DNA from: Cyanobacteriota bacterium
GTDB taxonomy: Bacteria > Acidobacteriota > Vicinamibacteria > Vicinamibacterales > UBA2999
Assembly (NCBI GenBank): GCA_019752015.1
Contig: JAIEMQ010000015.1
Location: 1 to 64,000, forward strand
Reading direction: 5' to 3'
Length of the DNA stretch: 64,000 bases
In this document: in pieces, positions 1-64,000 of the stretch
How positions within the stretch are numbered: position 1 is the first letter of the stretch
Layout: every line of letters begins with the position of its first letter
Notes under the pieces: model-generated
Told to the model about the DNA's origin: nothing
Seen by the model: the letters and a program-made list of their open reading frames with translations, nothing else
The model's database searches: none
Made by a program: the position numbers and the translations under genes

Positions 1-88
1 TCGGCGTCGCTTGCGCCGTCCACGCCCTTGGTCGCAGGCGCCGCTCGATGCGCCGTTTGCGCCGCGCCACCTTTTGATGTCTACTCAT
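1..88 (-). CDS. partial small basic protein running off the left edge
   Basis: The frame opens with an ATG at 88 behind a weak GAGTGAAG ribosome site and reads MSRHQKVARRKRRIERRL and onward to the window edge. An in-frame ATG at 115 is an alternative start. It lies on the same strand as the leftward accessory operon. The visible 29 residues are strongly basic and match no family I recognise. Because only the first part is visible, reality as a gene is uncertain. Confidence 0.35.
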   Translation of the reverse strand, partial: MSRHQKVARRKRRIERRLRPRAWTAQATP

Positions 89-266
89 CTTCACTCGAAA
101 TGCCCTCCGCCACATTGGCAGTGTCTGGTTTGCTCACCGCACTCTGCTATGAGGTACGGGCATTTCGAGCGTTTCGTTTACACGCCGAGCCGCAAACGCG
201 CTTGTACTGGGACTAGAGGGCCATCATCGAGTTCGAGATGAGAGCGCCGACAGAAGCAAAGGCGCC
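89..266. other. no supported gene
   Basis: Short frames exist on both strands but none has a convincing ribosome site or a protein-like composition. I treat this as spacer inside the accessory element. Confidence 0.4.
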
Positions 267-437
267 CTAGGCGGCGCGTCGCCACCGGTTCCGGACCGTG
301 TCCGCCCAACGGGCACGCTCGACGCCGACCCACCAACTACTCGTAAACGACACGCCGCGGCGCCGTGCTTCCGACGACAACGCCGAAGCTTGGCCCGGAG
401 CTTGGTTCATCCACGCTGCTCGCTTCTTGCTTTTCAC
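267..437 (-). CDS. small hypothetical protein of the accessory element
   Basis: A 56-residue frame starts with GTG at 437, seven bases after an AAAGG ribosome site; a GTG at 452 is an alternative. The product is basic, with a Trp-rich centre (FTSSWWVGVERARW) and a basic tail (VRNRWRRAA). No family is recognised. It continues the direction of the leftward operon after a gap of about 130 bases. The ribosome site and orientation support it; its size and lack of relatives keep confidence low. Confidence 0.35.
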   Translation of the reverse strand: MKSKKRAAWMNQAPGQASALSSEARRRGVSFTSSWWVGVERARWADTVRNRWRRAA

Positions 438-569
438 GTTGCGGCCTTTCACACGATTACGCGTAACCCGGCGCCGGGATCAGCCCCCGGCACCGGAATT
501 GACGCGATCCGCTCCCGGTCGCGGTCGAGGACTGCGCCCACCCACGCAGCGACGGGCGCCGCGACCGAG

Positions 570-938
570 TTAATCGCGCGCGCGGATTGCGCGCGAGGAT
601 TTGCCCGTCTCACCAAGAACGCGGTTCACTCGTCGCCGTCGAGGAAAGTCATCGAGCAAGAACGTAGCTGCCAACAGCAGCAGTTCGTCCGACCACACGT
701 CGGCGTCGAGTGCCGCATGCTGATCGAGCATCATCAAGGTCGCCGAGGCGACCACTGCACGGTTGCGCACGCGCACTTCGGCGTAGTTTTCGACGCCGGG
801 CAACGTTGCATCGATCGCGAGAGAAACGATCCGCGGCCTGAGCCGCGGCTTCTTGCGCGGTTCCGGCGGCCACCACTTCGCGATGGGAGGCGTCGGTAGC
901 GGCTGCTCGTTGTAAAAGCTGTGATAGTTCGACAGCAC
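570..938 (-). CDS. hypothetical protein of the accessory element
   Basis: A 122-residue frame starts with GTG at 938, directly after the stop of the upstream gene. The first 100 residues look protein-like, with a proline-rich N-terminus (LPTPPIAKWWPPEP) and a hydrophobic helix around residues 65-95. The tail is basic and low in complexity. No domain is recognised. Coupling to the upstream gene suggests co-translation. Function is unknown. Confidence 0.5.
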   Translation of the reverse strand: MLSNYHSFYNEQPLPTPPIAKWWPPEPRKKPRLRPRIVSLAIDATLPGVENYAEVRVRNRAVVASATLMMLDQHAALDADVWSDELLLLAATFLLDDFPRRRRVNRVLGETGKSSRAIRARD

Positions 939-939
939 G

Positions 940-1527
940 TTACGTCACCGAGGTCTCTGTCTGTTGCTCGACGTCGGGAACGCCGAACCGCCGGTCCCAG
1001 GAATCGAGCGCGTCGCGAAGCTGCCCAATCGCGACAGCGGCGGCAGCCTCGGCACGCTCTAGCGCCTCTTGACAGATCGTCAACGGCGACACGCGCACCG
1101 CGTGAGTGTTTTCGTACTCGATCACCGAGCCCGGCCGCTCACCAGCGAGCGTGCCGGTGACCCAGTCCTTGCCGTTCTCGTACATGCCGGCGAGGTCGTG
1201 AGCCTTTTGCCTCTCGTGTCCTCGGCTCTGCTCGCTGATCGCTTGCCAGTGCGCCGCCTTGGAGCGGAGCCACGCCGTCGCCGCGTCAGCCGTTGCGATG
1301 GTCGCCTGCGCAGTGGCACGCGCGTCGATCGCACTCGTCGCCGACTGCTCCGTGTTGGCGAATGCGTTGATGTGCGCTCTCACCATGTTCCTTTCAGCGA
1401 GGATCTTCCGCGCCTCACCGATGGTCCGCGCCGCGTCCGGGTCGAGAGAGCGGCGTTTGTGCTCGGCGACCGCGCGCGTCCGATCGAGGCGCGCGCGGTA
1501 CTCGGCATTGAATTCGGCGCTGGTCAT
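940..1527 (-). CDS. hypothetical Ala-rich helical protein
   Basis: A 195-residue product starts at the ATG at 1527 behind a TGGAGG ribosome site and overlaps the stop of the upstream gene (ATGA). The longer upstream open frame lacks a ribosome site and overlaps that gene heavily, so the internal ATG was chosen. The protein is rich in Ala, Arg and Glu and should be mostly helical. No catalytic motif is visible. It is one of a run of small overlapping genes typical of phage or integrative-element modules. Confidence 0.6.
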   Translation of the reverse strand: MTSAEFNAEYRARLDRTRAVAEHKRRSLDPDAARTIGEARKILAERNMVRAHINAFANTEQSATSAIDARATAQATIATADAATAWLRSKAAHWQAISEQSRGHERQKAHDLAGMYENGKDWVTGTLAGERPGSVIEYENTHAVRVSPLTICQEALERAEAAAAVAIGQLRDALDSWDRRFGVPDVEQQTETSVT

Positions 1528-1760
1528 GGCGCCTCCAGTGCGCGGCGTCGCTCGATCGCGGCGCTCCACGGTTTGGGAACCTCGGTGCCGACGTGCTCGA
1601 TCGGAACCGGGAGCCGGTTTGCCGCTCGAAGCGCGCCGGTCCACGATCGCGTCGGATCGCGTTGCGCCTGATGCGCCGCGGCGACGGTGCGCGGCACTCC
1701 GAGGCGCGCGCGCTCGGCGGCCATGATCTCGAATACGTGATTCCACTCTGCGTTAGTCAT
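1524..1760 (-). CDS. small hypothetical protein
   Basis: A 78-residue product begins at the ATG at 1760 after a strong GGAGGTGAG ribosome site. A GTG sits one codon upstream. It starts MTNAEWNHVFEIM, similar in style to the MTSAEFNAEYRAR start of the next gene, so the two may be distant paralogues; that is inference from a few residues. It overlaps the following gene by four bases. Function is unknown. Confidence 0.6.
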   Translation of the reverse strand: MTNAEWNHVFEIMAAERARLGVPRTVAAAHQAQRDPTRSWTGALRAANRLPVPIEHVGTEVPKPWSAAIERRRALEAP

Positions 1761-1808
1761 CACTCACCTCCGATGAAGATCGTTCCTATTCAAAACGGAA
1801 TGTCGTCG

Positions 1809-2141
1809 TCAACGACGACGGTCATGTGCCGCTGCAGCAGGCGCTCGCGAACGATCCGTACTTGTCTCATCTCTGCCCGCGCAATCGATCGGGCCGTTCG
1901 CTCGCTCGCTCGCTCGTCTGAGCGCGCCCGCTGCGACCTCGATCGCGTCGCGCTTCGTTGGCGCCTCGACTTTCAGCACCGGTATCAGGGCGCCATGCCG
2001 CGGCACGATCAAGACCTGCCACGACGTCCCGCCGATCCCGAACACCCGGTATTCGCGCCGCACAATGAACCCGTCCTCGACGAGGTCGGCGTCCGCGACG
2101 CGTTCGGGGAACTCGATCAACTGCTGCTCCTGCTGCTTCAT
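1809..2141 (-). CDS. small hypothetical protein
   Basis: A 110-residue product starts at the ATG at 2141, seven bases after an AGGAG ribosome site (about 2148-2154), just past the stop of the upstream gene. The longer frame extending to 2246 would run inside that gene and was rejected. The first 80 residues resemble a small alpha/beta fold (DGFIVRREYRVFGIGGTSW); the tail is low in complexity. No family is recognised. Confidence 0.55.
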   Translation of the reverse strand: MKQQEQQLIEFPERVADADLVEDGFIVRREYRVFGIGGTSWQVLIVPRHGALIPVLKVEAPTKRDAIEVAAGALRRASERANGPIDCAGRDETSTDRSRAPAAAAHDRRR

Positions 2142-2158
2142 CTCTGCTGCTCCTTTGG

Positions 2159-3070
2159 TCACAAAAAGACGACGTCGTCGGCATCGGCATTTGGATCGGC
2201 GCGGCGGAGTCGAGGAAGGCCCTCGACGTTCGGCGTCGACGTCCATGGCGTGATTGCCGTCGCATCACCATCCGGTCGAACCGTGGCGTCCTTCATGGCG
2301 AGTGCAGTTCGCATCACACCGGCGACCGCCGGATCCGCATCGAGCATGACGACAAACAACTTTGTGATTTCTTCCGGATGCCGGGCGCATAGCTGCGCGA
2401 GTCCGTCCCAGCGTTCCGATCTCGATCGCGGTTCGAGCTCGCGGAGCTCCACGTCGAGCACTTTCAAGCGTTCGAGCATGCCGAGGAGGGCTTGCACTTC
2501 GCGCTGGCTAAGGGTGTCGACGCCCTCGTAGAGCTTCATCGCCCGCCGAATGAGTCCGGCGAAGATCTTGCGGATCAACTTCCATCGCATCGAGGCGATG
2601 CCGGCCGCGTGCTCGTCGTCGAGATCGGCGACGGCATCGCGTTCGGTCTCCCGCGTGGAATAGCGCCCGTGCTTCGTCGACAGTTCGTGGCCGAGCCCGG
2701 CGTAGGGATGCTCGTTGGCGCAGCGGCGGTGCGCCTTCTCCGGGTCAGGATGCGGAGGCGCGCCGCACTTACACATCGGGTGCCCGGCTGTACACCGCGA
2801 CGGCTCGGCGGGGTCTCGACCGGCGCCGCAGAGGACGCCTTCGACCTGGAGCCGACAACCCGGTTGCGCGCCTGCCACGGGACCGCCATCAGCGTCGAAG
2901 GCTTCATCGCCCGTCGGATCGATCGCCTCATCGATCGCGCGAATCACAGGCTGCGGAACGGCTCCGTTCGCCTCCGTCGCGTCACCGTGGGCGCGAAACG
3001 GTGTCTCGGTAACTTCGGGGGACTGCGGCGCCACGGCTTTGGAATCGGTTTCGGTCGAGTTACGGTCCAT
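2159..3070 (-). CDS. hypothetical protein with a Cys-rich stretch and a KHGRYS motif
   Basis: A 303-residue product. The N-terminal 60 residues are acidic and probably disordered. A Cys/His-rich segment at about 72-118 (CRLQVEGVLC, CTAGHPMCKCG, CANEH) may bind zinc. It is followed by KHGRYST at about 132-138. Similar HGRYS or HGLYS motifs occur in several phage and mobile-element proteins, including some annotated as small-terminase-like; I do not claim that function here. The rest is helical. It sits between two runs of overlapping genes in the leftward operon. Confidence 0.6.
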   Translation of the reverse strand: MDRNSTETDSKAVAPQSPEVTETPFRAHGDATEANGAVPQPVIRAIDEAIDPTGDEAFDADGGPVAGAQPGCRLQVEGVLCGAGRDPAEPSRCTAGHPMCKCGAPPHPDPEKAHRRCANEHPYAGLGHELSTKHGRYSTRETERDAVADLDDEHAAGIASMRWKLIRKIFAGLIRRAMKLYEGVDTLSQREVQALLGMLERLKVLDVELRELEPRSRSERWDGLAQLCARHPEEITKLFVVMLDADPAVAGVMRTALAMKDATVRPDGDATAITPWTSTPNVEGLPRLRRADPNADADDVVFL

Positions 3071-3080
3071 TTGATTCCTC

Positions 3081-3329
3081 TCAATTGCCGAGGGAAAACA
3101 GCGACAAATCGGGCTCGGAGGTTCGGGTAACCGCTTCGCTCACGCGCTCGACGGCGTTCGGGGTCTCGCGCCGATCGGCCTTCACCGTTTTCGCGTTGAG
3201 CAGTTGCGGCTGTTGCTCGACGTGTCGCGCTCGTTTTTCCTTCCGAGCGCAACTCGGCCGACAGTGCGCGGTCGCGCTGGCTGTCGGTCGAAACCAACGC
3301 CCACACGAACGGCATCGAACGGCGCTCAT
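3081..3329 (-). CDS. small zinc-ribbon protein
   Basis: An 82-residue product with an N-terminal zinc-finger motif: CRSCGRWFRP, eleven residues, then CRPSC, so a CxxC-x13-CxxxC arrangement. The remainder is charged. It overlaps the upstream gene by four bases (ATGA), showing translational coupling. The role is unknown; nucleic-acid binding is plausible for a zinc ribbon in an integrative element. Confidence 0.65.
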   Translation of the reverse strand: MSAVRCRSCGRWFRPTASATAHCRPSCARKEKRARHVEQQPQLLNAKTVKADRRETPNAVERVSEAVTRTSEPDLSLFSLGN

Positions 3330-3589
3330 CTGCCAGGCACCTCGCCGCGCATCGCTGCCAACCGAGCTCGGCTATCCGGTGAGAGGCAGTCGGAGCAGAC
3401 GGCACCGACGATCTCCGTGCCGACCTTGAGCACCGGCGCCGGAGCGCCGCGCTTGATGACGAACGTCTCGTCACACGATAGACATCGGGTCCCGGCCTTC
3501 CAATCGAAGAGTCGATCCGCCTGAATCGACGCCACGAACACGAACGTCGAGGCGCCGCAGGCGAGCCCGCCATCTTTGCGCTTACTCAT
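3326..3589 (-). CDS. small protein with two CxxC motifs
   Basis: An 87-residue product with CLSC at about residues 36-39 and CSDC at about 65-68, a likely zinc-binding knuckle pair. It overlaps the stop of the upstream replication-like gene by eight bases and the next gene by four. The two neighbouring zinc-knuckle genes may act together; that is inference from adjacency. Function is unknown. Confidence 0.6.
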   Translation of the reverse strand: MSKRKDGGLACGASTFVFVASIQADRLFDWKAGTRCLSCDETFVIKRGAPAPVLKVGTEIVGAVCSDCLSPDSRARLAAMRGEVPGR

Positions 3590-4235
3590 CTATCTCTCCC
3601 CTGTCTCCTGCTTCTTGGGCTAGGGCCGCTTTGGCCGCTTTGATGCGGGCGGCGTGCTGCTCGTCCAGCATCCGGCGGTATTGCCGAAGGCTCATGCCAG
3701 CGCGCGCGCTGGCGTGAGTCACAGACGCCTTGCGCGGCTGTGACTTATTGGCGTTCTCGGTGGCGTTCGTACGTACCTGGTGTTCTGTAATGGAGTTATG
3801 TGGGGCTGAATGGCCCCACCCGGGAGCGGCCGAACTGTTACTCCAAACCGCTTCGCGATGGAGCCGTTTGGCCGTCCGCGGCGTCGCAGTCTGGCCCTTC
3901 CCGAGCAGCGCAAGGTCGAGCTGAAAGTGGCAGGCGTGACGCCGGGGAATGCAATCGCATGGCGTTCGCGCGGCCAAGCCCTTCTGGCGCAACTTCCGGA
4001 ACGTGCGCTCGAAAGACCGGCGACCGTTTCCAATCAGTTCGCCGGACTCGTTCATCGACCAGCAGTACCCCATTCCGTGCGCCAAATCGGCAACGCCGAC
4101 AAAGGTCATCCCGGTCCTGTTTGCGAAGCTCGCGATCACCAATAACAAATGACGCGGCGCTCCCGCAGGAAGCACATCGAAGCTCAGGTCGCGCGCCATG
4201 TTCAAGACGTCCGGCCAAGTCACGCGCTGGCTCAC
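3582..4235 (-). CDS. helix-turn-helix protein, probably element replication-related
   Basis: A 217-residue protein. Residues 1-110 resemble the winged-helix domain of phage and plasmid replication or DnaD-like proteins: an opening VLNMARDL and APRHLLLVIASFAN helix, a recognition region around FVGVADLAHGMG and RSFERTFRKLRQKGLA, then CDCIPRRHACHFQLDLALLG. The middle is a flexible linker and the C-terminus is a charged helix. It starts inside the stop of the upstream helix-turn-helix gene (ATGA). Family assignment is by fold pattern only, so the replication role is tentative. Confidence 0.6.
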   Translation of the reverse strand: MSQRVTWPDVLNMARDLSFDVLPAGAPRHLLLVIASFANRTGMTFVGVADLAHGMGYCWSMNESGELIGNGRRSFERTFRKLRQKGLAARTPCDCIPRRHACHFQLDLALLGKGQTATPRTAKRLHREAVWSNSSAAPGWGHSAPHNSITEHQVRTNATENANKSQPRKASVTHASARAGMSLRQYRRMLDEQHAARIKAAKAALAQEAGDRGEIDE

Positions 4236-4591
4236 TTCCGCGATTCCGATCGTTTTACAGACGTTTCGTTAATCGTTAACGTCCGTTCTGCGTCGTCATC
4301 CTCGGCCTTTTGTTGCCACCTGACGACGGCCGCTCGGCTCAGCGCCTTGTTCGGCTCGGGAGCCGTGTCCCTGTGCTTGCGTACGAATTCATCGAGGTCA
4401 GCGACTGAGATCAAGATCCGACGGGACGGCTCTCCCGGGCGCCGTGTCGATGGGTATCGCACGCACGGCAACGCCCCCGAGGCGATCCACGATCGGACGT
4501 CCGATTCATTGGCGCCGATCATCTCGGCGGCGCGCGGCACGTCGACGGCCAGAGTCGGCGCCGCCGCGACGGGAATGGGCTCGTGAGACAT
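4232..4591 (-). CDS. excisionase- or MerR-like DNA-binding protein
   Basis: A 119-residue protein starting at the ATG at 4591, which overlaps the upstream stop as TGATG; a GTG one codon earlier is possible. Residues 15-70 (VDVPRAAEMIGANESDVRSWIASGALPC, then RRILISVADLDEFV) follow the helix-turn-helix plus wing pattern of excisionase/HTH_17 proteins. In an integrative element such a protein is usually the excisionase or the regulator of the early operon. It is divergent from the integrase operon, consistent with directionality control. Confidence 0.7.
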   Translation of the reverse strand: MSHEPIPVAAAPTLAVDVPRAAEMIGANESDVRSWIASGALPCVRYPSTRRPGEPSRRILISVADLDEFVRKHRDTAPEPNKALSRAAVVRWQQKAEDDDAERTLTINETSVKRSESRK

Positions 4592-4746
4592 CACTTCGCC
4601 TGTTTCGAGAGGGCCGCATCGAGCAAGCGGCGAATGTAAGCGCCGAGCGTTCGGTCGTCGTCACGCGCTGCGCGTCGTAGCCGTGCGCTCAAGTCCTCCG
4701 GCAATCTGAGACCAATGAAGACCGGGTATTTGGGCTTGCCTTTCAT
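4591..4746 (-). CDS. ribbon-helix-helix (CopG/Arc-like) small regulator
   Basis: A 51-residue protein starting MKGKPKYPVFIGLRLPEDL and continuing with an arginine-rich amphipathic helix ending LLDAALSKQAK. A short beta strand with alternating hydrophobics (VFIGLRLP) followed by two helices is the ribbon-helix-helix signature. It is first in the leftward operon and ends in a TGATG overlap with the next gene. It probably represses the divergent promoter region between 4747 and 4804. No partner toxin is visible. Confidence 0.7.
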   Translation of the reverse strand: MKGKPKYPVFIGLRLPEDLSARLRRAARDDDRTLGAYIRRLLDAALSKQAK

Positions 4747-4768
4747 AGCAGCAAGCATCCCACTCGCG

Positions 4769-4801
4769 TAACGTCACGTAAACCGAGTATTATTCACGTT
4801 A
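4769..4801. promoter_or_regulatory. divergent operator/promoter of the accessory element
   Basis: The 58-base gap between the divergent operons contains the inverted pair TAACGT (4769-4774) and ACGTTA (4796-4801), a further ACGT core, and a TATTAT box at 4789-4794. This is the only regulatory space between the leftward regulators and the rightward integrase operon, so it is the likely binding site of the ribbon-helix-helix or excisionase-like protein. The binding role is inferred. Confidence 0.45.
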
Positions 4802-4804
4802 ATT

Positions 4805-5425
4805 ATGACGAAACTCGTTACGGCATCAGCGTCGGCAACCTCCGCAGCGGACGCGGTCCGTGTCCTTCTTCCGTGGGCAAACGGCGAAGCCTTGCACCCC
4901 GCCGAAGTGCGAGGACGCATCATGCGCTTCTTGACGACTCCAATCGAGGAGGGGGATCTGGTAGTAGGGCTGACTGCCGACGAGGGAGAGCGGCTCGCCG
5001 CGGGCGTCATATCTGACGCGCGACTCCGTCGCCTGCATCAGGAGTTCCAAGAGTTGCTCGCGGACGCGTCCGCAACGCAATCCCGGAAGTGGCCGAAGAA
5101 ATTGTGGCGGTTCCCCACGCTTAGCTACGGGCGCGTGATCGTTACGCACGATCGCAAGGACGTCTTCGTCAATTGGATCTCCGGCGAGCTTCGAGACCTT
5201 CTGCTCTATACGACGTGGCATCTGCTCACGAAGGCGAAGCCGGTGGCGCTGGCGCGTTGTTCAGCGCCGGCGCCGGGAGACTGGTCGAAGACCTGCGGAA
5301 ATTGGCTCGTCAAGCAGGGGGGTCGACGCGGCCCTTCGGCGACCCGCTGTTCTGCTACCTGTCGACAGCGGGTCAACCGTAAGAAAAAGGCCGACGACGT
5401 CAAAGCAAATCGAAGGAGGGCGTGA
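4805..5425 (+). CDS. CGNR-like zinc-finger protein
   Basis: A 206-residue protein. The N-terminal 150 residues are of unknown fold. The C-terminus has TCGNWLVKQGGRR followed by TRCSATCRQRVNRKKK, which fits the CGNR-type zinc finger (CGN plus a CxxxC knuckle in a basic context). It is first in the rightward operon and overlaps the integrase by TGATG. A DNA-binding role in element control is plausible. The start ATG at 4805 is close behind the TATTAT box, so the transcript may have little or no leader. Confidence 0.6.
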   Translation: MTKLVTASASATSAADAVRVLLPWANGEALHPAEVRGRIMRFLTTPIEEGDLVVGLTADEGERLAAGVISDARLRRLHQEFQELLADASATQSRKWPKKLWRFPTLSYGRVIVTHDRKDVFVNWISGELRDLLLYTTWHLLTKAKPVALARCSAPAPGDWSKTCGNWLVKQGGRRGPSATRCSATCRQRVNRKKKADDVKANRRRA

Positions 5426-6558
5426 TGGGTTGCGTGTATCGACCGAAGGACCGAGACATTTGGTGGATCAAGTATCGCCGCGCGGGCAAGGCGTACTACG
5501 AGAGTTCCGAGAGCACGAGGAAGGGCGACGCGATCGAACTCCTCAAGAAGCGGGAGGGCGACATCGCGCACGGCAAGCCAGTGACCTCGAAGATGGGTCG
5601 AATCCAGTTCGAGGAGGCAGCCGACGACCTATTGAACGATTACCGCATCAACAACAAGCGGTCGATCGCGGTGGTCCAGCGGAGAGTCGAGAAACATCTC
5701 GCGCCCTACTTCTGCGGATGTCGAATGGCGAACGTCACGACCGCGGACGTCCGCGCGTTCGTCGCGCACCGTCAGAAACAAGGCGTCGTTGCAGTGAAGG
5801 GCAAGCGAAAGGGCGAACGGATCGGCGACGTTTCCGCCGCCGAAATCAATCGCGAGCTCGCGCTACTGAAACGCATGTTCACGCTGGCGCTTCAAGCCGG
5901 GAAACTGCTTCACCGACCGCACATTCCACTCCTTGCCGAGCATAACGTTCGGGTAGGTTTCTTCGAACACGCTCAGCTCGAAGCAACACTGGCGCGTTTG
6001 CCCGAGGAGATTCAGCCGGTCATCCGGTTCGCAGCAATCACTGGTTGGCGAATTGATTCGGAGGTCTTGCGGCTCGAATGGCGCAACGTAGACTTCGGGG
6101 TCGGCGAAGTCCGACTCGACAGGGGCACGACGAAGAACGGCGAGGGCCGGACGTTCCCATTCACCGCGGAGTTGCGCGCGCTCCTTGAGGAACAGGATGC
6201 TGAGCGCGAACGCCTGAAGAAGGCCGGTCACATCATCGCGCGGGTTTTCTTCCGGATGGTCGCTGAGGGACGCGGAGGTGAGAAGAAGCCGCGCCCGATC
6301 ACCAGCTTCGGCAAGGCGTGGAAGACCGCATGTCGAGCGGCCGGTTGTCCTGGCCGCATCCCTCACGACCTCCGGCGCACGGCGATCCGCAATCTCGTTC
6401 GCGCGGGCATCTCAGAGCGCGTGGCGATGGAACTATCAGGCCACAAGACACCGAGCGTCTTCGCGCGCTACGACATCACGTCGGCGTCGGATCTCCAGGA
6501 TGCCGCGCGCAAGCTCGACGCTACGCGGACATCACGGCCCGCCACCAGAGGCGCGTGA
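5425..6558 (+). CDS. int: tyrosine site-specific integrase
   Basis: A 377-residue tyrosine recombinase that would integrate and excise the element by strand exchange at an attachment site. The N-terminus is an arm-type-binding domain (DRDIWWIKYRRAGKAYY) followed by a core-binding SAM-like domain. The catalytic residues are visible: Arg209 (GWRIDSEVLRL), His314 and Arg317 (HDLRR), His340 (SGHKTP) and Tyr349 (ARYDI). The start is the ATG at 5425, which overlaps the previous stop as TGATG; a GTG lies one codon earlier. The frame looks intact. A tRNA-Cys gene whose 3' end faces the element lies 2.9 kb downstream. Confidence 0.93.
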   Translation: MGCVYRPKDRDIWWIKYRRAGKAYYESSESTRKGDAIELLKKREGDIAHGKPVTSKMGRIQFEEAADDLLNDYRINNKRSIAVVQRRVEKHLAPYFCGCRMANVTTADVRAFVAHRQKQGVVAVKGKRKGERIGDVSAAEINRELALLKRMFTLALQAGKLLHRPHIPLLAEHNVRVGFFEHAQLEATLARLPEEIQPVIRFAAITGWRIDSEVLRLEWRNVDFGVGEVRLDRGTTKNGEGRTFPFTAELRALLEEQDAERERLKKAGHIIARVFFRMVAEGRGGEKKPRPITSFGKAWKTACRAAGCPGRIPHDLRRTAIRNLVRAGISERVAMELSGHKTPSVFARYDITSASDLQDAARKLDATRTSRPATRGA

Positions 6559-6686
6559 CCTCACCCGACACGGTCCGCTATTACCTTCTACATTCCGGGT
6601 GCGGCTGACCTCCTTTGGTCGGTCGCCCTATCGTCTTGTGGTGCAGTCTGACGGTAGAACAATCCATGGTAATTTGGGAGGTCCAG

Positions 6687-7511
6687 ATGGGCGTTGTACG
6701 TGCCTTTCGTCCGGCAGAATCCATAGCAGTCGAACCGGTTCGTCCTCCCCTCAAGTGGGCGGGCGGCAAGCGGTGGCAGGTGCCGGAGCTCCTACCGCTG
6801 TGGCGCAATCGGCAGCACATGCGATTGGTAGAGCCGTTCTGCGGCGGCCTCGCGGTCGCGACCGGCCTGAATCCCGCACGTGCGCTGCTGAACGACGTGA
6901 ACCCCCACGTCATCAACTTCTACCAGCACCTGAAGTCGGGGCTGAGCATCTCGTTCGAGATGAAGAACGCGGAGAAGCACTACTACGCCGAGCGCGATCG
7001 GTTCAATGAACTGCTCGCCACTGGCAAGGGCCACTCGGCCGATGCCGCGGGCCTGTTCTACTACCTCAATCGCACCGGCTACAACGGCCTGTGTCGCTTC
7101 AACAGCAAGGGCGGCTTCAACGTCCCGTTCGGCTCGTACAAGACCATCAACTACAAGACGGACTTCGCCGACTATCGCGATGCGTTCAAGGGCTGGATGT
7201 TCACGTGCATGGACTTCGAGCGGCTCGAACTTGAATCGACCGATTTCGTTTATGCCGACCCGCCGTACGACGTCGAATTCACGCAGTACTCGAAGGGCGG
7301 CTTCGGATGGGAGGAGCAGGAACGCGCGGCCGAATGGCTGTCGAAGCATCGCGGTCCTGTCGTTCTCTCGAATCAGGCAACTCCGCGGATCGTTAAGCTG
7401 TATCGCTCGCTGAACTTCAGCCTGCGCTTCCTCGAAGCGCCGCGCCGCATCAGCTGCACCGGCGACCGCACTCCCGCGCCTGAAGTCTTGGCGACACGCA
7501 ATCTGAAATGA
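6687..7511 (+). CDS. Dam-type DNA adenine N6-methyltransferase
   Basis: A 274-residue D12-class adenine methylase. The AdoMet motif is PPLKWAGGKRW (residues 20-30) with VEPFCGGLAV (48-57), and the catalytic DPPY begins at Asp191 (YADPPYDVEF). These are hallmarks of Dam/DpnM enzymes, most of which methylate GATC; the target here is inferred. The ATG at 6687 follows a GGGAGG ribosome site at 6676-6681; the longer frame upstream lacks one. It overlaps the nuclease-like gene by ATGA, forming a candidate restriction-modification cassette inside the element. Confidence 0.88.
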   Translation: MGVVRAFRPAESIAVEPVRPPLKWAGGKRWQVPELLPLWRNRQHMRLVEPFCGGLAVATGLNPARALLNDVNPHVINFYQHLKSGLSISFEMKNAEKHYYAERDRFNELLATGKGHSADAAGLFYYLNRTGYNGLCRFNSKGGFNVPFGSYKTINYKTDFADYRDAFKGWMFTCMDFERLELESTDFVYADPPYDVEFTQYSKGGFGWEEQERAAEWLSKHRGPVVLSNQATPRIVKLYRSLNFSLRFLEAPRRISCTGDRTPAPEVLATRNLK

Positions 7512-7921
7512 CCCCGCGCAACACCCGCACCGGCGGCGTGTTGGAAGCGATGGTCCTACCCGCGCTCACGCGCGGCGGTTACAAGCAATCTGTACAGGTC
7601 AAGATCGGCAATCGCCTCGGGTGCGGCGTCCACTTCGTGGACGTCGTCGCCGAGAAGGCCGGCCGCAAGATCCTCATCTCAATGAAATGGCAACAGGTCT
7701 CCGGCACCGCCGAGCAGAAGGTCCCCTTCGAGGTGATCTGCTTGATGGAAGCCGTGGAGTCGGGCGCCGGTGAAAAGGCGTACATGGTTCTCGGCGGCGA
7801 AGGCTGGACGTTGCGCGATCTCTACGTCGGCGGCGGTCTTCGAAAATTCCTCGATCACGCGGACGTCGAGATCCTGACGCTCGAAGCGTTCGTCGCGAAA
7901 GCCAACAACGGAAAACTGTGA
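7508..7921 (+). CDS. PD-(D/E)XK-like nuclease, candidate restriction partner of the methylase
   Basis: A 137-residue protein whose core follows a PD-(D/E)XK layout: an N-terminal helix with Glu13, Asp45 in HFVDVVAEKAG, then a strand ending ILISMKWQQ with Lys60. The position normally holding Asp or Glu before the lysine is Ser58 (SxK rather than ExK). Downstream VSGTAEQKVPFEVICLMEA is helical. Co-translation with the Dam-type methylase (ATGA) and the next gene (TGATG) suggests a restriction role. Whether the SxK site is active cannot be seen. Confidence 0.65.
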   Translation: MTPRNTRTGGVLEAMVLPALTRGGYKQSVQVKIGNRLGCGVHFVDVVAEKAGRKILISMKWQQVSGTAEQKVPFEVICLMEAVESGAGEKAYMVLGGEGWTLRDLYVGGGLRKFLDHADVEILTLEAFVAKANNGKL

Positions 7922-8789
7922 TGGCAGGCCAAGAGACTCAGCGCGCCGCGTTTAACTTCCTGCGCGAACACCTCTACTCGCAGGAGGTATTCACGCTCCA
8001 GCAATTTATCGACGCGACCGGGTGGGACAAGCCGGGCACCTTCTTGACGCACTACCGCAAGCACTACAAGGGCGTGACGGAAGAGTTGAGTGGACGAAGA
8101 AGAAACTGCAGGTGACCGACAAGTTCCGCGTGACGGACGCGTTTTGGAAGTTCGTCACCTGGCGAAAATTCCGCGCACACGTAACGCAAGTCAGAAGGGT
8201 CGTCGAGAACTACGAGCCGAAAACCTCGAAGATCTTGATCTACGACTTCTTGATGCCGCTGACGAACGAGGAGCATCTCAGACTGACGCTCGATTCACTG
8301 TTCTTCAAGGATCGCGTTCTCGCCAGACTGAAAACTATCGGGGTCGCCAAACTCACGGAGGAGTTCGCGAAGGCCGATCCGGCGATGTCCGACGACGATT
8401 ACTACGCCAGTGCCCTGAAGTTCATTCAGGATCATTTCATCGGCTACTCGATCTACCACGTGAACGGGCGCTTCCGATCGGCCGATTTGCTCACACAGGC
8501 CGCCGCCGCGGAATTGCAAACAAAAGGTCAACGCTATTTGATCGGTGAAACGACAGCGATCACGCGGTTCATTTTCCCGTATAAGACCGATGCCGAACTG
8601 AAATCGGTTCGGTACTTTTTTCAAGCTCTCTTCATCCGAAGCATCATCCAACTCGTGAACGGCGAGGAGCAGATTTGGATGGTCGAGACCGGGTCGGCAG
8701 GGAGTCAGCTTCACATTTGGGAACGGCTCGGCGACGACGAAGACGATGCCGACGATGACGATGAGGACGACGAGGAGGAAGGCGAATGA
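7921..8789 (+). pseudogene. third gene of the methylase cassette, interrupted by a one-base frameshift
   Basis: Two frames together make one protein of about 289 residues. The first (ATG at 7921) reads MAGQETQRAAFNFLREHLY to FLTHYRKHYKGVTEE and then stops at 8115. The second continues as VEWTKKKLQVTDKFRVTDAFWKF to 8789. The join is near 8085-8095: one extra G after gaagag would restore TEE-VEW. The protein has no recognised domain. Its C-terminus is a run of Asp and Glu (DDDEDDEEEGE). It is co-translated with the nuclease-like gene and overlaps the next gene by ATGA, so it probably belongs to the same cassette. A sequencing error, a real mutation or programmed frameshifting are all possible. 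Confidence 0.7.
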
Positions 8790-9142
8790 CAGCGAGGCAA
8801 TGGTTGGCCGACAACGGCTACGAGGACGTCGCGGCGCTGATTGATCAGGCCGTCGCGAGGATCGAAGCGAAGGGAAAAAAGTCGCGACGGAATTGGTGGG
8901 ACACGCTCGCAGGCGGCACCGACGGAAAAGCGTTGTCGCGCGAGGGTATCACGTTCCCGGTACTGGCCGTCGCGCAGCGACGTCAAGGGAAGGAGGCGAC
9001 TGCGAACGCGATCTGCCGTAATGCGAGCGAGCAGCCGCCGGATGTCGTCACGTCGAAGCGCTGGGGACGTCGCCGTCTGCCGTCGAGGCCGAAGAAGCCA
9101 GCGGCCTTGGCCAGCCGACAGAGCAAGAAGAAGACCGGTTAG
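8786..9142 (+). CDS. small basic protein of the methylase cassette
   Basis: A 118-residue product overlapping the previous stop by four bases. Residues 1-40 form an amphipathic start (ARQWLADNGYEDVAALIDQAVARIEA). The middle reads RRNWWDTLAGGTDGKALSREGITFPVLAVAQRRQGKEATANAICRN and the tail is Lys/Arg-rich. No domain is recognised. The overlap implies a shared function with the methylase and nuclease-like genes. Confidence 0.6.
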   Translation: MTARQWLADNGYEDVAALIDQAVARIEAKGKKSRRNWWDTLAGGTDGKALSREGITFPVLAVAQRRQGKEATANAICRNASEQPPDVVTSKRWGRRRLPSRPKKPAALASRQSKKKTG

Positions 9143-9167
9143 CTGCTCGCGCAACCCACAGCGGCCG

Positions 9168-9341
9168 ATGCTGCCCGCGGACATCCCGTTGAACTGTCCG
9201 AAGTGCGGGGAGCGCCTCACCTACATCGATCGCAAAGGCGACGCGCAGCTGTATCTCTGCGCGGAGCATGGTGTTGTTGCCCTGCCGCCCAGCGGCCGCA
9301 TCTTCGTCGCGCGCGAGTGGCCCGCATCGAAGCCGTCGTGA
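9168..9341 (+). CDS. small zinc-ribbon-like protein
   Basis: A 57-residue protein starting MLPADIPLNCPKCGERLTY. It has CPKC, then a Cys and a His (LYLCAEHG), giving a CxxC...CxxH knuckle. The start ATG at 9168 is 26 bases after the previous stop, with no strong ribosome site. It is last in the rightward operon, next to the tRNA-Cys border. Function is unknown. Confidence 0.5.
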   Translation: MLPADIPLNCPKCGERLTYIDRKGDAQLYLCAEHGVVALPPSGRIFVAREWPASKPS

Positions 9342-9354
9342 TGCTGCCGCGCCA

Positions 9355-9376
9355 AATGGTTACGGAATGGTTACGG
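9355..9376 (+). repeat. tandem 11-bp direct repeat near the element border
   Basis: AATGGTTACGG occurs twice back to back, 56 bases from the 3' end of the tRNA-Cys gene. Short direct repeats at this distance from an attachment site are often arm-type integrase sites; that role is inferred. Confidence 0.5.
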
Positions 9377-9431
9377 TCGCCGCCTCAACGCGCTTTCGCG
9401 CGTCGCGGCCACTGAGATTTGCGAGGGAAAT

Positions 9432-9505
<74 letters not shown>

Positions 9506-9564
9506 GATTAGATCGGGGTGATCAGAAGAGGGATTCTATCGCGGGTCGTCTCTTCTCTCTTCGG

Positions 9565-9660
9565 CGAAGGTTGGCCTGCCAACCGTAGCTCGGGCCCTAA
9601 AACAATTAGGCCCACCTATGCTCGCCTGAATGACTCGCGAGCTACGGTGGGCAACCTTCG
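9565..9660. repeat. long imperfect palindrome between two tRNA genes
   Basis: CGAAGGTTG...CCGTAGCTCG (9565-9592) is inverted as CGAGCTACGG...CAACCTTCG (9638-9660). The left arm carries an extra loop of about five bases. The centre contains a smaller pair (gggccctaa/ttaggccc). It fills the 175-base gap between the tRNAs. Confidence 0.6.
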
Positions 9661-9680
9661 CATGCATCCCGAGCGAAGGT

Positions 9681-9755
9681 TGGAGCGGGAAACGGGATTC
9701 GAACCCGCGACTTCGACCTTGGCAAGGTCGCACTCTACCACTGAGTTATTCCCGC
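9681..9755 (-). tRNA. tRNA-Gly (GCC)
   Basis: The reverse strand gives acceptor GCGGGAA pairing with TTCCCGC, D-arm AACTCAGTGGTAGAGT, anticodon loop TTGCCAA (anticodon GCC), T arm GCGGGTTCGAATCCCG and an encoded CCA. All cloverleaf stems pair. Confidence 0.97.
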
Positions 9756-9824
9756 TCGTCGAGAACATCTTACTGTAGCAGATGCGACTCGACCCGTTCA
9801 AGCATAACGCGTCACCACTGGGTC

Positions 9825-12437
9825 CTAAACGCCAGACCGCTCAGGACTTATCGACGCCGGTCTCACCTCGATCGCGGCCACGGCATGCAGCCGGCGCGTC
9901 GGATCCAGCCGCGCTCCCAGGCGACGGACCATGCTGCGCCATTCCCCATCCTTCGCCGCTGCTCCGACGATCGGGCGGACGTTGATAGGCCGCTTCAAGA
10001 CGGCCGCTGCCCAGTCGCGCCGCGGGTTGCCCGCCACGTCGATCGCGATCACCTCGAACGCCGGCCCCTCTTTGTAGATCGCGATCAGGCCCGCATCAGG
10101 CCTCGTCCCCATGGTCATCTCGAATCGCACGGCGCGGCCGAGCGCGCTTTCCTCGTAATGCGCCAGCACCCCCTCCACCAGCGGATGACCGGACGCGAAG
10201 AAGTCGATGCACTCATTCTCGACGGCCTCTTCGCGATCGAACGTGCCGACGAAACTCGCGCCGCCCGGAACACCGGGCAACCCTTCGACAGTCGCGCCGC
10301 TGCCGATCTCGACTGAGAACACGCGATGGCCGCGCGGATGCGCGATGGTGAAGCCCAGTCCAATCGACGCGGTGATCACGACTTCTTCGTTCAGCGCATC
10401 CAATTCCTTCGGCACGCGCGCAAGAATGCCCGCCGCCATTTCAGGCCGATACGGATCGCGATGCAGATGTTGATAGGCGGCCTCTCGAATCCGGCTGCGC
10501 GCCGCGTTGGTCTGGTCGACGATCGCCGCGAGCTGGCTCTCTGACAGTTGCCCGTCCGGATCGAGCGCGAGCGATTCAAGCGCCGCTTCCACCGGCGCGA
10601 GCTGCGGCTCGAGCCCGGCCATCGGCTCGCGGAAGACGCCGAGCGCCTCGAACAGCCGCACCACATCGCGGCCAATACACCAGGGTGGATGGAAATAAAT
10701 CACGTCCACCGGAATGCGGCGGCCGATGCGATCGAGCCGGCCAATCCGCTGCTCGACCACCGACGGCTTCCAGGGCAGATCGAACAACACGATGCGCTTG
10801 CAGAACTCGAAGTTGCGGCCTTCGCCTCCGGCTTCGGTCGAGACGAGCAGGCTTGGCCCGTCAATCTCGCGGAACAGCGCGACCTCCGTATCACGCCGCG
10901 CCGGCGTAAGCCCTTCATGGAATATCGCTGTTGCGAGTTGTGCGCGTTGGCTCAGCTTCTCGCGCAGCATCTCCAGCGTTTCACGATGCGCCACGAAGAC
11001 CAGCGTCTTCTCCTTCGCTGCGCGCCATCGCGGTGCGTGTGACACCAGCCAGTCAATGCGCGCATCGGACGCGTCGAGAGCGATCGCCTGCTCCGGTAAG
11101 TCCGCATCATCCGGACCAAGCACCGCGGCCAATGCGGCGCCGGACGCCAGCGATCGCCGCACTCGATCAACCTTGTGCCGATCGGCCACGGCGTTCGACG
11201 TGACTACGCTGCGCACGCGGTGCTCGACGGCGTGATGCGAGATCGCGCTCGCGTTCGATGGCAGGTCGATGCGAATGCCGACGCGCGGCGGCAGGCCGCC
11301 GATGTCCGCGCGACGCGTTGCGCTGGTGCATGCCGGCAACGGTGTATCTTGCGCCAGGCGCGCCTCGATGCTCATGTCTTCCGGAACATCCTTCGGCCGC
11401 AGCAGCTGCAGCAACCGGAAGAATCCGTGCGCGTCATCTTCGAGCGGCGTGGCGCTGAGCAACAACACGTGGCCGCCCGACGCCGCAATCGGCGCAACGG
11501 CACGCCATTCCGGATTGCCCGGATGACCCGGCGGCCGCTGCAGATGCTGCGCTTCATCCACGACCAGCAAATCAATGCCGGCGCGGACCGCCTGCCCCGT
11601 CAACTCGGGCCGCTCGATCAGCATCGCCATCGAGATGACCGCGCGCTGATGCAGCTCGAAGGGGTTGAAGCCTTCACCGAAGTCACGCGCGACATCCGCA
11701 AGGCGATCCGAATCGAGCAGCGTGAACACCTGGTGATATTTCCGCCACAGCTCGCCGAGCCATTGCACCGTGAGCGTGTCGGGCGCGACGACCAGGCACC
11801 GCGTCACTTTCCCCATGTGCACCAGGCGATTCAGGATCAGCGACGCCTCGATGGTTTTGCCGAGGCCGACTTCATCGGCAAGCAGCCACCGCACGGGATC
11901 AACCGCGCTGGCGCGCTCCGCGACATACAGTTGATGCGGATACAGACGAACGCGGCCGCCAAGAAACGACCCGAGACCTCCCGCCTCACGCACGCCGAGC
12001 AGATGCAGGATGTTCATCCGCGTGACGAAGTCTTCAACATCGTCGAGATCACCCATCGCCAGCCGCTCGAGCAGCGCACCCTCCAATTCGAGAGGCCACA
12101 GCGCATGCGCCGCGAGCGTTTGCCCGTTGGCGAGCGTAAAGGTGCTTTCCGAACCCGCGGACTCGATCACGGTCTCTTCGCGAGTGGCGGTAATCCGGAC
12201 GCGGCGTCCCGGACGGAGATCTACCGGAAGAAGCGCGTCGGTGTTCGCGGCGAATCGCAACGTCGTACCGCTCCGAGGGAACTCAACAACGAGCGCGCGG
12301 CCTTCAACGGCAACGACACGGCCGATTCCGAGCTCGGGGTTGAAACGATGCGAGAGATACGAGCCGATGGTCAGCAACGCAAAACGCTTGCTGCCTCTTC
12401 GGGCGACACGGGGTTTCGATGCACGCCACATCCCCAC
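9825..12437 (-). CDS. SNF2/RapA-like ATP-dependent helicase
   Basis: An 870-residue SF2 helicase of the RapA/HepA type, which in Escherichia coli binds RNA polymerase and recycles stalled complexes. An N-terminal beta region (about 22-95) precedes the motor. Motif I is DEVGLGKTIEA (188-198) and motif II is DEAQH (294-298). Motifs V-VI appear as LVSTEAGGEGRNF and EQRIGRLDRIGR. The C-terminal third follows RapA layout. The only ATG start, 12437, overlaps galT by 67 bases; a TTG at 12377 (LTIGSYLSHRF), just before the galT stop, is an attractive alternative. Co-transcription with galT is likely. Confidence 0.85.
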   Translation of the reverse strand: MGMWRASKPRVARRGSKRFALLTIGSYLSHRFNPELGIGRVVAVEGRALVVEFPRSGTTLRFAANTDALLPVDLRPGRRVRITATREETVIESAGSESTFTLANGQTLAAHALWPLELEGALLERLAMGDLDDVEDFVTRMNILHLLGVREAGGLGSFLGGRVRLYPHQLYVAERASAVDPVRWLLADEVGLGKTIEASLILNRLVHMGKVTRCLVVAPDTLTVQWLGELWRKYHQVFTLLDSDRLADVARDFGEGFNPFELHQRAVISMAMLIERPELTGQAVRAGIDLLVVDEAQHLQRPPGHPGNPEWRAVAPIAASGGHVLLLSATPLEDDAHGFFRLLQLLRPKDVPEDMSIEARLAQDTPLPACTSATRRADIGGLPPRVGIRIDLPSNASAISHHAVEHRVRSVVTSNAVADRHKVDRVRRSLASGAALAAVLGPDDADLPEQAIALDASDARIDWLVSHAPRWRAAKEKTLVFVAHRETLEMLREKLSQRAQLATAIFHEGLTPARRDTEVALFREIDGPSLLVSTEAGGEGRNFEFCKRIVLFDLPWKPSVVEQRIGRLDRIGRRIPVDVIYFHPPWCIGRDVVRLFEALGVFREPMAGLEPQLAPVEAALESLALDPDGQLSESQLAAIVDQTNAARSRIREAAYQHLHRDPYRPEMAAGILARVPKELDALNEEVVITASIGLGFTIAHPRGHRVFSVEIGSGATVEGLPGVPGGASFVGTFDREEAVENECIDFFASGHPLVEGVLAHYEESALGRAVRFEMTMGTRPDAGLIAIYKEGPAFEVIAIDVAGNPRRDWAAAVLKRPINVRPIVGAAAKDGEWRSMVRRLGARLDPTRRLHAVAAIEVRPASISPERSGV

Positions 12438-13369
12438 TCGAGGCCGCTGACCCGCGTGACGCGCGGGATGATCTCCACGTGCCAGTGGAACGCGCGGTCC
12501 CCTTCGCCATTGAGCGGGCCGGTATGCAGTACGACGTTACAGGCCGGCCGCTCGAGCGCCCAATCGATGCGCGCCATCACCTCTTTGATCGCCGCCGCCA
12601 GCGCGAGCAGCGTGGCGTCGGTCGCGTCCTCGAACCGCGGCGCGTGATCGCGCGGCACGATCCACGTTTCAAAAGGTGCGCGTGAGGCGTACGGAGCGAT
12701 CGCAAGAAGTGCGTCTTGATCGCGAATAATGCGACGGCCGTCGTGCAGTTCCTGCGCGATTAGATCGCAGAAAATGCACTTTCCGCTCTTCGTCAAATGT
12801 CGTGCCGCACCACGTAGCTTGTCGGCCAGAGCCGGGGTGATGAGCGGAAATGCCGCCAGATGGGAATGCGCGTGATCCAGCCGCGCACCCGCCGCACGGC
12901 CATGATTCTTGAAGATCACCACGCTCGCGAATCGCGAGTCCCGCTTCAGATCCTGGATGCGCGTCCGCCACGCCCACAACACCCGCCACAGGCGATCCAC
13001 ATCCAGCGTATGCAGCGGTTGATCGTGGATCGGCGTTTCGACGATCACTTCGTGCGCGCCGAGGCCGTCGCGCGATTCGAGCAGGCCCTCGCCTCGCACG
13101 TGCATCTGGCCCTCGATCCGCAGCATCGGATGGCGATTGGGAACGACGCGCACGGACCACCCCGGCACGTTGGCCGGCCCGCCTTCTCGCCACGCCAGGA
13201 TCTCGTTGCCCGCGTCCGCTTCCCTGCCCTCGCACAGCGGGCATTGCGCCGGCGGATCTTCGAGGCGCACGGGCTCCAGCTCGAAATCGTCGCGCCGCTT
13301 GAATGGCCCGATGTCGATCGCGACCATGCGGCCCGTGATCGGGTCCGTTCTGAGCTCAGTCGTGATCAC
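12371..13369 (-). CDS. galT: galactose-1-phosphate uridylyltransferase-like protein
   Basis: A 332-residue GalT-family member, which would exchange UMP between UDP-glucose and galactose-1-phosphate in the Leloir pathway. A zinc CPLC motif is at 43-46 with VVPNRHP at 75-81. The second zinc pair is CIFC. The active-site segment reads NHGRAAGARLDHAHSHLAAFP, so the HxH pair is His166 and His168, but the glutamine that usually follows (HPHxQ) is replaced by His170. FHWHVEIIPR is near the C-terminus. The Gln-to-His change could indicate a related sugar-nucleotide phosphorylase rather than GalT. No other Leloir gene is in view. Confidence 0.82.
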   Translation of the reverse strand: MITTELRTDPITGRMVAIDIGPFKRRDDFELEPVRLEDPPAQCPLCEGREADAGNEILAWREGGPANVPGWSVRVVPNRHPMLRIEGQMHVRGEGLLESRDGLGAHEVIVETPIHDQPLHTLDVDRLWRVLWAWRTRIQDLKRDSRFASVVIFKNHGRAAGARLDHAHSHLAAFPLITPALADKLRGAARHLTKSGKCIFCDLIAQELHDGRRIIRDQDALLAIAPYASRAPFETWIVPRDHAPRFEDATDATLLALAAAIKEVMARIDWALERPACNVVLHTGPLNGEGDRAFHWHVEIIPRVTRVSGLEWGCGVHRNPVSPEEAASVLRC

Positions 13370-13399
13370 GGCCGTCCGCGCAATCTGTGCCTTCCGTGA

Positions 13400-13768
13400 C
13401 TACCATCCGGGTCGGAATGCGTCCTGATAAATAAAGATCGTTGGGGGGAACGTCGACAGGTCCACGGTGACGACATCGAAGCGGCAGGGGGTGTCGGGCG
13501 GCAGGCAGTAGGTCGCGTAGAACTCGCCCATCGAAACGATCTGTCGCTGTTTTTGCGGCGTCACTTCCTCGACGGGATCGCCAAAATCGCCACTCGTCTT
13601 CGTCTTCACCTCCACAAATACTACCGTGCCCCCATCGTCCGCGACGATATCGATCTCGCCGGAGCGGATCCGGTAATTCCTTTCGATAATGCGATATCCG
13701 CGGCGTTCGAGCTCGGCGCCGGCGAGCGCTTCGCCGTCGGATCCGAGGCGCTGACGTGCATGTGGCAT
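13400..13768 (-). CDS. yraN: YraN/UPF0102 family nuclease-fold protein
   Basis: A 122-residue protein with the standard YraN layout: RQRLGSDGEALAGAELERRGYRIIERNYR, then GEIDIVADDGGTVVFVEVKTK, which holds the D...ExK core of a restriction-endonuclease-like fold. The C-terminus reads CRFDVVTVD. The ATG at 13768 gives the family-typical start and length; the longer open frame to 13870 adds an unrelated basic stretch. The family's cellular role is not established. Confidence 0.85.
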   Translation of the reverse strand: MPHARQRLGSDGEALAGAELERRGYRIIERNYRIRSGEIDIVADDGGTVVFVEVKTKTSGDFGDPVEEVTPQKQRQIVSMGEFYATYCLPPDTPCRFDVVTVDLSTFPPTIFIYQDAFRPGW

Positions 13769-14317
13769 GCACGGATCCGGAGCAAAGCCCGTTCCGCCTA
13801 TCCCGCGTTGCGCTCCGCACTTTCGCGCGAGGCGGTATCTCTCGTCGTTCGCTCTCCGCTCGCCGGTCAAATCTTCGCTCCGGATGGCGGCCGATCCACC
13901 TCGCTATCGCGAGCTGCCCTGCCTTCGCTCGATTTGTCGGCCAGTAAGCTGTGTCGGCTCGGTCGAACGCGAACGCCGAGAGACACCGCCTCGCGCCGTG
14001 CGTCGCGCCGGGCGCTGCCGCGCGGCCCGGACGCCGTTTGATCCGGAGGGAGCGAGAGCCGGTCATCATTCGACGGAGCTCGAGCGAAAGCCGCCGGGAG
14101 GCGGGCGGCAGCCTAAGCATCCAGCTTGATGACTGATGGCAATCCGGGGCGCCCGCCGGGCAGGTCTTTTACTGACAACCTCGCTGCGAGCCGCGTCAGC
14201 GATAGTCAGGCGCGAGCAGCGAGTTGACAGGCGTCTGGAGCGAGAGCGGAGTCGAATGATGATCGGCTGAATCGAGCGACCGGAGGAAATGCGCTCGCAA
14301 GGAAAGCGCGGCGCCCC
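13769..14317. other. 549-base gap without a gene
   Basis: No frame on either strand has both a ribosome site and a protein-like composition. The stretch is rich in short GAGCGAGAGC and CGGCGC words and in small imperfect inverted repeats. It may be eroded coding sequence or promoter space for yraN. Confidence 0.45.
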
Positions 14318-14345
14318 GGTCCGGCTAAAGCCGGACCCTCACAGG
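14318..14345. repeat. perfect hairpin with CTAAAG core, copy 1
   Basis: GGTCCGGCTAAAGCCGGACC (14318-14337) is a palindrome around a CTAAAG core and is followed by ctcacagg. The same 28 bases occur at 35657-35684. It lies downstream of the aminotransferase gene, 22 bases beyond its stop, so it could also act in transcript 3'-end formation. Confidence 0.8.
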
Positions 14346-14366
14346 AATAAACGCCCCGGCAGTGAG

Positions 14367-15692
14367 TTAAAGGCGGTTTTCAGCTAACGCTTCGTCGATG
14401 ATGCGAACGGCGGTCTCCGCTTGCGCCTTCGACAGGACGAGCGGCGGCGAGATGCGAATCGCGTTCTTACCGGCGCCGAGGACGAGGAGTCCTCGCTTGA
14501 AGCAGTCGTCGACGATCTTGTCGCGCTCGGTGGTGGCGCGCTCCTTCGTTACGCGATCGCGCACCAGCTCGATGCCGATCATCAGGCCGCGGCCGCGGAC
14601 GTCGCCGATGATCTGGTGCTTCTGCTGCAGCTCGCGCAAGCGATCGAACATGAAGCCGCCGACTTCGGTGGCGTTCCTCATCAACGAGTTCTTCAGCAGC
14701 TCGATCGTCTTCAGCGCCGCCGCGCACGACACCGGGTTGCCGCCGAACGTGCTCGCGTGCGAGCCCGGCGGCCACGACATCACCTCGCCTCTCGCGGTGG
14801 TGACGCCGAGCGGCAAACCAGAAGCGACGCCCTTCGCCACGGTGACCATGTCGGGCTCGACGCCGAAGTGCTCGATCGCAAACATCTTCCCGGTACGACC
14901 CATACCGGACTGCACCTCATCGCAGATCAGCAGGATGCCGTGCTTCTTCGTAATCTCGCGGAGCCGGTGATGGAACTTCGGCTCGGGCACCACATAACCG
15001 CCCTCGCCCTGGATCGGCTCGACGACGACGGCGGCAACCTCGTCGGGTGATATGAGATGCACCAGCAGTTGATGTTCGAGGAAGTCGAGGCATTCCGCCT
15101 GGCACGACTCGGGCTTCAGGCCGACCGGGCATCGATAGCAATTGCCGTAAGGCGCGTGGAAGGTGCCGGCCTGCATCGGGCCAAAGCCCCGGCGTTGAAT
15201 CGCCTTGCTCGATGTAAGCGCGAGCGATCCAAGCGTGCGGCCGTGAAAGCTGCCGAGGAACGCGATCATGCCGTAGCGCTTCGTCACATAGCGCGCCAGC
15301 TTGATTGCCGCTTCGTTCGCTTCAGTGCCCGAGTTCGAAAAGAACGATCGCTTCTCGCCGCTGAACGGCGCCATCTCGTTGAACGCTTCGGCGAGCCGCA
15401 CCTGCGGCTCGTAATAGAAGTCCGTTCCCGACATGTGCAGGAACTTCTGCGCCTGATCGATGATTGCGGCAACGACTTCCGGGTGCGAGTGACCGGTGGA
15501 GTTGACCGCAATGCCGGCGGCGCAGTCGAGGAACAGGTTGCCGTCAACGTCCTCGACGATCGCGCCGGTGCCCCTCGCCATCACGAACGGATAGCCGCGC
15601 GTGTACGACGGCGACACTACCTTCCCGTCGCGTTCAATGATGGCTCGGGCCTTCGGCCCGGGTAACGGGGTTTTGATCGATGGCTTGTCCAT
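14367..15692 (-). CDS. class III (ornithine/GABA-type) aminotransferase
   Basis: A 441-residue PLP aminotransferase. It shows FFSNSGTEANEAAIKLAR (about 120-137), the FHGRTLGSLALTSS loop, the EPIQGEGGY segment, the ICDEVQSGMGRTG motif and the PLP lysine in VTVAKGVASGLPLG. Length and pattern suit 4-aminobutyrate, acetylornithine or related omega-aminotransferases. The Cys-rich insert NCYRCPVGLKPESCQAEC is seen in some members of that group. Substrate cannot be fixed from sequence alone. It is downstream of cysS, separated by a 71-bp palindrome. Confidence 0.85.
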   Translation of the reverse strand: MDKPSIKTPLPGPKARAIIERDGKVVSPSYTRGYPFVMARGTGAIVEDVDGNLFLDCAAGIAVNSTGHSHPEVVAAIIDQAQKFLHMSGTDFYYEPQVRLAEAFNEMAPFSGEKRSFFSNSGTEANEAAIKLARYVTKRYGMIAFLGSFHGRTLGSLALTSSKAIQRRGFGPMQAGTFHAPYGNCYRCPVGLKPESCQAECLDFLEHQLLVHLISPDEVAAVVVEPIQGEGGYVVPEPKFHHRLREITKKHGILLICDEVQSGMGRTGKMFAIEHFGVEPDMVTVAKGVASGLPLGVTTARGEVMSWPPGSHASTFGGNPVSCAAALKTIELLKNSLMRNATEVGGFMFDRLRELQQKHQIIGDVRGRGLMIGIELVRDRVTKERATTERDKIVDDCFKRGLLVLGAGKNAIRISPPLVLSKAQAETAVRIIDEALAENRL

Positions 15693-15695
15693 TTC

Positions 15696-15766
15696 AGATC
15701 TCAGATGTCAGATTGCAGATTTAATCTTAGATTGATCTGAGATCTGCAATCTGCAATCTGAGATCT
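15696..15766. repeat. 71-bp palindrome of AGATCTCAGAT/CAGATTGCAGAT words
   Basis: The gap between the aminotransferase and cysS consists of CAGAT words read outward from both ends: AGATCTCAGAT on the left and ATCTGAGATCT on the right. It can fold into one long stem. It lies between the cysS stop (minus strand) and the next gene's start. Confidence 0.7.
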
Positions 15767-15768
15767 AT

Positions 15769-17181
15769 TTACTTCCTTTTCCAGCGAGTTCCCTGAGGCC
15801 CGTCTTCGAGAATAACGCCCCTGGCGAGCAAATCCTGGCGGATGCGATCGGCTTCGCCGAAGTCGCGGCGCCGCCGGGCCTCCTGTCGGGCATGAATCGC
15901 GGCGTCGATCTCGGCCTGCGGGATCGGCGGCGTCGCATCCTCGGCGCGGCGCAGCGACAGCACGCCGAGCACGCGATCGAAGTGATTGAACGCGCTGATG
16001 ATCTCGGGCGCATCGCCCCGCCCCACTTGCTTGCCGTCCATCAGGATGTTGAGCGCGCGGATCAGATCGAAGATCGCGCCAAGCCCGGCCGCGGTGTTGA
16101 GATCGTCCTTCAGCGCGGCGTCGAATGCGTCGACCGCTTCCTTGACCCGCGCGTTGACCTCGGGATGCGTGCCGCCGGCGGTGAGCGCTTCGACACGGCC
16201 GAGGAAATCCGTGATGCGGCGCAGCGCCTCTTCCGCCTGCTCGAGCCCCGTCCACGTGAAGTTCAGCTGCTTGCGGTAATAACCCGAGAGCAGGATGTAA
16301 CGCAGCGCCGACAGCCGGAAGCCTTTATCGAGGACGTCCTGGACCGTATAGAAGTTGCCGAGGGACTTCGACATCTTCTGGTTGTCGACCAGCAGGTGCT
16401 CGCAGTGGAACCAGAAGCGCGAGAACTCCTTGCCGGTCGCGCCTTCGCTCTGTGCGATTTCGTTCTCGTGATGCGGGAACACCAGATCGACGCCGCCGGT
16501 GTGAATGTCGATCGGCGATTCGCCGAGCAGCCGCAGCGCCATGGCGGAGCACTCGATGTGCCAGCCGGGACGTCCCGGGCCGCAGCCCACATCCCACGTC
16601 GGCTCACCCGGCTTGGTCGACTTCCACAGCACGAAGTCGCGCGCGCTCTCCTTGTCGTACTCGTCGGAGTCGACGCGCGCGCCGGCCTGGATGCCCTCGT
16701 GATCGAGGCGCGCCAGCTTGCCGTACGACGGCAGCGTCGCGATCTTGAAATAGATCGAGCCATCGCTCTTGTAGGTATGACCACGCTGCTCGAGCGCGTT
16801 GATCATGTCCGCCATCGCCTTCAGGTTCGCATCGTCGGTGGCGCGCGGCGTGTCTTCGACCGGCTCGATGCCAAGCGCGGCGGCATCCTCGCGAAACGCG
16901 GTGATGTATTGATCGGTGTATTCGCGCAGCGGCATGTTGGCCTTCGCCGCGCCGACAATGGTCTTGTCGTCGACGTCGGTGAAGTTCATGACGTGATGCA
17001 TCTTGTAGCCGGCGACGTACTTCAGCGCGCGGCGCAGCACGTCGACGCAGACGAAGGTGCGGAAGTTGCCGATGTGGCCACGCGCGTAGACGGTGAGCCC
17101 GCACGTATACATGCGGACGGTGTTGTCGCGGAGCGGAACAAAGTCCTCCTGCTGCCGGCTGAGGGTATTGAAGAGACGCAT
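15769..17181 (-). CDS. cysS: cysteine--tRNA ligase
   Basis: A 470-residue class I synthetase charging tRNA-Cys. The signature HIGN is at 36-39 (ARGHIGNFRTF), with zinc-site residues at Cys27 (MYTCGLTVY) and in GWHIECSAMA, HTGGVDLVFPHHENE and the KMSKS loop (NQKMSKSLGNF). The C-terminal helical domain is present. Length is normal. It follows an 89-residue hypothetical gene in an operon with ribF and an MBL hydrolase. Confidence 0.97.
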   Translation of the reverse strand: MRLFNTLSRQQEDFVPLRDNTVRMYTCGLTVYARGHIGNFRTFVCVDVLRRALKYVAGYKMHHVMNFTDVDDKTIVGAAKANMPLREYTDQYITAFREDAAALGIEPVEDTPRATDDANLKAMADMINALEQRGHTYKSDGSIYFKIATLPSYGKLARLDHEGIQAGARVDSDEYDKESARDFVLWKSTKPGEPTWDVGCGPGRPGWHIECSAMALRLLGESPIDIHTGGVDLVFPHHENEIAQSEGATGKEFSRFWFHCEHLLVDNQKMSKSLGNFYTVQDVLDKGFRLSALRYILLSGYYRKQLNFTWTGLEQAEEALRRITDFLGRVEALTAGGTHPEVNARVKEAVDAFDAALKDDLNTAAGLGAIFDLIRALNILMDGKQVGRGDAPEIISAFNHFDRVLGVLSLRRAEDATPPIPQAEIDAAIHARQEARRRRDFGEADRIRQDLLARGVILEDGPQGTRWKRK

Positions 17182-17188
17182 CAGCGAA

Positions 17189-17458
17189 TCAGGCCGGGAG
17201 GGACTCGGAGACGGTCTGCCCCCCGATGGTCACGGTCAGCTGGCCGTTGGCGGCGGCGATCACGGCCTGGCAATGCTTGCCGCCGGAATTCTTCAGCGCG
17301 TGCGCCGCCGCGGCCCGTGCCTTCTCCACAAAGGCGGCTCCCTTCGCGGCATCGAGCTTGGTGTACTCGACGGCATGGGTCGCCATCACCGCCACAATGG
17401 TGGCGCCTTCCGGGTCGGCCGGGACGGTCAACTTGAACGAAAACGCCTGGGGGGTCAT
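17189..17458 (-). CDS. conserved-looking hypothetical protein
   Basis: An 89-residue product starting MTPQAFSFKLTVPADPEGATIV and ending with GGKHCQAVIAAANGQLTVTIGGQTVSESLPA. The alternating hydrophobic pattern suggests strand-helix-strand. The ATG at 17458 lacks a clear ribosome site but lies seven bases after the ribF stop, and the gene ends seven bases before cysS, so it is probably translated by coupling. No family is recognised. Confidence 0.65.
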   Translation of the reverse strand: MTPQAFSFKLTVPADPEGATIVAVMATHAVEYTKLDAAKGAAFVEKARAAAAHALKNSGGKHCQAVIAAANGQLTVTIGGQTVSESLPA

Positions 17459-17465
17459 CTGTGAG

Positions 17466-18404
17466 TTAGACCGATAGTCTATCGAACAACCGAGTCGCGC
17501 GGCGAACATCCGCGGAAATCTGCTCCTGGAGCGCCTCGAGGTCCGCGAATTTGCGCTCGTCCCGGAGGCGTTGCACGAAAGCGAGCCGCACGGTGCGCCC
17601 GTAGAGATCGACCGTCTGGCCAATGACGTGCGTTTCAACCGTCGTGGCGAGCTGGTCGCCGAACGTCGGCCGCTGGCCGATGTTGGTGACGCTCGGGTGC
17701 AGCAGCCCGTCGATCGATATCGCCGTGGCATAGACACCGTGCGGCGGCATCAGCTCGTTGGCCGACGACAGATTCGCGGTCGGGAAACCCAGCTCGCGGC
17801 CGCGTTTGGCGCCTTCCACCACCATCCCGTCGATGGCGTAGTGATGGCCGAGCAGCGCGCCGGCCTCGTCGACACGGCCTTCGCTCACGAGCCTGCGGAT
17901 TCGCGTGCTCGACACGACGAAGTCCTTGTAGCGGATCGGATCGATCTTCTCGGCGCGGAAACCGAACTGCGCGCCGAGCGCCCGGAGCAGCGTGAAGTTG
18001 CCGCTGCGATCGCGGCCGAACAGGAAATCCGCGCCGACCCAGACCTCGGCGACACGCAGCCATTCCACGAGGACGCTCCGCACGAAGTGTTCGGGCTCCC
18101 ACTGCGACATCTCGCGCGTGAAGCGGACGACGGCGGCGCCCTGCACGCCGGCGCGGGCCAGCGCATCGAGCTTCTGCGCCTTGGTCATCAACAACGCGGG
18201 CGCCTTGTCGGGTCGAAGGATGCGGGGCGGATGCGGATCGAACGTCAGCACGACGCTGGTGCCGCCGCGCTCGACGGCGCCGCGCTGGATCCGCTCGATG
18301 ATCTTGACGTGGCCGCGATGCAGGCCGTCGAAGTTGCCGAGCGCGAGCACCGGCGAGCGCCACAACGCCGGCCGCGGATCCTCTGGATAGTGGATTACTT
18401 CCAT
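17466..18404 (-). CDS. ribF: bifunctional riboflavin kinase/FAD synthetase
   Basis: A 312-residue RibF. The N-terminal adenylyltransferase domain has LALGNFDGLHRGHVKII (20-36) and TFDPHP, and later SSTRIRRLVSEG. The C-terminal kinase domain shows KRGRELGFPTANL and GVYATAISIDG. It converts riboflavin to FMN and then FAD. The start overlaps the MBL hydrolase stop by ten bases. FAD supply would serve flavoproteins such as the ETF system at the right of the window, but no direct link is visible. Confidence 0.95.
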   Translation of the reverse strand: MEVIHYPEDPRPALWRSPVLALGNFDGLHRGHVKIIERIQRGAVERGGTSVVLTFDPHPPRILRPDKAPALLMTKAQKLDALARAGVQGAAVVRFTREMSQWEPEHFVRSVLVEWLRVAEVWVGADFLFGRDRSGNFTLLRALGAQFGFRAEKIDPIRYKDFVVSSTRIRRLVSEGRVDEAGALLGHHYAIDGMVVEGAKRGRELGFPTANLSSANELMPPHGVYATAISIDGLLHPSVTNIGQRPTFGDQLATTVETHVIGQTVDLYGRTVRLAFVQRLRDERKFADLEALQEQISADVRRATRLFDRLSV

Positions 18405-19186
18405 TGGGGTGCGGCGTCGATGTCGAACACCAGTCCATCGTAGGCGAGCTCGACGCCCGCCGGCAGCGACTGATTGGTCGCGGCGTGCGGCAGGTCATGA
18501 CAGATGTGGGTGAAGTAGGTCTGGCGCGGCTTGATGCGCTCGACCACCTCGAGCGCTTCGGCGACGGTGAAATGCGTCGGATGCGGACGATGACGCAAGG
18601 CGTCGAGGATCAGCGTGTCGACGCCCTCCACAATCTGCCACGCCTCGTCCGCAAGCCGGTTGCAATCCGTCAGATACGCAAACGAGCCGAGACGAAAACC
18701 GAGAATCGGGCGGGAGCCGTGAAAGATCGGCACGGGCTCGACGCCGATCGACTCGACGTTGAATCGCCCGTTGATCGTGGTCAGGCTCACTTGCGGGATG
18801 CCGCCGCCCTTCTCGCTCGGCGGATCGAAGACGTAGGAAAAGGTGCGCCGCAAATCACCGGCGGTGCGCGCATCGGCATAGGCGGGGATCGGACCACCCT
18901 TCACCGCGTTGAAACGGCGCACTTCGTCCATGCCCATGATGTGATCGGCATGACTGTGCGTGAAGAGGATCGCGTCGACTCTGGTGACGCGCTGCGTCAG
19001 CGCCTGCATGCGCAGATCGGTGGACGTGTCGATCAGGATCGACGGACCGTCCTCGACGGCGACGTAGATCGACGGCCGCGTGCGACGATCGCGTGGATCG
19101 GCCGATCGGCACACGGCGCAGCTGCAGCCGATCATCGGCACACCGTGCGATGTGCCGCTCCCCAATACGGTGACGCGCGCCTTCAT
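18395..19186 (-). CDS. MBL-fold metal-dependent hydrolase (PhnP-like)
   Basis: A 263-residue metallo-beta-lactamase-fold protein. It begins VTVLGSGTSHGVPMIGCSCAVCRS, the pattern of PhnP/ElaC-like enzymes, with the metal motif THSHADHIMGMDEVR at about 80-94, a later FHGSRPILGF and the terminal THICHDLPH. A phosphodiesterase activity is likely, but the substrate is unknown. The ATG at 19186 lies 27 bases from the divergent mazG start. Confidence 0.85.
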   Translation of the reverse strand: MKARVTVLGSGTSHGVPMIGCSCAVCRSADPRDRRTRPSIYVAVEDGPSILIDTSTDLRMQALTQRVTRVDAILFTHSHADHIMGMDEVRRFNAVKGGPIPAYADARTAGDLRRTFSYVFDPPSEKGGGIPQVSLTTINGRFNVESIGVEPVPIFHGSRPILGFRLGSFAYLTDCNRLADEAWQIVEGVDTLILDALRHRPHPTHFTVAEALEVVERIKPRQTYFTHICHDLPHAATNQSLPAGVELAYDGLVFDIDAAPQWK

Positions 19187-19196
19187 CAAAATTGAA

Positions 19197-19206
19197 ATGC
19201 TAGCAT
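19197..19206. promoter_or_regulatory. shared palindromic -10-like box between MBL hydrolase and mazG
   Basis: ATGCTAGCAT is a perfect palindrome containing TAGCAT on both strands. On the plus strand TAGCAT (19201-19206) lies seven bases before the mazG ATG, and on the minus strand it lies ten or so bases before the hydrolase ATG. A bidirectional promoter is plausible; neither direction has a clear -35 box. Confidence 0.35.
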
Positions 19207-19213
19207 ACGGCTC

Positions 19214-20017
19214 ATGAGTGAAGACGCAGGAGTCCGCTTTCAGCAGCTCGTCGGGATCATGCGGACCTTGCGCTCGGAGCACGGCTGCGCGTGGGACAAG
19301 CAACAAACACTGCAGACGCTGCGGCCGTTCGTGCTGCAGGAAACATACGAACTGCTCGACGCGCTCGACCGCGGCGATCACGGCGCGCTCGAGCACGAGC
19401 TGGGCGACTTCCTGTTCGAGGCGGTGTTCCTGGCGCAGATTTGCGAGGAAGAAGGACGCTTCTCGATCGCCGACTCGATTCAATCGATCGCCGACAAGTT
19501 GATCCGCCGCCATCCGCACATCTTCGACAAGGACGGCAAGGCGTCTCTGACACCGCAGCAGGTCAAGCAGCAGTGGGAAGAGATCAAGGCGAAGGAACGC
19601 ACGGACGCCGGCGAGCCGGAGAAGACGCTGCTGAGCGGCGTGCCGCGATCGATGCCGTCCTTGCTGCGCGCTTACGAGCTCAGCACGCGCGCGGCGCAGG
19701 TCGGCTTCGATTGGGCGCGTACGGAGGATGTCCTCGACAAGGCGGACGAGGAGATTCGTGAGCTCCGCGACGCCGTGCAGATGATGGGCCACAGGTCGCG
19801 GGAAGCGGAAGAAGAGTTCGGTGATCTGCTCTTCTCGCTGGTCAACGTCGCACGGAAGCTGGGGATCGAGCCGGAGGCGGCGTTGAGAGTGGCGAACGAC
19901 AAGTTCCAACGGCGGTTCGACGACGTCGAACGGCAGGTCGTCGCGAGCGGCCACAGATTCCGAGATCTCACACTGGACCAGCTCGAAGCCTACTGGCAAA
20001 TCGCTAAAGCCAAATAA
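19214..20017 (+). CDS. mazG: nucleoside triphosphate pyrophosphohydrolase
   Basis: A 267-residue MazG with two all-alpha NTP-PPase domains, hydrolysing (d)NTPs to monophosphate and PPi. The first domain carries CAWDKQQTLQTLRPFVLQETYE (26-47) and EHELGDFLFEAVFLAQICEEEGRF with the ExxE/ExxD metal ligands. The second has EEEFGDLLFSLVNVARKLG. KWEE-like QQWEEIKAKER is between them. It is preceded by a -10-like box seven bases before the ATG and has no ribosome site, so a leaderless transcript is possible. Confidence 0.95.
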   Translation: MSEDAGVRFQQLVGIMRTLRSEHGCAWDKQQTLQTLRPFVLQETYELLDALDRGDHGALEHELGDFLFEAVFLAQICEEEGRFSIADSIQSIADKLIRRHPHIFDKDGKASLTPQQVKQQWEEIKAKERTDAGEPEKTLLSGVPRSMPSLLRAYELSTRAAQVGFDWARTEDVLDKADEEIRELRDAVQMMGHRSREAEEEFGDLLFSLVNVARKLGIEPEAALRVANDKFQRRFDDVERQVVASGHRFRDLTLDQLEAYWQIAKAK

Positions 20018-20123
20018 CACGAAGGACACGAAGGACACGAAGGCTTCTTTTCAAAATGCCAGTGCCGCTCAGCAGTACTGGCTTTAGAAAAGTCGTCTTC
20101 GTGTCCTTCGTGTTCTTCGTGTT
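20016..20123. repeat. 108-bp palindromic element with ACGAAGRAC-array termini
   Basis: The left arm (20016-20052) is an array of ACACGAAGG words ending CTTTTC. The right arm (20087-20123) is its reverse complement with 33 of 37 positions matching. The 34-base centre carries a further inverted pair, GCCAGT and ACTGGC. The termini match those of the GxxExxY-bearing unit at 22637-23310, so this looks like a gene-less relative. It begins at the mazG stop. Confidence 0.8.
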
Positions 20124-20239
20124 GAAGTTTTTGACATGCCTGCGCCTTGCGGCCGTCGCAGAAATTGCGGCGCGATCGACGCGTTTCGCCGGAATTCCTC
20201 GAAGATCGCCATGCCCCGCCGTTTGCTTCTGGCCGTGGC

Positions 20240-22735
20240 ATGTTCACATCAGTCATCCTCGCAGTCGCTGTCACTGCCGGCATTGCCGCCGGCGTCTTCA
20301 TCAATCCTGAGTCGCTCGGTCCGGTCAGGTGGGCCGCTGCCACGTTTGGTCTACTCGCCTTCGTCGCGGGCGCGCGTCAAATGTTCTCGTCCGCAAAAGT
20401 CTGCATCGGAGGGGCGTTTGGCTTCGCGTGCGTGTTGCTGGGCGCCGGCGCGCAGGATCGCGCGCTGCACCCGCCGCTTCGCCAGCTGCTCGAAGACCGC
20501 CTCGGCGGCTTCGCGATCGAAGGCGTCGACGCGAAACGGCACGACGATCCGGTGGAGATCGAAGGATGGTTACTGGCGGACGCCACGGCGACCGACTCAG
20601 GTGCCACGCTCCGCGTGCAGGTTGAACGAGCATCCGTTGGATCGTGTCCGGAACTCGCCCGCGGCGGCGTCTCGCTCTCCGTGCAAGGCATCCTCGCCGC
20701 CGGTGCCATCGATCAATGGCGCGCGGGCCGCTCGATACGTGCCACCGCGACGCTGCGGCGACCGGCGCGGTATCTGAACGACGGCGCCCCCGACTTCGAG
20801 CGGATGATGGCGAGGCGGGGGCTGTCACTCGTCGGGACCGTGAAGAGCGCGGCGCTGGTGCGCATCATCGACCAAGGGACGCTGCTCGACGAGACCGCCG
20901 CATCGATTCGGGCCGGCGTCAGGGACGCGATCAACCGCCACGTCGGGCAACGCGACCCTCAATCGGCGGCCATCGCGATTGCGATTCTGATCGGTGACCG
21001 CGGCTCGCTCGACCCTCTCGTCGAGCAGCGGCTGCAGGAAGCCGGCACCTACCACGTCATTGCGATCTCCGGCGGCAACATCGCCATCCTCGCCGGGATT
21101 GTCCTGGCGCTTTTGTGGGCGCTCAACATTCGCGGCGGATGGGCGTCGAGCGCGGCGATCGTCCTCCTCGCGGCATATGCCTTCATCGCCGGCGGCGGGC
21201 CGTCGGTGATCCGCGCCACGCTCATGGCGTGCATCTACCTTGGGCTGCGGATCATCGATCAACGGACGGCGGCTCTGCACGCGATCGCGTTGACGATCGT
21301 CGCCGTGTTGATCGCCTCGCCATTGTCGATTGCCGACGTCGGCCTGTGGCTCACCTTCGGCGCCTCGGCGGCGATCGTGGCCGGCGCCGCGATGGTGACG
21401 CTGCCGCAACAGTGGTGGCTGCGCGGTGCCGCGGCCGTGATGCTGGCATCGCTGTCGGCTGAACTGGTTTTGCTCCCGGTGGTCACGTTCGTGTTCCAGC
21501 GCGTCACCATCGCGGGTCTTGCCGTCAACGTCGTCGCGATTCCCTGCATGGCCGTCGTCCAGGTTGCGGCAATGGTGACATCAGCCACCCACGCCGCTGG
21601 TCTACGCACGGTCGCAGATATTTCCGGATGGTTCACACATGCCGGCGTCGTTGGACTACTGGAGAGCGCGCGCCTGGTTGACGCAGCCCCCTGGCTCACC
21701 TGGCGAGTCCCGTCACCGCATACGTTGGTGATCGTTGCGTATTACGTGTGCGTGGTCGCGGCCATGCTGATGATCAAATGGCGGCGCCCGGCCGCACTCG
21801 CGGCAGGGTTGCTGTTCTGGATCATCGCCGCGCCCCAGACCTGGGCCCGCACTTTCGGTGACGGCCAACTGCATCTCACGGTCATGGACGTTGGCCAGGG
21901 CGACGCCATGCTCGCCACGCTACCCAACGGACGCACTTTGATGATCGATACCGGCGGCGTCTCACTGCGCGGCGACTTCGATATTGGCGACCGTGTGCTC
22001 GGTCCGGCATTGCGGGCGCGCGGCATCCGCCGGCTCGACTACGTCGCGATCACGCACGGCGATCCCGACCACATCGGCGGCGCCGTTTCACTGGTCCGCG
22101 ACTTCGCACCGTCGGAGATCTGGTATGGCACCTTCGTGAACGAACACGAGCCGACCATCAAGCTCCAGGAAATCGCCCGGCGCCGCCGATCGGCGTGGCG
22201 GTGGCTGCAGAAAGGCGACCAGATCGATCTCGGTGGCGTCGAGCTCCGCGTCCATCATCCATCGCCACCCGACTGGCAACGGCAACAAGTGCGCAACGAC
22301 GATTCGCTGGTGCTTGAACTGCGCTACGGCCGCGTGTCGATGTTGCTCACTGGCGACATCGGCAAGGACGTCGAACGGGCGCTCATCCCGACGCTCGATC
22401 TCTTACCGATCGTCGTGCTGAAGTCGGCCCATCATGGCAGCGGGACGTCGAGCTCTGACGAGTTCATCCAGGCCATCAAGCCCAAGCTGGTGCTGATCAG
22501 CAACGGCCGCGCCAATCCGTACGGGCATCCGGTGCCGATCGTGCTCGAAAGATACCGGGCGATCGGTGCTGACGTTGCCCGGACAGATCTGGACGGACAG
22601 CTGGAAGCAACGACCGACGGCCTCACGCTGTTCTTAAACACGAAGAACACGAAGAGCACGAAGACCATATATTCGGGTTCTATCGCGCGACCCCGAATCT
22701 ATCCCGTCCCTCAGGTGGTGCGAAATGCTTACTAG
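20240..22735 (+). CDS. comEC: ComEC/Rec2 DNA-uptake channel protein
   Basis: An 831-residue inner-membrane competence protein that would pass single-stranded DNA into the cytoplasm. Hydrophobic segments begin at the N-terminus. The Competence domain starts near SAAIAIAILIGDRGSLDPLVEQRLQEAGTYHVIAISGGN and has many membrane helices. The C-terminal MBL-like domain has VMDVGQGDAMLATLPNGRTLMIDTGG and ITHGDPDHIGG, and KSAHHGSGTS. The ATG at 20240 was chosen; the frame is open to 20147. The last 30 or so residues (NTKNTKSTK and onward) are encoded by an inserted repeat, so the native C-terminus probably ended near LTLFL. Confidence 0.9.
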   Translation: MFTSVILAVAVTAGIAAGVFINPESLGPVRWAAATFGLLAFVAGARQMFSSAKVCIGGAFGFACVLLGAGAQDRALHPPLRQLLEDRLGGFAIEGVDAKRHDDPVEIEGWLLADATATDSGATLRVQVERASVGSCPELARGGVSLSVQGILAAGAIDQWRAGRSIRATATLRRPARYLNDGAPDFERMMARRGLSLVGTVKSAALVRIIDQGTLLDETAASIRAGVRDAINRHVGQRDPQSAAIAIAILIGDRGSLDPLVEQRLQEAGTYHVIAISGGNIAILAGIVLALLWALNIRGGWASSAAIVLLAAYAFIAGGGPSVIRATLMACIYLGLRIIDQRTAALHAIALTIVAVLIASPLSIADVGLWLTFGASAAIVAGAAMVTLPQQWWLRGAAAVMLASLSAELVLLPVVTFVFQRVTIAGLAVNVVAIPCMAVVQVAAMVTSATHAAGLRTVADISGWFTHAGVVGLLESARLVDAAPWLTWRVPSPHTLVIVAYYVCVVAAMLMIKWRRPAALAAGLLFWIIAAPQTWARTFGDGQLHLTVMDVGQGDAMLATLPNGRTLMIDTGGVSLRGDFDIGDRVLGPALRARGIRRLDYVAITHGDPDHIGGAVSLVRDFAPSEIWYGTFVNEHEPTIKLQEIARRRRSAWRWLQKGDQIDLGGVELRVHHPSPPDWQRQQVRNDDSLVLELRYGRVSMLLTGDIGKDVERALIPTLDLLPIVVLKSAHHGSGTSSSDEFIQAIKPKLVLISNGRANPYGHPVPIVLERYRAIGADVARTDLDGQLEATTDGLTLFLNTKNTKSTKTIYSGSIARPRIYPVPQVVRNAY

Positions 22736-23123
22736 GGTGTCCAGCACACTGCCACCGGAAACGGACGAAGTCATGTTCAGAGTACTGGGCGCAGCCATCG
22801 AGGTCCACCGCCACCTGGGCCCGGGCTTTCTTGAATCGATCTACCAGCGGGCGATGTGCGTCGAGCTGGGTGAGCGCGGCATCAGCTACGAAAAGAAGAA
22901 AAGAATCGCCGTCGTCTACAAAGGACACCAGCTCCATGGACAGGAGCTGGACCTCATCGTCGAATCAGTGGTCGTAGTCGAAGTGAAGGCGGTTTCGCAG
23001 CTCGAAGAGATTCATGCCAGCCAAATCGTGTCGTACTTAAAGGCAACCGGCCTTCGCGCGGGCTTGCTCATTAACTTCAACAAACCGGTATTGAAGGCTG
23101 GCATTCGCCGAATCGTGCTTTGA
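22725..23123 (+). CDS. GxxExxY family protein with PD-(D/E)XK active site
   Basis: A 132-residue protein with the name-giving motif at Gly34-Glu37-Tyr40 (GPGFLESIYQRAM). A complete PD-(D/E)XK-type site is visible: Asp76 (ELDLIV), Glu86 and Lys88 (VVVEVKA), and a QxxxY helix at Gln100-Tyr104 (SQIVSYL), as in RecB-like nucleases. The biochemical activity of the family is, to my knowledge, not established. The comEC read-through frame overlaps its first bases. It is enclosed by inverted repeat arrays and followed by a long palindrome, which could be its substrate or regulator; that is inference. Confidence 0.85.
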   Translation: MLTRVSSTLPPETDEVMFRVLGAAIEVHRHLGPGFLESIYQRAMCVELGERGISYEKKKRIAVVYKGHQLHGQELDLIVESVVVVEVKAVSQLEEIHASQIVSYLKATGLRAGLLINFNKPVLKAGIRRIVL

Positions 23124-23144
23124 CAGCGACTCGGCAGACACAAA

Positions 23145-23283
23145 GCGTTGCTCGCGGCGGCGCGAAGCGCCGCGTCAGCAGCGAAGGACCGCCGAAATGA
23201 GTGGGCAAGGATCGTTAACACTCATTTCTGCGGTCCTTCGTTGCCGACGTGAAGCCGGCCTTCGGCCGGCCCGCGAGCAACGC
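23145..23283. repeat. 139-bp nested palindrome downstream of the GxxExxY gene
   Basis: The outer arms are GCGTTGCTCGCGG (23145-23157) and CCGCGAGCAACGC (23271-23283), perfectly inverted. The inner arms are 23182-23203 and 23219-23240, 22 bases with one mismatch, reading CGAAGGACCG...AATGAGTG and back. The loop is 15 bases. GC-rich mini-hairpins (GCGCGAAGCGC and GGCCGGCCTTCGGCCGG-like) sit on the shoulders. Confidence 0.85.
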
Positions 23284-23315
23284 CTTCGTGCCCTTCGTGT
23301 CCTTCGTGTTTGCCT

Positions 23316-26588
<3,273 letters not shown>

Positions 26589-27719
26589 CTACTTTTCCAT
26601 TTCCTGGATGAACTCGTCGAACAGGTAGTCCGCGTCGTGCGGACCCGGCGAAGCCTCCGGATGGTACTGCACCGAGAAGATCGGCTTGTCGGTGTGGCGC
26701 AGTCCTTCGACGGTGCCGTCGTACAGATTCAGGTGCGTCACCTTGACGTTCGACGGCAGCGAATCCGGATCCACGCAGAAGCCATGATTCTGGGAGGTGA
26801 TCTCGATCGCGCCGGTCTCCAGTTGTTTCACCGGGTGATTGCCGCCGCGATGACCGAACTTCAGCTTGTAGGTCTTCGCACCGAGCGCGAGACCCATTAA
26901 CTGGTGGCCGAGGCAGATGCCGAACGTCGGCACGTCGCTCTTCGCGATCTCCTTGATGTTGTCGATCGCATACGTGACCGCGGCCGGATCGCCGGGTCCG
27001 TTGCTGAGGAAAATGCCGTCGGGCTTCCACGCCAGGACTTCCGCCGCCGGCGTTGACGCCGGAAACACGCGGACCTTGCAGCCGTGCGCGGCAAGGCGGC
27101 GCAGGATGTTGGTCTTGATGCCGTAGTCGTACGCGGCCACGCGCAGCGGCCGCCGCGCGCGGCGCAGCGGCGCCACGCCGTAACTGGCCTCCGTCACCGC
27201 GTCGGCGAGCGACGTCTCGAAATCGTAGGCCACCTTGCACGTGACGTCCTTCACCAGATCGCTGCCTTCCATGTGCGCGATCCGACGCGTCTTGTCGATG
27301 AGCGCCGCCGGATCCACGGTGCCGGTCGCGATCATGCCGCGCATCACGCCGCCCGAGCGCAGTTTCTTCGTCAGCGCGCGCGTGTCGATGTCGCCGATGG
27401 CGACGATGTGATGACGCGTGAGGTAGTCGCGCAGCGTGCCCTGCGAGCGCCAGTTGCTCGAGACCGGCGACGGATCGCGCATCACGAATCCCGCCACCTG
27501 CGGCTTGCCCGACTCCTGATCGGTATCGGCCACACCGTAATTGCCAATCTGCGGCGCGGTCATGGTCACGATCTGCCCGGCGTACGACGGATCGGTCAGC
27601 ACTTCCTGATAGCCGGACATGCTGGTGTTGAAGACCACTTCGCCCTCGGTGTGTCCGGGGGCGCCGGCCGAGACGCCCTGGAACCAGGTGCCGTCTTCAA
27701 GTGCGAGAATCGCGTTCAT
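26589..27719 (-). CDS. carA: carbamoyl-phosphate synthase small subunit
   Basis: A 376-residue glutamine amidotransferase subunit. The N-terminal CPSase domain ([44 protein letters not shown]) is followed by a class I GATase domain with the nucleophile Cys in [15 protein letters not shown] and the catalytic His-x-Glu in [12 protein letters not shown]. It channels ammonia to CarB for pyrimidine and arginine synthesis. The ATG overlaps the stop of the upstream pseudokinase gene by ATGA, an unusual neighbour for carA. Confidence 0.98.
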
Positions 27720-29371
27720 TCCTGCTCCAGTGCGGTCAACGACGCGGCGGCGCGCACGCGCTCGCCGGCAACCACCCGCACGGTGGTTGCGAAATTCCGA
27801 TAGCCGGGCATGGCCATCAGGATGCGATACTCGCCCGGCGCGAGCGCATCGAGCGTCAGCGGCGTCGTGCCGCTCGCCTTGCCGTTGATGGTCACGTTCG
27901 CGCCGATCGGCCGCGAGTCGACCGCGAGCGTGCCTGTGGCCACGGCCGGCTTGCCGAACGTCGCGGGCGTGCTCGGCTTCGGCGATCCGCCTGCGACCGG
28001 CTTCGGCGGAGCAGGCTGTGAGGCCGCGGCGAGTCGTACGTCGAGCGTGCGTGCGGGACGCGCCTTCGAGATCACGACGCGCCGCGTCTCGCTGACGTAT
28101 CCACGGCGCGCGATGACAACACTGCGAGTGCCTGCATCGAGATCGCGCAGTGCCAACGGCGTCTCGCCTTTCGCGACACCGTCGACCGTCACACTCGCTG
28201 CGCTCGGAGTGGATCTCACCAGCAAACGCCCAACTTTCTCCGGTGCCTTACTGGGTGCCTGAGGTGCCTGGGGTGCCTGGGGTGCCTCAGGTGCCTGGGG
28301 TGCCTCAGGTGCCTGGGGTGCCTCAGGTGCCTGGGGTGCGGGTGCAGGTGCCTTAGATGCAGGTGCCTTCGACGCCTCGGCTACCTTCGGTGCGGGTCGA
28401 TCGGCCTTCGCGGCAACTTCATCAGCGGTGCCCGCGGCAGTCGCAAATGTTTGAGAGGGCTCCGACTGCAGCGCCCTCGGCCTTGCCATATAACCGGCCG
28501 CGAAGCCGAACACGGCCCCGACGATCACCGCGAGGAACAACGCCATTGGCCCGAAGCTCGGCGTCTCCATCTTGCGCGGCGCGGGTGTTGATGCGGCCGC
28601 CGGATTCCATGCCGGCACGGCCTCAACCGCGGGCTCTGACAATTGCGGATCGATCGTGTCGAACAGTTCCTTGTCCTGAGCGAGGACCGCGTTGTCGCGG
28701 TCCGAGTCGAAGGATTCCGCGACGATCTTTACGTCGTCCACGTTTGGCGCCGGCGCGATCGCCTCTTCTTCCTGCTCCGCTTCGAAATCCTCGACGTCCG
28801 CCATCAACGGCAGCTCGGGCACGACGGCGCCGTTCATCGCGTCGCAAAATGCCGCGCATGACGCGAATCGATCGTCCGGCTTTGGCGCCAGCGCGCGCGT
28901 AAAGGCTTTCGACAACGCCGAGCGATCCACACCCGGCATCGATCGCACTTCGATCGGACGCTCGCCGTTGTGCGCGATCGGCCGGCCGAACAGCCATTCG
29001 TAGGCGATCGCGGCCAGCGCATATTGATCCGACATCGGCGTCGCACCGTGGCCTGCGATCACTTCCGGCGCCGCGTAGGCGTGCCTGCCCTGAGCGGAGT
29101 CGAAGGGGGCGCCTCTGCCGGCCACGAGCTCGGTGGCTTCGTCGGTGACAAATACTTTGCTGGGATGAAGGGCGCCGTGAACAACGCCGCCGCGGTGCGC
29201 GGCGTCGAGTCGGCCGGCCAGGGCGCGGATGCGCGGGATCAGATCGTCGATCGCCGCCGGGCCGAAGTCGCGGAGTGCGGAATCAAGGGAAACACCGCCG
29301 GATTCGGGTGAAACCCGAAAGGGACCGGTGTCATCGAAAGTTGAGTCGAACAGTGCCCCGTCTTCGTTCAA
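27716..29371 (-). CDS. membrane pseudokinase with Pro/Ala-rich linker and two PEGA domains
   Basis: A 551-residue protein. Residues about 30-190 are the C-lobe of a Ser/Thr kinase: [11 protein letters not shown] replaces HRDLKPxN, so the catalytic Asp is missing; AYAAPEV matches [18 protein letters not shown] matches the DxxSLG helix. No glycine loop or VAIK lysine is seen, so it is probably inactive. A membrane helix follows ([21 protein letters not shown], about 275-295), then a repetitive PQAPEA linker and two PEGA domains ([17 protein letters not shown] and [17 protein letters not shown]). The start is TTG at 29371. It is co-translated with carA. Confidence 0.75.
28260..28335 (-). repeat. 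coding tandem repeat (PQAPEA linker)
   Basis: An 18-base unit reading GGTGCCTGGGGTGCCTCA repeats about four times with minor change, encoding PQAPEA units in the linker between the membrane helix and the PEGA domains. It is likely to vary in copy number between strains. Confidence 0.8.
29088..29107. repeat. CCCTGAGCGGAGTCGAAGGG repeat inserted in frame
   Basis: This word, with CCCT/AGGG arms, lies inside the pseudokinase gene and encodes PFDSAQGR just before AYAAPEV. Relatives sit in noncoding DNA at 57926-57952 and at the start of the acyltransferase gene (59572-59609). Confidence 0.65.
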
Positions 29372-29383
29372 TTTCGACTCTCA

Positions 29384-31087
29384 ATGATATCACCGATGGT
29401 TGACAGCTTGAGTGAGCGTTTGAGACAGTACGTCCCGGTGCCTGCCGACGTCTCAACCGCCGCCGCCTCTTCTCTGGCGGTAGACATCCGAACATTCCCG
29501 TGGATCCGCCGCCTGGCGTCGGATTACGCGTTCGCATTCGCGAACGTCGCGCCATTTTTTGCCGGCGATCCGGCGACGCCCGCGGCGTGGGCCGATACCA
29601 TCAAGCGCTCGCAGGGCTTCCAGCGGCAGCCGGCGGAGATCGCGAAGGTGATCGCGGCGCAGCAGGCGCAGCGCAACGCGCCTCCTGCCGCGCGCGAAGC
29701 CGGCGCGCGCCTCGCCGATCCGGCCACACGCGTGGTCATCACCGGCCAGCAAGCCGGACTGTTCGGCGGACCGCTCTTCACGCTGCTGAAGGCGATCACC
29801 ACGATGAAGCTCGCCGCGCACGTGTCGCGCGAGCACCGCGTACCGGTCGTGCCGGTGTTCTGGATCGACGCCGAGGATCACGACTGGCCCGAAGTGAGCG
29901 GATGTACGGTGCTCGACAGCGAGTTCGCGCCCACGACCGTGCGGCTTGCGGACTTGCCGGGCGCCGGCACCCAGCCGATTGCCCGGCTCTCGCTGAACGA
30001 GGACATCCACGCCGCGCTCGATCAACTCAACACCGCACTTCCCGATACGGAATTCAAAGCCGAACTGCTGACAGCGCTGCGCGAGGCGTATACGCCGGGC
30101 CGCAGCATGGCCGCCGCGTTCGGCGTGTGGATGGAGCACGTGCTCGGCCCGCACGGTCTGGTCGTGTACGACTCGTCGGATCCCACGACGAAGGCGCTCG
30201 CGCGCGACGTGTTCGTGAAGGAAGTCAGTCAGCCCGGCGAGACCGCGCGCATTGCGGCCAAGGCGGGTGATGCGCTCGTCGCCAAAGGTTATCACGCGCA
30301 GGCCCAGCTTGCCGACGGTACCGTGTCGCTGTTCCACCTCAACTCGGGCCGCGAGGCGATTCGCATCGACGGCAATACCGCGACGATTGGCGAGCATTCC
30401 ATGACGGTCGCGCAACTCGCCGAGGAAGCGCGCCGGCACCCCGAGCACTTCAGCCCGAACGTGCTGCTGCGCCCGCTCGTGCAGGACACGGTCTTTCCGA
30501 CGATCTGTTACGTCGCGGGTCCCAACGAGCTCGCGTATCTCGGCCAGTTGAAAGGCGTCTACGCGCACTTCGGCGTGCCGATGCCGCTGTTCTATCAGCG
30601 CGGCACCGCCACGCTCGCCGAATCGGCGACGCTGCGCTTCCTCAGCAAATACGATCTGCCGATCACGGCGCTGCGGGCGCAGGATGAATCCGCGCTCAAC
30701 CAGCTGCTCGAAAGCCAGCTGCCGCCAACCGTTGAACAGTCGCTGGCGTCTTTATCGTCGCTGGTCGATGAGCGCATGGCCGCGGTCGCGGCGGCAGTGC
30801 CGCAGATCGATCCGACGCTCGAGGGCGCGGTGAAATCGACACTCGGCAAGATGCAGCACGAAGTACAAACGCTGCATAACAAGGTCATCCAGGCGGCGAA
30901 GCGTCGCGACGAAACGCTCCGCCGCCAGTTCCAGCGCGCGCAGGCCCTCACCTTCCCTCAGGGCCACCCGCAGGAACGCGAAGTCGGCTTCGTGTGGTTC
31001 GTGAACCGCTACGGGCCGGCGCTGGTGGATCGCCTGATGGAGGAGTTGCCGCTCCCCATGGGCTACCACTGGGTGCTGACGATTTAG
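29384..31087 (+). CDS. bshC: bacillithiol biosynthesis cysteine-adding enzyme
   Basis: A 567-residue BshC, which adds cysteine to glucosaminyl-malate in the last step of bacillithiol synthesis. Hallmarks are VITGQQAGLFGGPLFTLLKAITTMKLA (about 118-144), VPVFWIDAEDHDWPEV, the FSPNVLLRPLVQDTVFPTICYVAGPNELAYLGQLKGVY block and a C-terminal coiled coil (GAVKSTLGKMQHEVQTLHNKVIQAAKRR). An ATG four codons downstream (29396) is an alternative start. bshA and bshB are not in this window. It is divergent from the pseudokinase gene. Confidence 0.95.
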   Translation: MISPMVDSLSERLRQYVPVPADVSTAAASSLAVDIRTFPWIRRLASDYAFAFANVAPFFAGDPATPAAWADTIKRSQGFQRQPAEIAKVIAAQQAQRNAPPAAREAGARLADPATRVVITGQQAGLFGGPLFTLLKAITTMKLAAHVSREHRVPVVPVFWIDAEDHDWPEVSGCTVLDSEFAPTTVRLADLPGAGTQPIARLSLNEDIHAALDQLNTALPDTEFKAELLTALREAYTPGRSMAAAFGVWMEHVLGPHGLVVYDSSDPTTKALARDVFVKEVSQPGETARIAAKAGDALVAKGYHAQAQLADGTVSLFHLNSGREAIRIDGNTATIGEHSMTVAQLAEEARRHPEHFSPNVLLRPLVQDTVFPTICYVAGPNELAYLGQLKGVYAHFGVPMPLFYQRGTATLAESATLRFLSKYDLPITALRAQDESALNQLLESQLPPTVEQSLASLSSLVDERMAAVAAAVPQIDPTLEGAVKSTLGKMQHEVQTLHNKVIQAAKRRDETLRRQFQRAQALTFPQGHPQEREVGFVWFVNRYGPALVDRLMEELPLPMGYHWVLTI

Positions 31088-31120
31088 AGTTAAAAGTTAA
31101 AAATTAAAAATTACAAATAG
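31088..31120. repeat. AT-rich AGTTAAAA word array
   Basis: The gap between bshC and the penicillin-binding protein is a run of AGTTAAAA/AATTAAAA words, strikingly AT-rich in this GC-rich DNA. It may supply the promoter of the next gene; no separate ribosome site is present. Confidence 0.6.
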
Positions 31121-31121
31121 A

Positions 31122-33515
31122 GTGCGCAAGAAGAAGAACGGCCGCGGCTGGCGGGTTCGTCTGCCCCGGCTTCGCTGGCCCGCGCTGCTGGTGCCCTACA
31201 AGCGCCACATCCTGATCGGCCTGGGCGTGACGGGGATCGTCATGCTCGGCGCCGTCATCTATTTGTACGTGTCGTACGGTCGCATCATCGACGCGCGGCT
31301 GCACGGTGAGCGCGCCCGCGCGGTGCCGCGCATCTTCGCGCGGCCGTTGACCTTGCAGACCGGGCAGAACATGAGCCAGCGTGAGCTCATCGCGCGGCTC
31401 AACGACGTCGGCTACGCGCAACGCTCGCGCGTCGAGCGCGCCGGCGACTTCGCGATCGACCGCAGCAGCGTGGTCCTGCTGTCGCGCAGCGGTGAACAGG
31501 CCGGGAAGATCGTCACCGTGTCCTTCCCCGAGGCGCCGGCGCCGAAGAAAAAGTCGGCGAAGCCGCCGCCGCTGCCGCCGCAGCGCATCGTCAAGATCCA
31601 GTCGCAATCGAAAACGCTCGAGCGCGTGACGCTCGACGCGCCGCTGCTGACGGCGATGATGACCGGCTCGCGCGAGAAGCGCCGCCGCGTGGCCCTCGAG
31701 ACCATTCCGCCGCGCATGCAGGAGGCGGTGCTGGCGATCGAGGATCGCCGCTTCTACTACCACCCCGGCGTCGATCCGATCCGGATGGTCGGCGCGATGT
31801 TCACGAACATGTTCGGCAACCGCCCGTACCTGGTCGGCGGCAGCACCATCACGCAGCAGCTCGCGCGCAACTTCTTCCTGACCGAGCAGATGCAGATCGA
31901 GCAGCAGACGCGTCAGCGCTCGTACGGCCGGAAGATTCTCGAGCAGTTCATGTCGGTCATCCTCGAGACCAAGGCCACCAAGGACGAGATCCTCGAGCTG
32001 TATTTGAACGACGTCTATCTCGGCAATCGCGGCTCCTTCGCGCTGCACGGCGTTGCCGAAGCCGCGAAAATCTATTTCGCCAAGGACGTCAGGAACCTGA
32101 CGCTGTCGGAAGCGGCGCTGATCGCCGGCATCATCCAGTCGCCGTTCAACCACTCGCCGTTCAACAATCCCGACAAGGCCCGCGATCGCCGCAACGTCGT
32201 GCTGCGCGCAATGGTCGATGCCGGCTACATCACCGCCGATGCCGCCGAGCGCGCGCAGCAGGAACCGATCGCGGTCGTCGCGCGCGCGGTAGACAACGAG
32301 GCGCCCTACTTCGTCGACTACGTGGGCGACGCTCTGGACACCGCGTTCCCGGGCGCCGTGTCCAGACCGGGCGTGCTCGACATCTACACCACGCTCGACC
32401 TCAACCTGCAGCGCTACGCGCAGGAGGCGGTCAACACCGGCATTGCCAACGTCGACACGATCCTGTCGCGCCGCAAGCGCGGCCCCAAGCGTGTGGCGCA
32501 AGCGGCGCTCGTCGCCGTCGATCCCCGGACCGGCGAGATCCTCGCCTACATTGGCGGCCGGTCTTACAACCAGTCGCAATTCAATCGCGCCGCGTCGGCG
32601 CGGCGCCAGGTCGGATCGACCTTCAAGCCGTTCGTGTATCTCGCCGCGTTTGAAAAGGCGGCGGACGAAGGCAGCAGCGACATCACGCCCGCGACGATCG
32701 TCTACGACGAGCCGACCACCTGGAGCTACGACAACCAGGAGTGGACGCCGAAGAATTACGACGGCGAATACGACGGCGCCATCACGCTGCGGCGCGCGCT
32801 CGCAATGTCGCGGAACGTCGCCGCGGTCAAGGTTGCCGAGCAGACCGGCTACGATCGCGTCGTGGCGCTGTGGAAGAAAGCGAAACTCGGCATCAGCGAT
32901 CAGGTGAAGCCGTATCCATCCGTCGCCCTCGGCGTCGTCGAGCTGACGCCGCTCGAAGTTGCCGAGGCGTATACCGCGTTCCCGAATCACGGCACATTGA
33001 AAAAGCTGCGTTCGATCATCAACGTGACGACCGGCGAAGACGTCGCCAAGCCAAAGGTTGAAGCCGGCCCGTCGATTGCGCGGCCATCGACGGCATTTCT
33101 CGTCACGCACATGATGCGCAGCGTGCTGAACGAAGGTACCGGCGCGTCGGCGCGCGCGAACGGTTTCGCCGCCGATGCGGCCGGCAAGTCAGGGACGACC
33201 AACGATCTTCGCGATGCGTGGTTCGTCGGCTTCACTCCGGAGCTGCTGACCGTGGTGTGGGTCGGGCTCGACGACAATCAACCGCTCGGCCTGAGCGGCG
33301 CGCAGGCGGCGCTGCCGATCTGGACGTCGTTCATGAAGAACGCGCTGCAGGGCCGCACCGGATCGACGTTCGAGGCGCCGGAAGGCGTCAGCCTTGTGGA
33401 GATCGATCGCGATACCGGCAAGCTGGCAACACCAATTTGCCCGCGACTGACCACCGAAGCGTTCCTCCCCGGCACGGAGCCAGTCGCCCAATGCGAGCTT
33501 CATAAAGTCCAGTAG
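31122..33515 (+). CDS. class A penicillin-binding protein (PBP1B-like)
   Basis: A 797-residue bifunctional peptidoglycan synthase. A basic cytoplasmic start precedes a membrane helix (residues 30-50). A UB2H-like domain follows (IFARPLTLQTGQNMSQRELIARLNDVGY), pointing to PBP1B rather than PBP1A. The transglycosylase domain has Glu207 in AVLAIEDRRFYYHPGVD and GGSTITQQLARNFFL. The transpeptidase domain has nucleophile Ser499 (GSTFK), SRN at 563-565 and KSGT at 689-692. The start is GTG at 31122. Confidence 0.95.
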   Translation: MRKKKNGRGWRVRLPRLRWPALLVPYKRHILIGLGVTGIVMLGAVIYLYVSYGRIIDARLHGERARAVPRIFARPLTLQTGQNMSQRELIARLNDVGYAQRSRVERAGDFAIDRSSVVLLSRSGEQAGKIVTVSFPEAPAPKKKSAKPPPLPPQRIVKIQSQSKTLERVTLDAPLLTAMMTGSREKRRRVALETIPPRMQEAVLAIEDRRFYYHPGVDPIRMVGAMFTNMFGNRPYLVGGSTITQQLARNFFLTEQMQIEQQTRQRSYGRKILEQFMSVILETKATKDEILELYLNDVYLGNRGSFALHGVAEAAKIYFAKDVRNLTLSEAALIAGIIQSPFNHSPFNNPDKARDRRNVVLRAMVDAGYITADAAERAQQEPIAVVARAVDNEAPYFVDYVGDALDTAFPGAVSRPGVLDIYTTLDLNLQRYAQEAVNTGIANVDTILSRRKRGPKRVAQAALVAVDPRTGEILAYIGGRSYNQSQFNRAASARRQVGSTFKPFVYLAAFEKAADEGSSDITPATIVYDEPTTWSYDNQEWTPKNYDGEYDGAITLRRALAMSRNVAAVKVAEQTGYDRVVALWKKAKLGISDQVKPYPSVALGVVELTPLEVAEAYTAFPNHGTLKKLRSIINVTTGEDVAKPKVEAGPSIARPSTAFLVTHMMRSVLNEGTGASARANGFAADAAGKSGTTNDLRDAWFVGFTPELLTVVWVGLDDNQPLGLSGAQAALPIWTSFMKNALQGRTGSTFEAPEGVSLVEIDRDTGKLATPICPRLTTEAFLPGTEPVAQCELHKVQ

Positions 33516-33518
33516 AAT
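33513..33518 (+). promoter_or_regulatory. -10-like box before the XdhC-family gene
   Basis: TAGAAT lies seven bases before the GTG start at 33526, with only a weak AAGG between, which fits a leaderless or nearly leaderless transcript. Confidence 0.4.
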
Positions 33519-33525
33519 CAAGGTA

Positions 33526-34362
33526 GTGAATCACGAAGTCTTTGCGGCGCTCGGTGAAGCGTTGTCGCGCGGAGAAGAAGCCGCGCTCGTGACGATCGTC
33601 TCGTCGAACGGCTCCACGCCGCAGCGCGTCGGCGCGAAGATGCTCGTCTTCGGCGACGGCCGCATGGTCGGCACCGTCGGCGGCGGCTGTTACGAGCACG
33701 ACGCGATCGGCAAGGCCAAGCAGGTGCTGCAGACGCGCAAGGCGACGACGGTCAAGTACGACCTCAACGACGATTTCGCGGAAGAGACCGGGCTGGTGTG
33801 CGGCGGGCAGATGGAAGTGTTCATCGAGCCGATCGAAGCATCACCGTCGGTCTACATCTTCGGCGCCGGACACGTCGGCTACTACCTCGCGAAGGTCGCG
33901 CATGAAGCCGGGTTCGGCGTGCACGTGATTGACGATCGCGCCGCGTTCGCCAATACCGAGCGATTCCCTTTCGCTGCATCCGTGGTTGTCGACGACATTC
34001 CCCAGTGGCTCGCGCAAACGCAGATCCCGTCGACGGCGTACGCCGTGATCGTCACGCGCGGCCACCGCAACGATCTGGATGCGCTGCGCGCGCTGGCGCC
34101 CCGTGAGCTCCGTTACATCGGTCTGATCGGCAGCCGCGCCAAGGTGGCGCGCCTTTACGAACAGCTGCTGGCGGAATCGAACGTCGATCCGGCGCTGCTC
34201 GAGCGCATCCACGCGCCGATCGGCCTCGATCTCGGCGCGGTCACGCCGCAGGAGATCGCGGTCAGCATTGCCGCCGAGCTGATCGCCGTCCGGCGCGGCA
34301 AGGCCGAGGCGCTCAAGGCGGCCTCGCTGCGATGGTTCCCCAAGCTCAAAGTGCCTCAATAA
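33526..34362 (+). CDS. XdhC/CoxI family protein
   Basis: A 278-residue XdhC-like protein. The N-terminal XdhC domain contains VSSNGSTPQRVGAKMLVFGDGRMVGTVGGGCYE and CGGQMEVFIEPI. The C-terminal Rossmann domain contains VYIFGAGHVGYYLAKVAHEAGF, VIVTRGHRNDLDALR and IGLIGSRAKVARL. Members assist insertion of sulfurated molybdenum cofactor into xanthine dehydrogenase-type enzymes. No molybdenum hydroxylase gene is in the window. The next gene, a purine-type amidohydrolase, overlaps its end, so a role in purine turnover is reasonable inference. Confidence 0.9.
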   Translation: MNHEVFAALGEALSRGEEAALVTIVSSNGSTPQRVGAKMLVFGDGRMVGTVGGGCYEHDAIGKAKQVLQTRKATTVKYDLNDDFAEETGLVCGGQMEVFIEPIEASPSVYIFGAGHVGYYLAKVAHEAGFGVHVIDDRAAFANTERFPFAASVVVDDIPQWLAQTQIPSTAYAVIVTRGHRNDLDALRALAPRELRYIGLIGSRAKVARLYEQLLAESNVDPALLERIHAPIGLDLGAVTPQEIAVSIAAELIAVRRGKAEALKAASLRWFPKLKVPQ

Positions 34363-35657
34363 TCGTCCGCAACGCCACGATCCTCACCATGAACGACGCC
34401 TTCGACGTGATCGAAGGCGATGTGGTGATTCGCGACGGTCGGATTGCATCGATCGGTCCGGCCGGCGATACGACCGCGGATCGCGTCATCAACGGACGCG
34501 GATCGTGTTTACTTCCGGGCTTCATCCAGACGCACATTCACCTTTGTCAGACGCTGTTCCGCGGCTACGCCGACGATCTCGCGTTGCTGGACTGGTTGAA
34601 GACGCGCGTCTGGCCGATGGAAGCGGCGCACACGCCGCAGTCGCTGGCGGCGGCCGCGAAACAAGCGGCCGCGGAGCTCCTCCAGTCGGGGACCACGACC
34701 GTGCTGACCATGGAGACGGTGCACGACACCGACGCGGTCTTCGAAGCGCTCGAGCCAATGGGACTCCGCGCCGTCGTCGGCAAATGCATGATGGACGCGG
34801 ATGCAGCGGTGCCGGCGCGATTGATGGAACAGACCGCGCAGTCCATCGACGAGAGCGTGGCAATCGCCAGGCGCTGGCACGGGCGCGCCAACGGCCGGCT
34901 GCGCGCGGCGTTTGCGCCGCGCTTCGCGGTGTCGTGTTCGCGCGAGCTTCTCGAAGCCGTCGCGAAGCTGGCCGTCGAGCACGACCTCGTGATTCACACG
35001 CATGCGTCCGAAAACCGCGACGAGATTGCGCTGATCAAGTCGCGCACCGGGCGGAAGAACATCGACTACCTCGCCGACACCGGGCTGACGTCGAAATACC
35101 TGTGTCTCGCCCACTGCGTCTGGGTTGATGAGGCCGAACAGGCATTGATGGCCGAACGCGATGTCAAAGTGCTGCATTGCCCCGGATCGAACCTGAAACT
35201 CGGCTCGGGTCTCGCGCCGGTGGTGGAGATGCGCGCCAAAGGCATCTCGGTGTCGCTCGGCGCCGATGGCGCCGCCTGCAACAACCACCTCGACATGTTC
35301 GAAGAAATGCGCCTGGCTGCCGTGCTTCAAGCGGTTCGCCACAAACCGGGCGCGCTGACCGCGCGCGATGCGGTGTGGATGGCGACGCGCGAAGGCGCGC
35401 GCGCGCTGGGTCTCGAACACGAGATCGGCAGCATCGAGGTCGGCAAGCGCGCCGACATGATCCTGGTGGACGCCCATGGCCCCGATCCGTATTCGTCGAT
35501 TGTTTACGCGAGCCGCGGGACGAACGTCCGGACGACCATTGTCGACGGCGAGATCCTGATCGACAACTTCCGCCCAACCCGCTGGGATTTCAACGAGATC
35601 GCGGCATCGGCCCGCTCCGAAGCCAAGGCGCTGGCCTCCCGGGCAAACATTTTCTAG
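34332..35657 (+). CDS. amidohydrolase of the 5'-deoxyadenosine/SAH deaminase group
   Basis: A 441-residue metal-dependent deaminase. Metal ligands are visible in PGFIQTHIHLCQTLFRG (HxH), VIHTHASENRDEI, LCLAHCVWV and SLGADGAACNN (Asp). DDLALLDWLKTRVWPMEA is typical of the adenosine/SAH/5'-methylthioadenosine deaminase (MtaD-like) group. Guanine deaminase or another purine deaminase is an alternative given the XdhC neighbour. The frame overlaps the previous gene by 31 bases; a start a few codons later is possible. Confidence 0.85.
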   Translation: MVPQAQSASIIVRNATILTMNDAFDVIEGDVVIRDGRIASIGPAGDTTADRVINGRGSCLLPGFIQTHIHLCQTLFRGYADDLALLDWLKTRVWPMEAAHTPQSLAAAAKQAAAELLQSGTTTVLTMETVHDTDAVFEALEPMGLRAVVGKCMMDADAAVPARLMEQTAQSIDESVAIARRWHGRANGRLRAAFAPRFAVSCSRELLEAVAKLAVEHDLVIHTHASENRDEIALIKSRTGRKNIDYLADTGLTSKYLCLAHCVWVDEAEQALMAERDVKVLHCPGSNLKLGSGLAPVVEMRAKGISVSLGADGAACNNHLDMFEEMRLAAVLQAVRHKPGALTARDAVWMATREGARALGLEHEIGSIEVGKRADMILVDAHGPDPYSSIVYASRGTNVRTTIVDGEILIDNFRPTRWDFNEIAASARSEAKALASRANIF

Positions 35658-35716
35658 GTCCGGCTAAAGCCGGACCCTCACAGGGCTTCCGGTGGGGGTC
35701 CGCCTTCAGGCGGACC
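35657..35716. repeat. pair of perfect hairpins, CTAAAG copy 2 plus CTTCAG relative
   Basis: GGTCCGGCTAAAGCCGGACC at 35657-35676, with the same trailing ctcacagg as the copy at 14318, begins at the amidohydrolase stop. A second hairpin, GGTCCGCCTTCAGGCGGACC, lies at 35697-35716. Together they form a double-hairpin spacer before a decayed permease gene and could act as a transcription terminator or REP-like element. Confidence 0.8.
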
Positions 35717-35729
35717 AGGGCGAGCAAAC

Positions 35730-37013
35730 TTTTTCACGCGTGTCATCACGGCGACGACGGCCAACCCGGAACGCAATCGGCTCGCCTTCCCGTGGAGTGA
35801 GCTGAACTTCCTCGATCATCGCGACCGCAAGGTCGGCCTGTCGTCTCTCGGCGCGTTCATCGACACCAGCGCGACGATCGGCGGCGAGGTGCCGCAGCAG
35901 GTGGTTGGCGCATGGGTCTCCGAGGACATGTTCGACGTGCTTGGCGTCTATCCCGCGCGCGGCCGGAAATTCGAAGCGGCCGGCATGCAGCCCGGCGCGG
36001 CGCCGACAATCATTCTGAATCACGACTTCGCGGCGATGCGCTTTCCCGGCAGCGACGCCGTGGGGCAATCGCTGATCATCGACGGCCGGCCGACCACGGT
36101 GATCGGCGTGCTGCCGCAGCGATTCGAGTTTCCCGCCGGCGACGGTCAATTCCGGCAGCCGCTGATCGTCGATCGCGCCACATCCAATCGCGCGCAGACC
36201 TATTTACGCGTCATGGGCCGGCTCGCCGACGGCGCCACGATCGCCGATGTGAGCCGGGTGCTGGGCTTTGCCGCGATCGCGATTCTCCTGCTGGCGTGCA
36301 CCAACGTCGCGGGCCTGCTGGTGGTTCGAACCGCGGGGCGCGCGACGAACTGGCGGTGCGGACCGCGCTGGGCGCCAGCGCGTCGAGATTGTCACGCCAG
36401 CTGCTCATCGAACATCTGTTGCTGGCGCTGGCCGCGGCGCTGGTCGCCGTATTCATCGCCACCGGGCTGCTGCGATGCCTCGGCCTGTCCGTAGTGGCGC
36501 CAGTTGAGGCAAGCCCTCGACCAGCAGACTGCTCGACGTCAGCAATCTCGTCGCGGGTCCGCAGATCGCGCGAGCCACGATGACCGGCGCGACGTCGTTC
36601 TTTCTGCTGGGGCTCACGATCGTTATTGCCGTGGCGTCGGGGTGGATGGTGTCGCGGCGGGCGACCAGATCGGCGGCCGCCACCACGAGCCAGCGGTCGC
36701 ACTCGGCATCGCGCGCGCTGGTTCGGCTCCGGCAGGCGCTGGTCAGCATTGAAGTCGGCGCCGCCGTGGTGCTGTTGCTCGCCGCCGGCCTCTTGCTGCA
36801 GAGCGCGGCACGTCTGCTCGCGCTCGACCCAGGGTTTCGCGCCGACAACGTGATCACATTTCAGATCACCTTGCCGATGAGCCGCTACATGGAGCCGGTG
36901 CCGCGCGTGCGCTTCTCGGAAGCCCTGGCTGCTGAGCTCAAGCGATTGCCAGGTGTGGAGGTCGCGGCGTCGGCAGCCTACCAGCCGATGGGCACCACGC
37001 GCGACCCGCGTGA
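35730..37013 (+). pseudogene. decayed MacB/FtsX (ADOP-type) permease
   Basis: Fragments of one permease appear in three frames. 35730-36340 reads RVITATTANPERNRLAFPWSELNFLDHRDR, the MacB periplasmic core (FDVLGVYPARGRKFE, IGVLPQRFEFP) and then jumps to VLGFAAIAILLLACTNVAGLLVVR, skipping much of the periplasmic domain. A shifted frame continues DELAVRTALGASASRLSRQLLIEHLLLALAAALVAVFIATGLL. From 36580 the second half reads LVRLRQALVSIEVGAAVVLLLAAGLLLQSAARLLALDPGF and ends before CIRCE. No start codon or intact C-terminus is present. These permeases are abundant in Acidobacteriota. Confidence 0.85.
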
Positions 37014-37048
37014 TACACTTGTTAGCAGTCGTCTTCACCGACTGCTAA
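37014..37048 (+). promoter_or_regulatory. hrcA promoter with CIRCE operator
   Basis: TTAGCAGTC (37022-37030), nine bases, then GACTGCTAA (37040-37048) is a perfect inverted repeat differing from the consensus CIRCE (TTAGCACTC-N9-GAGTGCTAA) by one symmetrical change. A TACACT box at 37014-37019 lies just upstream, so the operator would cover the transcription start. HrcA binding here would autoregulate the operon. Confidence 0.93.
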
Positions 37049-37054
37049 CACATC

Positions 37055-38113
37055 ATGTCTGCTGCGCCGGCTTTATCGGATCGCACTCGCCGCATTCTCG
37101 CGACGCTCGTCCGCTCGTACATCGAAACCGGCGAACCGATCGCGTCGGCGACGCTCGCGCACAAAGCTGGACTGAACCTGTCCTCCGCCACCGTCAGAAA
37201 CGTTCTCGCGCAGCTCGAAGAGATGGGCTACGTGTGGCAGCCGCACACCTCGGCCGGCCGCGTGCCGACCGACGCGGGTTATCGCTGCTACGTGGACATG
37301 CTGCTCGACTCGCGCCGCTCGGCGAAGGACGTGTCCGCGGTTGAAGCGCGCCTGCGCCAGGAAGCCGGCGACGCGCCGCTGATGGACGATCTGCTCTCGT
37401 CGACGTCGCACGTGTTGTCCGAGGCCGGCAAGGGTGTGGGCTTCGCCATTGCGCCGCCGAACGCGGAGGCGCTCTTTCAGCGCATCGAGTTCGTGCCGCT
37501 CAGCGGCACCCGCATCCTCGTTGTCGTCGTCGCCAGCGGCAACCAGGTCTCGCAGAAGACGGTGGACATCGGCGAATCGGTGAACACGACCGAGCTCGTC
37601 CAGGCCGCCAACTACCTCAACTCTGAATTCTCGGGCCGCACATTGGATGAGGTGCGTGCCGGCGTCATCGATCGCCTGAAAGAGGAGCGCTCGTTGTACG
37701 ATCAGCTGTTGGGACTGGCGCTGCGCCTGGCCAGCAGCTCCTTCGAGAACCTCGATCAGCCGACGTCGGTCTACGTCGACGGCGCGACGACGCTCCTCGA
37801 AGAGGTGGTGCAGGCGAGCGGCATCTCGACCGCCACGTTGAAGGCGTTGTGGCGGATGGTGGAAGAAAAGCAGCGGCTGGTGCGCATGCTGACGGAATAC
37901 ATGGACGGTCCGGGCCTGACGGTCGTGATCGGCACCGAGCACAGCGATCCCGAGCTGCGGCCGTTCAGCCTGATCGCCGCGACGTATTTCGACGGCCGCA
38001 GCACCGGCACCGTCGGCATCATCGGGCCGACGCGCATGCGCTACTCGAAGGCGATTAGCGCGGTGGATATCGCCGCCATCGCCGTCGCCCGCGTGCTGCG
38101 CGACGTCAACTAA
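37055..38113 (+). CDS. hrcA: heat-inducible transcription repressor HrcA
   Basis: A 352-residue HrcA. The N-terminal winged helix reads LSDRTRRILATLVRSYIETGEPIASATLAHKAGLNLSSATVRNVLAQLEEMGYVWQPHTSAGRVPTDAGYR. The C-terminal domain ends VGIIGPTRMRYSKAISAVDIAAIAVARVL, a family signature. It represses the heat-shock operon through the CIRCE site just upstream and in other bacteria needs GroEL for activity. It is first in hrcA-grpE-dnaJ-prmA. groESL is not in the window. Confidence 0.98.
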   Translation: MSAAPALSDRTRRILATLVRSYIETGEPIASATLAHKAGLNLSSATVRNVLAQLEEMGYVWQPHTSAGRVPTDAGYRCYVDMLLDSRRSAKDVSAVEARLRQEAGDAPLMDDLLSSTSHVLSEAGKGVGFAIAPPNAEALFQRIEFVPLSGTRILVVVVASGNQVSQKTVDIGESVNTTELVQAANYLNSEFSGRTLDEVRAGVIDRLKEERSLYDQLLGLALRLASSSFENLDQPTSVYVDGATTLLEEVVQASGISTATLKALWRMVEEKQRLVRMLTEYMDGPGLTVVIGTEHSDPELRPFSLIAATYFDGRSTGTVGIIGPTRMRYSKAISAVDIAAIAVARVLRDVN

Positions 38114-38187
38114 TTCGTAGAGGCGGGACTTTAGTCCCGCCTATGCAATATTCGTAGAGGCGGGACTTTAGTCCCGCCTGTGCAATC
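38114..38187. repeat. two tandem 37-bp units, each with a CTTTAG hairpin
   Basis: Two head-to-tail copies (38114-38150, 38151-38187) differ at two positions. Each holds GGCGGGACTTTAGTCCCGCC, a hairpin with 9-bp arms around TT. They fill the hrcA-grpE gap and may tune read-through or mRNA stability inside the heat-shock operon. Confidence 0.85.
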
Positions 38188-38192
38188 CAAAC

Positions 38193-38705
38193 ATGAGCGA
38201 ACAACCGATCGATCCCCAGGACGCCGCTGAAGAAGCGCCCCAAGAAGGCGGCGTGACCACGGCAGATACCCTCCAGAAAGAACGCGACGATCTGTACGAT
38301 CGCCTGCTCCGCAAGACCGCCGAGTTCGACAACTTCCGCAAGCGCGTCGATCGCGATCGCAAGGACATGATCGAGTTCGCGGCGGCCGACGTGCTGAGCG
38401 ACCTGATCGCGATCGTGGACGATTTCGATCGCGCGCTCGCCGCCGACGCGCCACCCGAGGCGCAGCAGTTCCGGACCGGCGTCGAATTGATCCAGCGTCA
38501 GCTCGCGGAACTTCTCAAGAAGCGCGGCGTCTCTACCGTAGAGGCGCTCGGCGCCGACTTCGATCCCCACGTGCACCAGGCCGTCGCGTATGAAGAAGTG
38601 CCGGGCGCGCGGGAAGGCGAAGTCGTCGGAGTGATGGCCAAGGGCTACAAGCTTGGCGATCGGCTGTTGCGGCCGGCCCTCGTGAAGGTGGCTAAGGCAT
38701 CGTGA
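38193..38705 (+). CDS. grpE: nucleotide exchange factor GrpE
   Basis: A 170-residue GrpE, the ADP/ATP exchange factor for DnaK. The N-terminus is an acidic disordered tail, followed by the long dimer helix (LQKERDDLYDRLLRKTAEFDNFRKRVDRDRKDM) and the C-terminal beta wing (VEALGADFDPHVHQAVAYEEVPGAREGEVVGVMAKGYKLGDRLLRPALVKVAK). It overlaps dnaJ by four bases. dnaK is not adjacent. Confidence 0.97.
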   Translation: MSEQPIDPQDAAEEAPQEGGVTTADTLQKERDDLYDRLLRKTAEFDNFRKRVDRDRKDMIEFAAADVLSDLIAIVDDFDRALAADAPPEAQQFRTGVELIQRQLAELLKKRGVSTVEALGADFDPHVHQAVAYEEVPGAREGEVVGVMAKGYKLGDRLLRPALVKVAKAS

Positions 38706-39826
38706 GCAAACGGGATTACTACGAGATCCTCGAGGTCGCCAGGACCGCGACCGATCAGGAGATCAAGAGCTCGTATCGCAAGCTGGCGCTGAAGTTCCAT
38801 CCCGATCGCAACCAGGGCGACAAGACCGCCGAAGAGAAATTCAAGGAGGCGGCCGAGGCGTACGCCATTCTCAGCGACGCCGACAAGCGCGCCCGCTACG
38901 ATCGTTTCGGCCACGCCGGCGTCGGCGGCGGCGCCCAGGGCTTCGATCCCTCGCAGTTCACCGGCTTCGAAGACATCTTCGGCGGCCTCGGCGACATCTT
39001 CGGCTTCGGCTCGTCGCGGCGCGCCGGGCCGCAGCGCGGCGCCGATCTTCGCTACGACCTCGAGATCAAATTCGCCGACGCCGCCAAGGGCGTCGAGACG
39101 CACATCCAGATTCCGCGTCACGAGACCTGCGAAACGTGCAAAGGCAACGGCGCCGCGCCGGGCACCACGCCGACGCAGTGCCCGCAGTGCCGCGGCACCG
39201 GTCAGCTTCGCTATCAGCAAGGCTTCTTCACCGTCGCGCGCACGTGCGGACAATGCCGCGGCGCCGGCAAGGTGATCAGCAAGCCCTGTCCCGATTGCCG
39301 CGGCCAGGGCACGATCGAACAGCAACGCAAGCTCACCGTGAAGATTCCCGCCGGCATCGCGACGGGTCAGCGGCTGCGTCTGTCGGGCGAGGGCCAAGCC
39401 GGGACCCAGGGCGGGCCTCCGGGCGATCTCTACGTCGTGATTTACGTGCGCGAGCACGAGTTCTTCCAGCGTGACGGCAACAACCTGCATTGCACCGTGC
39501 CGCTGCCCTTTACGACGCTCGCACTCGGATCCGAGATCAAAGTGCCGGGCATCGATGGCGACGAGACGGTCAAGGTCCCGGAGAGCACGCAGACCGGCAC
39601 GACCTTCCGCCTGCGCGGCAAGGGCATGCCTGATGTGTCGGGCCGCGGCCGCGGCGATCTGCTGGTGACCGTGCAGGCGATCACGCCGAAGCGGCTGACG
39701 AAGGAGCAGAAGAAACTGCTCGAGCAGCTCGCCGCCACGCTGCCGGAGCAGAAAGTGAAGCCGAAAGAGCGCGACGACGAAGACGACCGCGGCATCTTCG
39801 GCAAGGTCAAAGACATCTTTGGCTAG
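38702..39826 (+). CDS. dnaJ: chaperone protein DnaJ
   Basis: A 374-residue type I DnaJ. The J domain has HPD at 33-35. A Gly/Phe-rich stretch (GFDPSQFTGFEDIFGGLGDIFGFGSS) follows, then four zinc motifs CETCKGNG, CPQCRGTG, CGQCRGAG and CPDCRGQG, and the substrate-binding beta domains. It delivers unfolded clients to DnaK and stimulates its ATPase. The start is GTG at 38702, overlapping grpE. Confidence 0.98.
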   Translation: MSKRDYYEILEVARTATDQEIKSSYRKLALKFHPDRNQGDKTAEEKFKEAAEAYAILSDADKRARYDRFGHAGVGGGAQGFDPSQFTGFEDIFGGLGDIFGFGSSRRAGPQRGADLRYDLEIKFADAAKGVETHIQIPRHETCETCKGNGAAPGTTPTQCPQCRGTGQLRYQQGFFTVARTCGQCRGAGKVISKPCPDCRGQGTIEQQRKLTVKIPAGIATGQRLRLSGEGQAGTQGGPPGDLYVVIYVREHEFFQRDGNNLHCTVPLPFTTLALGSEIKVPGIDGDETVKVPESTQTGTTFRLRGKGMPDVSGRGRGDLLVTVQAITPKRLTKEQKKLLEQLAATLPEQKVKPKERDDEDDRGIFGKVKDIFG

Positions 39827-40715
39827 GTCATGGCCTGCGCTCGTGCTGCGCGCCACCGTCGTTGATGATTCAGAAGACCTCGTCTCAGCAGTCCTGGCCG
39901 ATTTCTCTCCCGTCGCCATTCACGATCTCGCCGAGCGTCCACTTCCACCCGGCGGCCTGTGGGACCCGACGTATCCGCCGATTCCAGATCCACCGCCGGC
40001 TCCTCTCCACTGGAACGTCTGCTTCAACGAGGCCGGCGAACGCGATCGCGCCGCTGATGCGATTCACGACGCATTGCCGTTGTTGACGATCGAGCGCGTC
40101 GACCTTCCCGACGAAGACTGGGCCGCGCGCTCACAACAGTCGTTGACCGCCGTCCGCGCCGGCTCGTTCATCATTGCGCCGCCGTGGGACTTGCCGCCCG
40201 AGGATGTTGACGCGACGGTGATCGTGATCGAGCCGTCGATGGGATTCGGCACCGGCCATCACGCGACGACGAGGATGTGCCTGCGGCTGCTGTCCGATCT
40301 CGATGTCGTGGATATGACGGTGCTCGATCTCGGCACCGGCTCCGGCGTCCTGTCCATGGCAGCCGCGCTGATGGGCGCGCGCAGCGTGGTCGGCATCGAT
40401 GTCGATCAGGATGCGATCGATTCCGCCGAGGCCAGCGCGAACCTGAACACGCTGCCCGACTCGATCACCTTCCAGGTGTCGGACTTCCGGCATCAGCCGC
40501 CGCCGCCCGCCGATATCGTGCTGGCGAACCTGACCGGCGGCATGCTGACGTCGAGCGCGGCCTCGATCGCCGCGCTCGTCCGTCCGCACGGTCAGATGAT
40601 CCTCAGCGGATTCGATCACACCCAGGCTGACCGTGTCCTCGCCGCGTTCGCGCCATTCACCGAACGACAACGATTGAGCGAGGACAACTGGGTGGCGTTA
40701 CTCCTTCATCAGTAA
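39819..40715 (+). CDS. prmA: ribosomal protein L11 methyltransferase
   Basis: A 298-residue class I methyltransferase of the PrmA family, which trimethylates ribosomal protein L11. The N-terminal L11-binding region includes DEDWAARSQQSLTAVRAGSFIIAPPWD. The AdoMet domain has MGFGTGHHATTRMCLRLL, VLDLGTGSGVLSMAAALMGA, GIDVDQDAIDSA and the NLTGGM motif in place of the more common NILA. The start appears to be TTG at 39819, overlapping dnaJ by eight bases. dnaJ-prmA order is common in bacteria. Confidence 0.92.
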   Translation: MARSWPALVLRATVVDDSEDLVSAVLADFSPVAIHDLAERPLPPGGLWDPTYPPIPDPPPAPLHWNVCFNEAGERDRAADAIHDALPLLTIERVDLPDEDWAARSQQSLTAVRAGSFIIAPPWDLPPEDVDATVIVIEPSMGFGTGHHATTRMCLRLLSDLDVVDMTVLDLGTGSGVLSMAAALMGARSVVGIDVDQDAIDSAEASANLNTLPDSITFQVSDFRHQPPPPADIVLANLTGGMLTSSAASIAALVRPHGQMILSGFDHTQADRVLAAFAPFTERQRLSEDNWVALLLHQ

Positions 40716-41312
40716 CTCCAGCCGTTCCGTCATCAACGCCGCTTCGTTCAAGAAGACGGCGTGCGATTCGATCGGCGCACCGGTGGCATCGTCGAATTCC
40801 GCGGAGGCGCGCACGCCCGCTTCGGCGACGCTGCGCGCGTCGGCCCCCGTGTTGTACATCGCGTGCATCGCTCCCAAGGCGTAATCGCTGGCCGAGCCCG
40901 AGGCCCAGAAGTGCTGGTACTCCATGACATCGCGCATCGAGTAGACGCCGAACGCGCCGTGCTCGTTGGCGATCATCGCCTGCACGTGCGTCGGCTCGTA
41001 GATGTCGTGCTCCGTCGAGCGGGGCGTCATGAAGTAGGCGGCCTTCAAGTGTTCGTGCAAGCGCAAGAACGTCTCGAAGATCTCAGCCCGGCTGGACAAT
41101 CCCGGCGGGGTGCTACCCGGCCGGAATACGTGCTCCAACACCTGCTGGTGGATCGACCAGCCGGTCAAGCCCACATACGAGCTGCCTACCTTGATGATCT
41201 TGCCGGCCCTGCGGTTATAGGCCGCCGACATCTTCCGCGGACCGAACGTGGTCAACGTGTCCGCGGCAATGGCGACACAGCCATCCTTCTTGACGATCGT
41301 GACCGTCGACAT
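40698..41312 (-). CDS. HslV-like Ntn hydrolase (proteasome-related peptidase)
   Basis: A 204-residue proteasome-fold protein. It starts MSTVTIVKKDGCVAIAADTLTTFGPRKMSAAYN, similar to HslV and to the bacterial proteasome homologue described in beta-proteobacteria (BPH), with a Thr near the mature N-terminus. GKIIKVGSSYVGLTGWS and FWASGSASDYALGAMHAMY match the later strand and the GSG motif of the fold. No HslU-like ATPase is nearby. A strong GGAGGGG ribosome site precedes the ATG at 41312. Its end overlaps the convergent prmA end by 18 bases. The substrate is unknown. Confidence 0.8.
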   Translation of the reverse strand: MSTVTIVKKDGCVAIAADTLTTFGPRKMSAAYNRRAGKIIKVGSSYVGLTGWSIHQQVLEHVFRPGSTPPGLSSRAEIFETFLRLHEHLKAAYFMTPRSTEHDIYEPTHVQAMIANEHGAFGVYSMRDVMEYQHFWASGSASDYALGAMHAMYNTGADARSVAEAGVRASAEFDDATGAPIESHAVFLNEAALMTERLELLMKE

Positions 41313-41540
41313 GACTTCCCCTCCTTTCCGGGCGCAATCGCCCGAACGGTATCCACACGCGCAGCTCGCGCCGCGCCGAAACGATCAAACTGTTGAGAGA
41401 GCCTGGCCCGCCGGGCCAGCGAGGAAAAGCTAGTGGCCGAAGGTGGCGAGGCTCGATGGATTCATTCGGGTATCAATTCCGAACATCGGTCCGCCTTTGC
41501 AATGCACTACGACGCGACATGCGCCGCAGAGAGTTTGTGA

Positions 41541-41690
41541 TTAGACCACCTGCACGAGATGAATGTGATGGAAGAGATACTTCAGCCGCTCGTCGGTCAG
41601 CGACGCCGGAATGGCGCGGGCCGCGCGCCAGCTTTGCGCGTCGGCCCATTCCATGTGGGTCAGCAGCTCGCGAAATTCCTGCGCGTGCAT
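41541..41690 (-). pseudogene. truncated DinB-like gene relic
   Basis: A 49-codon frame reads MHAQEFRELLTHMEWADAQSWRA...PASLTDERLKYLFHHIHLVQVV and stops. The opening helix with HMEWAD and the HHIHLVQ segment match the start of DinB-like four-helix metal proteins, which normally run to 150 residues or more. It overlaps the upstream VOC relic by TAATG, the remains of a former operon. Confidence 0.65.
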
Positions 41691-41797
41691 TACTTGGCGA
41701 CCCTCGCGCGCGCCAGAAACTCGAGCGCTTTGCCGACATCCTCGTAGACGAGGATCGGAACGATCGCCGCGGCCGGCGCCGATCGATTCGGAATCAC
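41690..41797 (-). pseudogene. truncated VOC/glyoxalase-like gene relic
   Basis: A 35-codon frame from a GTG that overlaps the DUF1028 stop reads AAAIVPILVYEDVGKALEFLARARVAK and stops. The first strand and helix match VOC proteins (VPILVYEDVGKALEFLxxAFG), which normally extend to about 120-150 residues. The rest is deleted and the frame runs straight into the DinB relic. Confidence 0.65.
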
Positions 41798-42630
41798 TGC
41801 TGCCCTGTCGGCTTCACCGGATTGCGGCCGCGCGACTTGTTCCAGTTTTCGACGACGCGGCGGAGTTCCTTGTATGGGTTCTCCTGATCATCGACCTGGA
41901 ACCGCAGCACCGTGTCGTTGTTCAGCCAGTTACCCGCGCCCTTCTTGACGATCACCATCGACGCGGCCTGCATGCCGCGCTTGTCGCCGCCGGCAGCCTG
42001 CCCGGCTTCGAGCGCCGCCATGAATCGCATCGACAGATGGCCTTTCGTTTCCTCGAACGCCTTGATCATGTTGTCGACGACCGCGGGACCGGCGAGGATG
42101 TTGCCCTGTGCGGCGCAGTACTTGCCGACTTTGCCGCCCGCCCATTCGGTCGCCTTCGGTCCTGTGAACGTCGCGACCTCGCCCTTCAGATTCATCACCG
42201 CGAACTGACGTCCTTGTTTCGTCCAGCGATCCGGAACCGGATCCGGATCGTCGGCCCAGATCTTCTTGATGATCGCGTCGGGCGTCATGCCCTGCTTCAA
42301 CAACGCGATGCCCTTCGGACCATAGCTCACGTCGACGATCGCTTGCGTCGCCACGACGCCGGCGTCCGCATCGGCGGTGAGCACACCTGTGAGCGTGAAC
42401 ACGCGTGATTGCACCGCGCCGCCGACTTCACCGGTCTCCGGGTCGTAGCCGAGAATGGAGAACGTCGCGACCGGCGGTGGATCATCGGCAGCCGAATGCG
42501 AATCCTTGATCTGCTGTTGGGCGAGCCCTGGCCCTGTAAACAAGGCGAGAACGATCCCAAGCCCCAAAGCCTGCCACGCCGTAGCGCGTAAGCGCGTAGG
42601 CGGGCCCCAAGCCCCAAGTCCCTTTGTCAT
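41794..42630 (-). CDS. secreted DUF1028 protein, Ntn-hydrolase-like
   Basis: A 278-residue protein. A hydrophobic segment ALGLGIVLALFTGPGLAQQQ (about 20-40) looks like a signal peptide. The mature part follows DUF1028: VATFSILGYDPETGEVGGAVQSRVFTLTGVLTADADAGVVATQA, GPKGIALLKQGMTPDAIIKKI, RQFAVMNLKGEVATFTG and QGNILAGPAVVDNM. DUF1028 proteins are assigned to the Ntn-hydrolase superfamily; activity is not established. The first 20 residues derive partly from an intergenic GGGGCTTGGGGC word, so the native start may differ. It overlaps rsmE by ATGA. Confidence 0.82.
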   Translation of the reverse strand: MTKGLGAWGPPTRLRATAWQALGLGIVLALFTGPGLAQQQIKDSHSAADDPPPVATFSILGYDPETGEVGGAVQSRVFTLTGVLTADADAGVVATQAIVDVSYGPKGIALLKQGMTPDAIIKKIWADDPDPVPDRWTKQGRQFAVMNLKGEVATFTGPKATEWAGGKVGKYCAAQGNILAGPAVVDNMIKAFEETKGHLSMRFMAALEAGQAAGGDKRGMQAASMVIVKKGAGNWLNNDTVLRFQVDDQENPYKELRRVVENWNKSRGRNPVKPTGQQ

Positions 42631-43406
42631 TTCAAATCACCCCAGATGGTCAAGAGCGCGGTCAACGCGATAATCGGCACCGCGTCCGCGCGCAGCGTGC
42701 GGTTGCCGAGGGACATCAGGATAGCGCCAGAATCGTGGGCCGCAGCAACTTCAGACACCGCCCACCCGCCTTCGGGCCCAACAATCACGTCAACCGACTC
42801 GGCTCGCGGAACCGATTGCACGCCCAGCACATCGCCGAGCGCGGCCGACGGTTCCACGCACACCACCCTGAGCGAACGGGACGCGCCCTGGCGAGTCTCG
42901 TGAGTCGAAGGGCCGGACCAGTACCAATCAAGCGGCGCCGCATCGTGAACCGGCGGGACGACCGCCCGGCCGCATTGTTTCGCTGACGACACGGCAATGC
43001 GCTGCCACCGCGCGATCCGGGAGCTCTTCGCCATCGACTGCAGGCTGATCTCGGATCGCTCGCTGATCACCGGACGGATGCTCGACACGCCGAGCATCAC
43101 CGCGTCGCGCACGACCTCATCCATTTTGTCGCCCTTGAGCACGCTGACCACGAGCGAGAGCCGCACATCGAGCTCGCGCGCCGGAATCTCCGGCGCGATC
43201 GGCCGCACCGACGCGGATTTTTTTCCGGTCTGCACGATTTCCGCGCGCCATATGTTTCCTCGGCCATCAAATATGTCCACCTCGTCACCGACGCCGAGCC
43301 GCAGGACGCGCACGAGATGTTCGGCTTCGTCCTCGGGCAACTCGACGCTCTGTTTTTCGTGAACCGCGCTCGAATTGATGCCGGGCACATGGAAGCGCGG
43401 ACGCAC
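42627..43406 (-). CDS. rsmE: 16S rRNA (uracil1498-N3)-methyltransferase
   Basis: A 259-residue SPOUT-class methyltransferase. The N-terminal PUA-like domain reads RPRFHVPGI, ELPEDEAEHLVRVLRLGVGDEVDIFDGRG. The C-terminal knot has LVVSVLKGDKMDEVVRDAVMLGVSSIRPVISERSE, RWQRIAVSSAKQCGRAVVPPV, VDVIVGPEGGW and ILMSLGNRTLRADAVPIIALTALL. GTG at 43406 gives the family-typical start; the longer frame crosses the divergent kinase promoter. Confidence 0.93.
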   Translation of the reverse strand: MRPRFHVPGINSSAVHEKQSVELPEDEAEHLVRVLRLGVGDEVDIFDGRGNIWRAEIVQTGKKSASVRPIAPEIPARELDVRLSLVVSVLKGDKMDEVVRDAVMLGVSSIRPVISERSEISLQSMAKSSRIARWQRIAVSSAKQCGRAVVPPVHDAAPLDWYWSGPSTHETRQGASRSLRVVCVEPSAALGDVLGVQSVPRAESVDVIVGPEGGWAVSEVAAAHDSGAILMSLGNRTLRADAVPIIALTALLTIWGDLK

Positions 43407-43414
43407 GCGGAGAG

Positions 43415-43420
43415 TATACT
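43415..43420 (+). promoter_or_regulatory. -10 box of the kinase gene
   Basis: TATACT lies 11 bases upstream of the kinase ATG at 43432 in the divergent gap with rsmE. No clear -35 box. A very short leader is implied. Confidence 0.45.
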
Positions 43421-43431
43421 CATGCGCACCA

Positions 43432-44418
43432 ATGTTCTTTCGAGGGCAAACGGTCGGGAAATATCGCATCCTCTCTCCCCTCGGCAGCGGCGGATTCGGC
43501 AGCGTTTACCTCGCGGAAGACACGTGGATCGACAAGAAGGTCGCGATCAAGGTTCCACACCGGCAGAATCTCGATTTCGGTGAGCTGGTCCGCGAGCCGC
43601 GGCTGCTCGCCTCGCTGAGCCATCCCAACATCGTCACCGTCCTCACCGCGGAGCGACAAGACGATGTGTTTTTCATCGTGATGGAGTACGTGGCGGGCGA
43701 CACGCTTGAAGCGGTGATCGAGCGCGACGGCACGCTCGATCTCAATCGCGCGCTCGATTTCACCTGCCAGATCTGCAACGCGATGGACCACGCGCACAAG
43801 CAGGGGATCATCCACCGCGATCTGCGGCCGGGCAACGTGCTGGTCACCGAGCAGGGCATGGTCAAGGTCGCCGACTTCGGCACGTCGCGCTTCCTCGAGA
43901 TCGCGGCGCACGGCACGACGGTGATCGGCAGTCCGCCGTACATGGCGCCGGAACAGTTCCAGGGCAAGGCGGTCTTTGCGTCCGACATCTATTCGCTCGG
44001 CGTGACGATGTATCAGATGTTCACCGGCGTGCTGCCCTACGAAACGCCGATGCCGGGCGACATCGAGAAGTTGATGAAGGGCGAGCTCGCGACGCCGCCG
44101 AAACTGAAGAATCCGAAGCTGCCGAAAGCGATCAGCGACATCGTGATGAAAGCGATCGCCGCCGACATCCCGTCGCGCTATCAGCGCGCGTCGGACCTGC
44201 TCGATGCGGTGCTGGCCGCGCGCACGCCGGCGCCCTCGACGATCAAGCGGCCGTGGCGTCCCGCGCCCGTCGCCGCAACCGGGCCCTCGGAAGAAGTGCA
44301 GGAGATCCAGGCGCGGCTCAAGGCGCGCGAAACCGAGCGGCCGAAATTCTGCTGGAAGTGCGGCAAGGCCTTACCGGCCCGCGCGGACGTGTGTCCTTTC
44401 TGCTCAGAGCGCCAGTGA
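43432..44418 (+). CDS. Ser/Thr protein kinase with C-terminal zinc ribbon
   Basis: A 328-residue soluble Hanks-type kinase. The glycine loop is LGSGGFGSVY (18-27) with Lys40 in VAIK, the catalytic loop is HRDLRPGNVL from His128, DFG is at 148-150 and MAPEQ from 171. All catalytic residues are present. After the kinase domain a Pro-rich linker leads to a zinc ribbon, CWKCGKALPARADVCPFC. There is no membrane helix. The partner is unknown. It is followed by ilvE after 14 bases. Confidence 0.92.
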   Translation: MFFRGQTVGKYRILSPLGSGGFGSVYLAEDTWIDKKVAIKVPHRQNLDFGELVREPRLLASLSHPNIVTVLTAERQDDVFFIVMEYVAGDTLEAVIERDGTLDLNRALDFTCQICNAMDHAHKQGIIHRDLRPGNVLVTEQGMVKVADFGTSRFLEIAAHGTTVIGSPPYMAPEQFQGKAVFASDIYSLGVTMYQMFTGVLPYETPMPGDIEKLMKGELATPPKLKNPKLPKAISDIVMKAIAADIPSRYQRASDLLDAVLAARTPAPSTIKRPWRPAPVAATGPSEEVQEIQARLKARETERPKFCWKCGKALPARADVCPFCSERQ

Positions 44419-44421
44419 TGA

Positions 44422-44427
44422 GATAAT
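44422..44427 (+). promoter_or_regulatory. -10-like box before the branched-chain aminotransferase
   Basis: GATAAT lies five bases before the ATG at 44433, with no ribosome site between, consistent with a leaderless transcript. Confidence 0.4.
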
Positions 44428-44432
44428 CCTGC

Positions 44433-45374
44433 ATGGCATTTGCAGGAACCGGCAAAATCTGGATGAACGGATCGATGGTGGACTGGAAAGACGCCACCAT
44501 CCACGTCGCCTCCCACGTCATTCATTACGGCACCGGCGCATTCGAAGGCCTGCGCGCCTACGACTCGAAGAACGGCACCAACGTGTTCCGCCTCGAGCCG
44601 CACATGCGCCGCATGATCGACTCGTGCAAGGTCTATCGCATGGAGCCGAGGTGGTCGCAGGCCGAGCTCGAAAAAGCCGTCCTCGACACCGTGCGCGTCA
44701 ACGGCTTCAAGAGCTGCTACATCCGCCCGGTCGTGTACCGCGGCTACGATTCGCTGACGCTCGATCCGCGGCCGTGCCCGGTCGACGCGGCGGTGATCGT
44801 CTGGGAATGGAACCAGATGATGGGCTCCGATGCGCTCGAAAAAGGCATCGACGTCGGCGTCAGCTCGTGGACGCGCCTGGCGCCCAACACGCTGCCGGCG
44901 CTCGCGAAAGGATCCGCGAACTACGCGAACTCCGCGCTGATCAAGATGCAGGCCATGCTCGACGGCTACGCTGATGCGGTCGCGCTCGATGAGAGCGGCC
45001 TGCTCAGTGAAGGCAGCGGCCAGAACCTGTTCCTGGTCCGCGACAACGTCATCTACACCCCCGGCATCGGCTCCTCGGTCCTGCAGGGGATCACGCGCGA
45101 CACGGTGCTGACGCTCGCCAAAGACCTCGGCTTCGAGGTCACGGAAGGTTCGATTCCGCGCGAGTTCCTCTATCTCGCGGACGAGGCGTTCTTCTGTGGC
45201 ACCGCCGTCGAGATCACGCCGGTCCGGACGTTCGACAAGATCACGGTCGGCAGCGGCAAGCGCGGGCCGATCACCGAGGCGCTCCAGCAGCGGTTTTTCG
45301 CGATTTTGCGCGGGGATCATCCCGATTCGCACGGCTGGCTGACGCCTGTTGGACAGGCGGTCGGAAGCCGATAA
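44433..45374 (+). CDS. ilvE: branched-chain amino acid aminotransferase
   Basis: A 313-residue fold-type IV PLP aminotransferase, interconverting branched-chain amino acids and their keto acids. Signatures include SHVIHYGTGAFEGLRAY, YIRPVVYRGYDSLTLDP, the PLP lysine in LPALAKGSANYANSALIK, ADAVALDESGLLSEGSGQNLFLV and EAFFCGTAVEITPV. Length is typical. It overlaps no neighbour; pilT follows after 37 bases. Confidence 0.95.
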   Translation: MAFAGTGKIWMNGSMVDWKDATIHVASHVIHYGTGAFEGLRAYDSKNGTNVFRLEPHMRRMIDSCKVYRMEPRWSQAELEKAVLDTVRVNGFKSCYIRPVVYRGYDSLTLDPRPCPVDAAVIVWEWNQMMGSDALEKGIDVGVSSWTRLAPNTLPALAKGSANYANSALIKMQAMLDGYADAVALDESGLLSEGSGQNLFLVRDNVIYTPGIGSSVLQGITRDTVLTLAKDLGFEVTEGSIPREFLYLADEAFFCGTAVEITPVRTFDKITVGSGKRGPITEALQQRFFAILRGDHPDSHGWLTPVGQAVGSR

Positions 45375-45411
45375 TCAGGGCGATACATCCGCTTCCCCAA
45401 AGAGGAACTGC

Positions 45412-46638
45412 ATGCACGTCAATGACCTGCTGAAGGCCGCCGTTGAAAAGGGCGCATCCGACTTGCACCTCAAGGTCGGCAGCTACCCGATGGCCCGCAT
45501 CCACGGCCATCTTGCGGCTGTGAGCGACGAGAAGGTGCTCGACCACGAGGACCTCGTCGAGATGGCCGCGTCGATCATGTCGACCGCGCAGCGGCAGAAG
45601 TTCAAGGACGCGCAGGAAGTCGACCTCGCCTACAGCGTCGCCGGCCTCGGCCGTTTCCGCTGCAACGTGTTCCAGCAGCGCGGCACCATCGGCATCGTCC
45701 TCCGCGTCATTCCCGTCAAGGTGATGAACCTCGACGAGCTCGGCCTGCCGCCGGTGCTCAAGAAGATCGCCGCCGAAGAGCGCGGCCTGGTGCTCGTCAC
45801 CGGCACGACCGGTAGCGGCAAGTCGACGTCGCTCGCCGCGATGATCGACTACATCAACATGAACCGCACCGCGCACGTGATCACGATCGAGGACCCGATC
45901 GAATATCTGCACAGGGATCAGCAGTGCATCATCAACCAGCGCGAGATTGGCGTCGACACGCGGTCGTTCGCCTACGCGCTGCGCAGCGCGCTCCGTCAGG
46001 ACCCTGACGTCATCCTCGTCGGCGAAATGCGCGACATGGAAACGATCGAGACGGCGATGCACGCCGCCGAGACGGGCCACCTGGTGTTCTCGACGCTGCA
46101 CACCCTCGACGCCACGGAAACGATCAACCGCATCATCTCGGTCTTCCCGCCGCACCAGCAGAAGCAGATCCGTCTGCAGCTCGCGTCGGTGCTGAAGGCC
46201 GCGATCGCGCAGCGCCTGATCCCGCGCAAGGACGGCCTGGGCCGCTGCCCCGGCGTTGAAGTGCTGATCGCCACGCCCTTCGTCAAGGACTGCGTCGTCG
46301 ACAAAGACAAGACGCACCTGATCGCCGGCGCGATTGCGCAGGGCACGTCGCAGTACGGCATGCAGACGTTCGACCAGTCGATCTTCAGCCTGTTCCAGCA
46401 GGAGCTGATCAGCTACGAAGAAGCGCTGCGCTGGGCGACCAACGTCGACGAATTCAAGCTGAAGGTGCAGGGCATCTCGACGACGGCGGACACCGCGCGC
46501 GATCAGATGGCCAACACGATTTTCAGCAACAAGCCCGCTGCCAAGCCCGGCACACCCGGCGCCCCGGCCGCGAAGCCCGCGGCCAAGCAGCCGGCCGCTC
46601 CGCCGAAGCCGCCTGAAATCACCCGCTTCGGCTCGTGA
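45412..46638 (+). CDS. pilT: type IV pilus retraction ATPase
   Basis: A 408-residue PilT. The Walker A motif is GTTGSGKST (131-139), with the Asp box ITIEDPIEYLH, Walker B ILVGEMRDMETIETAMHAAETGHLVFSTLHT and the AIRNLIRE-like C-terminal region in altered form. It powers pilus retraction for twitching and DNA uptake and could act with ComEC. The ATG at 45412 follows an AGAGGA site. The C-terminus has a Pro/Ala/Lys-rich tail of about 35 residues beyond the usual end. Confidence 0.95.
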   Translation: MHVNDLLKAAVEKGASDLHLKVGSYPMARIHGHLAAVSDEKVLDHEDLVEMAASIMSTAQRQKFKDAQEVDLAYSVAGLGRFRCNVFQQRGTIGIVLRVIPVKVMNLDELGLPPVLKKIAAEERGLVLVTGTTGSGKSTSLAAMIDYINMNRTAHVITIEDPIEYLHRDQQCIINQREIGVDTRSFAYALRSALRQDPDVILVGEMRDMETIETAMHAAETGHLVFSTLHTLDATETINRIISVFPPHQQKQIRLQLASVLKAAIAQRLIPRKDGLGRCPGVEVLIATPFVKDCVVDKDKTHLIAGAIAQGTSQYGMQTFDQSIFSLFQQELISYEEALRWATNVDEFKLKVQGISTTADTARDQMANTIFSNKPAAKPGTPGAPAAKPAAKQPAAPPKPPEITRFGS

Positions 46639-46643
46639 TTTCC

Positions 46644-46676
46644 GTTCCATAGGTTCCAGAGGTTCCAGCAGTTCCA
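46644..46676. repeat. GTTCCA word array, period 9
   Basis: Four GTTCCA words at 46644, 46653, 46662 and 46671 fill the pilT-recX gap. Confidence 0.75.
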
Positions 46677-46681
46677 AGGCG

Positions 46682-47140
46682 ATGGCCGACGCGTATACCG
46701 TCGCCTTGACTCTGCTCTCCGCTCGCGAGTGGTCTGAAGCGCAACTCCGCACCCGTCTCAAACGGCGGCAACTCGATGCCGACGACATCGATGCCGCCGT
46801 CGAAAAACTCAAAGCCGACGGGACGCTCAACGATCGCCGCGTCGCCATGGCGGTCGGGCGCATGGAGAGCGCGATCAAGGGCCGCGGCCGCGCGCGAGCG
46901 ATTCAGAAAATCAGGCAGGCCGGCATCGACAGCGACACCGCCGACGACGCCGTTCGCGAAGTGTTTCAGGACATCGACGAAGAGGCGTTGCTGGATCAGG
47001 CGATCGAGCGCAAGCTGCGCGGCAAGACGTCGAAAGAGCTCGACGACAAAGGCAAGGCGCGGATCGTGCGCGCCCTGGCCGGCCAGGGATTCCGCGTCGA
47101 CGCGATCCTGCGCAGGCTCAAGCTTCCGCCTTCGCGCTAA
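46682..47140 (+). CDS. recX: regulatory protein RecX
   Basis: A 152-residue RecX, a modulator of RecA filaments. The three-helix repeats are visible: ALTLLSAREWSEAQLRTRLKRRQLDADDIDAAVEKLKADGTLNDRRVA, then RGRARAIQKIRQAGIDSDTADDAV and GQGFRVDAILRRLK. recA is not in the window; alaS downstream is a familiar neighbour of recA-recX in many genomes. Confidence 0.9.
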   Translation: MADAYTVALTLLSAREWSEAQLRTRLKRRQLDADDIDAAVEKLKADGTLNDRRVAMAVGRMESAIKGRGRARAIQKIRQAGIDSDTADDAVREVFQDIDEEALLDQAIERKLRGKTSKELDDKGKARIVRALAGQGFRVDAILRRLKLPPSR

Positions 47141-47182
47141 CGCGCTTCGGCGAGACCCGCTCAGCGGACTGAGCCGGACTGG

Positions 47183-47188
47183 TACAAT
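47183..47188 (+). promoter_or_regulatory. -10-like box before alaS
   Basis: TACAAT lies six bases before the alaS ATG at 47195; GCGG between them is not a ribosome site. This spacing puts the predicted transcription start at the A of ATG. Confidence 0.45.
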
Positions 47189-47194
47189 AGGCGG

Positions 47195-49879
47195 ATGCAC
47201 CCTCGGGAAATACGGACGTCTTTCCTCAAATACTTCGAGACACACGGCCACCGCGTGGTTGCGAGCAGTCCCCTGCTGCCCGGCGACGATCCGACGCTGC
47301 TCTTCACCAACGCCGGGATGAACCAGTTCAAGGACGTGTTCCTCGGCCGCGAGAAACGCGACTATACGCGCGCGGCAACGTCGCAGAAGTGCATGCGCGT
47401 CAGCGGCAAGCACAACGATCTCGACAACGTCGGACCGTCCTTGCGGCATCACACCTTCTTCGAGATGCTCGGCAACTTCTCGTTCGGCGATTACTTCAAG
47501 CACGACGCGATCGCGCTGGCGTGGAACCTGTTGACGAAGGAGTGGGGTCTCGATCCGTCGAGGCTGTACGTGACGGTGTTCAAGGGCGAGAAGGGCATCC
47601 CCCGAGACGACGAAGGCTACCAGCGCTGGCTGGATTTCGTCCCTGCCGATCACATCGGCGAGCTCGGGATGGCCGACAACTTCTGGGCCATGGGCGACAC
47701 GGGGCCGTGCGGACGCTGCTCCGAGATCTACGTCGATCGCGGCGCAGGTATTCCGGGCTCTGGCAATTTCATCACGGACGTGGAATCCGGCAGCGAACGT
47801 TTCGTCGAGATCTGGAACAACGTGTTCATGGAATTCGAGCGCGACGACAAGGGCACGCTGAAGAATCTGCCCGCGCGATCGATCGACACCGGCATGGGCC
47901 TCGAGCGCATCAGTGCCGTGATGCAGGGGACGACGTCGAATTACGACACGCCGCTGTTCATGCCGATCCTCGAAGCCATCGCCAAGCTGTCGGGGCACGC
48001 CTACAACAAGTCGATGTCCCCGGCCGACATCTCGATGCGCGTCGTCGCCGATCACGCGCGCGCGAGTACTTTTCTGATCGCCGACGGAGTGGTGCCGTCC
48101 AACGAGTGGCGCGGATACGTGCTCCGAAAGATCATGCGGCGCGCGATGCGCCACGGCCGCAAACTCGGCATGCACGAGCCCTTCCTCCACTCGCTGGTCG
48201 CCGTCGTCGTCCGCGAGATGGGCGACGCCTATCCGGAGCTCAAGGCCGGCCGCGACACCGTCGCACAAGTCATCAAGGCGGAGGAAGAACGATTCGATGC
48301 CGTGCTGACCGGTGGCTTGCCGCGGCTCGAAGAAGTGCTCGAGCGCGCCGCAAAAGGCAACAAGGTCGTATCGGGCGATGATGCCTTCAAGCTTTACGAC
48401 AGCTACGGGCTGCCTGAAGACTTCATCTCGGATCTGACGAGCAACCAGGGACTGAAGTTTGACAAGGAAGGCTTCGACGCCGCGATGAAAGGCCAGAAAG
48501 AAAAAGCGCGCGCCGGAAGCTCGTTCGAAGGCAAGAAGGAAGAGTTCTCGTTCGCGTCCGACCAGGCGCGCGAATCGCTGCAGCAGTCCGGCGATCAGTT
48601 CGAGGGCTACACCGACACGATCGTCAAAGGTGTGCCGGTGCTCGCGCTCTTCGACGACAAGAAAACACCGGTCGACGCGTTGAAGGACGGCGCATCGGGC
48701 TACGCCGTCCTCGCGAAGACGCCGTTCTATGTCGAATCCGGCGGACAGATTTCCGATCAGGGCTGGATCGAAACGGCCGGCGGCCGCGCGAGGATCAGCG
48801 GCGTCGTCCGGCTTGGCGCCGGATTGCCGCGCGCGCATCGTCTCGAGGCCATCGAGAAGACGATCAGCGTGCGCGATCTCGTCACCGCCGAAGTCGACTG
48901 CGAGCGCCGCGATGCGACGCGCCGCAATCACACCGCCACGCATCTGTTGCACGCGGCGCTGCGGAAAGTGCTCGGCGGCCACGTCAAGCAGGCGGGCTCG
49001 CTCGTCGCGCCCGATCGCCTGCGGTTCGACTTCGTGCACTTCTCCGCCATCACGCCGGAGCAGCGCGGGCAGATCGAGCGCATCGTCAACGAGGCGGTGC
49101 TGAAGAACGAGCCCGTCACTACGTCGGTCAAGAACACGCAGGAAGCGATCGCGGCCGGCGCGATGGCGCTCTTCGGCGAGAAGTACGGCGACAAGGTCCG
49201 CGTCGTTTCGATCGGCGACGGCGCCTTCAGCACCGAGCTGTGCGGCGGCACGCACGTCCGCGCGACCGGCGACATCGGCGCGTTCTTGATCACCGAGGAA
49301 TCCGGTGTCGCGGCCGGCGTACGCCGAATTGAAGCGGTCACCGGCATGGGCGCGTATCAGCTCGCGCGCACGTCGATCGACGAAGTCGAAGGCGCGCGCC
49401 AGTTCGCAGGACCGGGACCGCTGCCCGCGTGGATCGATCAGCAGAGCAAGTCGCTGAGCAAGCTGCAGAAGGAAATCCAGCAGCTCAAGACGAAGCTCGC
49501 GCTCGGCGGCGGTGGTGGCGGGACGCCAGACGACGACAAGGTTGAGATCGCGGGCTCAACGCTGATCGCGCGCAAGGTCGAAGACGTCGATTCCGAATCG
49601 CTGCGCACGCTCGCCGACACGTTGAAGTCGCGCCTCGAGAGCGGCGTGGTCGTGCTCGCGGCGCCGATGCCTGAAGGCAAGGTGTCCTTGATCGTGACGG
49701 TAACCCCCGATCTCGCGAAGAAGGCGCCGGCTGGACAGCTCGTCAAGATGCTCGCGCCAATCGTGGGCGGGGGCGGAGGCGGGCGGCCTGACTTCGCGCA
49801 GGCCGGCGGCAAAGACGCCAGCAAAATTACAGAATTGCTGGCGGCTGCCCAAAAGGAAGTCACACGATTGCTCAGCTAG
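47195..49879 (+). CDS. alaS: alanine--tRNA ligase
   Basis: An 894-residue class II synthetase. The catalytic domain has LLFTNAGMNQFKDVFLG, FFEMLGNFSFGDYFK and MGDTGPCGRCSEIYVDRG. The editing domain carries HxxxH in NHTATHLLHAALRKVLGGHV and the CxxxH pair in ELCGGTHVRATGDIG. The C-Ala domain starts near SLSKLQKEIQQLKTKL and ends with the glycine-rich PIVGGGGGGRPDFAQAGG. Length is normal. Confidence 0.98.
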   Translation: MHPREIRTSFLKYFETHGHRVVASSPLLPGDDPTLLFTNAGMNQFKDVFLGREKRDYTRAATSQKCMRVSGKHNDLDNVGPSLRHHTFFEMLGNFSFGDYFKHDAIALAWNLLTKEWGLDPSRLYVTVFKGEKGIPRDDEGYQRWLDFVPADHIGELGMADNFWAMGDTGPCGRCSEIYVDRGAGIPGSGNFITDVESGSERFVEIWNNVFMEFERDDKGTLKNLPARSIDTGMGLERISAVMQGTTSNYDTPLFMPILEAIAKLSGHAYNKSMSPADISMRVVADHARASTFLIADGVVPSNEWRGYVLRKIMRRAMRHGRKLGMHEPFLHSLVAVVVREMGDAYPELKAGRDTVAQVIKAEEERFDAVLTGGLPRLEEVLERAAKGNKVVSGDDAFKLYDSYGLPEDFISDLTSNQGLKFDKEGFDAAMKGQKEKARAGSSFEGKKEEFSFASDQARESLQQSGDQFEGYTDTIVKGVPVLALFDDKKTPVDALKDGASGYAVLAKTPFYVESGGQISDQGWIETAGGRARISGVVRLGAGLPRAHRLEAIEKTISVRDLVTAEVDCERRDATRRNHTATHLLHAALRKVLGGHVKQAGSLVAPDRLRFDFVHFSAITPEQRGQIERIVNEAVLKNEPVTTSVKNTQEAIAAGAMALFGEKYGDKVRVVSIGDGAFSTELCGGTHVRATGDIGAFLITEESGVAAGVRRIEAVTGMGAYQLARTSIDEVEGARQFAGPGPLPAWIDQQSKSLSKLQKEIQQLKTKLALGGGGGGTPDDDKVEIAGSTLIARKVEDVDSESLRTLADTLKSRLESGVVVLAAPMPEGKVSLIVTVTPDLAKKAPAGQLVKMLAPIVGGGGGGRPDFAQAGGKDASKITELLAAAQKEVTRLLS

Positions 49880-49945
49880 GCGCGAATTCAGGCCTGAAAT
49901 TACAGTCTACGACCCGGATCGGAAGTTGCCGATAAGGTAGACTGA

Positions 49946-50635
49946 ATGTCCGTGTCTCGCAACCTTCTGATCCTCACGGTCGTGCTTTGTACGGCCGCCC
50001 CTGCCGCTGCGCAAATTTATTCATGGCGTGACGCCGACGGGAAACTGGTCGTGTCGGACAAGCCCCGCGCCGACAAGGGCGCGCAGACAACGTATGCCGT
50101 ACACGGCTCGAGCGCGGTGAAGGCCACGATTCCCCTCGCGATCAGCCACAAGAGCGCGCGCTACGACACGGCCATCAACGAGCATGCGCGGCGCCAGGGC
50201 GTCGCGGAAGATCTGGTTCGCGCGGTGATCCAGGTCGAATCGGCGTTCAACCCAAATGCGGTCTCGAACAAGGGCGCGATGGGCCTGATGCAGCTGATGC
50301 CGCAGACGGCGACCGAGCTGGGCGTCAAGGACCCCTTCGATCCCGAGCAGAACATCCGCGGCGGCGTGAAGTATTTGAAACAGCTGCTCGAGCGCTACGA
50401 CAACAAGGTCGAGCTCGCGCTCGCCGCGTACAACGCGGGGATTGGCAACGTCGAAAAATACGGCGCGGTGCCGCCGTTCAAAGAGACCCGCAATTACGTC
50501 AACAAGATCACCAATGCCGCCCCGCCGGCGCCCAAGAACGTGATCTATAAGTGGATCGAATTCGTGGACGGCAAGGCCGTCACGAAGCTCTCGAACAAGC
50601 CGCCAGCCTCCGGCTCTTACCAAATCGTCCGCTAA
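49946..50635 (+). CDS. exported lytic transglycosylase with DUF4124
   Basis: A 229-residue protein. A signal peptide (residues 1-22, ending APAAAQ) is followed by DUF4124 (IYSWRDADGKLVVSDKPR). The SLT/Slt70-like domain has catalytic Glu in AVIQVESAFNPNAVSNKGAMGLMQLMPQTATELGV and AYNAGIGNVEKYGAVPPFKETRNYV. It would cleave peptidoglycan glycan strands in the periplasm. The DUF4124 segment appears to be repeated in part at the C-terminus (IYKWIEFVDGKAVTKLSNKPP). Confidence 0.93.
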   Translation: MSVSRNLLILTVVLCTAAPAAAQIYSWRDADGKLVVSDKPRADKGAQTTYAVHGSSAVKATIPLAISHKSARYDTAINEHARRQGVAEDLVRAVIQVESAFNPNAVSNKGAMGLMQLMPQTATELGVKDPFDPEQNIRGGVKYLKQLLERYDNKVELALAAYNAGIGNVEKYGAVPPFKETRNYVNKITNAAPPAPKNVIYKWIEFVDGKAVTKLSNKPPASGSYQIVR

Positions 50636-50643
50636 ACCTCGTT

Positions 50644-50690
50644 CCGGCTCCCGGCTCCCGGCTCCCGGCTCCCGGCTCCCGGTTCCCGGG
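50644..50690. repeat. GGCTCCC word array before rpsT
   Basis: CGGCTCC words repeat about six times with a 7-base period, ending ggttcccggg just before the rpsT -10 box. The same word array occurs at 53921-53948 and 59533-59566. Confidence 0.8.
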
Positions 50691-50695
50691 TGAGC

Positions 50696-50701
50696 TATAA
50701 T
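50696..50701 (+). promoter_or_regulatory. rpsT -10 box
   Basis: A perfect TATAAT lies 40 bases upstream of the GTG start. The position expected for the -35 box falls inside the GGCTCCC array and shows no TTGACA-like sequence. Confidence 0.55.
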
Positions 50702-50741
50702 TACGTGTTTGTCTTTCTTCCGAGAACAGAGGCTATAGACA

Positions 50742-51002
50742 GTGGCAAAGCGTAACAAGTCGGCCCTCAAGGCCAACCGGCAGAACATCAAGCGGCGCCA
50801 GCACAACCGGGCGCTGCGGGCCAGGCTCCGCACCGGCCTGAAGAGCATCCGCAAGAACCTTGACGCCAAGGACGTCGCCGGCGCCAGGAAGTCGCTCCAG
50901 TCGCTCCAGTCGCTGGTCGACAAGATGGCCACCAAGGGCATCATTCACAAGAACACCGCGTCGCGCTACAAGTCGCGCCTCGCCGCCAAGATTTCCAAGT
51001 AG
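50742..51002 (+). CDS. rpsT: 30S ribosomal protein S20
   Basis: An 86-residue basic helical protein beginning AKRNKSALKANRQNIKRRQHNRALRARLRTGLK and ending MATKGIIHKNTASRYKSRLAAKISK, the S20 signature. It binds 16S rRNA early in 30S assembly. The start is GTG at 50742. A factor-independent terminator follows. Confidence 0.97.
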   Translation: MAKRNKSALKANRQNIKRRQHNRALRARLRTGLKSIRKNLDAKDVAGARKSLQSLQSLVDKMATKGIIHKNTASRYKSRLAAKISK

Positions 51003-51011
51003 TCGAGAACA

Positions 51012-51037
51012 GCCGGGACCAACCTCCCGGCGTTTTT
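51012..51037 (+). terminator. intrinsic terminator of rpsT
   Basis: GCCGGGA (51012-51018) pairs with TCCCGGC (51025-51031) across a six-base loop and is followed by GTTTTT, a classic stem plus T-run. Confidence 0.88.
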
Positions 51038-51052
51038 CTACGTCGAAGTCTA

Positions 51053-51076
51053 CATAGGTGGTAAACTACGCCTATG
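51053..51076 (+). promoter_or_regulatory. padR promoter and overlapping palindromic operator
   Basis: CATAGG (51053-51058) and CCTATG (51071-51076) are inverted, 12 bases apart, and the second arm contains the padR ATG. A TAAACT box (51062-51067) lies between the arms, six bases from the ATG. The layout suggests a leaderless, self-repressed gene. Confidence 0.6.
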
Positions 51077-51382
51077 CGACTGACCTACCCCACCGCCCTC
51101 GTCCTGCAGGCCCTGCTCGACGGCCATCACCATGGCTTCGACATCATGGAGGCCACCGGCCTGCCCAGCGGCACCGTCTACCCCATCCTGCGCCGGCTCG
51201 ATTCGGAAGGCTGCGTGCGCGCGCGGTGGGAGAAGGAGGGCGTCGCCCGCAAGGAGCAGCGCCCGCCGCGCCGCTACTACGAACTGACCGCCGGGGGACG
51301 GCACCTCGCCGGCGAGGCAAAAGCCAGGGCACTCGCAATGGCGCACGCCGGCAAGCGTTTGCTGGTCGAGAGCGAGGGATAA
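51074..51382 (+). CDS. PadR family transcriptional regulator
   Basis: A 102-residue winged-helix protein: ALVLQALLDGHHHGFDIMEATGLPSGTVYPILRRLDSEGCVRARWEKE, then RRYYELTAGGRHLAGEAKARA. In Acidobacteriota PadR genes commonly precede ADOP-type permeases, and here remains of one follow directly. It probably binds the CATAGG/CCTATG palindrome covering its own start. The inducing signal is unknown. Confidence 0.92.
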   Translation: MRLTYPTALVLQALLDGHHHGFDIMEATGLPSGTVYPILRRLDSEGCVRARWEKEGVARKEQRPPRRYYELTAGGRHLAGEAKARALAMAHAGKRLLVESEG

Positions 51383-51399
51383 ATGGCTCACACGCAATC

Positions 51400-51841
51400 G
51401 CTCGATCGCGCGCGCCGCATCGTCGCGCTCGCCTGTGGGAGCGCCTGCCGGCCACGGCGGCGATCGGCGCGAGTGCTGAAGGCGATCGGCGATCGCATTT
51501 CGGCGGCCGGCCTCTACGGCGTGCTGACGACCATCGCGTCGCAATACCGCCGCGAGATCGGCGTGCGCATGGCGCTCGGTGCCGCGTGGCTCGATATCCT
51601 GCGGCTCGTCGTCCGCGGGCTGATCGTGTCCGCGGTCGGCGTCGCCGCCGGCCTCGTCGGCGTGATTGGCGGCGCGAGATTGCTGCGTGGATTCCTGTTC
51701 AGCGTGACGCCCACCGATCCGGTCGCGATCGGCGGCGCGGCCGTGCTGATGCTGTCGATTGCCGCGGTGGCGTGCTACATCCCCGCGCGGAGAGCGGCGG
51801 GAGGATCCGGTGCAGGCACTACGAGTGGATTGACGGATTAG
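51400..51841 (+). pseudogene. C-terminal relic of a MacB/FtsX-type permease
   Basis: Only the last FtsX domain remains: AAGLYGVLTTIASQYRREIGVRMALGAAWLDILRLVV, a membrane segment, SVTPTDPVAIGGAAVLMLSIAAVACYIPARRAA. The preceding 40 residues are not permease sequence. Near 51800 the frame shifts: the expected ending DPVQALRVD is in another frame, while the open frame runs on as GGSGAGTTSGLTD. Most of an 800-residue gene is missing. Confidence 0.8.
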
Positions 51842-51845
51842 TCCG

Positions 51846-52166
51846 TCACCGCCGCCAGTCCCTACGGGTTGCGACCGTTCGCTCGATGCGAGCGGCGGTA
51901 TCGCTGTCGACGTCGAGAAAGCGCACGGCAAAGCCGTGTTGAAGGCTATACAACGCTTCGGCATTGACCGTTATCCAGCCTTCATCGAGAAGGTTGATTC
52001 GCAGAATCGAGACCGTGCCGCCGGGCGACTGGTGCGGGGAATTGATGAAGCAGCCGCCGAGATTCAGGTCGTAGACGAGCACCCGGTCTTCGAGGAGACC
52101 GTCGAACGGACCGGTCACGCGTTCGTAGCGCCGTCGTGACCGCCCACCCTCGAATTCGCTCGCCAC
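51846..52166 (-). CDS. PilZ domain protein
   Basis: A 106-residue protein consisting of one PilZ-like beta barrel. RRRYERV near the N-terminus corresponds to the RxxxR motif and VYDLNLGGCFI to the D/NxSxxG motif, with Asn in place of Ser. PilZ domains bind cyclic di-GMP, though the altered second motif makes binding uncertain. It might connect to type IV pili, for which pilT is in the window; that link is only inferred. Confidence 0.7.
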   Translation of the reverse strand: MASEFEGGRSRRRYERVTGPFDGLLEDRVLVYDLNLGGCFINSPHQSPGGTVSILRINLLDEGWITVNAEALYSLQHGFAVRFLDVDSDTAARIERTVATRRDWRR

Positions 52167-52225
52167 TGGCGGTTAAGAATACCGCACGGCGATGAGTCAC
52201 GGTTCGCCTCGCGTAGAATCGCCGC

Positions 52226-52633
52226 ATGGAGCCGGCTGGAGGCACATTCGTCGATCTCGAATTCGACACCGGCACGCGCGGCGGCGCACTGCTCGGCGAT
52301 ATTGCGACCAGCCTGGTCAGCCTCGATGAACTGCTCCGGGATCTCGCCAGCCTTGCCGCCGAACCATCCACCGCCGAATACCGGAACGTGGAGATCGTCG
52401 CGATCGAGATGCGCAGCCCTCTCAAGATCAGGCTCTCGCCGTTCGGCATCTCCGCCGACGCGCTGGCCGCGTTTCAGGAGATCTGCCGCGACATCATCCT
52501 CGGCCGCGAATTCTCGACGCCCGCAGGCGTGGCCGCTCGCATCACCGAACAGGAAACGCGGCGGCTACGAGGGCACGTCGTCAATCTCCGGAACGCCGTT
52601 ATTCCGCTGAAGCGCGTGGAGACGAAGACCTGA
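52226..52633 (+). CDS. hypothetical protein
   Basis: A 135-residue product reading MEPAGGTFVDLEFDTGTRGGALLGDIATSLVSLDELLRDLASL, a strand-rich middle (EYRNVEIVAIEMRSPLKIRLSPFG), and a C-terminal helix (EICRDIILGREFSTPAGVAARITEQETRRLRGHV). The beginning and centre resemble proteins that measure or store small-molecule effects in phage or stress loci, but I cannot place it in a family. It is divergent from the PilZ gene by about 60 bases. Confidence 0.65.
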   Translation: MEPAGGTFVDLEFDTGTRGGALLGDIATSLVSLDELLRDLASLAAEPSTAEYRNVEIVAIEMRSPLKIRLSPFGISADALAAFQEICRDIILGREFSTPAGVAARITEQETRRLRGHVVNLRNAVIPLKRVETKT

Positions 52634-52850
52634 CCTTTCGCGCAACTGCCGCGAGACCGAGACCAAACAACATCATCGTCCCGGGTTCAGGAACCGGCGC
52701 GGGCTGTTCGGGGTCACCTCAAATAAGAACCGCCCTTGCAGGTTATAGGCGCCGGCGTAGTCACTCAACTGACGCGTGGAGAATCCTGGCCTGGGTCGGA
52801 GAAGTTGGAAAGGCGTCTCGCACCAGGCTACCGCCATCAATCGACAGAGG
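52600..52850 (-). pseudogene. broken PEP-CTERM exported protein, C-terminal remnant
   Basis: On the minus strand one frame reads PAPVPEPGTMMLFGLGLAAVARKVRSS, the PEP-CTERM sorting signal: PEP motif, hydrophobic helix, basic end (about 52625-52700). Just upstream a second frame reads LSDYAGAYNLQGRFLFEVTP, a plausible end of the mature domain, separated by a frameshift and a stop. A further shift lies before TRQLS. No start is present. The substrate of an exosortase system is implied, but no exosortase gene is in the window. Confidence 0.75.
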
Positions 52851-52919
52851 GTACCTGATCTGTCCCGAGTCTGGTTGTCGTGACAATACGGGTTTAAAGA
52901 TCTTCGATCGGAAGACTAA

Positions 52920-53918
52920 CTAGCGCGCGCAGAGCTCGACGACAAGACATTCGAGCAGGTGCCGTGGAGTGCCGGACGACGATTTGATCGCCATGTCGGT
53001 GCGGAACACGGCTTCGAGACCATTCTTCACGCGCGCATCACCGCGCAGGCGAATCGTCGCCGCGCGTAGTTGTCCGAGGATCACCGGCGGCTGTACTTCC
53101 CCGTCGATGAGCGCCGACACTTCCCGCAACGCTCGCGCCGCATTGGCATTCTGCACCGCGTCCATCAACGCGAACGTGCCCTCGGATTCCTCCTGCGGAA
53201 TCACCACCTCTTTCACGTGCGCCGCGGTGATCGTCGACTCGCCGGCGGCGTAGAGAATCAGCTTTTCGATCTCCGGGCGGATCCGGCCGAGCGTCAATCC
53301 GGTCGTCGACAGCAGCAGGCTGATCGCCTTCGGATCGATCGTCAGTTCATCCTTCTCGAGCCGCTTGGTGATCCACATCGCCGCCTCACGCGGATCGTGC
53401 AGTGTGCCGCAATCGACGACATCGGCGTGCTTGCGCAGCAGCTTGACGACACGGCGATTGGCGTCGAGCGGACCCGACACGAACACCATTGTCGTCATCG
53501 GCTCCGGCTTTTCGATGTACGCCTCGAGCTCCTCGGCCGGCGTCGAGGCGGCGCGCTTGCCCCCCGAAGCCTTGCCGGACGTCGGCTGGGTCACGTCAGC
53601 TTCGTCTTCATCTTTCGCGCGCTTCGGGGCCAGCAGCCGGTCCGCCTCGTGCACCACGATCACGCGCCGCGGCGCCATCATCGGCAGCGTGCGCGCGTTC
53701 GAGAGTAATGAGCCGATCAGCTGATCGCGGCCGGCGGCATTGGTCGCTTCGTTCGCATAAAAGCTCTGGACATTGAACGCTTGCAGCCCTTCATCGACGA
53801 TGTTGGCAAATTCGATCGCGAGATCATGGCGTGACTGCAGATCGTCGCCTTCGAGGAGATACAAAGGGCCGGTCTTGCCCGACTTGATCTGTTTGCGGAT
53901 TTCGAGGACTGAAGACAT
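52920..53918 (-). CDS. holA: DNA polymerase III delta subunit
   Basis: A 332-residue HolA, the clamp-loader wrench. It has the family pattern GPLYLLEGDDLQSRHDLAIEF at the start, MMAPRRVIVVHEADRLL (Walker-B-like remnant), TTMVFVSGPLDANRRVVKLLRKHADVVDCG, and the C-terminal collar region FALMDAVQNANAARALREVSALIDGEVQPPVILGQLRAATIRL. It is downstream of lptE and leuS, the same order as in Escherichia coli. Confidence 0.93.
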   Translation of the reverse strand: MSSVLEIRKQIKSGKTGPLYLLEGDDLQSRHDLAIEFANIVDEGLQAFNVQSFYANEATNAAGRDQLIGSLLSNARTLPMMAPRRVIVVHEADRLLAPKRAKDEDEADVTQPTSGKASGGKRAASTPAEELEAYIEKPEPMTTMVFVSGPLDANRRVVKLLRKHADVVDCGTLHDPREAAMWITKRLEKDELTIDPKAISLLLSTTGLTLGRIRPEIEKLILYAAGESTITAAHVKEVVIPQEESEGTFALMDAVQNANAARALREVSALIDGEVQPPVILGQLRAATIRLRGDARVKNGLEAVFRTDMAIKSSSGTPRHLLECLVVELCAR

Positions 53919-53920
53919 TC

Positions 53921-53948
53921 GGCTCCCGGTTCCGGCTCCCGGTTCCCG
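53921..53948. repeat. GGCTCCC word array between holA and lptE
   Basis: GGCTCCCGGTTCC words fill the 30-base gap between the lptE stop and holA start, matching the arrays at 50644 and 59533. Confidence 0.7.
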
Positions 53949-54494
53949 TCAGAATGCTTCCAAGATAGCAGAGACGACCGACCGCGCGAAGTCGGTCGAG
54001 ATGCGGTCCATGGCGACGCGATCGTTGTCGACGAAGGCCGCAACGTTGACGGCGGCGCCCGTCCGGCTCGCCAGATCGTACTCGTCGGAGAACGACAGCG
54101 ACGGATTCTCCCAGAGCGTCTTCTGCGCCTTGACGTCCTCCAGGCTGACCTTCACGATCACGGTAAACCGCACGCGCGAGGCGAGCTGCTGATCGTTGAG
54201 CCCGACCGGCGCCAGACTGATGTTCTGGATCGACCCGCGCACGATGCCGTCAACGCCTTCATCGCTCGGCACGACCGTATAGCGGCGGCTGCTCTGAAAT
54301 TCGAGGCGTACCTTGTTGGTGAACAGTTGCTCGACGGATTGATACGGCGTCGCATTCTGGAACATCGGAATGCCGAGCGTCCGGATGTACGCGGGCAGGA
54401 ACGATCCCCGGCCGGCCAGCGCGTAACCGCACGACGCCGCGGCCATTCCCGCCGCCGCCACCGGCAACGCACGCAGCAGCTCACGCCTCGTCAT
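53949..54494 (-). CDS. lptE: LPS-assembly lipoprotein LptE
   Basis: A 181-residue lipoprotein. The signal [23 protein letters not shown] ends in a lipobox with acylated Cys22. The mature part shows [45 protein letters not shown], the LptE/RlpB pattern, and ends in a helix. It would plug the LptD barrel in the outer membrane. Its stop precedes holA and its start overlaps leuS by ATGA. The twin arginine at 3-4 may be incidental. Confidence 0.88.
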
Positions 54495-56962
54495 ACGACA
54501 ACCGATACCAGTTTACCTTTGACGATGACCACCTTCTTCGGTGTTTTGCCTGCGATATGCGTTTGCACATTCGCATCGGCGAGCGCGATCTGTTGCAGTG
54601 CCGCGTCCGAAATCGAGGGCGGCACCCTGACAACGGCCCGCAGCTTGCCGTTGACCTGGACCGGAATCTCCAGCTCCTCCGCCTTCGCCACTTCGGCATC
54701 GAAGCCCGGCCATCGGGCGCCATTGATGCCGTCCGCATGGCCGTACCGCTGCCACAGCTCTTCCATCGTGTGCGGCGCAAACGGCGACAGCATCACGATC
54801 ACCGACTCGATCGCTTCACGCGCGACTCTCGGGGCCTGGGCAGAGCGCTCGCCCTTCTCCGTAAACGCATAGAGCTCGTTGACCAGCTCCATCATCGCCG
54901 AGACGGCGGTGTTCATCTGCTGCCGCACGTCGAGGTCCATCGTCACGCGCTTGATGGTGTCGTGGGCCTTGCGGCGCAGGGCTCGCTCAGCCCCGGACAA
55001 CGCCGCGTGGTCGATCGCGGTCTTGCCGGCGGCCGTCGCGGCGTCGCGCCACTGATCGGCAATGCGCCAGACGCGCGCCAGGAACCGGAAGCTGCCTTCG
55101 AGGCCGCTGTCGCTCCACTCGACTTCTTTTTCCGGCGGCGCCACGAACATCACATAGAGCCGCAGCGCGTCCGCCCCGTATTTCTGGAGCATCGAATCCG
55201 GATCGACGACGTTGCCCTTCGACTTCGACATCACGGCGCCGTCTTTCAGCACCATGCCCTGCGTCAGCAGATGCGTGAACGGCTCCTTGTGATCGATCAT
55301 GCCGAGATCGTGGAAGACGCGCGAGAAGAACCGCGAGTAGATCAAGTGCAGGATCGCGTGCTCGATGCCGCCGCTGTAGAAATCGACCGGGGCCCAGTAC
55401 GCCACCTTCTTCGGATCGAACGGCAGCTGATCGTTGTGCGCGTCGGCGAAGCGATAGAAGTACCACGACGAATCGACGAACGTATCCATGGTGTCCGTCT
55501 CGCGGCGCGCGGGCCCGCCGCACTTCGGACACTTCACGTTCACGAACTCGGGAATGCTCGCCAGCGGCGAGTCGCCTCGACCCGTGAACTCCGCGACCTT
55601 CGGCAATTCAACCGGCAGCTGATCGTCCGGCACCGGCACAATGCCGTCGACCGGACAATGAATCATCGGGATCGGCGTGCCCCAGTACCGCTGGCGCGAG
55701 ATGCCCCAGTCCTTCAACCGAAACTGCACGGTACCGTAACCAATGCCGCGCTCTGCTGCTTCTTTGGTTATTGCTCGTTGAGCGTCTTCGCAGCTCAGAC
55801 CGTCGTATTTTCCTGAGTTGAAGACAACACTGCCCTCCGTCGTAGCGCCGACGGCTTCACCCGAGGTCGATTTGACGACATCCTTAATTGGTAAGTCATA
55901 CTTCACCGCAAACTCTCGATCGCGGTCGTCATGTGCCGGCACACCCATCACCGCGCCCGTGCCGTATTCACCCAGCACGTAGTTGGCGACCCAGATCGGA
56001 ATCGGCAGATTTGTAAACGGGTTGATCGCAAAGCGGCCGGTGAAAAAGCCTTCCTTCTGCACCTCGCCGGTCATGCGGCCAGAGCGATCCTGCGCGCGGA
56101 AGCGCTGCGCCTTTTCCAGGAACGCCTGCTCGTTTTCCGATTCCTTCGCGAACGTCGTGACCAGGCCATGTTCGGGCGCCAGCATCATGAACGTCGCGCC
56201 GAAGATCGTGTCGATGCGCGTCGTGAAGACCTCGATCGAATCGCCGATGCCCTGAATCGGGAAGCGCACGCGCGCGCCTTCGGATCGCCCGATCCAGTTG
56301 CGCTGCATGGTCAGGACTTTTTCCGGCCACTTCGACAGGCCTTCGGCCGAGTGCAGCAGATCATCGGCGTAATGCGTGATCTTGAAGAACCACTGCTCCA
56401 GATCCTTTTGCACGACCCGCGTGCCACACCGCCAGCACACACCGTCGTCGATCACCTGCTCATTCGCGAGGACGGTGTTATCGACCGGGCACCAGTTCAC
56501 GGTCGAGCGCCGGCGATACGCCAGGCCCTTCTCGAACATGCGCGTGAACAGCCACTGGTTCCACCGGTAGTAATCCGGCAGGCACGTCGCCAGTTCGCGC
56601 TCCCAGGCGTAGCTGATGCCCAGCCGCTGCAGCTGCCCTTTCATGTGGGCAATGTTCCCGAGCGTCGACGTTTCAGGATGGATGCCGAGCTTGATGGCGG
56701 CGTTTTCCGCGGGCAGGCCGAATGCGTCCCACCCGAACGGGTGCAGGACGTTGAAGCCCTGCAGCCGCTTCAGCCTCGCGACAATGTCGCCGATGATGTA
56801 GTTGCGGACGTGCCCGACGTGCGCGTGCCCCGACGGATACGCGAACATTTCGAGGCAGTAAAACTTCGGCTTCGACGGATCTTCGGTGACTTCAAAGGCG
56901 CGCGTCGCCGCCCAGTGCGCCTGCCATTTCCGGTCCAGTTCTTGAGGGTGATATTCGGCCAC
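54491..56962 (-). CDS. leuS: leucine--tRNA ligase
   Basis: An 823-residue class I synthetase. HIGH appears as HVGHVRNY ([17 protein letters not shown]), with the zinc finger CPVD...CWRCG, the CP1 editing domain ([21 protein letters not shown]), a second zinc motif [27 protein letters not shown] and the [11 protein letters not shown] loop. The C-terminal anticodon region is present. Length is near normal. Confidence 0.98.
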
Positions 56963-57061
56963 GATGATCCTTCAAGGATAACGTACCGGCTCCGGCCGAC
57001 TAATGACCGGAATCCGAAGGGCCGATAACCCCTATACCGCTCTCCGCTAACAAGGTGCCCG

Positions 57062-57925
57062 ATGTCGACCGACGAGCAACGCCCTCCGACGGGTTTTGAT
57101 GAATATCTGCCGGCTCAAGCCGCCGAGTTCGTCAAGGCCTGCAAGGATGCAGGCATCAACCTCGATTTCCAGCCGCGCACGCTGCCATTCGTGGACAAGT
57201 TCATGGCGGCCAATCGCGCCAGCGCCGGCACGCTCGCCGAGCCGGCCGGCGCCTACGTCGGCGAAGTCATCCGCAAGGAGACCGGCGGCGTGTGGTACGA
57301 GCACGAGGGCAAGCCCGCGCTCGACGTCGGCGAGGCGCAGGTCGATCCGATTGCCGCCGTCGCCGAGCTCTTCGAAAAGGGCGGCGCGCAGTTCGGCGAG
57401 ATGAAGATCAGCGGCTGCAAGCAGTATTGCGAGTGGGTCATCAAGATGCAGCGGCAGTGGATTGAAGGCACGCTGATCGGCACCGCGGACTCGATGGCCA
57501 CGCTGCGCACCTCGATGACCACGGATGCCAAACTGGCGGGCTCGCTGGTGGCGCAGTGCCAGACCGCGATTCACACCGGCAAACTGACCTGGGCCGAATC
57601 GCTCGACTTCACGCCCGACAGCCTCGACGGCGTCGAGCGCATCCTCGGCAAGATGCACAACCATTACAAGTTCGCCGCCGCCGGCGCGGGACCGAGCGAC
57701 GAGCAGATCGCGTCGACGTCGAAGACGTGGGGGATCTACATCGGCGAGGTGATTCGCCGCTTCTACGGCGGACAATGGTCCGCCGCGCAGGACGGCACGC
57801 TCTCGCTGGCCATCGGCGAGGCGGCGATTTCGCCGATCGCCAAGGCCCGTAAGCGCATCATCGACGGACCGACTGAAAACGTCCGCTACTACTTCAGCTC
57901 GATTGCCAAGGTGCTGCAGGGTTAA
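57062..57925 (+). CDS. hypothetical protein with an internal duplication
   Basis: A 287-residue protein made of two related halves: AGAYVGEVIRKETGGVWYEHEGKPALDVGEAQVDPIAAV (about 62-100) and WGIYIGEVIRRFYGGQWSAAQDGTLSLAIGEAAISPIAKA (about 225-264). The shared YxGEVIR...GGxW...LxxGEAxxxPIA pattern resembles DUF3806-type or similar small domains. There is no signal peptide. The function is unknown. It is divergent from leuS by about 100 bases. Confidence 0.75.
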   Translation: MSTDEQRPPTGFDEYLPAQAAEFVKACKDAGINLDFQPRTLPFVDKFMAANRASAGTLAEPAGAYVGEVIRKETGGVWYEHEGKPALDVGEAQVDPIAAVAELFEKGGAQFGEMKISGCKQYCEWVIKMQRQWIEGTLIGTADSMATLRTSMTTDAKLAGSLVAQCQTAIHTGKLTWAESLDFTPDSLDGVERILGKMHNHYKFAAAGAGPSDEQIASTSKTWGIYIGEVIRRFYGGQWSAAQDGTLSLAIGEAAISPIAKARKRIIDGPTENVRYYFSSIAKVLQG

Positions 57926-57952
57926 CCCTTCGACTCGCTGCGCTCGCTCACG
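57926..57952. repeat. CTTCGACTCGCTGCGCTCG repeat between convergent genes
   Basis: A CCCTTCGACTCGCTGCGCTC word with small inverted arms fills the 22-base gap between convergent stops and belongs with the hairpins at 29088 and 59572. Confidence 0.55.
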
Positions 57953-58880
57953 GCAAGCGCGCGACTTCGATCACGGCCCTGAGGCTGTCCGACAACGCCT
58001 TCAGGTCGTATCCGCCTTCCGTGACGAGGACGACGCGGCCGTCGCAGACTTCGTTCGCGAGATCGATCAAAGCTTTCGTAAGACGGCCGAATCCTTCCGT
58101 CGTCATCCGCAGCTGACCGAGCGGATCCATCTCGTGCGCATCGAAGCCCGCTGAGATCATCAACAGATCCGGCTTGAAGCGTCGTACGGCGGGTATGACC
58201 TGCTCCGCATACTTCCGTTCGATCTCATCGTCTTTCGCGCCGGCATCGAGCGGAATGTTCAGGGTGAAGCCGACGCCCGCCCCTCTCCCCTTCTCGGATG
58301 CCGCGCCAGTGCCCGGATAGAACGGATACTGATGCGACGACACGAACAGCACCGTTGGATCCTCGTAGAAAATCCATTGCGTGCCGTTGCCGTGATGCAC
58401 GTCGTAGTCAACGATGGCAACGCGCGCGCAGCCGCGCGATCGCGCGTAAGCCGCGCCGACGGCGATGTTGCTGTAAAGACAAAAGCCCATGGCGCGATCG
58501 GCTTCGGCATGATGGCCGGGCGGCCTCACCAGCACCAGCGCGCGCGATCCCTTCGGACCGTCGAGAGCTCGATCGACTCCGGTCAACACCGCGCCGGCCG
58601 CCAGCCGGGCGATCTCATCCGAGCCCGGCGACGTAAACGTGTCCTCGTCGATCATCGTCGCCCGGCCGCGGCTCGACACAATCAGATCGACGTGCTCCTG
58701 GGTGTGAACGCGCAGCAGATCCTGATCGGTCGCGGATCGCGGCTCGATCACCTCGCCGCCCTGCTCCTTGAACGCGGCGGCGACGGCGCTCAGCGTTTGC
58801 GCGCGTTCCGGACGCTCGGGATGACCCACGGGAGTGACGTGATCGACGAATCGCTTCGAGCTGACGAGGACTATCGGCAT
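57948..58880 (-). CDS. histone deacetylase/AcuC-like hydrolase
   Basis: A 310-residue arginase/deacetylase-fold enzyme. Catalytic and metal motifs are visible: VRPPGHHAEADRAMGFCLYSNIAVGAAYA, VAIVDYDVHHGNGTQWIFYED (Asp and His zinc ligands), ISAGFDAHEMDPLGQL and TEGGYDL. Bacterial members deacetylate acetylpolyamines, acetyl-lysine or related amides; the substrate is open. The ATG at 58880 is internal to the upstream gene's end (ten-base overlap). Confidence 0.9.
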   Translation of the reverse strand: MPIVLVSSKRFVDHVTPVGHPERPERAQTLSAVAAAFKEQGGEVIEPRSATDQDLLRVHTQEHVDLIVSSRGRATMIDEDTFTSPGSDEIARLAAGAVLTGVDRALDGPKGSRALVLVRPPGHHAEADRAMGFCLYSNIAVGAAYARSRGCARVAIVDYDVHHGNGTQWIFYEDPTVLFVSSHQYPFYPGTGAASEKGRGAGVGFTLNIPLDAGAKDDEIERKYAEQVIPAVRRFKPDLLMISAGFDAHEMDPLGQLRMTTEGFGRLTKALIDLANEVCDGRVVLVTEGGYDLKALSDSLRAVIEVARLP

Positions 58881-59614
58881 AGCTGCTCCAGACACCGCTG
58901 CTTGCACCAGGCGATCGCCTCCTCGAGGCGTGACCGCCATTCTTCGAGCGCCCTGTCATCGGCGTCACGAGGTACGTAGATCGGTTCGGCGATCGCCGTC
59001 GCGACGGTGGTGAACGGCTTCGGGATCTGCGTGCGATCCCAGCTGTTCAACGTCCAGTGCGAACGCGCCTCGGCGTGAAACGGCATCAGCGGGTTGCCGG
59101 TGGCCTTGGACAACCACACCGCGCCGAGCTGCGCCACTTCCGCCGGCCCGCGCGGACCGTCGACGGTGAAAGCCACGGAATTCGACTTGACGTCACGGAC
59201 CAGCTGGAGCAGCGCGCGGGCGCCGCCGCGCGATGTCGAGCCGCGCGCCGTGCCGTAGCCGAACTTGTTGATGATACGGGCGATCCATTCGCCGTCGTAA
59301 TTCTCGCTGGTGATGACCACCATGCCGCGGCGCTTGAAATACAGGGTGGCGGCCGGAATGCGGCCATGCCAGAACGCGAGGATCGGCTGCTGGCCTTTGG
59401 CGACAATGCCGCGATCATGCTCGTCGCCCGACATGCGCCACTTCCACGTCGACCCGAGCGTGCCGAGCAGAGGATAACCAACGGTGGCGATAGCAGCGAC
59501 TTCGGCGCGCTTCTTCGCCGACTGCCGCCAGTCGGCTCCCGGCTCCCGGCTCCCGGCTCCCGCCCCTCGGCTCCGCTCGGGGCGGTCCTGAGCTTGTCGA
59601 AGGACCGGCATCAC
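58871..59614 (-). CDS. DUF374 lysophospholipid acyltransferase-like protein
   Basis: A 247-residue protein. From about residue 34 it follows the DUF374 acyltransferase pattern: GSTWKWRMSG, ILAFWHGRIPAATLYFKRRG (HxxxxD-like HGR motif), VITSENYDGEWIARIINKFGYGTARGSTSRGGARALLQLV and VAFTVDGPRGPAEVAQLG. The first 30 residues (VLRQAQDRPERSRGAGAGSR) are encoded by two intergenic repeat types, so the native start was probably downstream. It overlaps the ETF-QO gene by ATGA and may act on lipids. Confidence 0.82.
   Translation of the reverse strand: MMPVLRQAQDRPERSRGAGAGSREPGADWRQSAKKRAEVAAIATVGYPLLGTLGSTWKWRMSGDEHDRGIVAKGQQPILAFWHGRIPAATLYFKRRGMVVITSENYDGEWIARIINKFGYGTARGSTSRGGARALLQLVRDVKSNSVAFTVDGPRGPAEVAQLGAVWLSKATGNPLMPFHAEARSHWTLNSWDRTQIPKPFTTVATAIAEPIYVPRDADDRALEEWRSRLEEAIAWCKQRCLEQLCR
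59533..59609. repeat. GGCTCCC array and CTGAGCTTGTCGAAGG hairpins within a coding start
   Basis: GGCTCCC words (59533-59566) are followed by CCCCTCGG...CGGGG and GGTCCTGAGCTTGTCGAAGG (59585 onward). Both run through the 5' end of the acyltransferase frame. Confidence 0.7.
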
Positions 59615-61272
59615 ATGCCGTCGTAGGAAGGACCTTCGCCGCCTTCTGGTGCGACCCAGTTGATCACGCCGTACGGATCCATGATGTCGCAGGTCTTGCA
59701 GTGGACGCAGTTCGAGGCATTGATCTGCAGCCGCAATCCGCCCGTGCCGTTGTCGACCATCTCATACACGTTGGCGGGACAGAACCTGACGCACGGGTGG
59801 CCGTACTCGCTGCCGCAGATCGAATGACAGACTTCGGTATGCACCTGCAGATGCACAGGCTGATTCTCGTCGTGATGGGTGCCGGAATAGTGCGCGCCGG
59901 TGACCTTGTCGAAGGTGATCTTGCGATCGATCGGGGCGGCGTTCGACGGCACCAGGATGTCGCGCTTGGCGAGACCGTAGTAGCTCTCGATCGTGCGCAT
60001 TTGCTTGTGCCCGGCGTGGCCGTGCAGATCGGGCACGAGCAGCCCCTTCGAGAACATCGCGAGCCCCGCGGCCGCGCTGCCGGCGATCAAGCCGGCGCCG
60101 AACGCCTGGTGCACGCTCCGGACCGGATACAGCTCGGTCTTGATCGCGCTCCCGTCGACACGGCTCTTGTATGCCGCCAGCGTGTTCGACGAAGTGTCAG
60201 TGGCGCGGATCGCGTCAAACGCCGTCTCCGCGGCCAGCATGCCGCTGCGCATCGCCAGGTGGATGCCCTTCAGCCGCATCGAGTTCACGAAATTCGCGGC
60301 GTCGCCGACGATCAGGGCGCCGTCGACAAACAGCTGCGGCTGCGTGTTCCAGCCGCCTTCGGGCAGCGCCTTCGCGCCGTAACGGACGATCGAGCCGCCT
60401 TCGAGAATGCTGCTGATGAACGGGTGCCGCTTGAAGTGCTGGAAGGCGGCGTGCGGATCGAACAGCGGGTCGCGATACTCGAGACCGACGACGAAGCCGA
60501 TCGAGATGCGGCCGTCGCCCATCGCATAGAGCCAGCTGCCGCCGAATTCTTCTTCACGCAGCGGATAACCGAGCGTGTGAATGACCATGCCGGGCTTCAG
60601 GCGATCCTTCGGGATGTCCCAGAGCTCCTTGATCCCGATCGCGAACTGCGGCGGCTCGGCGCCGGCGCCGATCTGCAGATAGCGATACAGCTGCTTCGTG
60701 AGATGGCCGCGCACGCCATCGGCAAAGATCGTGACCTTGGCCCGGATGTCGGCACCCGGCTCGAACGCGCCTTTCGGCTTCCCTTCCTTGTCGAGGCCGC
60801 GATCGCCGCAGCGGACACCGACGACCCGCCCGTTCTCGATCAGCACGTACTGGCCGGGAAACCCCCAGAACAGGTCGATGCCTTCCGCTTCGACTTGCGA
60901 CGCCAGCCACTTCGTGAAGTTGGCGAGCGAGATGATGTAGTTGCCGTGATTCTGGAACGGCGGCGGCGTGATCGGCAGACGGAACTTGCCGCCCTCGGTC
61001 AGGAAATAAATGTTGTCGTTATCGACGGGCGTACCGAGCGGTGCGCCTTTGGACTCGAAATCGGGAATGAGATCTTTGAGTGTCGACGGATCGAGCAGCG
61101 CGCCCGACAGCTGATGCTTGCCGGCCTCCGGCGCTTTCTCGATGACGGCGATGGCGAGCGGCTCGCCACCCTTCGCCTTTTGAATTTGCGCAAGACGTAA
61201 TGCCGCTGACAGTCCCGCGGGCCCGCCCCCGACAATCAGCACGTCAACGTCGAGTGTCTCTCGTTCCATCAA
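59611..61272 (-). CDS. electron transfer flavoprotein-ubiquinone oxidoreductase
   Basis: A 553-residue ETF-QO. The FAD site is VLIVGGGPAGLSAALRLAQ (9-27), with the quinone-site region and IVGDAANFVNSMRLKGIHLAMRSGMLAAE. The C-terminal ferredoxin domain binds 4Fe-4S through CRFCPANVYE-type and NCVHCKTCDIMDP cysteines. It passes electrons from reduced ETF to the quinone pool at the membrane. It lies directly downstream of etfBA in the same orientation. Confidence 0.96.
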   Translation of the reverse strand: MMERETLDVDVLIVGGGPAGLSAALRLAQIQKAKGGEPLAIAVIEKAPEAGKHQLSGALLDPSTLKDLIPDFESKGAPLGTPVDNDNIYFLTEGGKFRLPITPPPFQNHGNYIISLANFTKWLASQVEAEGIDLFWGFPGQYVLIENGRVVGVRCGDRGLDKEGKPKGAFEPGADIRAKVTIFADGVRGHLTKQLYRYLQIGAGAEPPQFAIGIKELWDIPKDRLKPGMVIHTLGYPLREEEFGGSWLYAMGDGRISIGFVVGLEYRDPLFDPHAAFQHFKRHPFISSILEGGSIVRYGAKALPEGGWNTQPQLFVDGALIVGDAANFVNSMRLKGIHLAMRSGMLAAETAFDAIRATDTSSNTLAAYKSRVDGSAIKTELYPVRSVHQAFGAGLIAGSAAAGLAMFSKGLLVPDLHGHAGHKQMRTIESYYGLAKRDILVPSNAAPIDRKITFDKVTGAHYSGTHHDENQPVHLQVHTEVCHSICGSEYGHPCVRFCPANVYEMVDNGTGGLRLQINASNCVHCKTCDIMDPYGVINWVAPEGGEGPSYDGM

Positions 61273-61309
61273 GACCTCAGGACCTCAAGACCTCAAGACC
61301 TCAGGACCT
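61271..61309. repeat. GACCTCAAG word array
   Basis: GACCTCARGA words repeat about four times between the etfA stop and the ETF-QO start. Confidence 0.75.
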
Positions 61310-62252
61310 ATTTCTGCAGTTCCGCGATGATTGCGGGCGCCAATTCAAACAGATCGCCTTGAATCCCGTAATCAGCCACTTCAAAGATTGGCGCGTCCGC
61401 GTCCTTGTTGATCGCGACGATGGTGCGCGCGCCCTTCATGCCGACGAGATGCTGGATGGCGCCGGAGATGCCCAGCGCCACATAGAGCTTCGGCGCGACC
61501 GTCTGGCCTGAGCTGCCGATCTGGCGCTCCATCGGCAGCCAGCCGTTGTCGCAAATCGGCCGCGAGGCCGCGAGCTCCGCGTTGAACGCCCTGGCCAGCT
61601 GCTCCGCCACCGCGATGTTTTCCTGCGACTTGATGCCGCGGCCGACCGAGACAATCCGCTCGGCCTGCGAGAGATCGACCGCCTGCTTCGCTTCCTGGAA
61701 CGGCGCTTCGGGTTGCTGCCGCAGCTTCGATTCGTCGATCGTCACGCTCGCATTGGTAACCGACGCGGCAGCGGCAGCTTTCTTCGCGGCATCGGCGCGG
61801 AAGGCGCCGATCTGAATCGTGACGAAATGCGGCGCCGCCCCTTGCGGCTGCACATCGGCGGTCAGCTTGCCCTGGAACATCGGCCGCGAAAAGGTCGGGC
61901 CTTCCTTGACGCCGATCACGTCGGTGACGAGCGCGCGATCGAGCCGCGTCGCAAGCGTCGGCGAGAAGTCACGCGTCTGGTAGGTGTGCGGCAGCATCAC
62001 GAGGGCAGGTGCCGCCTGGGTGATCACCTGCTGCAGCGCCTGCACGAATGCATCGGGTGTGTAGTGCGCGAGCGCCGCATGATCGACGGCGATCACTTCG
62101 CCGTACTGCGCCAGCTCGGTCGCTACGGCGGCGACGGTCTGGCCGGCGACCGCAATCTTGATCGGCATCGACAGCTGCTGCGCCGCCGCAATCGTCTCGA
62201 CACTCGCGCGATTGAGCTTGCCGTCCTTCTGTTCCGCGATGACCAGAATCAT
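61308..62252 (-). CDS. etfA: electron transfer flavoprotein alpha subunit
   Basis: A 314-residue EtfA. The N-terminal half is a nucleotide-binding-like domain. The C-terminal FAD domain has [76 protein letters not shown] and [31 protein letters not shown], the family signature. It forms a heterodimer with EtfB, overlapping it by ATGA. Confidence 0.97.
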
Positions 62253-63010
62253 AGGACCCGCGCCTCCTCTCGGAGACGCTTGACGAGCTCTCTCGCGGCG
62301 TCAGCGGCGGAGCCGGTGATCATCACGGTCTGCTTCGCCTTCTGCGGCGCGTACAGGGAGACGATCTTCTGGCGCGCGGCCAGGCCGCCGGGTGCGGCGA
62401 CCTTGGCGATCTCTTTCTTCTTCGCCGCCATGATGCCCTTCAGCGTCGCGTAGCGCAGCTGATTGATGCCGCTCTGGATCGTCAGCAGCGCCGGCAGCGG
62501 CATGGTGACGTACTGGAACCAGCCGCCCTCGAGCTCGCGCTTCACTTTCAGCGACTGGCCGTCGACGTTGACCTCCATGATGATCGTCGAGTGCGGAATC
62601 GACAGTTTCTCGGCGAGCACCGGGCCGAACTGCGCGTGGCCCTGATCGTCGCTCTGCAGCCCGGTCAGGATCAGGTCGAACTTCTGCTCCGCCATCGCCG
62701 CGGTCAGCGCGGTGGCTGCCGTAAAGGCATCCGCGGCCGCGAGCGAATCGTCCTCGACGTGCAGCGCGCGGTCGGCGCCGCGGGCGAGTGCCTCGCGAAT
62801 CACCTGCTGCACCCGCGCCGGACCTGCCGAGCACACCACCACCTCGCCGCCGTGCTTCTCGCGAAGGCGCAACGCCTCCTCGAGCGCATAGGCGTCAGGC
62901 TCGTTCATTTCGTAGCTGACATCCTGATCGCGGACCCACGTCTTGTCGTCGTTCAGACGTGGCTGCCATTCACGCGTCGGGACTTGCTTGATACAGACAG
63001 CAATTTTCAT
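62249..63010 (-). CDS. etfB: electron transfer flavoprotein beta subunit
   Basis: A 253-residue EtfB beginning MKIAVCIKQVPTREWQPRL, with YEMNEPDAYALEEALRLREKHGGEVVVCSAGP, FDLILTGLQSDDQGHAQFGPVLAEKL and RYATLKGIMAAKKKEI. It carries AMP in the ETF heterodimer and accepts electrons from acyl-CoA dehydrogenases. A composite palindrome fills the upstream gap before fabF. Confidence 0.96.
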   Translation of the reverse strand: MKIAVCIKQVPTREWQPRLNDDKTWVRDQDVSYEMNEPDAYALEEALRLREKHGGEVVVCSAGPARVQQVIREALARGADRALHVEDDSLAAADAFTAATALTAAMAEQKFDLILTGLQSDDQGHAQFGPVLAEKLSIPHSTIIMEVNVDGQSLKVKRELEGGWFQYVTMPLPALLTIQSGINQLRYATLKGIMAAKKKEIAKVAAPGGLAARQKIVSLYAPQKAKQTVMITGSAADAARELVKRLREEARVL

Positions 63011-63021
63011 GGTCTGGTTGG

Positions 63022-63090
63022 CGTTTGGAGAGCGACGGCTTTAGCCGTCGCTGAACCGCGGCGACCGCTAAAGCGGTCGCCCTCCAAACG
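63022..63090. repeat. composite palindrome: two CTTTAG/CTAAAG hairpins inside outer arms
   Basis: Outer arms CGTTTGGAG (63022-63030) and CTCCAAACG (63082-63090) are inverted. Inside are two hairpins: AGCGACGGCTTTAGCCGTCG plus CT (63031-63052) and the GCGACCGCTAAAGCGGTCGC palindrome at 63060-63081. The two hairpins have opposite cores, so the whole unit is itself nearly symmetrical. Confidence 0.85.
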
Positions 63091-63099
63091 TCTGGGTCC

Positions 63100-64000
63100 T
63101 CACTCCTCGTAGCGCTTGAACAACAATGCTCCGTTTGTGCCGCCGAACCCGAACGAGTTCGACAGCGCGTAATCGATCTTCATCGCGCGCGACTTGTGCG
63201 GCACGTAGTCGAGATCGCAGCCTTCATCCGGCGTATCGAGGTTGATGGTCGGCGGCGCCATCTGGTGCCGGACCGCCAGCGCGCTGATGCCCGCTTCGAG
63301 GCCGCCGGCGGCGCCGAGGAGATGCCCCGTCATCGACTTGGTCGACGATACCGCCAGCTTGTGGGCGTGCTCGCCGAACGTCCGCTTGATCGCCGTCGTC
63401 TCGATGCGATCGTTGTGCGGCGTCGAAGTGCCGTGGGCGTTGATGTAGTTGACCTTGCCGGGGTCGACGCCCGCGCGATCGAGCGCGGCTTGCATCACGC
63501 GCACGGCGCCGTCGCCGTCTTCGACCGGCGCGGTCATGTGATACGCGTCGCCGGACATGCCGTAGCCGACAATCTCGGCATAGATGGTGGCGCCGCGCCG
63601 CTTCGCCAGCTCGAGCTCCTCGAGGATCAGGATGCCGGCGCCTTCGCCGAGCACGAAGCCGTCGCGATCCTTGTCGAACGGCCGGCTGGCTTTGGTGGGA
63701 CTGTCGTTGCGTTGCGACAGCGCGCGCAGCGCGCCGAATCCGCCGACGCCCATCGGGCACACCGCCGCCTCGGCGCCGCCGGTGATCATCGCGTCGGCCG
63801 CGCCGCGCTTGATGATCTCGAATGAATCGCCGATGGCGTGCGCCGACGCCGTGCACGCCGTGCAGGTCGCGAGATTGGGACCCTTCGCGCCGAAGCGGAT
63901 CGAGACCTGGCCCGCCGCGAGGTTGATGATGGCCGAGGGAATGAAGAACGGCGAGATCTTGCGCGGCCCGCCGTCGAGATAAGCGCTGTGCTGCTCCTCG
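63100..64000 (-). CDS. fabF: beta-ketoacyl-ACP synthase II, C-terminal part
   Basis: The frame runs off the right edge, so about 300 C-terminal residues are seen. [27 protein letters not shown] contains the nucleophile Cys region, [16 protein letters not shown] the usual loop, [14 protein letters not shown] the first catalytic His, [19 protein letters not shown] the Lys and second His, and [16 protein letters not shown] the C-terminal signature. It elongates acyl-ACP chains in fatty acid synthesis. It is upstream of the etf genes on the same strand. Confidence 0.95.

Follow-up and report, generated by a model that had tools for sequence, protein, structure and literature searches.

The palindrome between mazG and comEC

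What kind of element is the gene-less 108-bp palindrome at positions 20016-20123 of the window, the 64,000-nucleotide stretch of contig JAIEMQ010000015.1 analysed here, and how is it related to the GxxExxY gene-bearing unit that lies 2.5 kb away at 22637-23310? The palindrome sits between mazG (PF03819; 19214-20017, forward strand), identified by a profile match and by its counterparts in seven congeners, and a comEC-like ORF (PF03772 and PF00753 by profile match; 20147-22735, forward strand), and the TAA stop codon of mazG (20015-20017) overlaps its first two bases. The left arm (20016-20042, forward strand) consists of three 9-bp units, AACACGAAG, GACACGAAG and GACACGAAG, and the right arm (20097-20123, reverse strand) is the inverse three-unit array CTTCGTGTC CTTCGTGTT CTTCGTGTT. 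By sequence and fold, the interior between them (20043-20096) comprises two shoulders, CTTTTC-like and GAAAAG, and a core hairpin, GCCAGTGCCGCTCAGCAGTACTGGC (20058-20082), which recurs in an alignment of related copies. A repeat finder extends the arms to 41 nt each (20016-20056 and 20083-20123, 88% complementary). An earlier note on this DNA had described 33 matches in 37 outer positions, 34 enclosed bases with an inverted pair of their own, and termini in the same words as those of the 674-bp GxxExxY unit; the counts were reproduced, the inner pair was located at 20058-20082, and AACACGAAG was found at the ends of both elements. No GxxExxY gene lies between the arms of the palindrome, and the ORFs that run through it in the ORF list are mechanical.

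AACACGAAG occurs six times in the window against an expected 0.36, a count reached in none of 100 shuffles; three of the copies are in the palindrome and three at the ends of the 674-bp unit. The fold energy of the palindrome is extreme both as RNA of the forward strand (z = -15.2) and as DNA of the reverse strand (z = -11.5), and five T begin four bases past its end. No Rfam family exceeded its gathering score for the palindrome, the best scores being those of mir-787 (30.2 bits, cut-off 57) and mir-425 (18.3 bits, cut-off 60). A generic detector returned three pairs in the window and none in three shuffles, and one of these pairs is a further palindrome at 15694-15760, which is built of 7-bp tandem units (TCAGATN...ATCTGCA).

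In the 674-bp unit, the left arm (22637-22663, forward strand) is followed by the GxxExxY gene (profile matches to TIGR04256 and PF13366 PDDEXK_3; 22725-23123, forward strand), a nested palindrome block, AAATGAGT...ACTCATTT (23140-23282), and the right arm (23284-23310, reverse strand). The comEC reading frame continues through the left arm at 22620-22735 (LNTKNTKSTK...), and the element therefore supplies the C-terminus of the ComEC protein; in ORFs, the arms of these elements translate as NTKNTKSTK- or FVSFVLF-like stretches. The GxxExxY protein matches TIGR04256 with 139.6 bits and PF13366 with 141 bits, and E, D, ExK and QxxxY are its conserved residues. The best PDB match of its structure model (pLDDT 88.6) is Cas4 SSO0001 (VIA-align Z 9.8, rmsd 3.1 over 98 residues), on a scale where models that have no relatives commonly reach 7 to 8 as their best Z; the best Foldseek fold match has an E of 0.0095, and searching PDB sequences with the profile of the protein brought no hit below E 0.8. 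Residues and model agree with a predicted PD-(D/E)XK nuclease of Cas4/lambda-exonuclease-like type. At E 1e-5, GxxExxY was found in 7 of 72,556 plasmids and in none of the phage records searched, suggesting that the gene is mainly chromosomal. RAYT-like genes have a slow way of life, and a mainly chromosomal location fits such a life better than that of an insertion sequence. In the literature open to search, with most subscription journals and bioRxiv preprints outside it, the annotated family appears incidentally in one paper; neither a printed function for GxxExxY nor a paper joining the gene to the arms was found there, which is no proof of novelty.

Gene-less and gene-bearing copies

When up to 2 mismatches are allowed, a two-unit arm pattern has 108 matches in the source genome (G000; 5,917,992 bases, or 5.92 Mb, in 82 contigs) and its reversed form has 36; the exact three-unit pattern has 31 matches and its reversed form none. 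The arm is thus not unique to the palindrome, and it does occur in inverted pairs, which goes against both outcomes that the earlier note named as refuting its reading: 16 gene-less sites, the palindrome included, carry paired inverted CACGAAG arms. Two more gene-less sites have one degenerate arm (L039, L045), and there are six single clear arms (L040, L046, L047 and one each in L051, L053 and L054). The 674-bp unit is the one gene-bearing CACGAAG copy of the genome, the other six of its seven GxxExxY genes having arms of other unit types. The single arm of L046 (3009-3053) lies at the start of a 924-aa ORF, and one arm may therefore have become coding sequence. Among 107 pattern stretches in viral contigs there was no relative.

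At the paired sites an arm consists, as a rule, of three 9-bp units. Eleven copies of about 95-110 bp at different loci, including the palindrome, form one subfamily with pairwise identities of 0.72-0.87 (median 0.80), common shoulders and the core CCAGTGCYGCTNAGCRGCACTGG; the core hairpin described above is present in ten of the eleven and partly deleted in L049. A gene-less class of 206-218 bp (L038, L052, L057 and the similar L039) consists of long nested palindromes, with AAAATGAGT at the centre in three members. When compared with the window block at 23140-23282 and the left block of L097, the interiors of L038, L039 and L057 exceeded all 200 shuffles and that of L052 was not above them; fewer interiors of the class exceeded shuffles against the right block of L097 and the block of L060. 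The resemblance to the window block, and with it a derivation of this class from GxxExxY units, is suggestive only, since a G+C-rich hairpin accounts for part of the match. The 108-bp copy has an interior unlike those of all four members of this class, and the comparison through the class showed no match of it to the GxxExxY-type unit blocks.

Across 396 genomes of the phylum, an exact period-9 array was found in 84 and a GxxExxY gene in 138. Array and gene occur together in 71 genomes, the array only in 13, the gene only in 67 and neither in 245, an association with an OR of 20 and p 1.7e-26, uncorrected for descent. By genus, as assigned by hand, the gene is present in 43 of 50 genera with arrays versus 36 of 160 others. 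The gene is also present in 38 of the 43 genomes with at least five arrays, and the five without it are G125, G134, G334, G358 and G376. A PF13366 profile search gave no match in G376, G334 and G358 either, and G125 and G134 are 86% and 64% complete, respectively; G376 has 52 array matches, many of them in short paired palindromes, together with no TIGR04256 or PF13366 match. In array-rich genomes of this kind, the gene may have been lost, be missing from the assembly or not be needed.

The flanks of GxxExxY genes carry arms beyond this genome. In nine congeneric genomes, inverted flanks scored above all 30 shuffles at 22 of 26 loci, a set that excludes four loci cut by contig ends (L101, L110, L114 and L116). 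Most of the 22 show three short units, the aligned part being two units in L061 and L107 and irregular in L063, and the arm unit differs by element (CACGAAGNN, CACGGAGA, CACAGATTA, CACAGAGA, CAGGAGAT and others). The GxxExxY unit of L062 (1244-1943) has two nested arm kinds, CACAGATTA on the outside and a GGTTCTC-like kind on the inside. A wider set of 80 GxxExxY loci, assigned by record titles to Acidobacteriota, Planctomycetota, Chloroflexota, Verrucomicrobiota, Proteobacteria and others, comprises the best 80 of 195 confirmed loci, all found by one peptide pattern, and therefore favours one subfamily; at most 79 of the loci are independent, because L149 and L151 are identical over all 5360 bp and are probably one locus twice. 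Among these best 80 of 195, the inverted-flank score is at least 34 at 62 of 75 loci, compared with 1 of 65 controls from the same locus and 7 of 78 mismatched ones. Three CAC..A units on each side, facing inward, were found at 53 of the same best 80 loci; units placed the wrong way round were found at 4 of 80, and in the control regions at 1 of 66. The palindrome at 20016-20123 likewise has two facing arms of three CAC-NN-AG units with a period of 8-11 bp.

The two arms of one element resemble each other closely, with 0.94 mismatches per 21 between left and right arm against 3.7 between different elements, as measured at 50 loci after 30 of the 80 had been dropped for want of regular 7-base units on both sides, and unusual units or spacings in one arm are often repeated in its partner. 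Arm type is weakly correlated with protein type (Mantel r 0.16, p 0.005), the value for pairs below 60% identity being r 0.02 (p 0.33), and the nearest neighbour has the same arm type in 33 of 50 cases versus 11.3 expected, a count that becomes 15 of 50 (p 0.15) once the choice is restricted to neighbours below 60% identity. Tight co-evolution of arm and protein, considered on this basis, holds only among nearer relatives and was rejected; since many near relatives share flanks by descent, co-evolution is not usable as proof.

Arms of this kind are dispersed in the genome, mostly paired and inverted, and GxxExxY genes in different phyla lie between arms of the same sort. It is very probable that the palindrome belongs to this family of GxxExxY arms, as an ordinary representative of an unusual family. 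On balance it is best read as a gene-less copy of a repeat that in its autonomous form bears the GxxExxY gene, and the proposal that family copies are mobilised by GxxExxY itself is put forward with considerably more reserve.

Orthologous places and alternative explanations

The seven congeners compared at this place share an orthologous mazG end. In G007, a full GxxExxY unit lies within a few bases of the orthologous place of the palindrome; in G001, a GxxExxY unit with a shortened gene (match 3-44 of 116) lies slightly downstream; and in G003, a gene-less palindrome of 48 bp lies at the place itself. Remnants of one arm, judged by eye, are present in G002, G005 and G006, and nothing is present in G004. 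The N-terminus MLTR... is common to the GxxExxY genes of the window, G007 and G001, suggesting that these genes are probably orthologous. One and the same orthologous place is occupied by a gene-less form in some species and by a gene-bearing form in others. In all seven congeners, comEC is on the strand opposite to mazG and convergent with it, and carB, which lies within the compared stretch in five of the seven, is on the comEC strand. The block of comEC and the GxxExxY unit in the window (20016-23310) is inverted relative to all seven congeners examined, and the breakpoints of the inversion are the palindrome and the GxxExxY unit. Recombination between the arms of the two elements would explain this inversion.

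The flanks of ten elements were searched in congeners, where empty sites were sought at flank identities of about 71-93%, and 30 orthologous junctions of seven elements were read. Of the 30 junctions, 18 contain a strong hairpin (z at most -4) versus none of 28 flank controls, two of the 30 controls being too short to compute. By eye, about 20 of the 30 junctions hold palindromes, of which eight resemble the CACGAAG kind and roughly twelve belong to other types (CAGGAG, CACAGAG, GGTGCC, GTGCGTAC, GATCCGGG and AAGGCAGA). Many elements are inherited with their flanks, and at E2 the same core is found at the same site in G004, so that this copy is shared by descent. Empty sites, which may be the older or the younger state, were found in G004 at E4, E5 and E6, and no target-site duplication was seen by eye in comparison with them, at flank identities of 74-93% at which a short duplication could have decayed. 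In a Chloroflexota pair with flanks 89-91% identical, part of an older left arm of the CACAAAG type survives in L194; adjacent to it begins a new element, whose arms are CACCGAG and whose protein is only 53% identical and has one internal stop.

By crude gene calls, a stop codon lies at most 3 bp from the element at 11 of 25 sites, and element sites lie between convergent genes in 9 of 25 cases versus 4 of 44 junctions in the window; gene orientation was scored by codon use, which picks an antisense ORF on the mazG side of the palindrome, where the ORF list was used in its stead. Such placement is one argument for a host element, that is, a hairpin at the 3' ends of genes that ends transcription or protects mRNA, with a selected RNA fold and the GxxExxY gene as an occasional passenger. 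The same placement would, however, result from selection for tolerated sites. The very strong RNA fold, the five T past the palindrome, the TTTT that 8 of the 16 paired copies have no more than 15 nt from an end (a count taken without a control) and the persistence of sites across species also speak for a host role. Covariation among 12 copies was assessed by five measures. Pairs changed on both sides numbered 10 versus 6.4 in shuffles, a value as high in 14 of 500, but the other four measures were not above shuffles, with 87.2% of cells paired versus 86.6% (102 of 500 as high); RNA selection found no clear support in this comparison, one measure leaning towards the fold. A terminator scan, whose rule allows only loops of 3-8, found none here against 0.8 expected. 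A terminator moreover needs no fixed arms shared across phyla around one gene family, and G004 does without the element at E4, E5 and E6. A host element is accordingly considered unlikely.

Still less likely is an origin with no enzyme, in which replication slippage and template switching make and homogenise palindromes and recombination sometimes copies them. Slippage with hairpin-templated correction would be expected to keep tandem units and matched arms in step, and arm growth could mimic the nesting seen in G376, where outer arm units are present on both sides at 11 of 15 sites versus 0 of 16 in the source genome (the 15 sites are drawn from the 52 array matches, and L359 has both arrays on the same strand). 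However, one subfamily at eleven loci requires copying between loci, the three-unit arm size is regular, and there is a link to two protein families, GxxExxY and a four-helix bundle. The nesting counts in favour of the preferred reading given below, in which insertion into resident palindromes would explain both nesting and a change of type at fixed sites, although slippage-driven arm growth may also produce it. The palindromes of L356-L370 in G376, a genome with no detected GxxExxY gene, have concentric nested arms.

The least probable alternative is that a Y1 (RAYT) transposase encoded in the same genome spreads the palindrome as a REP-like element, an idea suggested by 13 PF01797 matches in the source genome and by an anatomy, a dispersed intergenic hairpin with a presumed partner in trans, that resembles REP/RAYT, but neither the CACGAAG triple nor the core was found at any of the 12 fetched loci, which cover all 13 matches, so that the palindrome is not the REP of a RAYT found here. 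Ten of these twelve loci (L331-L342) have other inverted flank repeats with a score of at least 40, a figure for which no control was run, and appear to form a separate REP/RAYT-like population.

Proposed spread and relation to known elements

The preferred reading is that of a REP- and MITE-like non-autonomous element that was probably spread in trans by the GxxExxY nuclease with its predicted Cas4-like fold, and spreading by this nuclease is the leading, putative mechanism. Several results weigh against it: no target duplication was seen at the empty sites, some array-rich genomes have no detected gene, the gene is rare in plasmids and was not found in phage records, many elements are inherited with their flanks, arm type follows protein type only among nearer relatives, six of the seven GxxExxY genes of the source genome have other arm types, the fold matches are modest, and covariation is not clear. 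The autonomous form would consist of a GxxExxY gene between two facing arms, usually of three short direct repeats each. The arms would probably be cut by the PD-(D/E)XK nuclease, in trans on gene-less copies, and a copying or insertion reaction starting at the arms would allow copies to spread. New copies would settle at the 3' ends of genes and within palindromes already present, places at which extra hairpin length may be tolerated, and landing in palindromes would lead to nested copies and to the replacement of one unit type by another. Recombination between arms could then invert the DNA between two copies, as with comEC. If GxxExxY does spread or maintain the palindromes, this would account at once for the function of a nuclease family present in 138 of the 396 genomes and for where a widespread intergenic repeat comes from; a single purified protein together with a synthetic arm would be enough to test both points. 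A type of repeat scattered among bacteria may thus have been matched with its enzyme.

REP/BIME elements are short, dispersed, intergenic hairpins, mostly gene-less, with a chromosomal RAYT gene as presumed partner in trans. The palindromes described here are likewise short, dispersed, intergenic and mostly gene-less, with a chromosomal gene in like surroundings, but their partner belongs to a PD-(D/E)XK nuclease family rather than to the Y1 transposases, and their ends are tandem units. MITEs are gene-less and have inverted ends like those of a gene-bearing unit of the same genome, as does this palindrome; GxxExxY, however, is not a known transposase. The suggestion of the earlier note that the palindrome is a MITE- or REP-like derivative therefore holds in part. 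The dispersed gene-less copies, whose ends are common to a gene-bearing element of the same genome, and the full unit of G007 at the place of the gene-less form of G003 are in its favour, whereas the 12 RAYT-type loci fetched lack the arms, the interior defines its own eleven-member subfamily and, as no target duplication was seen at the three empty sites, the term MITE does not apply in its strict sense. Rickettsia palindromic elements are dispersed palindromes that can be read as protein, as can those described here; we know of no three-unit arms or nuclease partner for them.

The Geobacter metallireducens genome paper lists, as putative IHF/HU sites, pairs of opposite-strand sites that each have three or four tandem repeats (PMC2700814). 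The reverse complement of the repeat in these 'global regulator binding sites' fits the CACGGAGA arms of L058, and the text seen proposes IHF/HU binding and makes no link to GxxExxY (PMC2700814). For Coxiella, another report describes IVS that replaced small loops of 23S rRNA helices (PMC4990558); by the same text, an IVS has stem-forming inverted ends around a small S23p ORF and replaces a hairpin loop (PMC4990558). Unlike an IVS, which lies in rRNA and encodes another protein, the palindrome lies between the protein genes mazG and comEC and encodes no protein of its own, and no S23p-type ORF was found at its site.

Genes of the IVS-protein family PF05635 also lie between inverted repeats in the source genus. 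Four-helix-bundle genes (TIGR02436) gave 72 listed matches in nine genomes, 12 of them in the source genome, and the three TIGR02436 proteins that were tested belong to the PF05635 family of 23S rRNA IVS proteins; two of the three also match bAvd weakly. Thirty of the 72 listed matches were fetched (L265-L294), and among the 26 loci long enough to test, inverted flanks scored at least 34 at 18, mostly as tandem arrays, versus 1 of 26 controls. Arms of this architecture beside genes of the 23S-IVS protein family would connect IVS elements with the palindromes. It is conceivable, though doubtful, that the three-unit palindromes scattered over many phyla all belong to a single, so far undescribed class of spreading DNA, namely tandem-array-ended hairpins serviced in trans by one of two unrelated small proteins, a GxxExxY nuclease or a 23S-IVS/bAvd-like four-helix bundle; such hairpins would insert into existing ones, so that a site long keeps a palindrome while its type is overwritten repeatedly. 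The arm units at the four-helix-bundle loci, often more than three per arm, include GATCCGGG, CAGTAGCC, AAGGCAGA and others, and palindromes of the types GATCCGGG and AAGGCAGA are among those seen instead of CACGAAG ones at orthologous sites.
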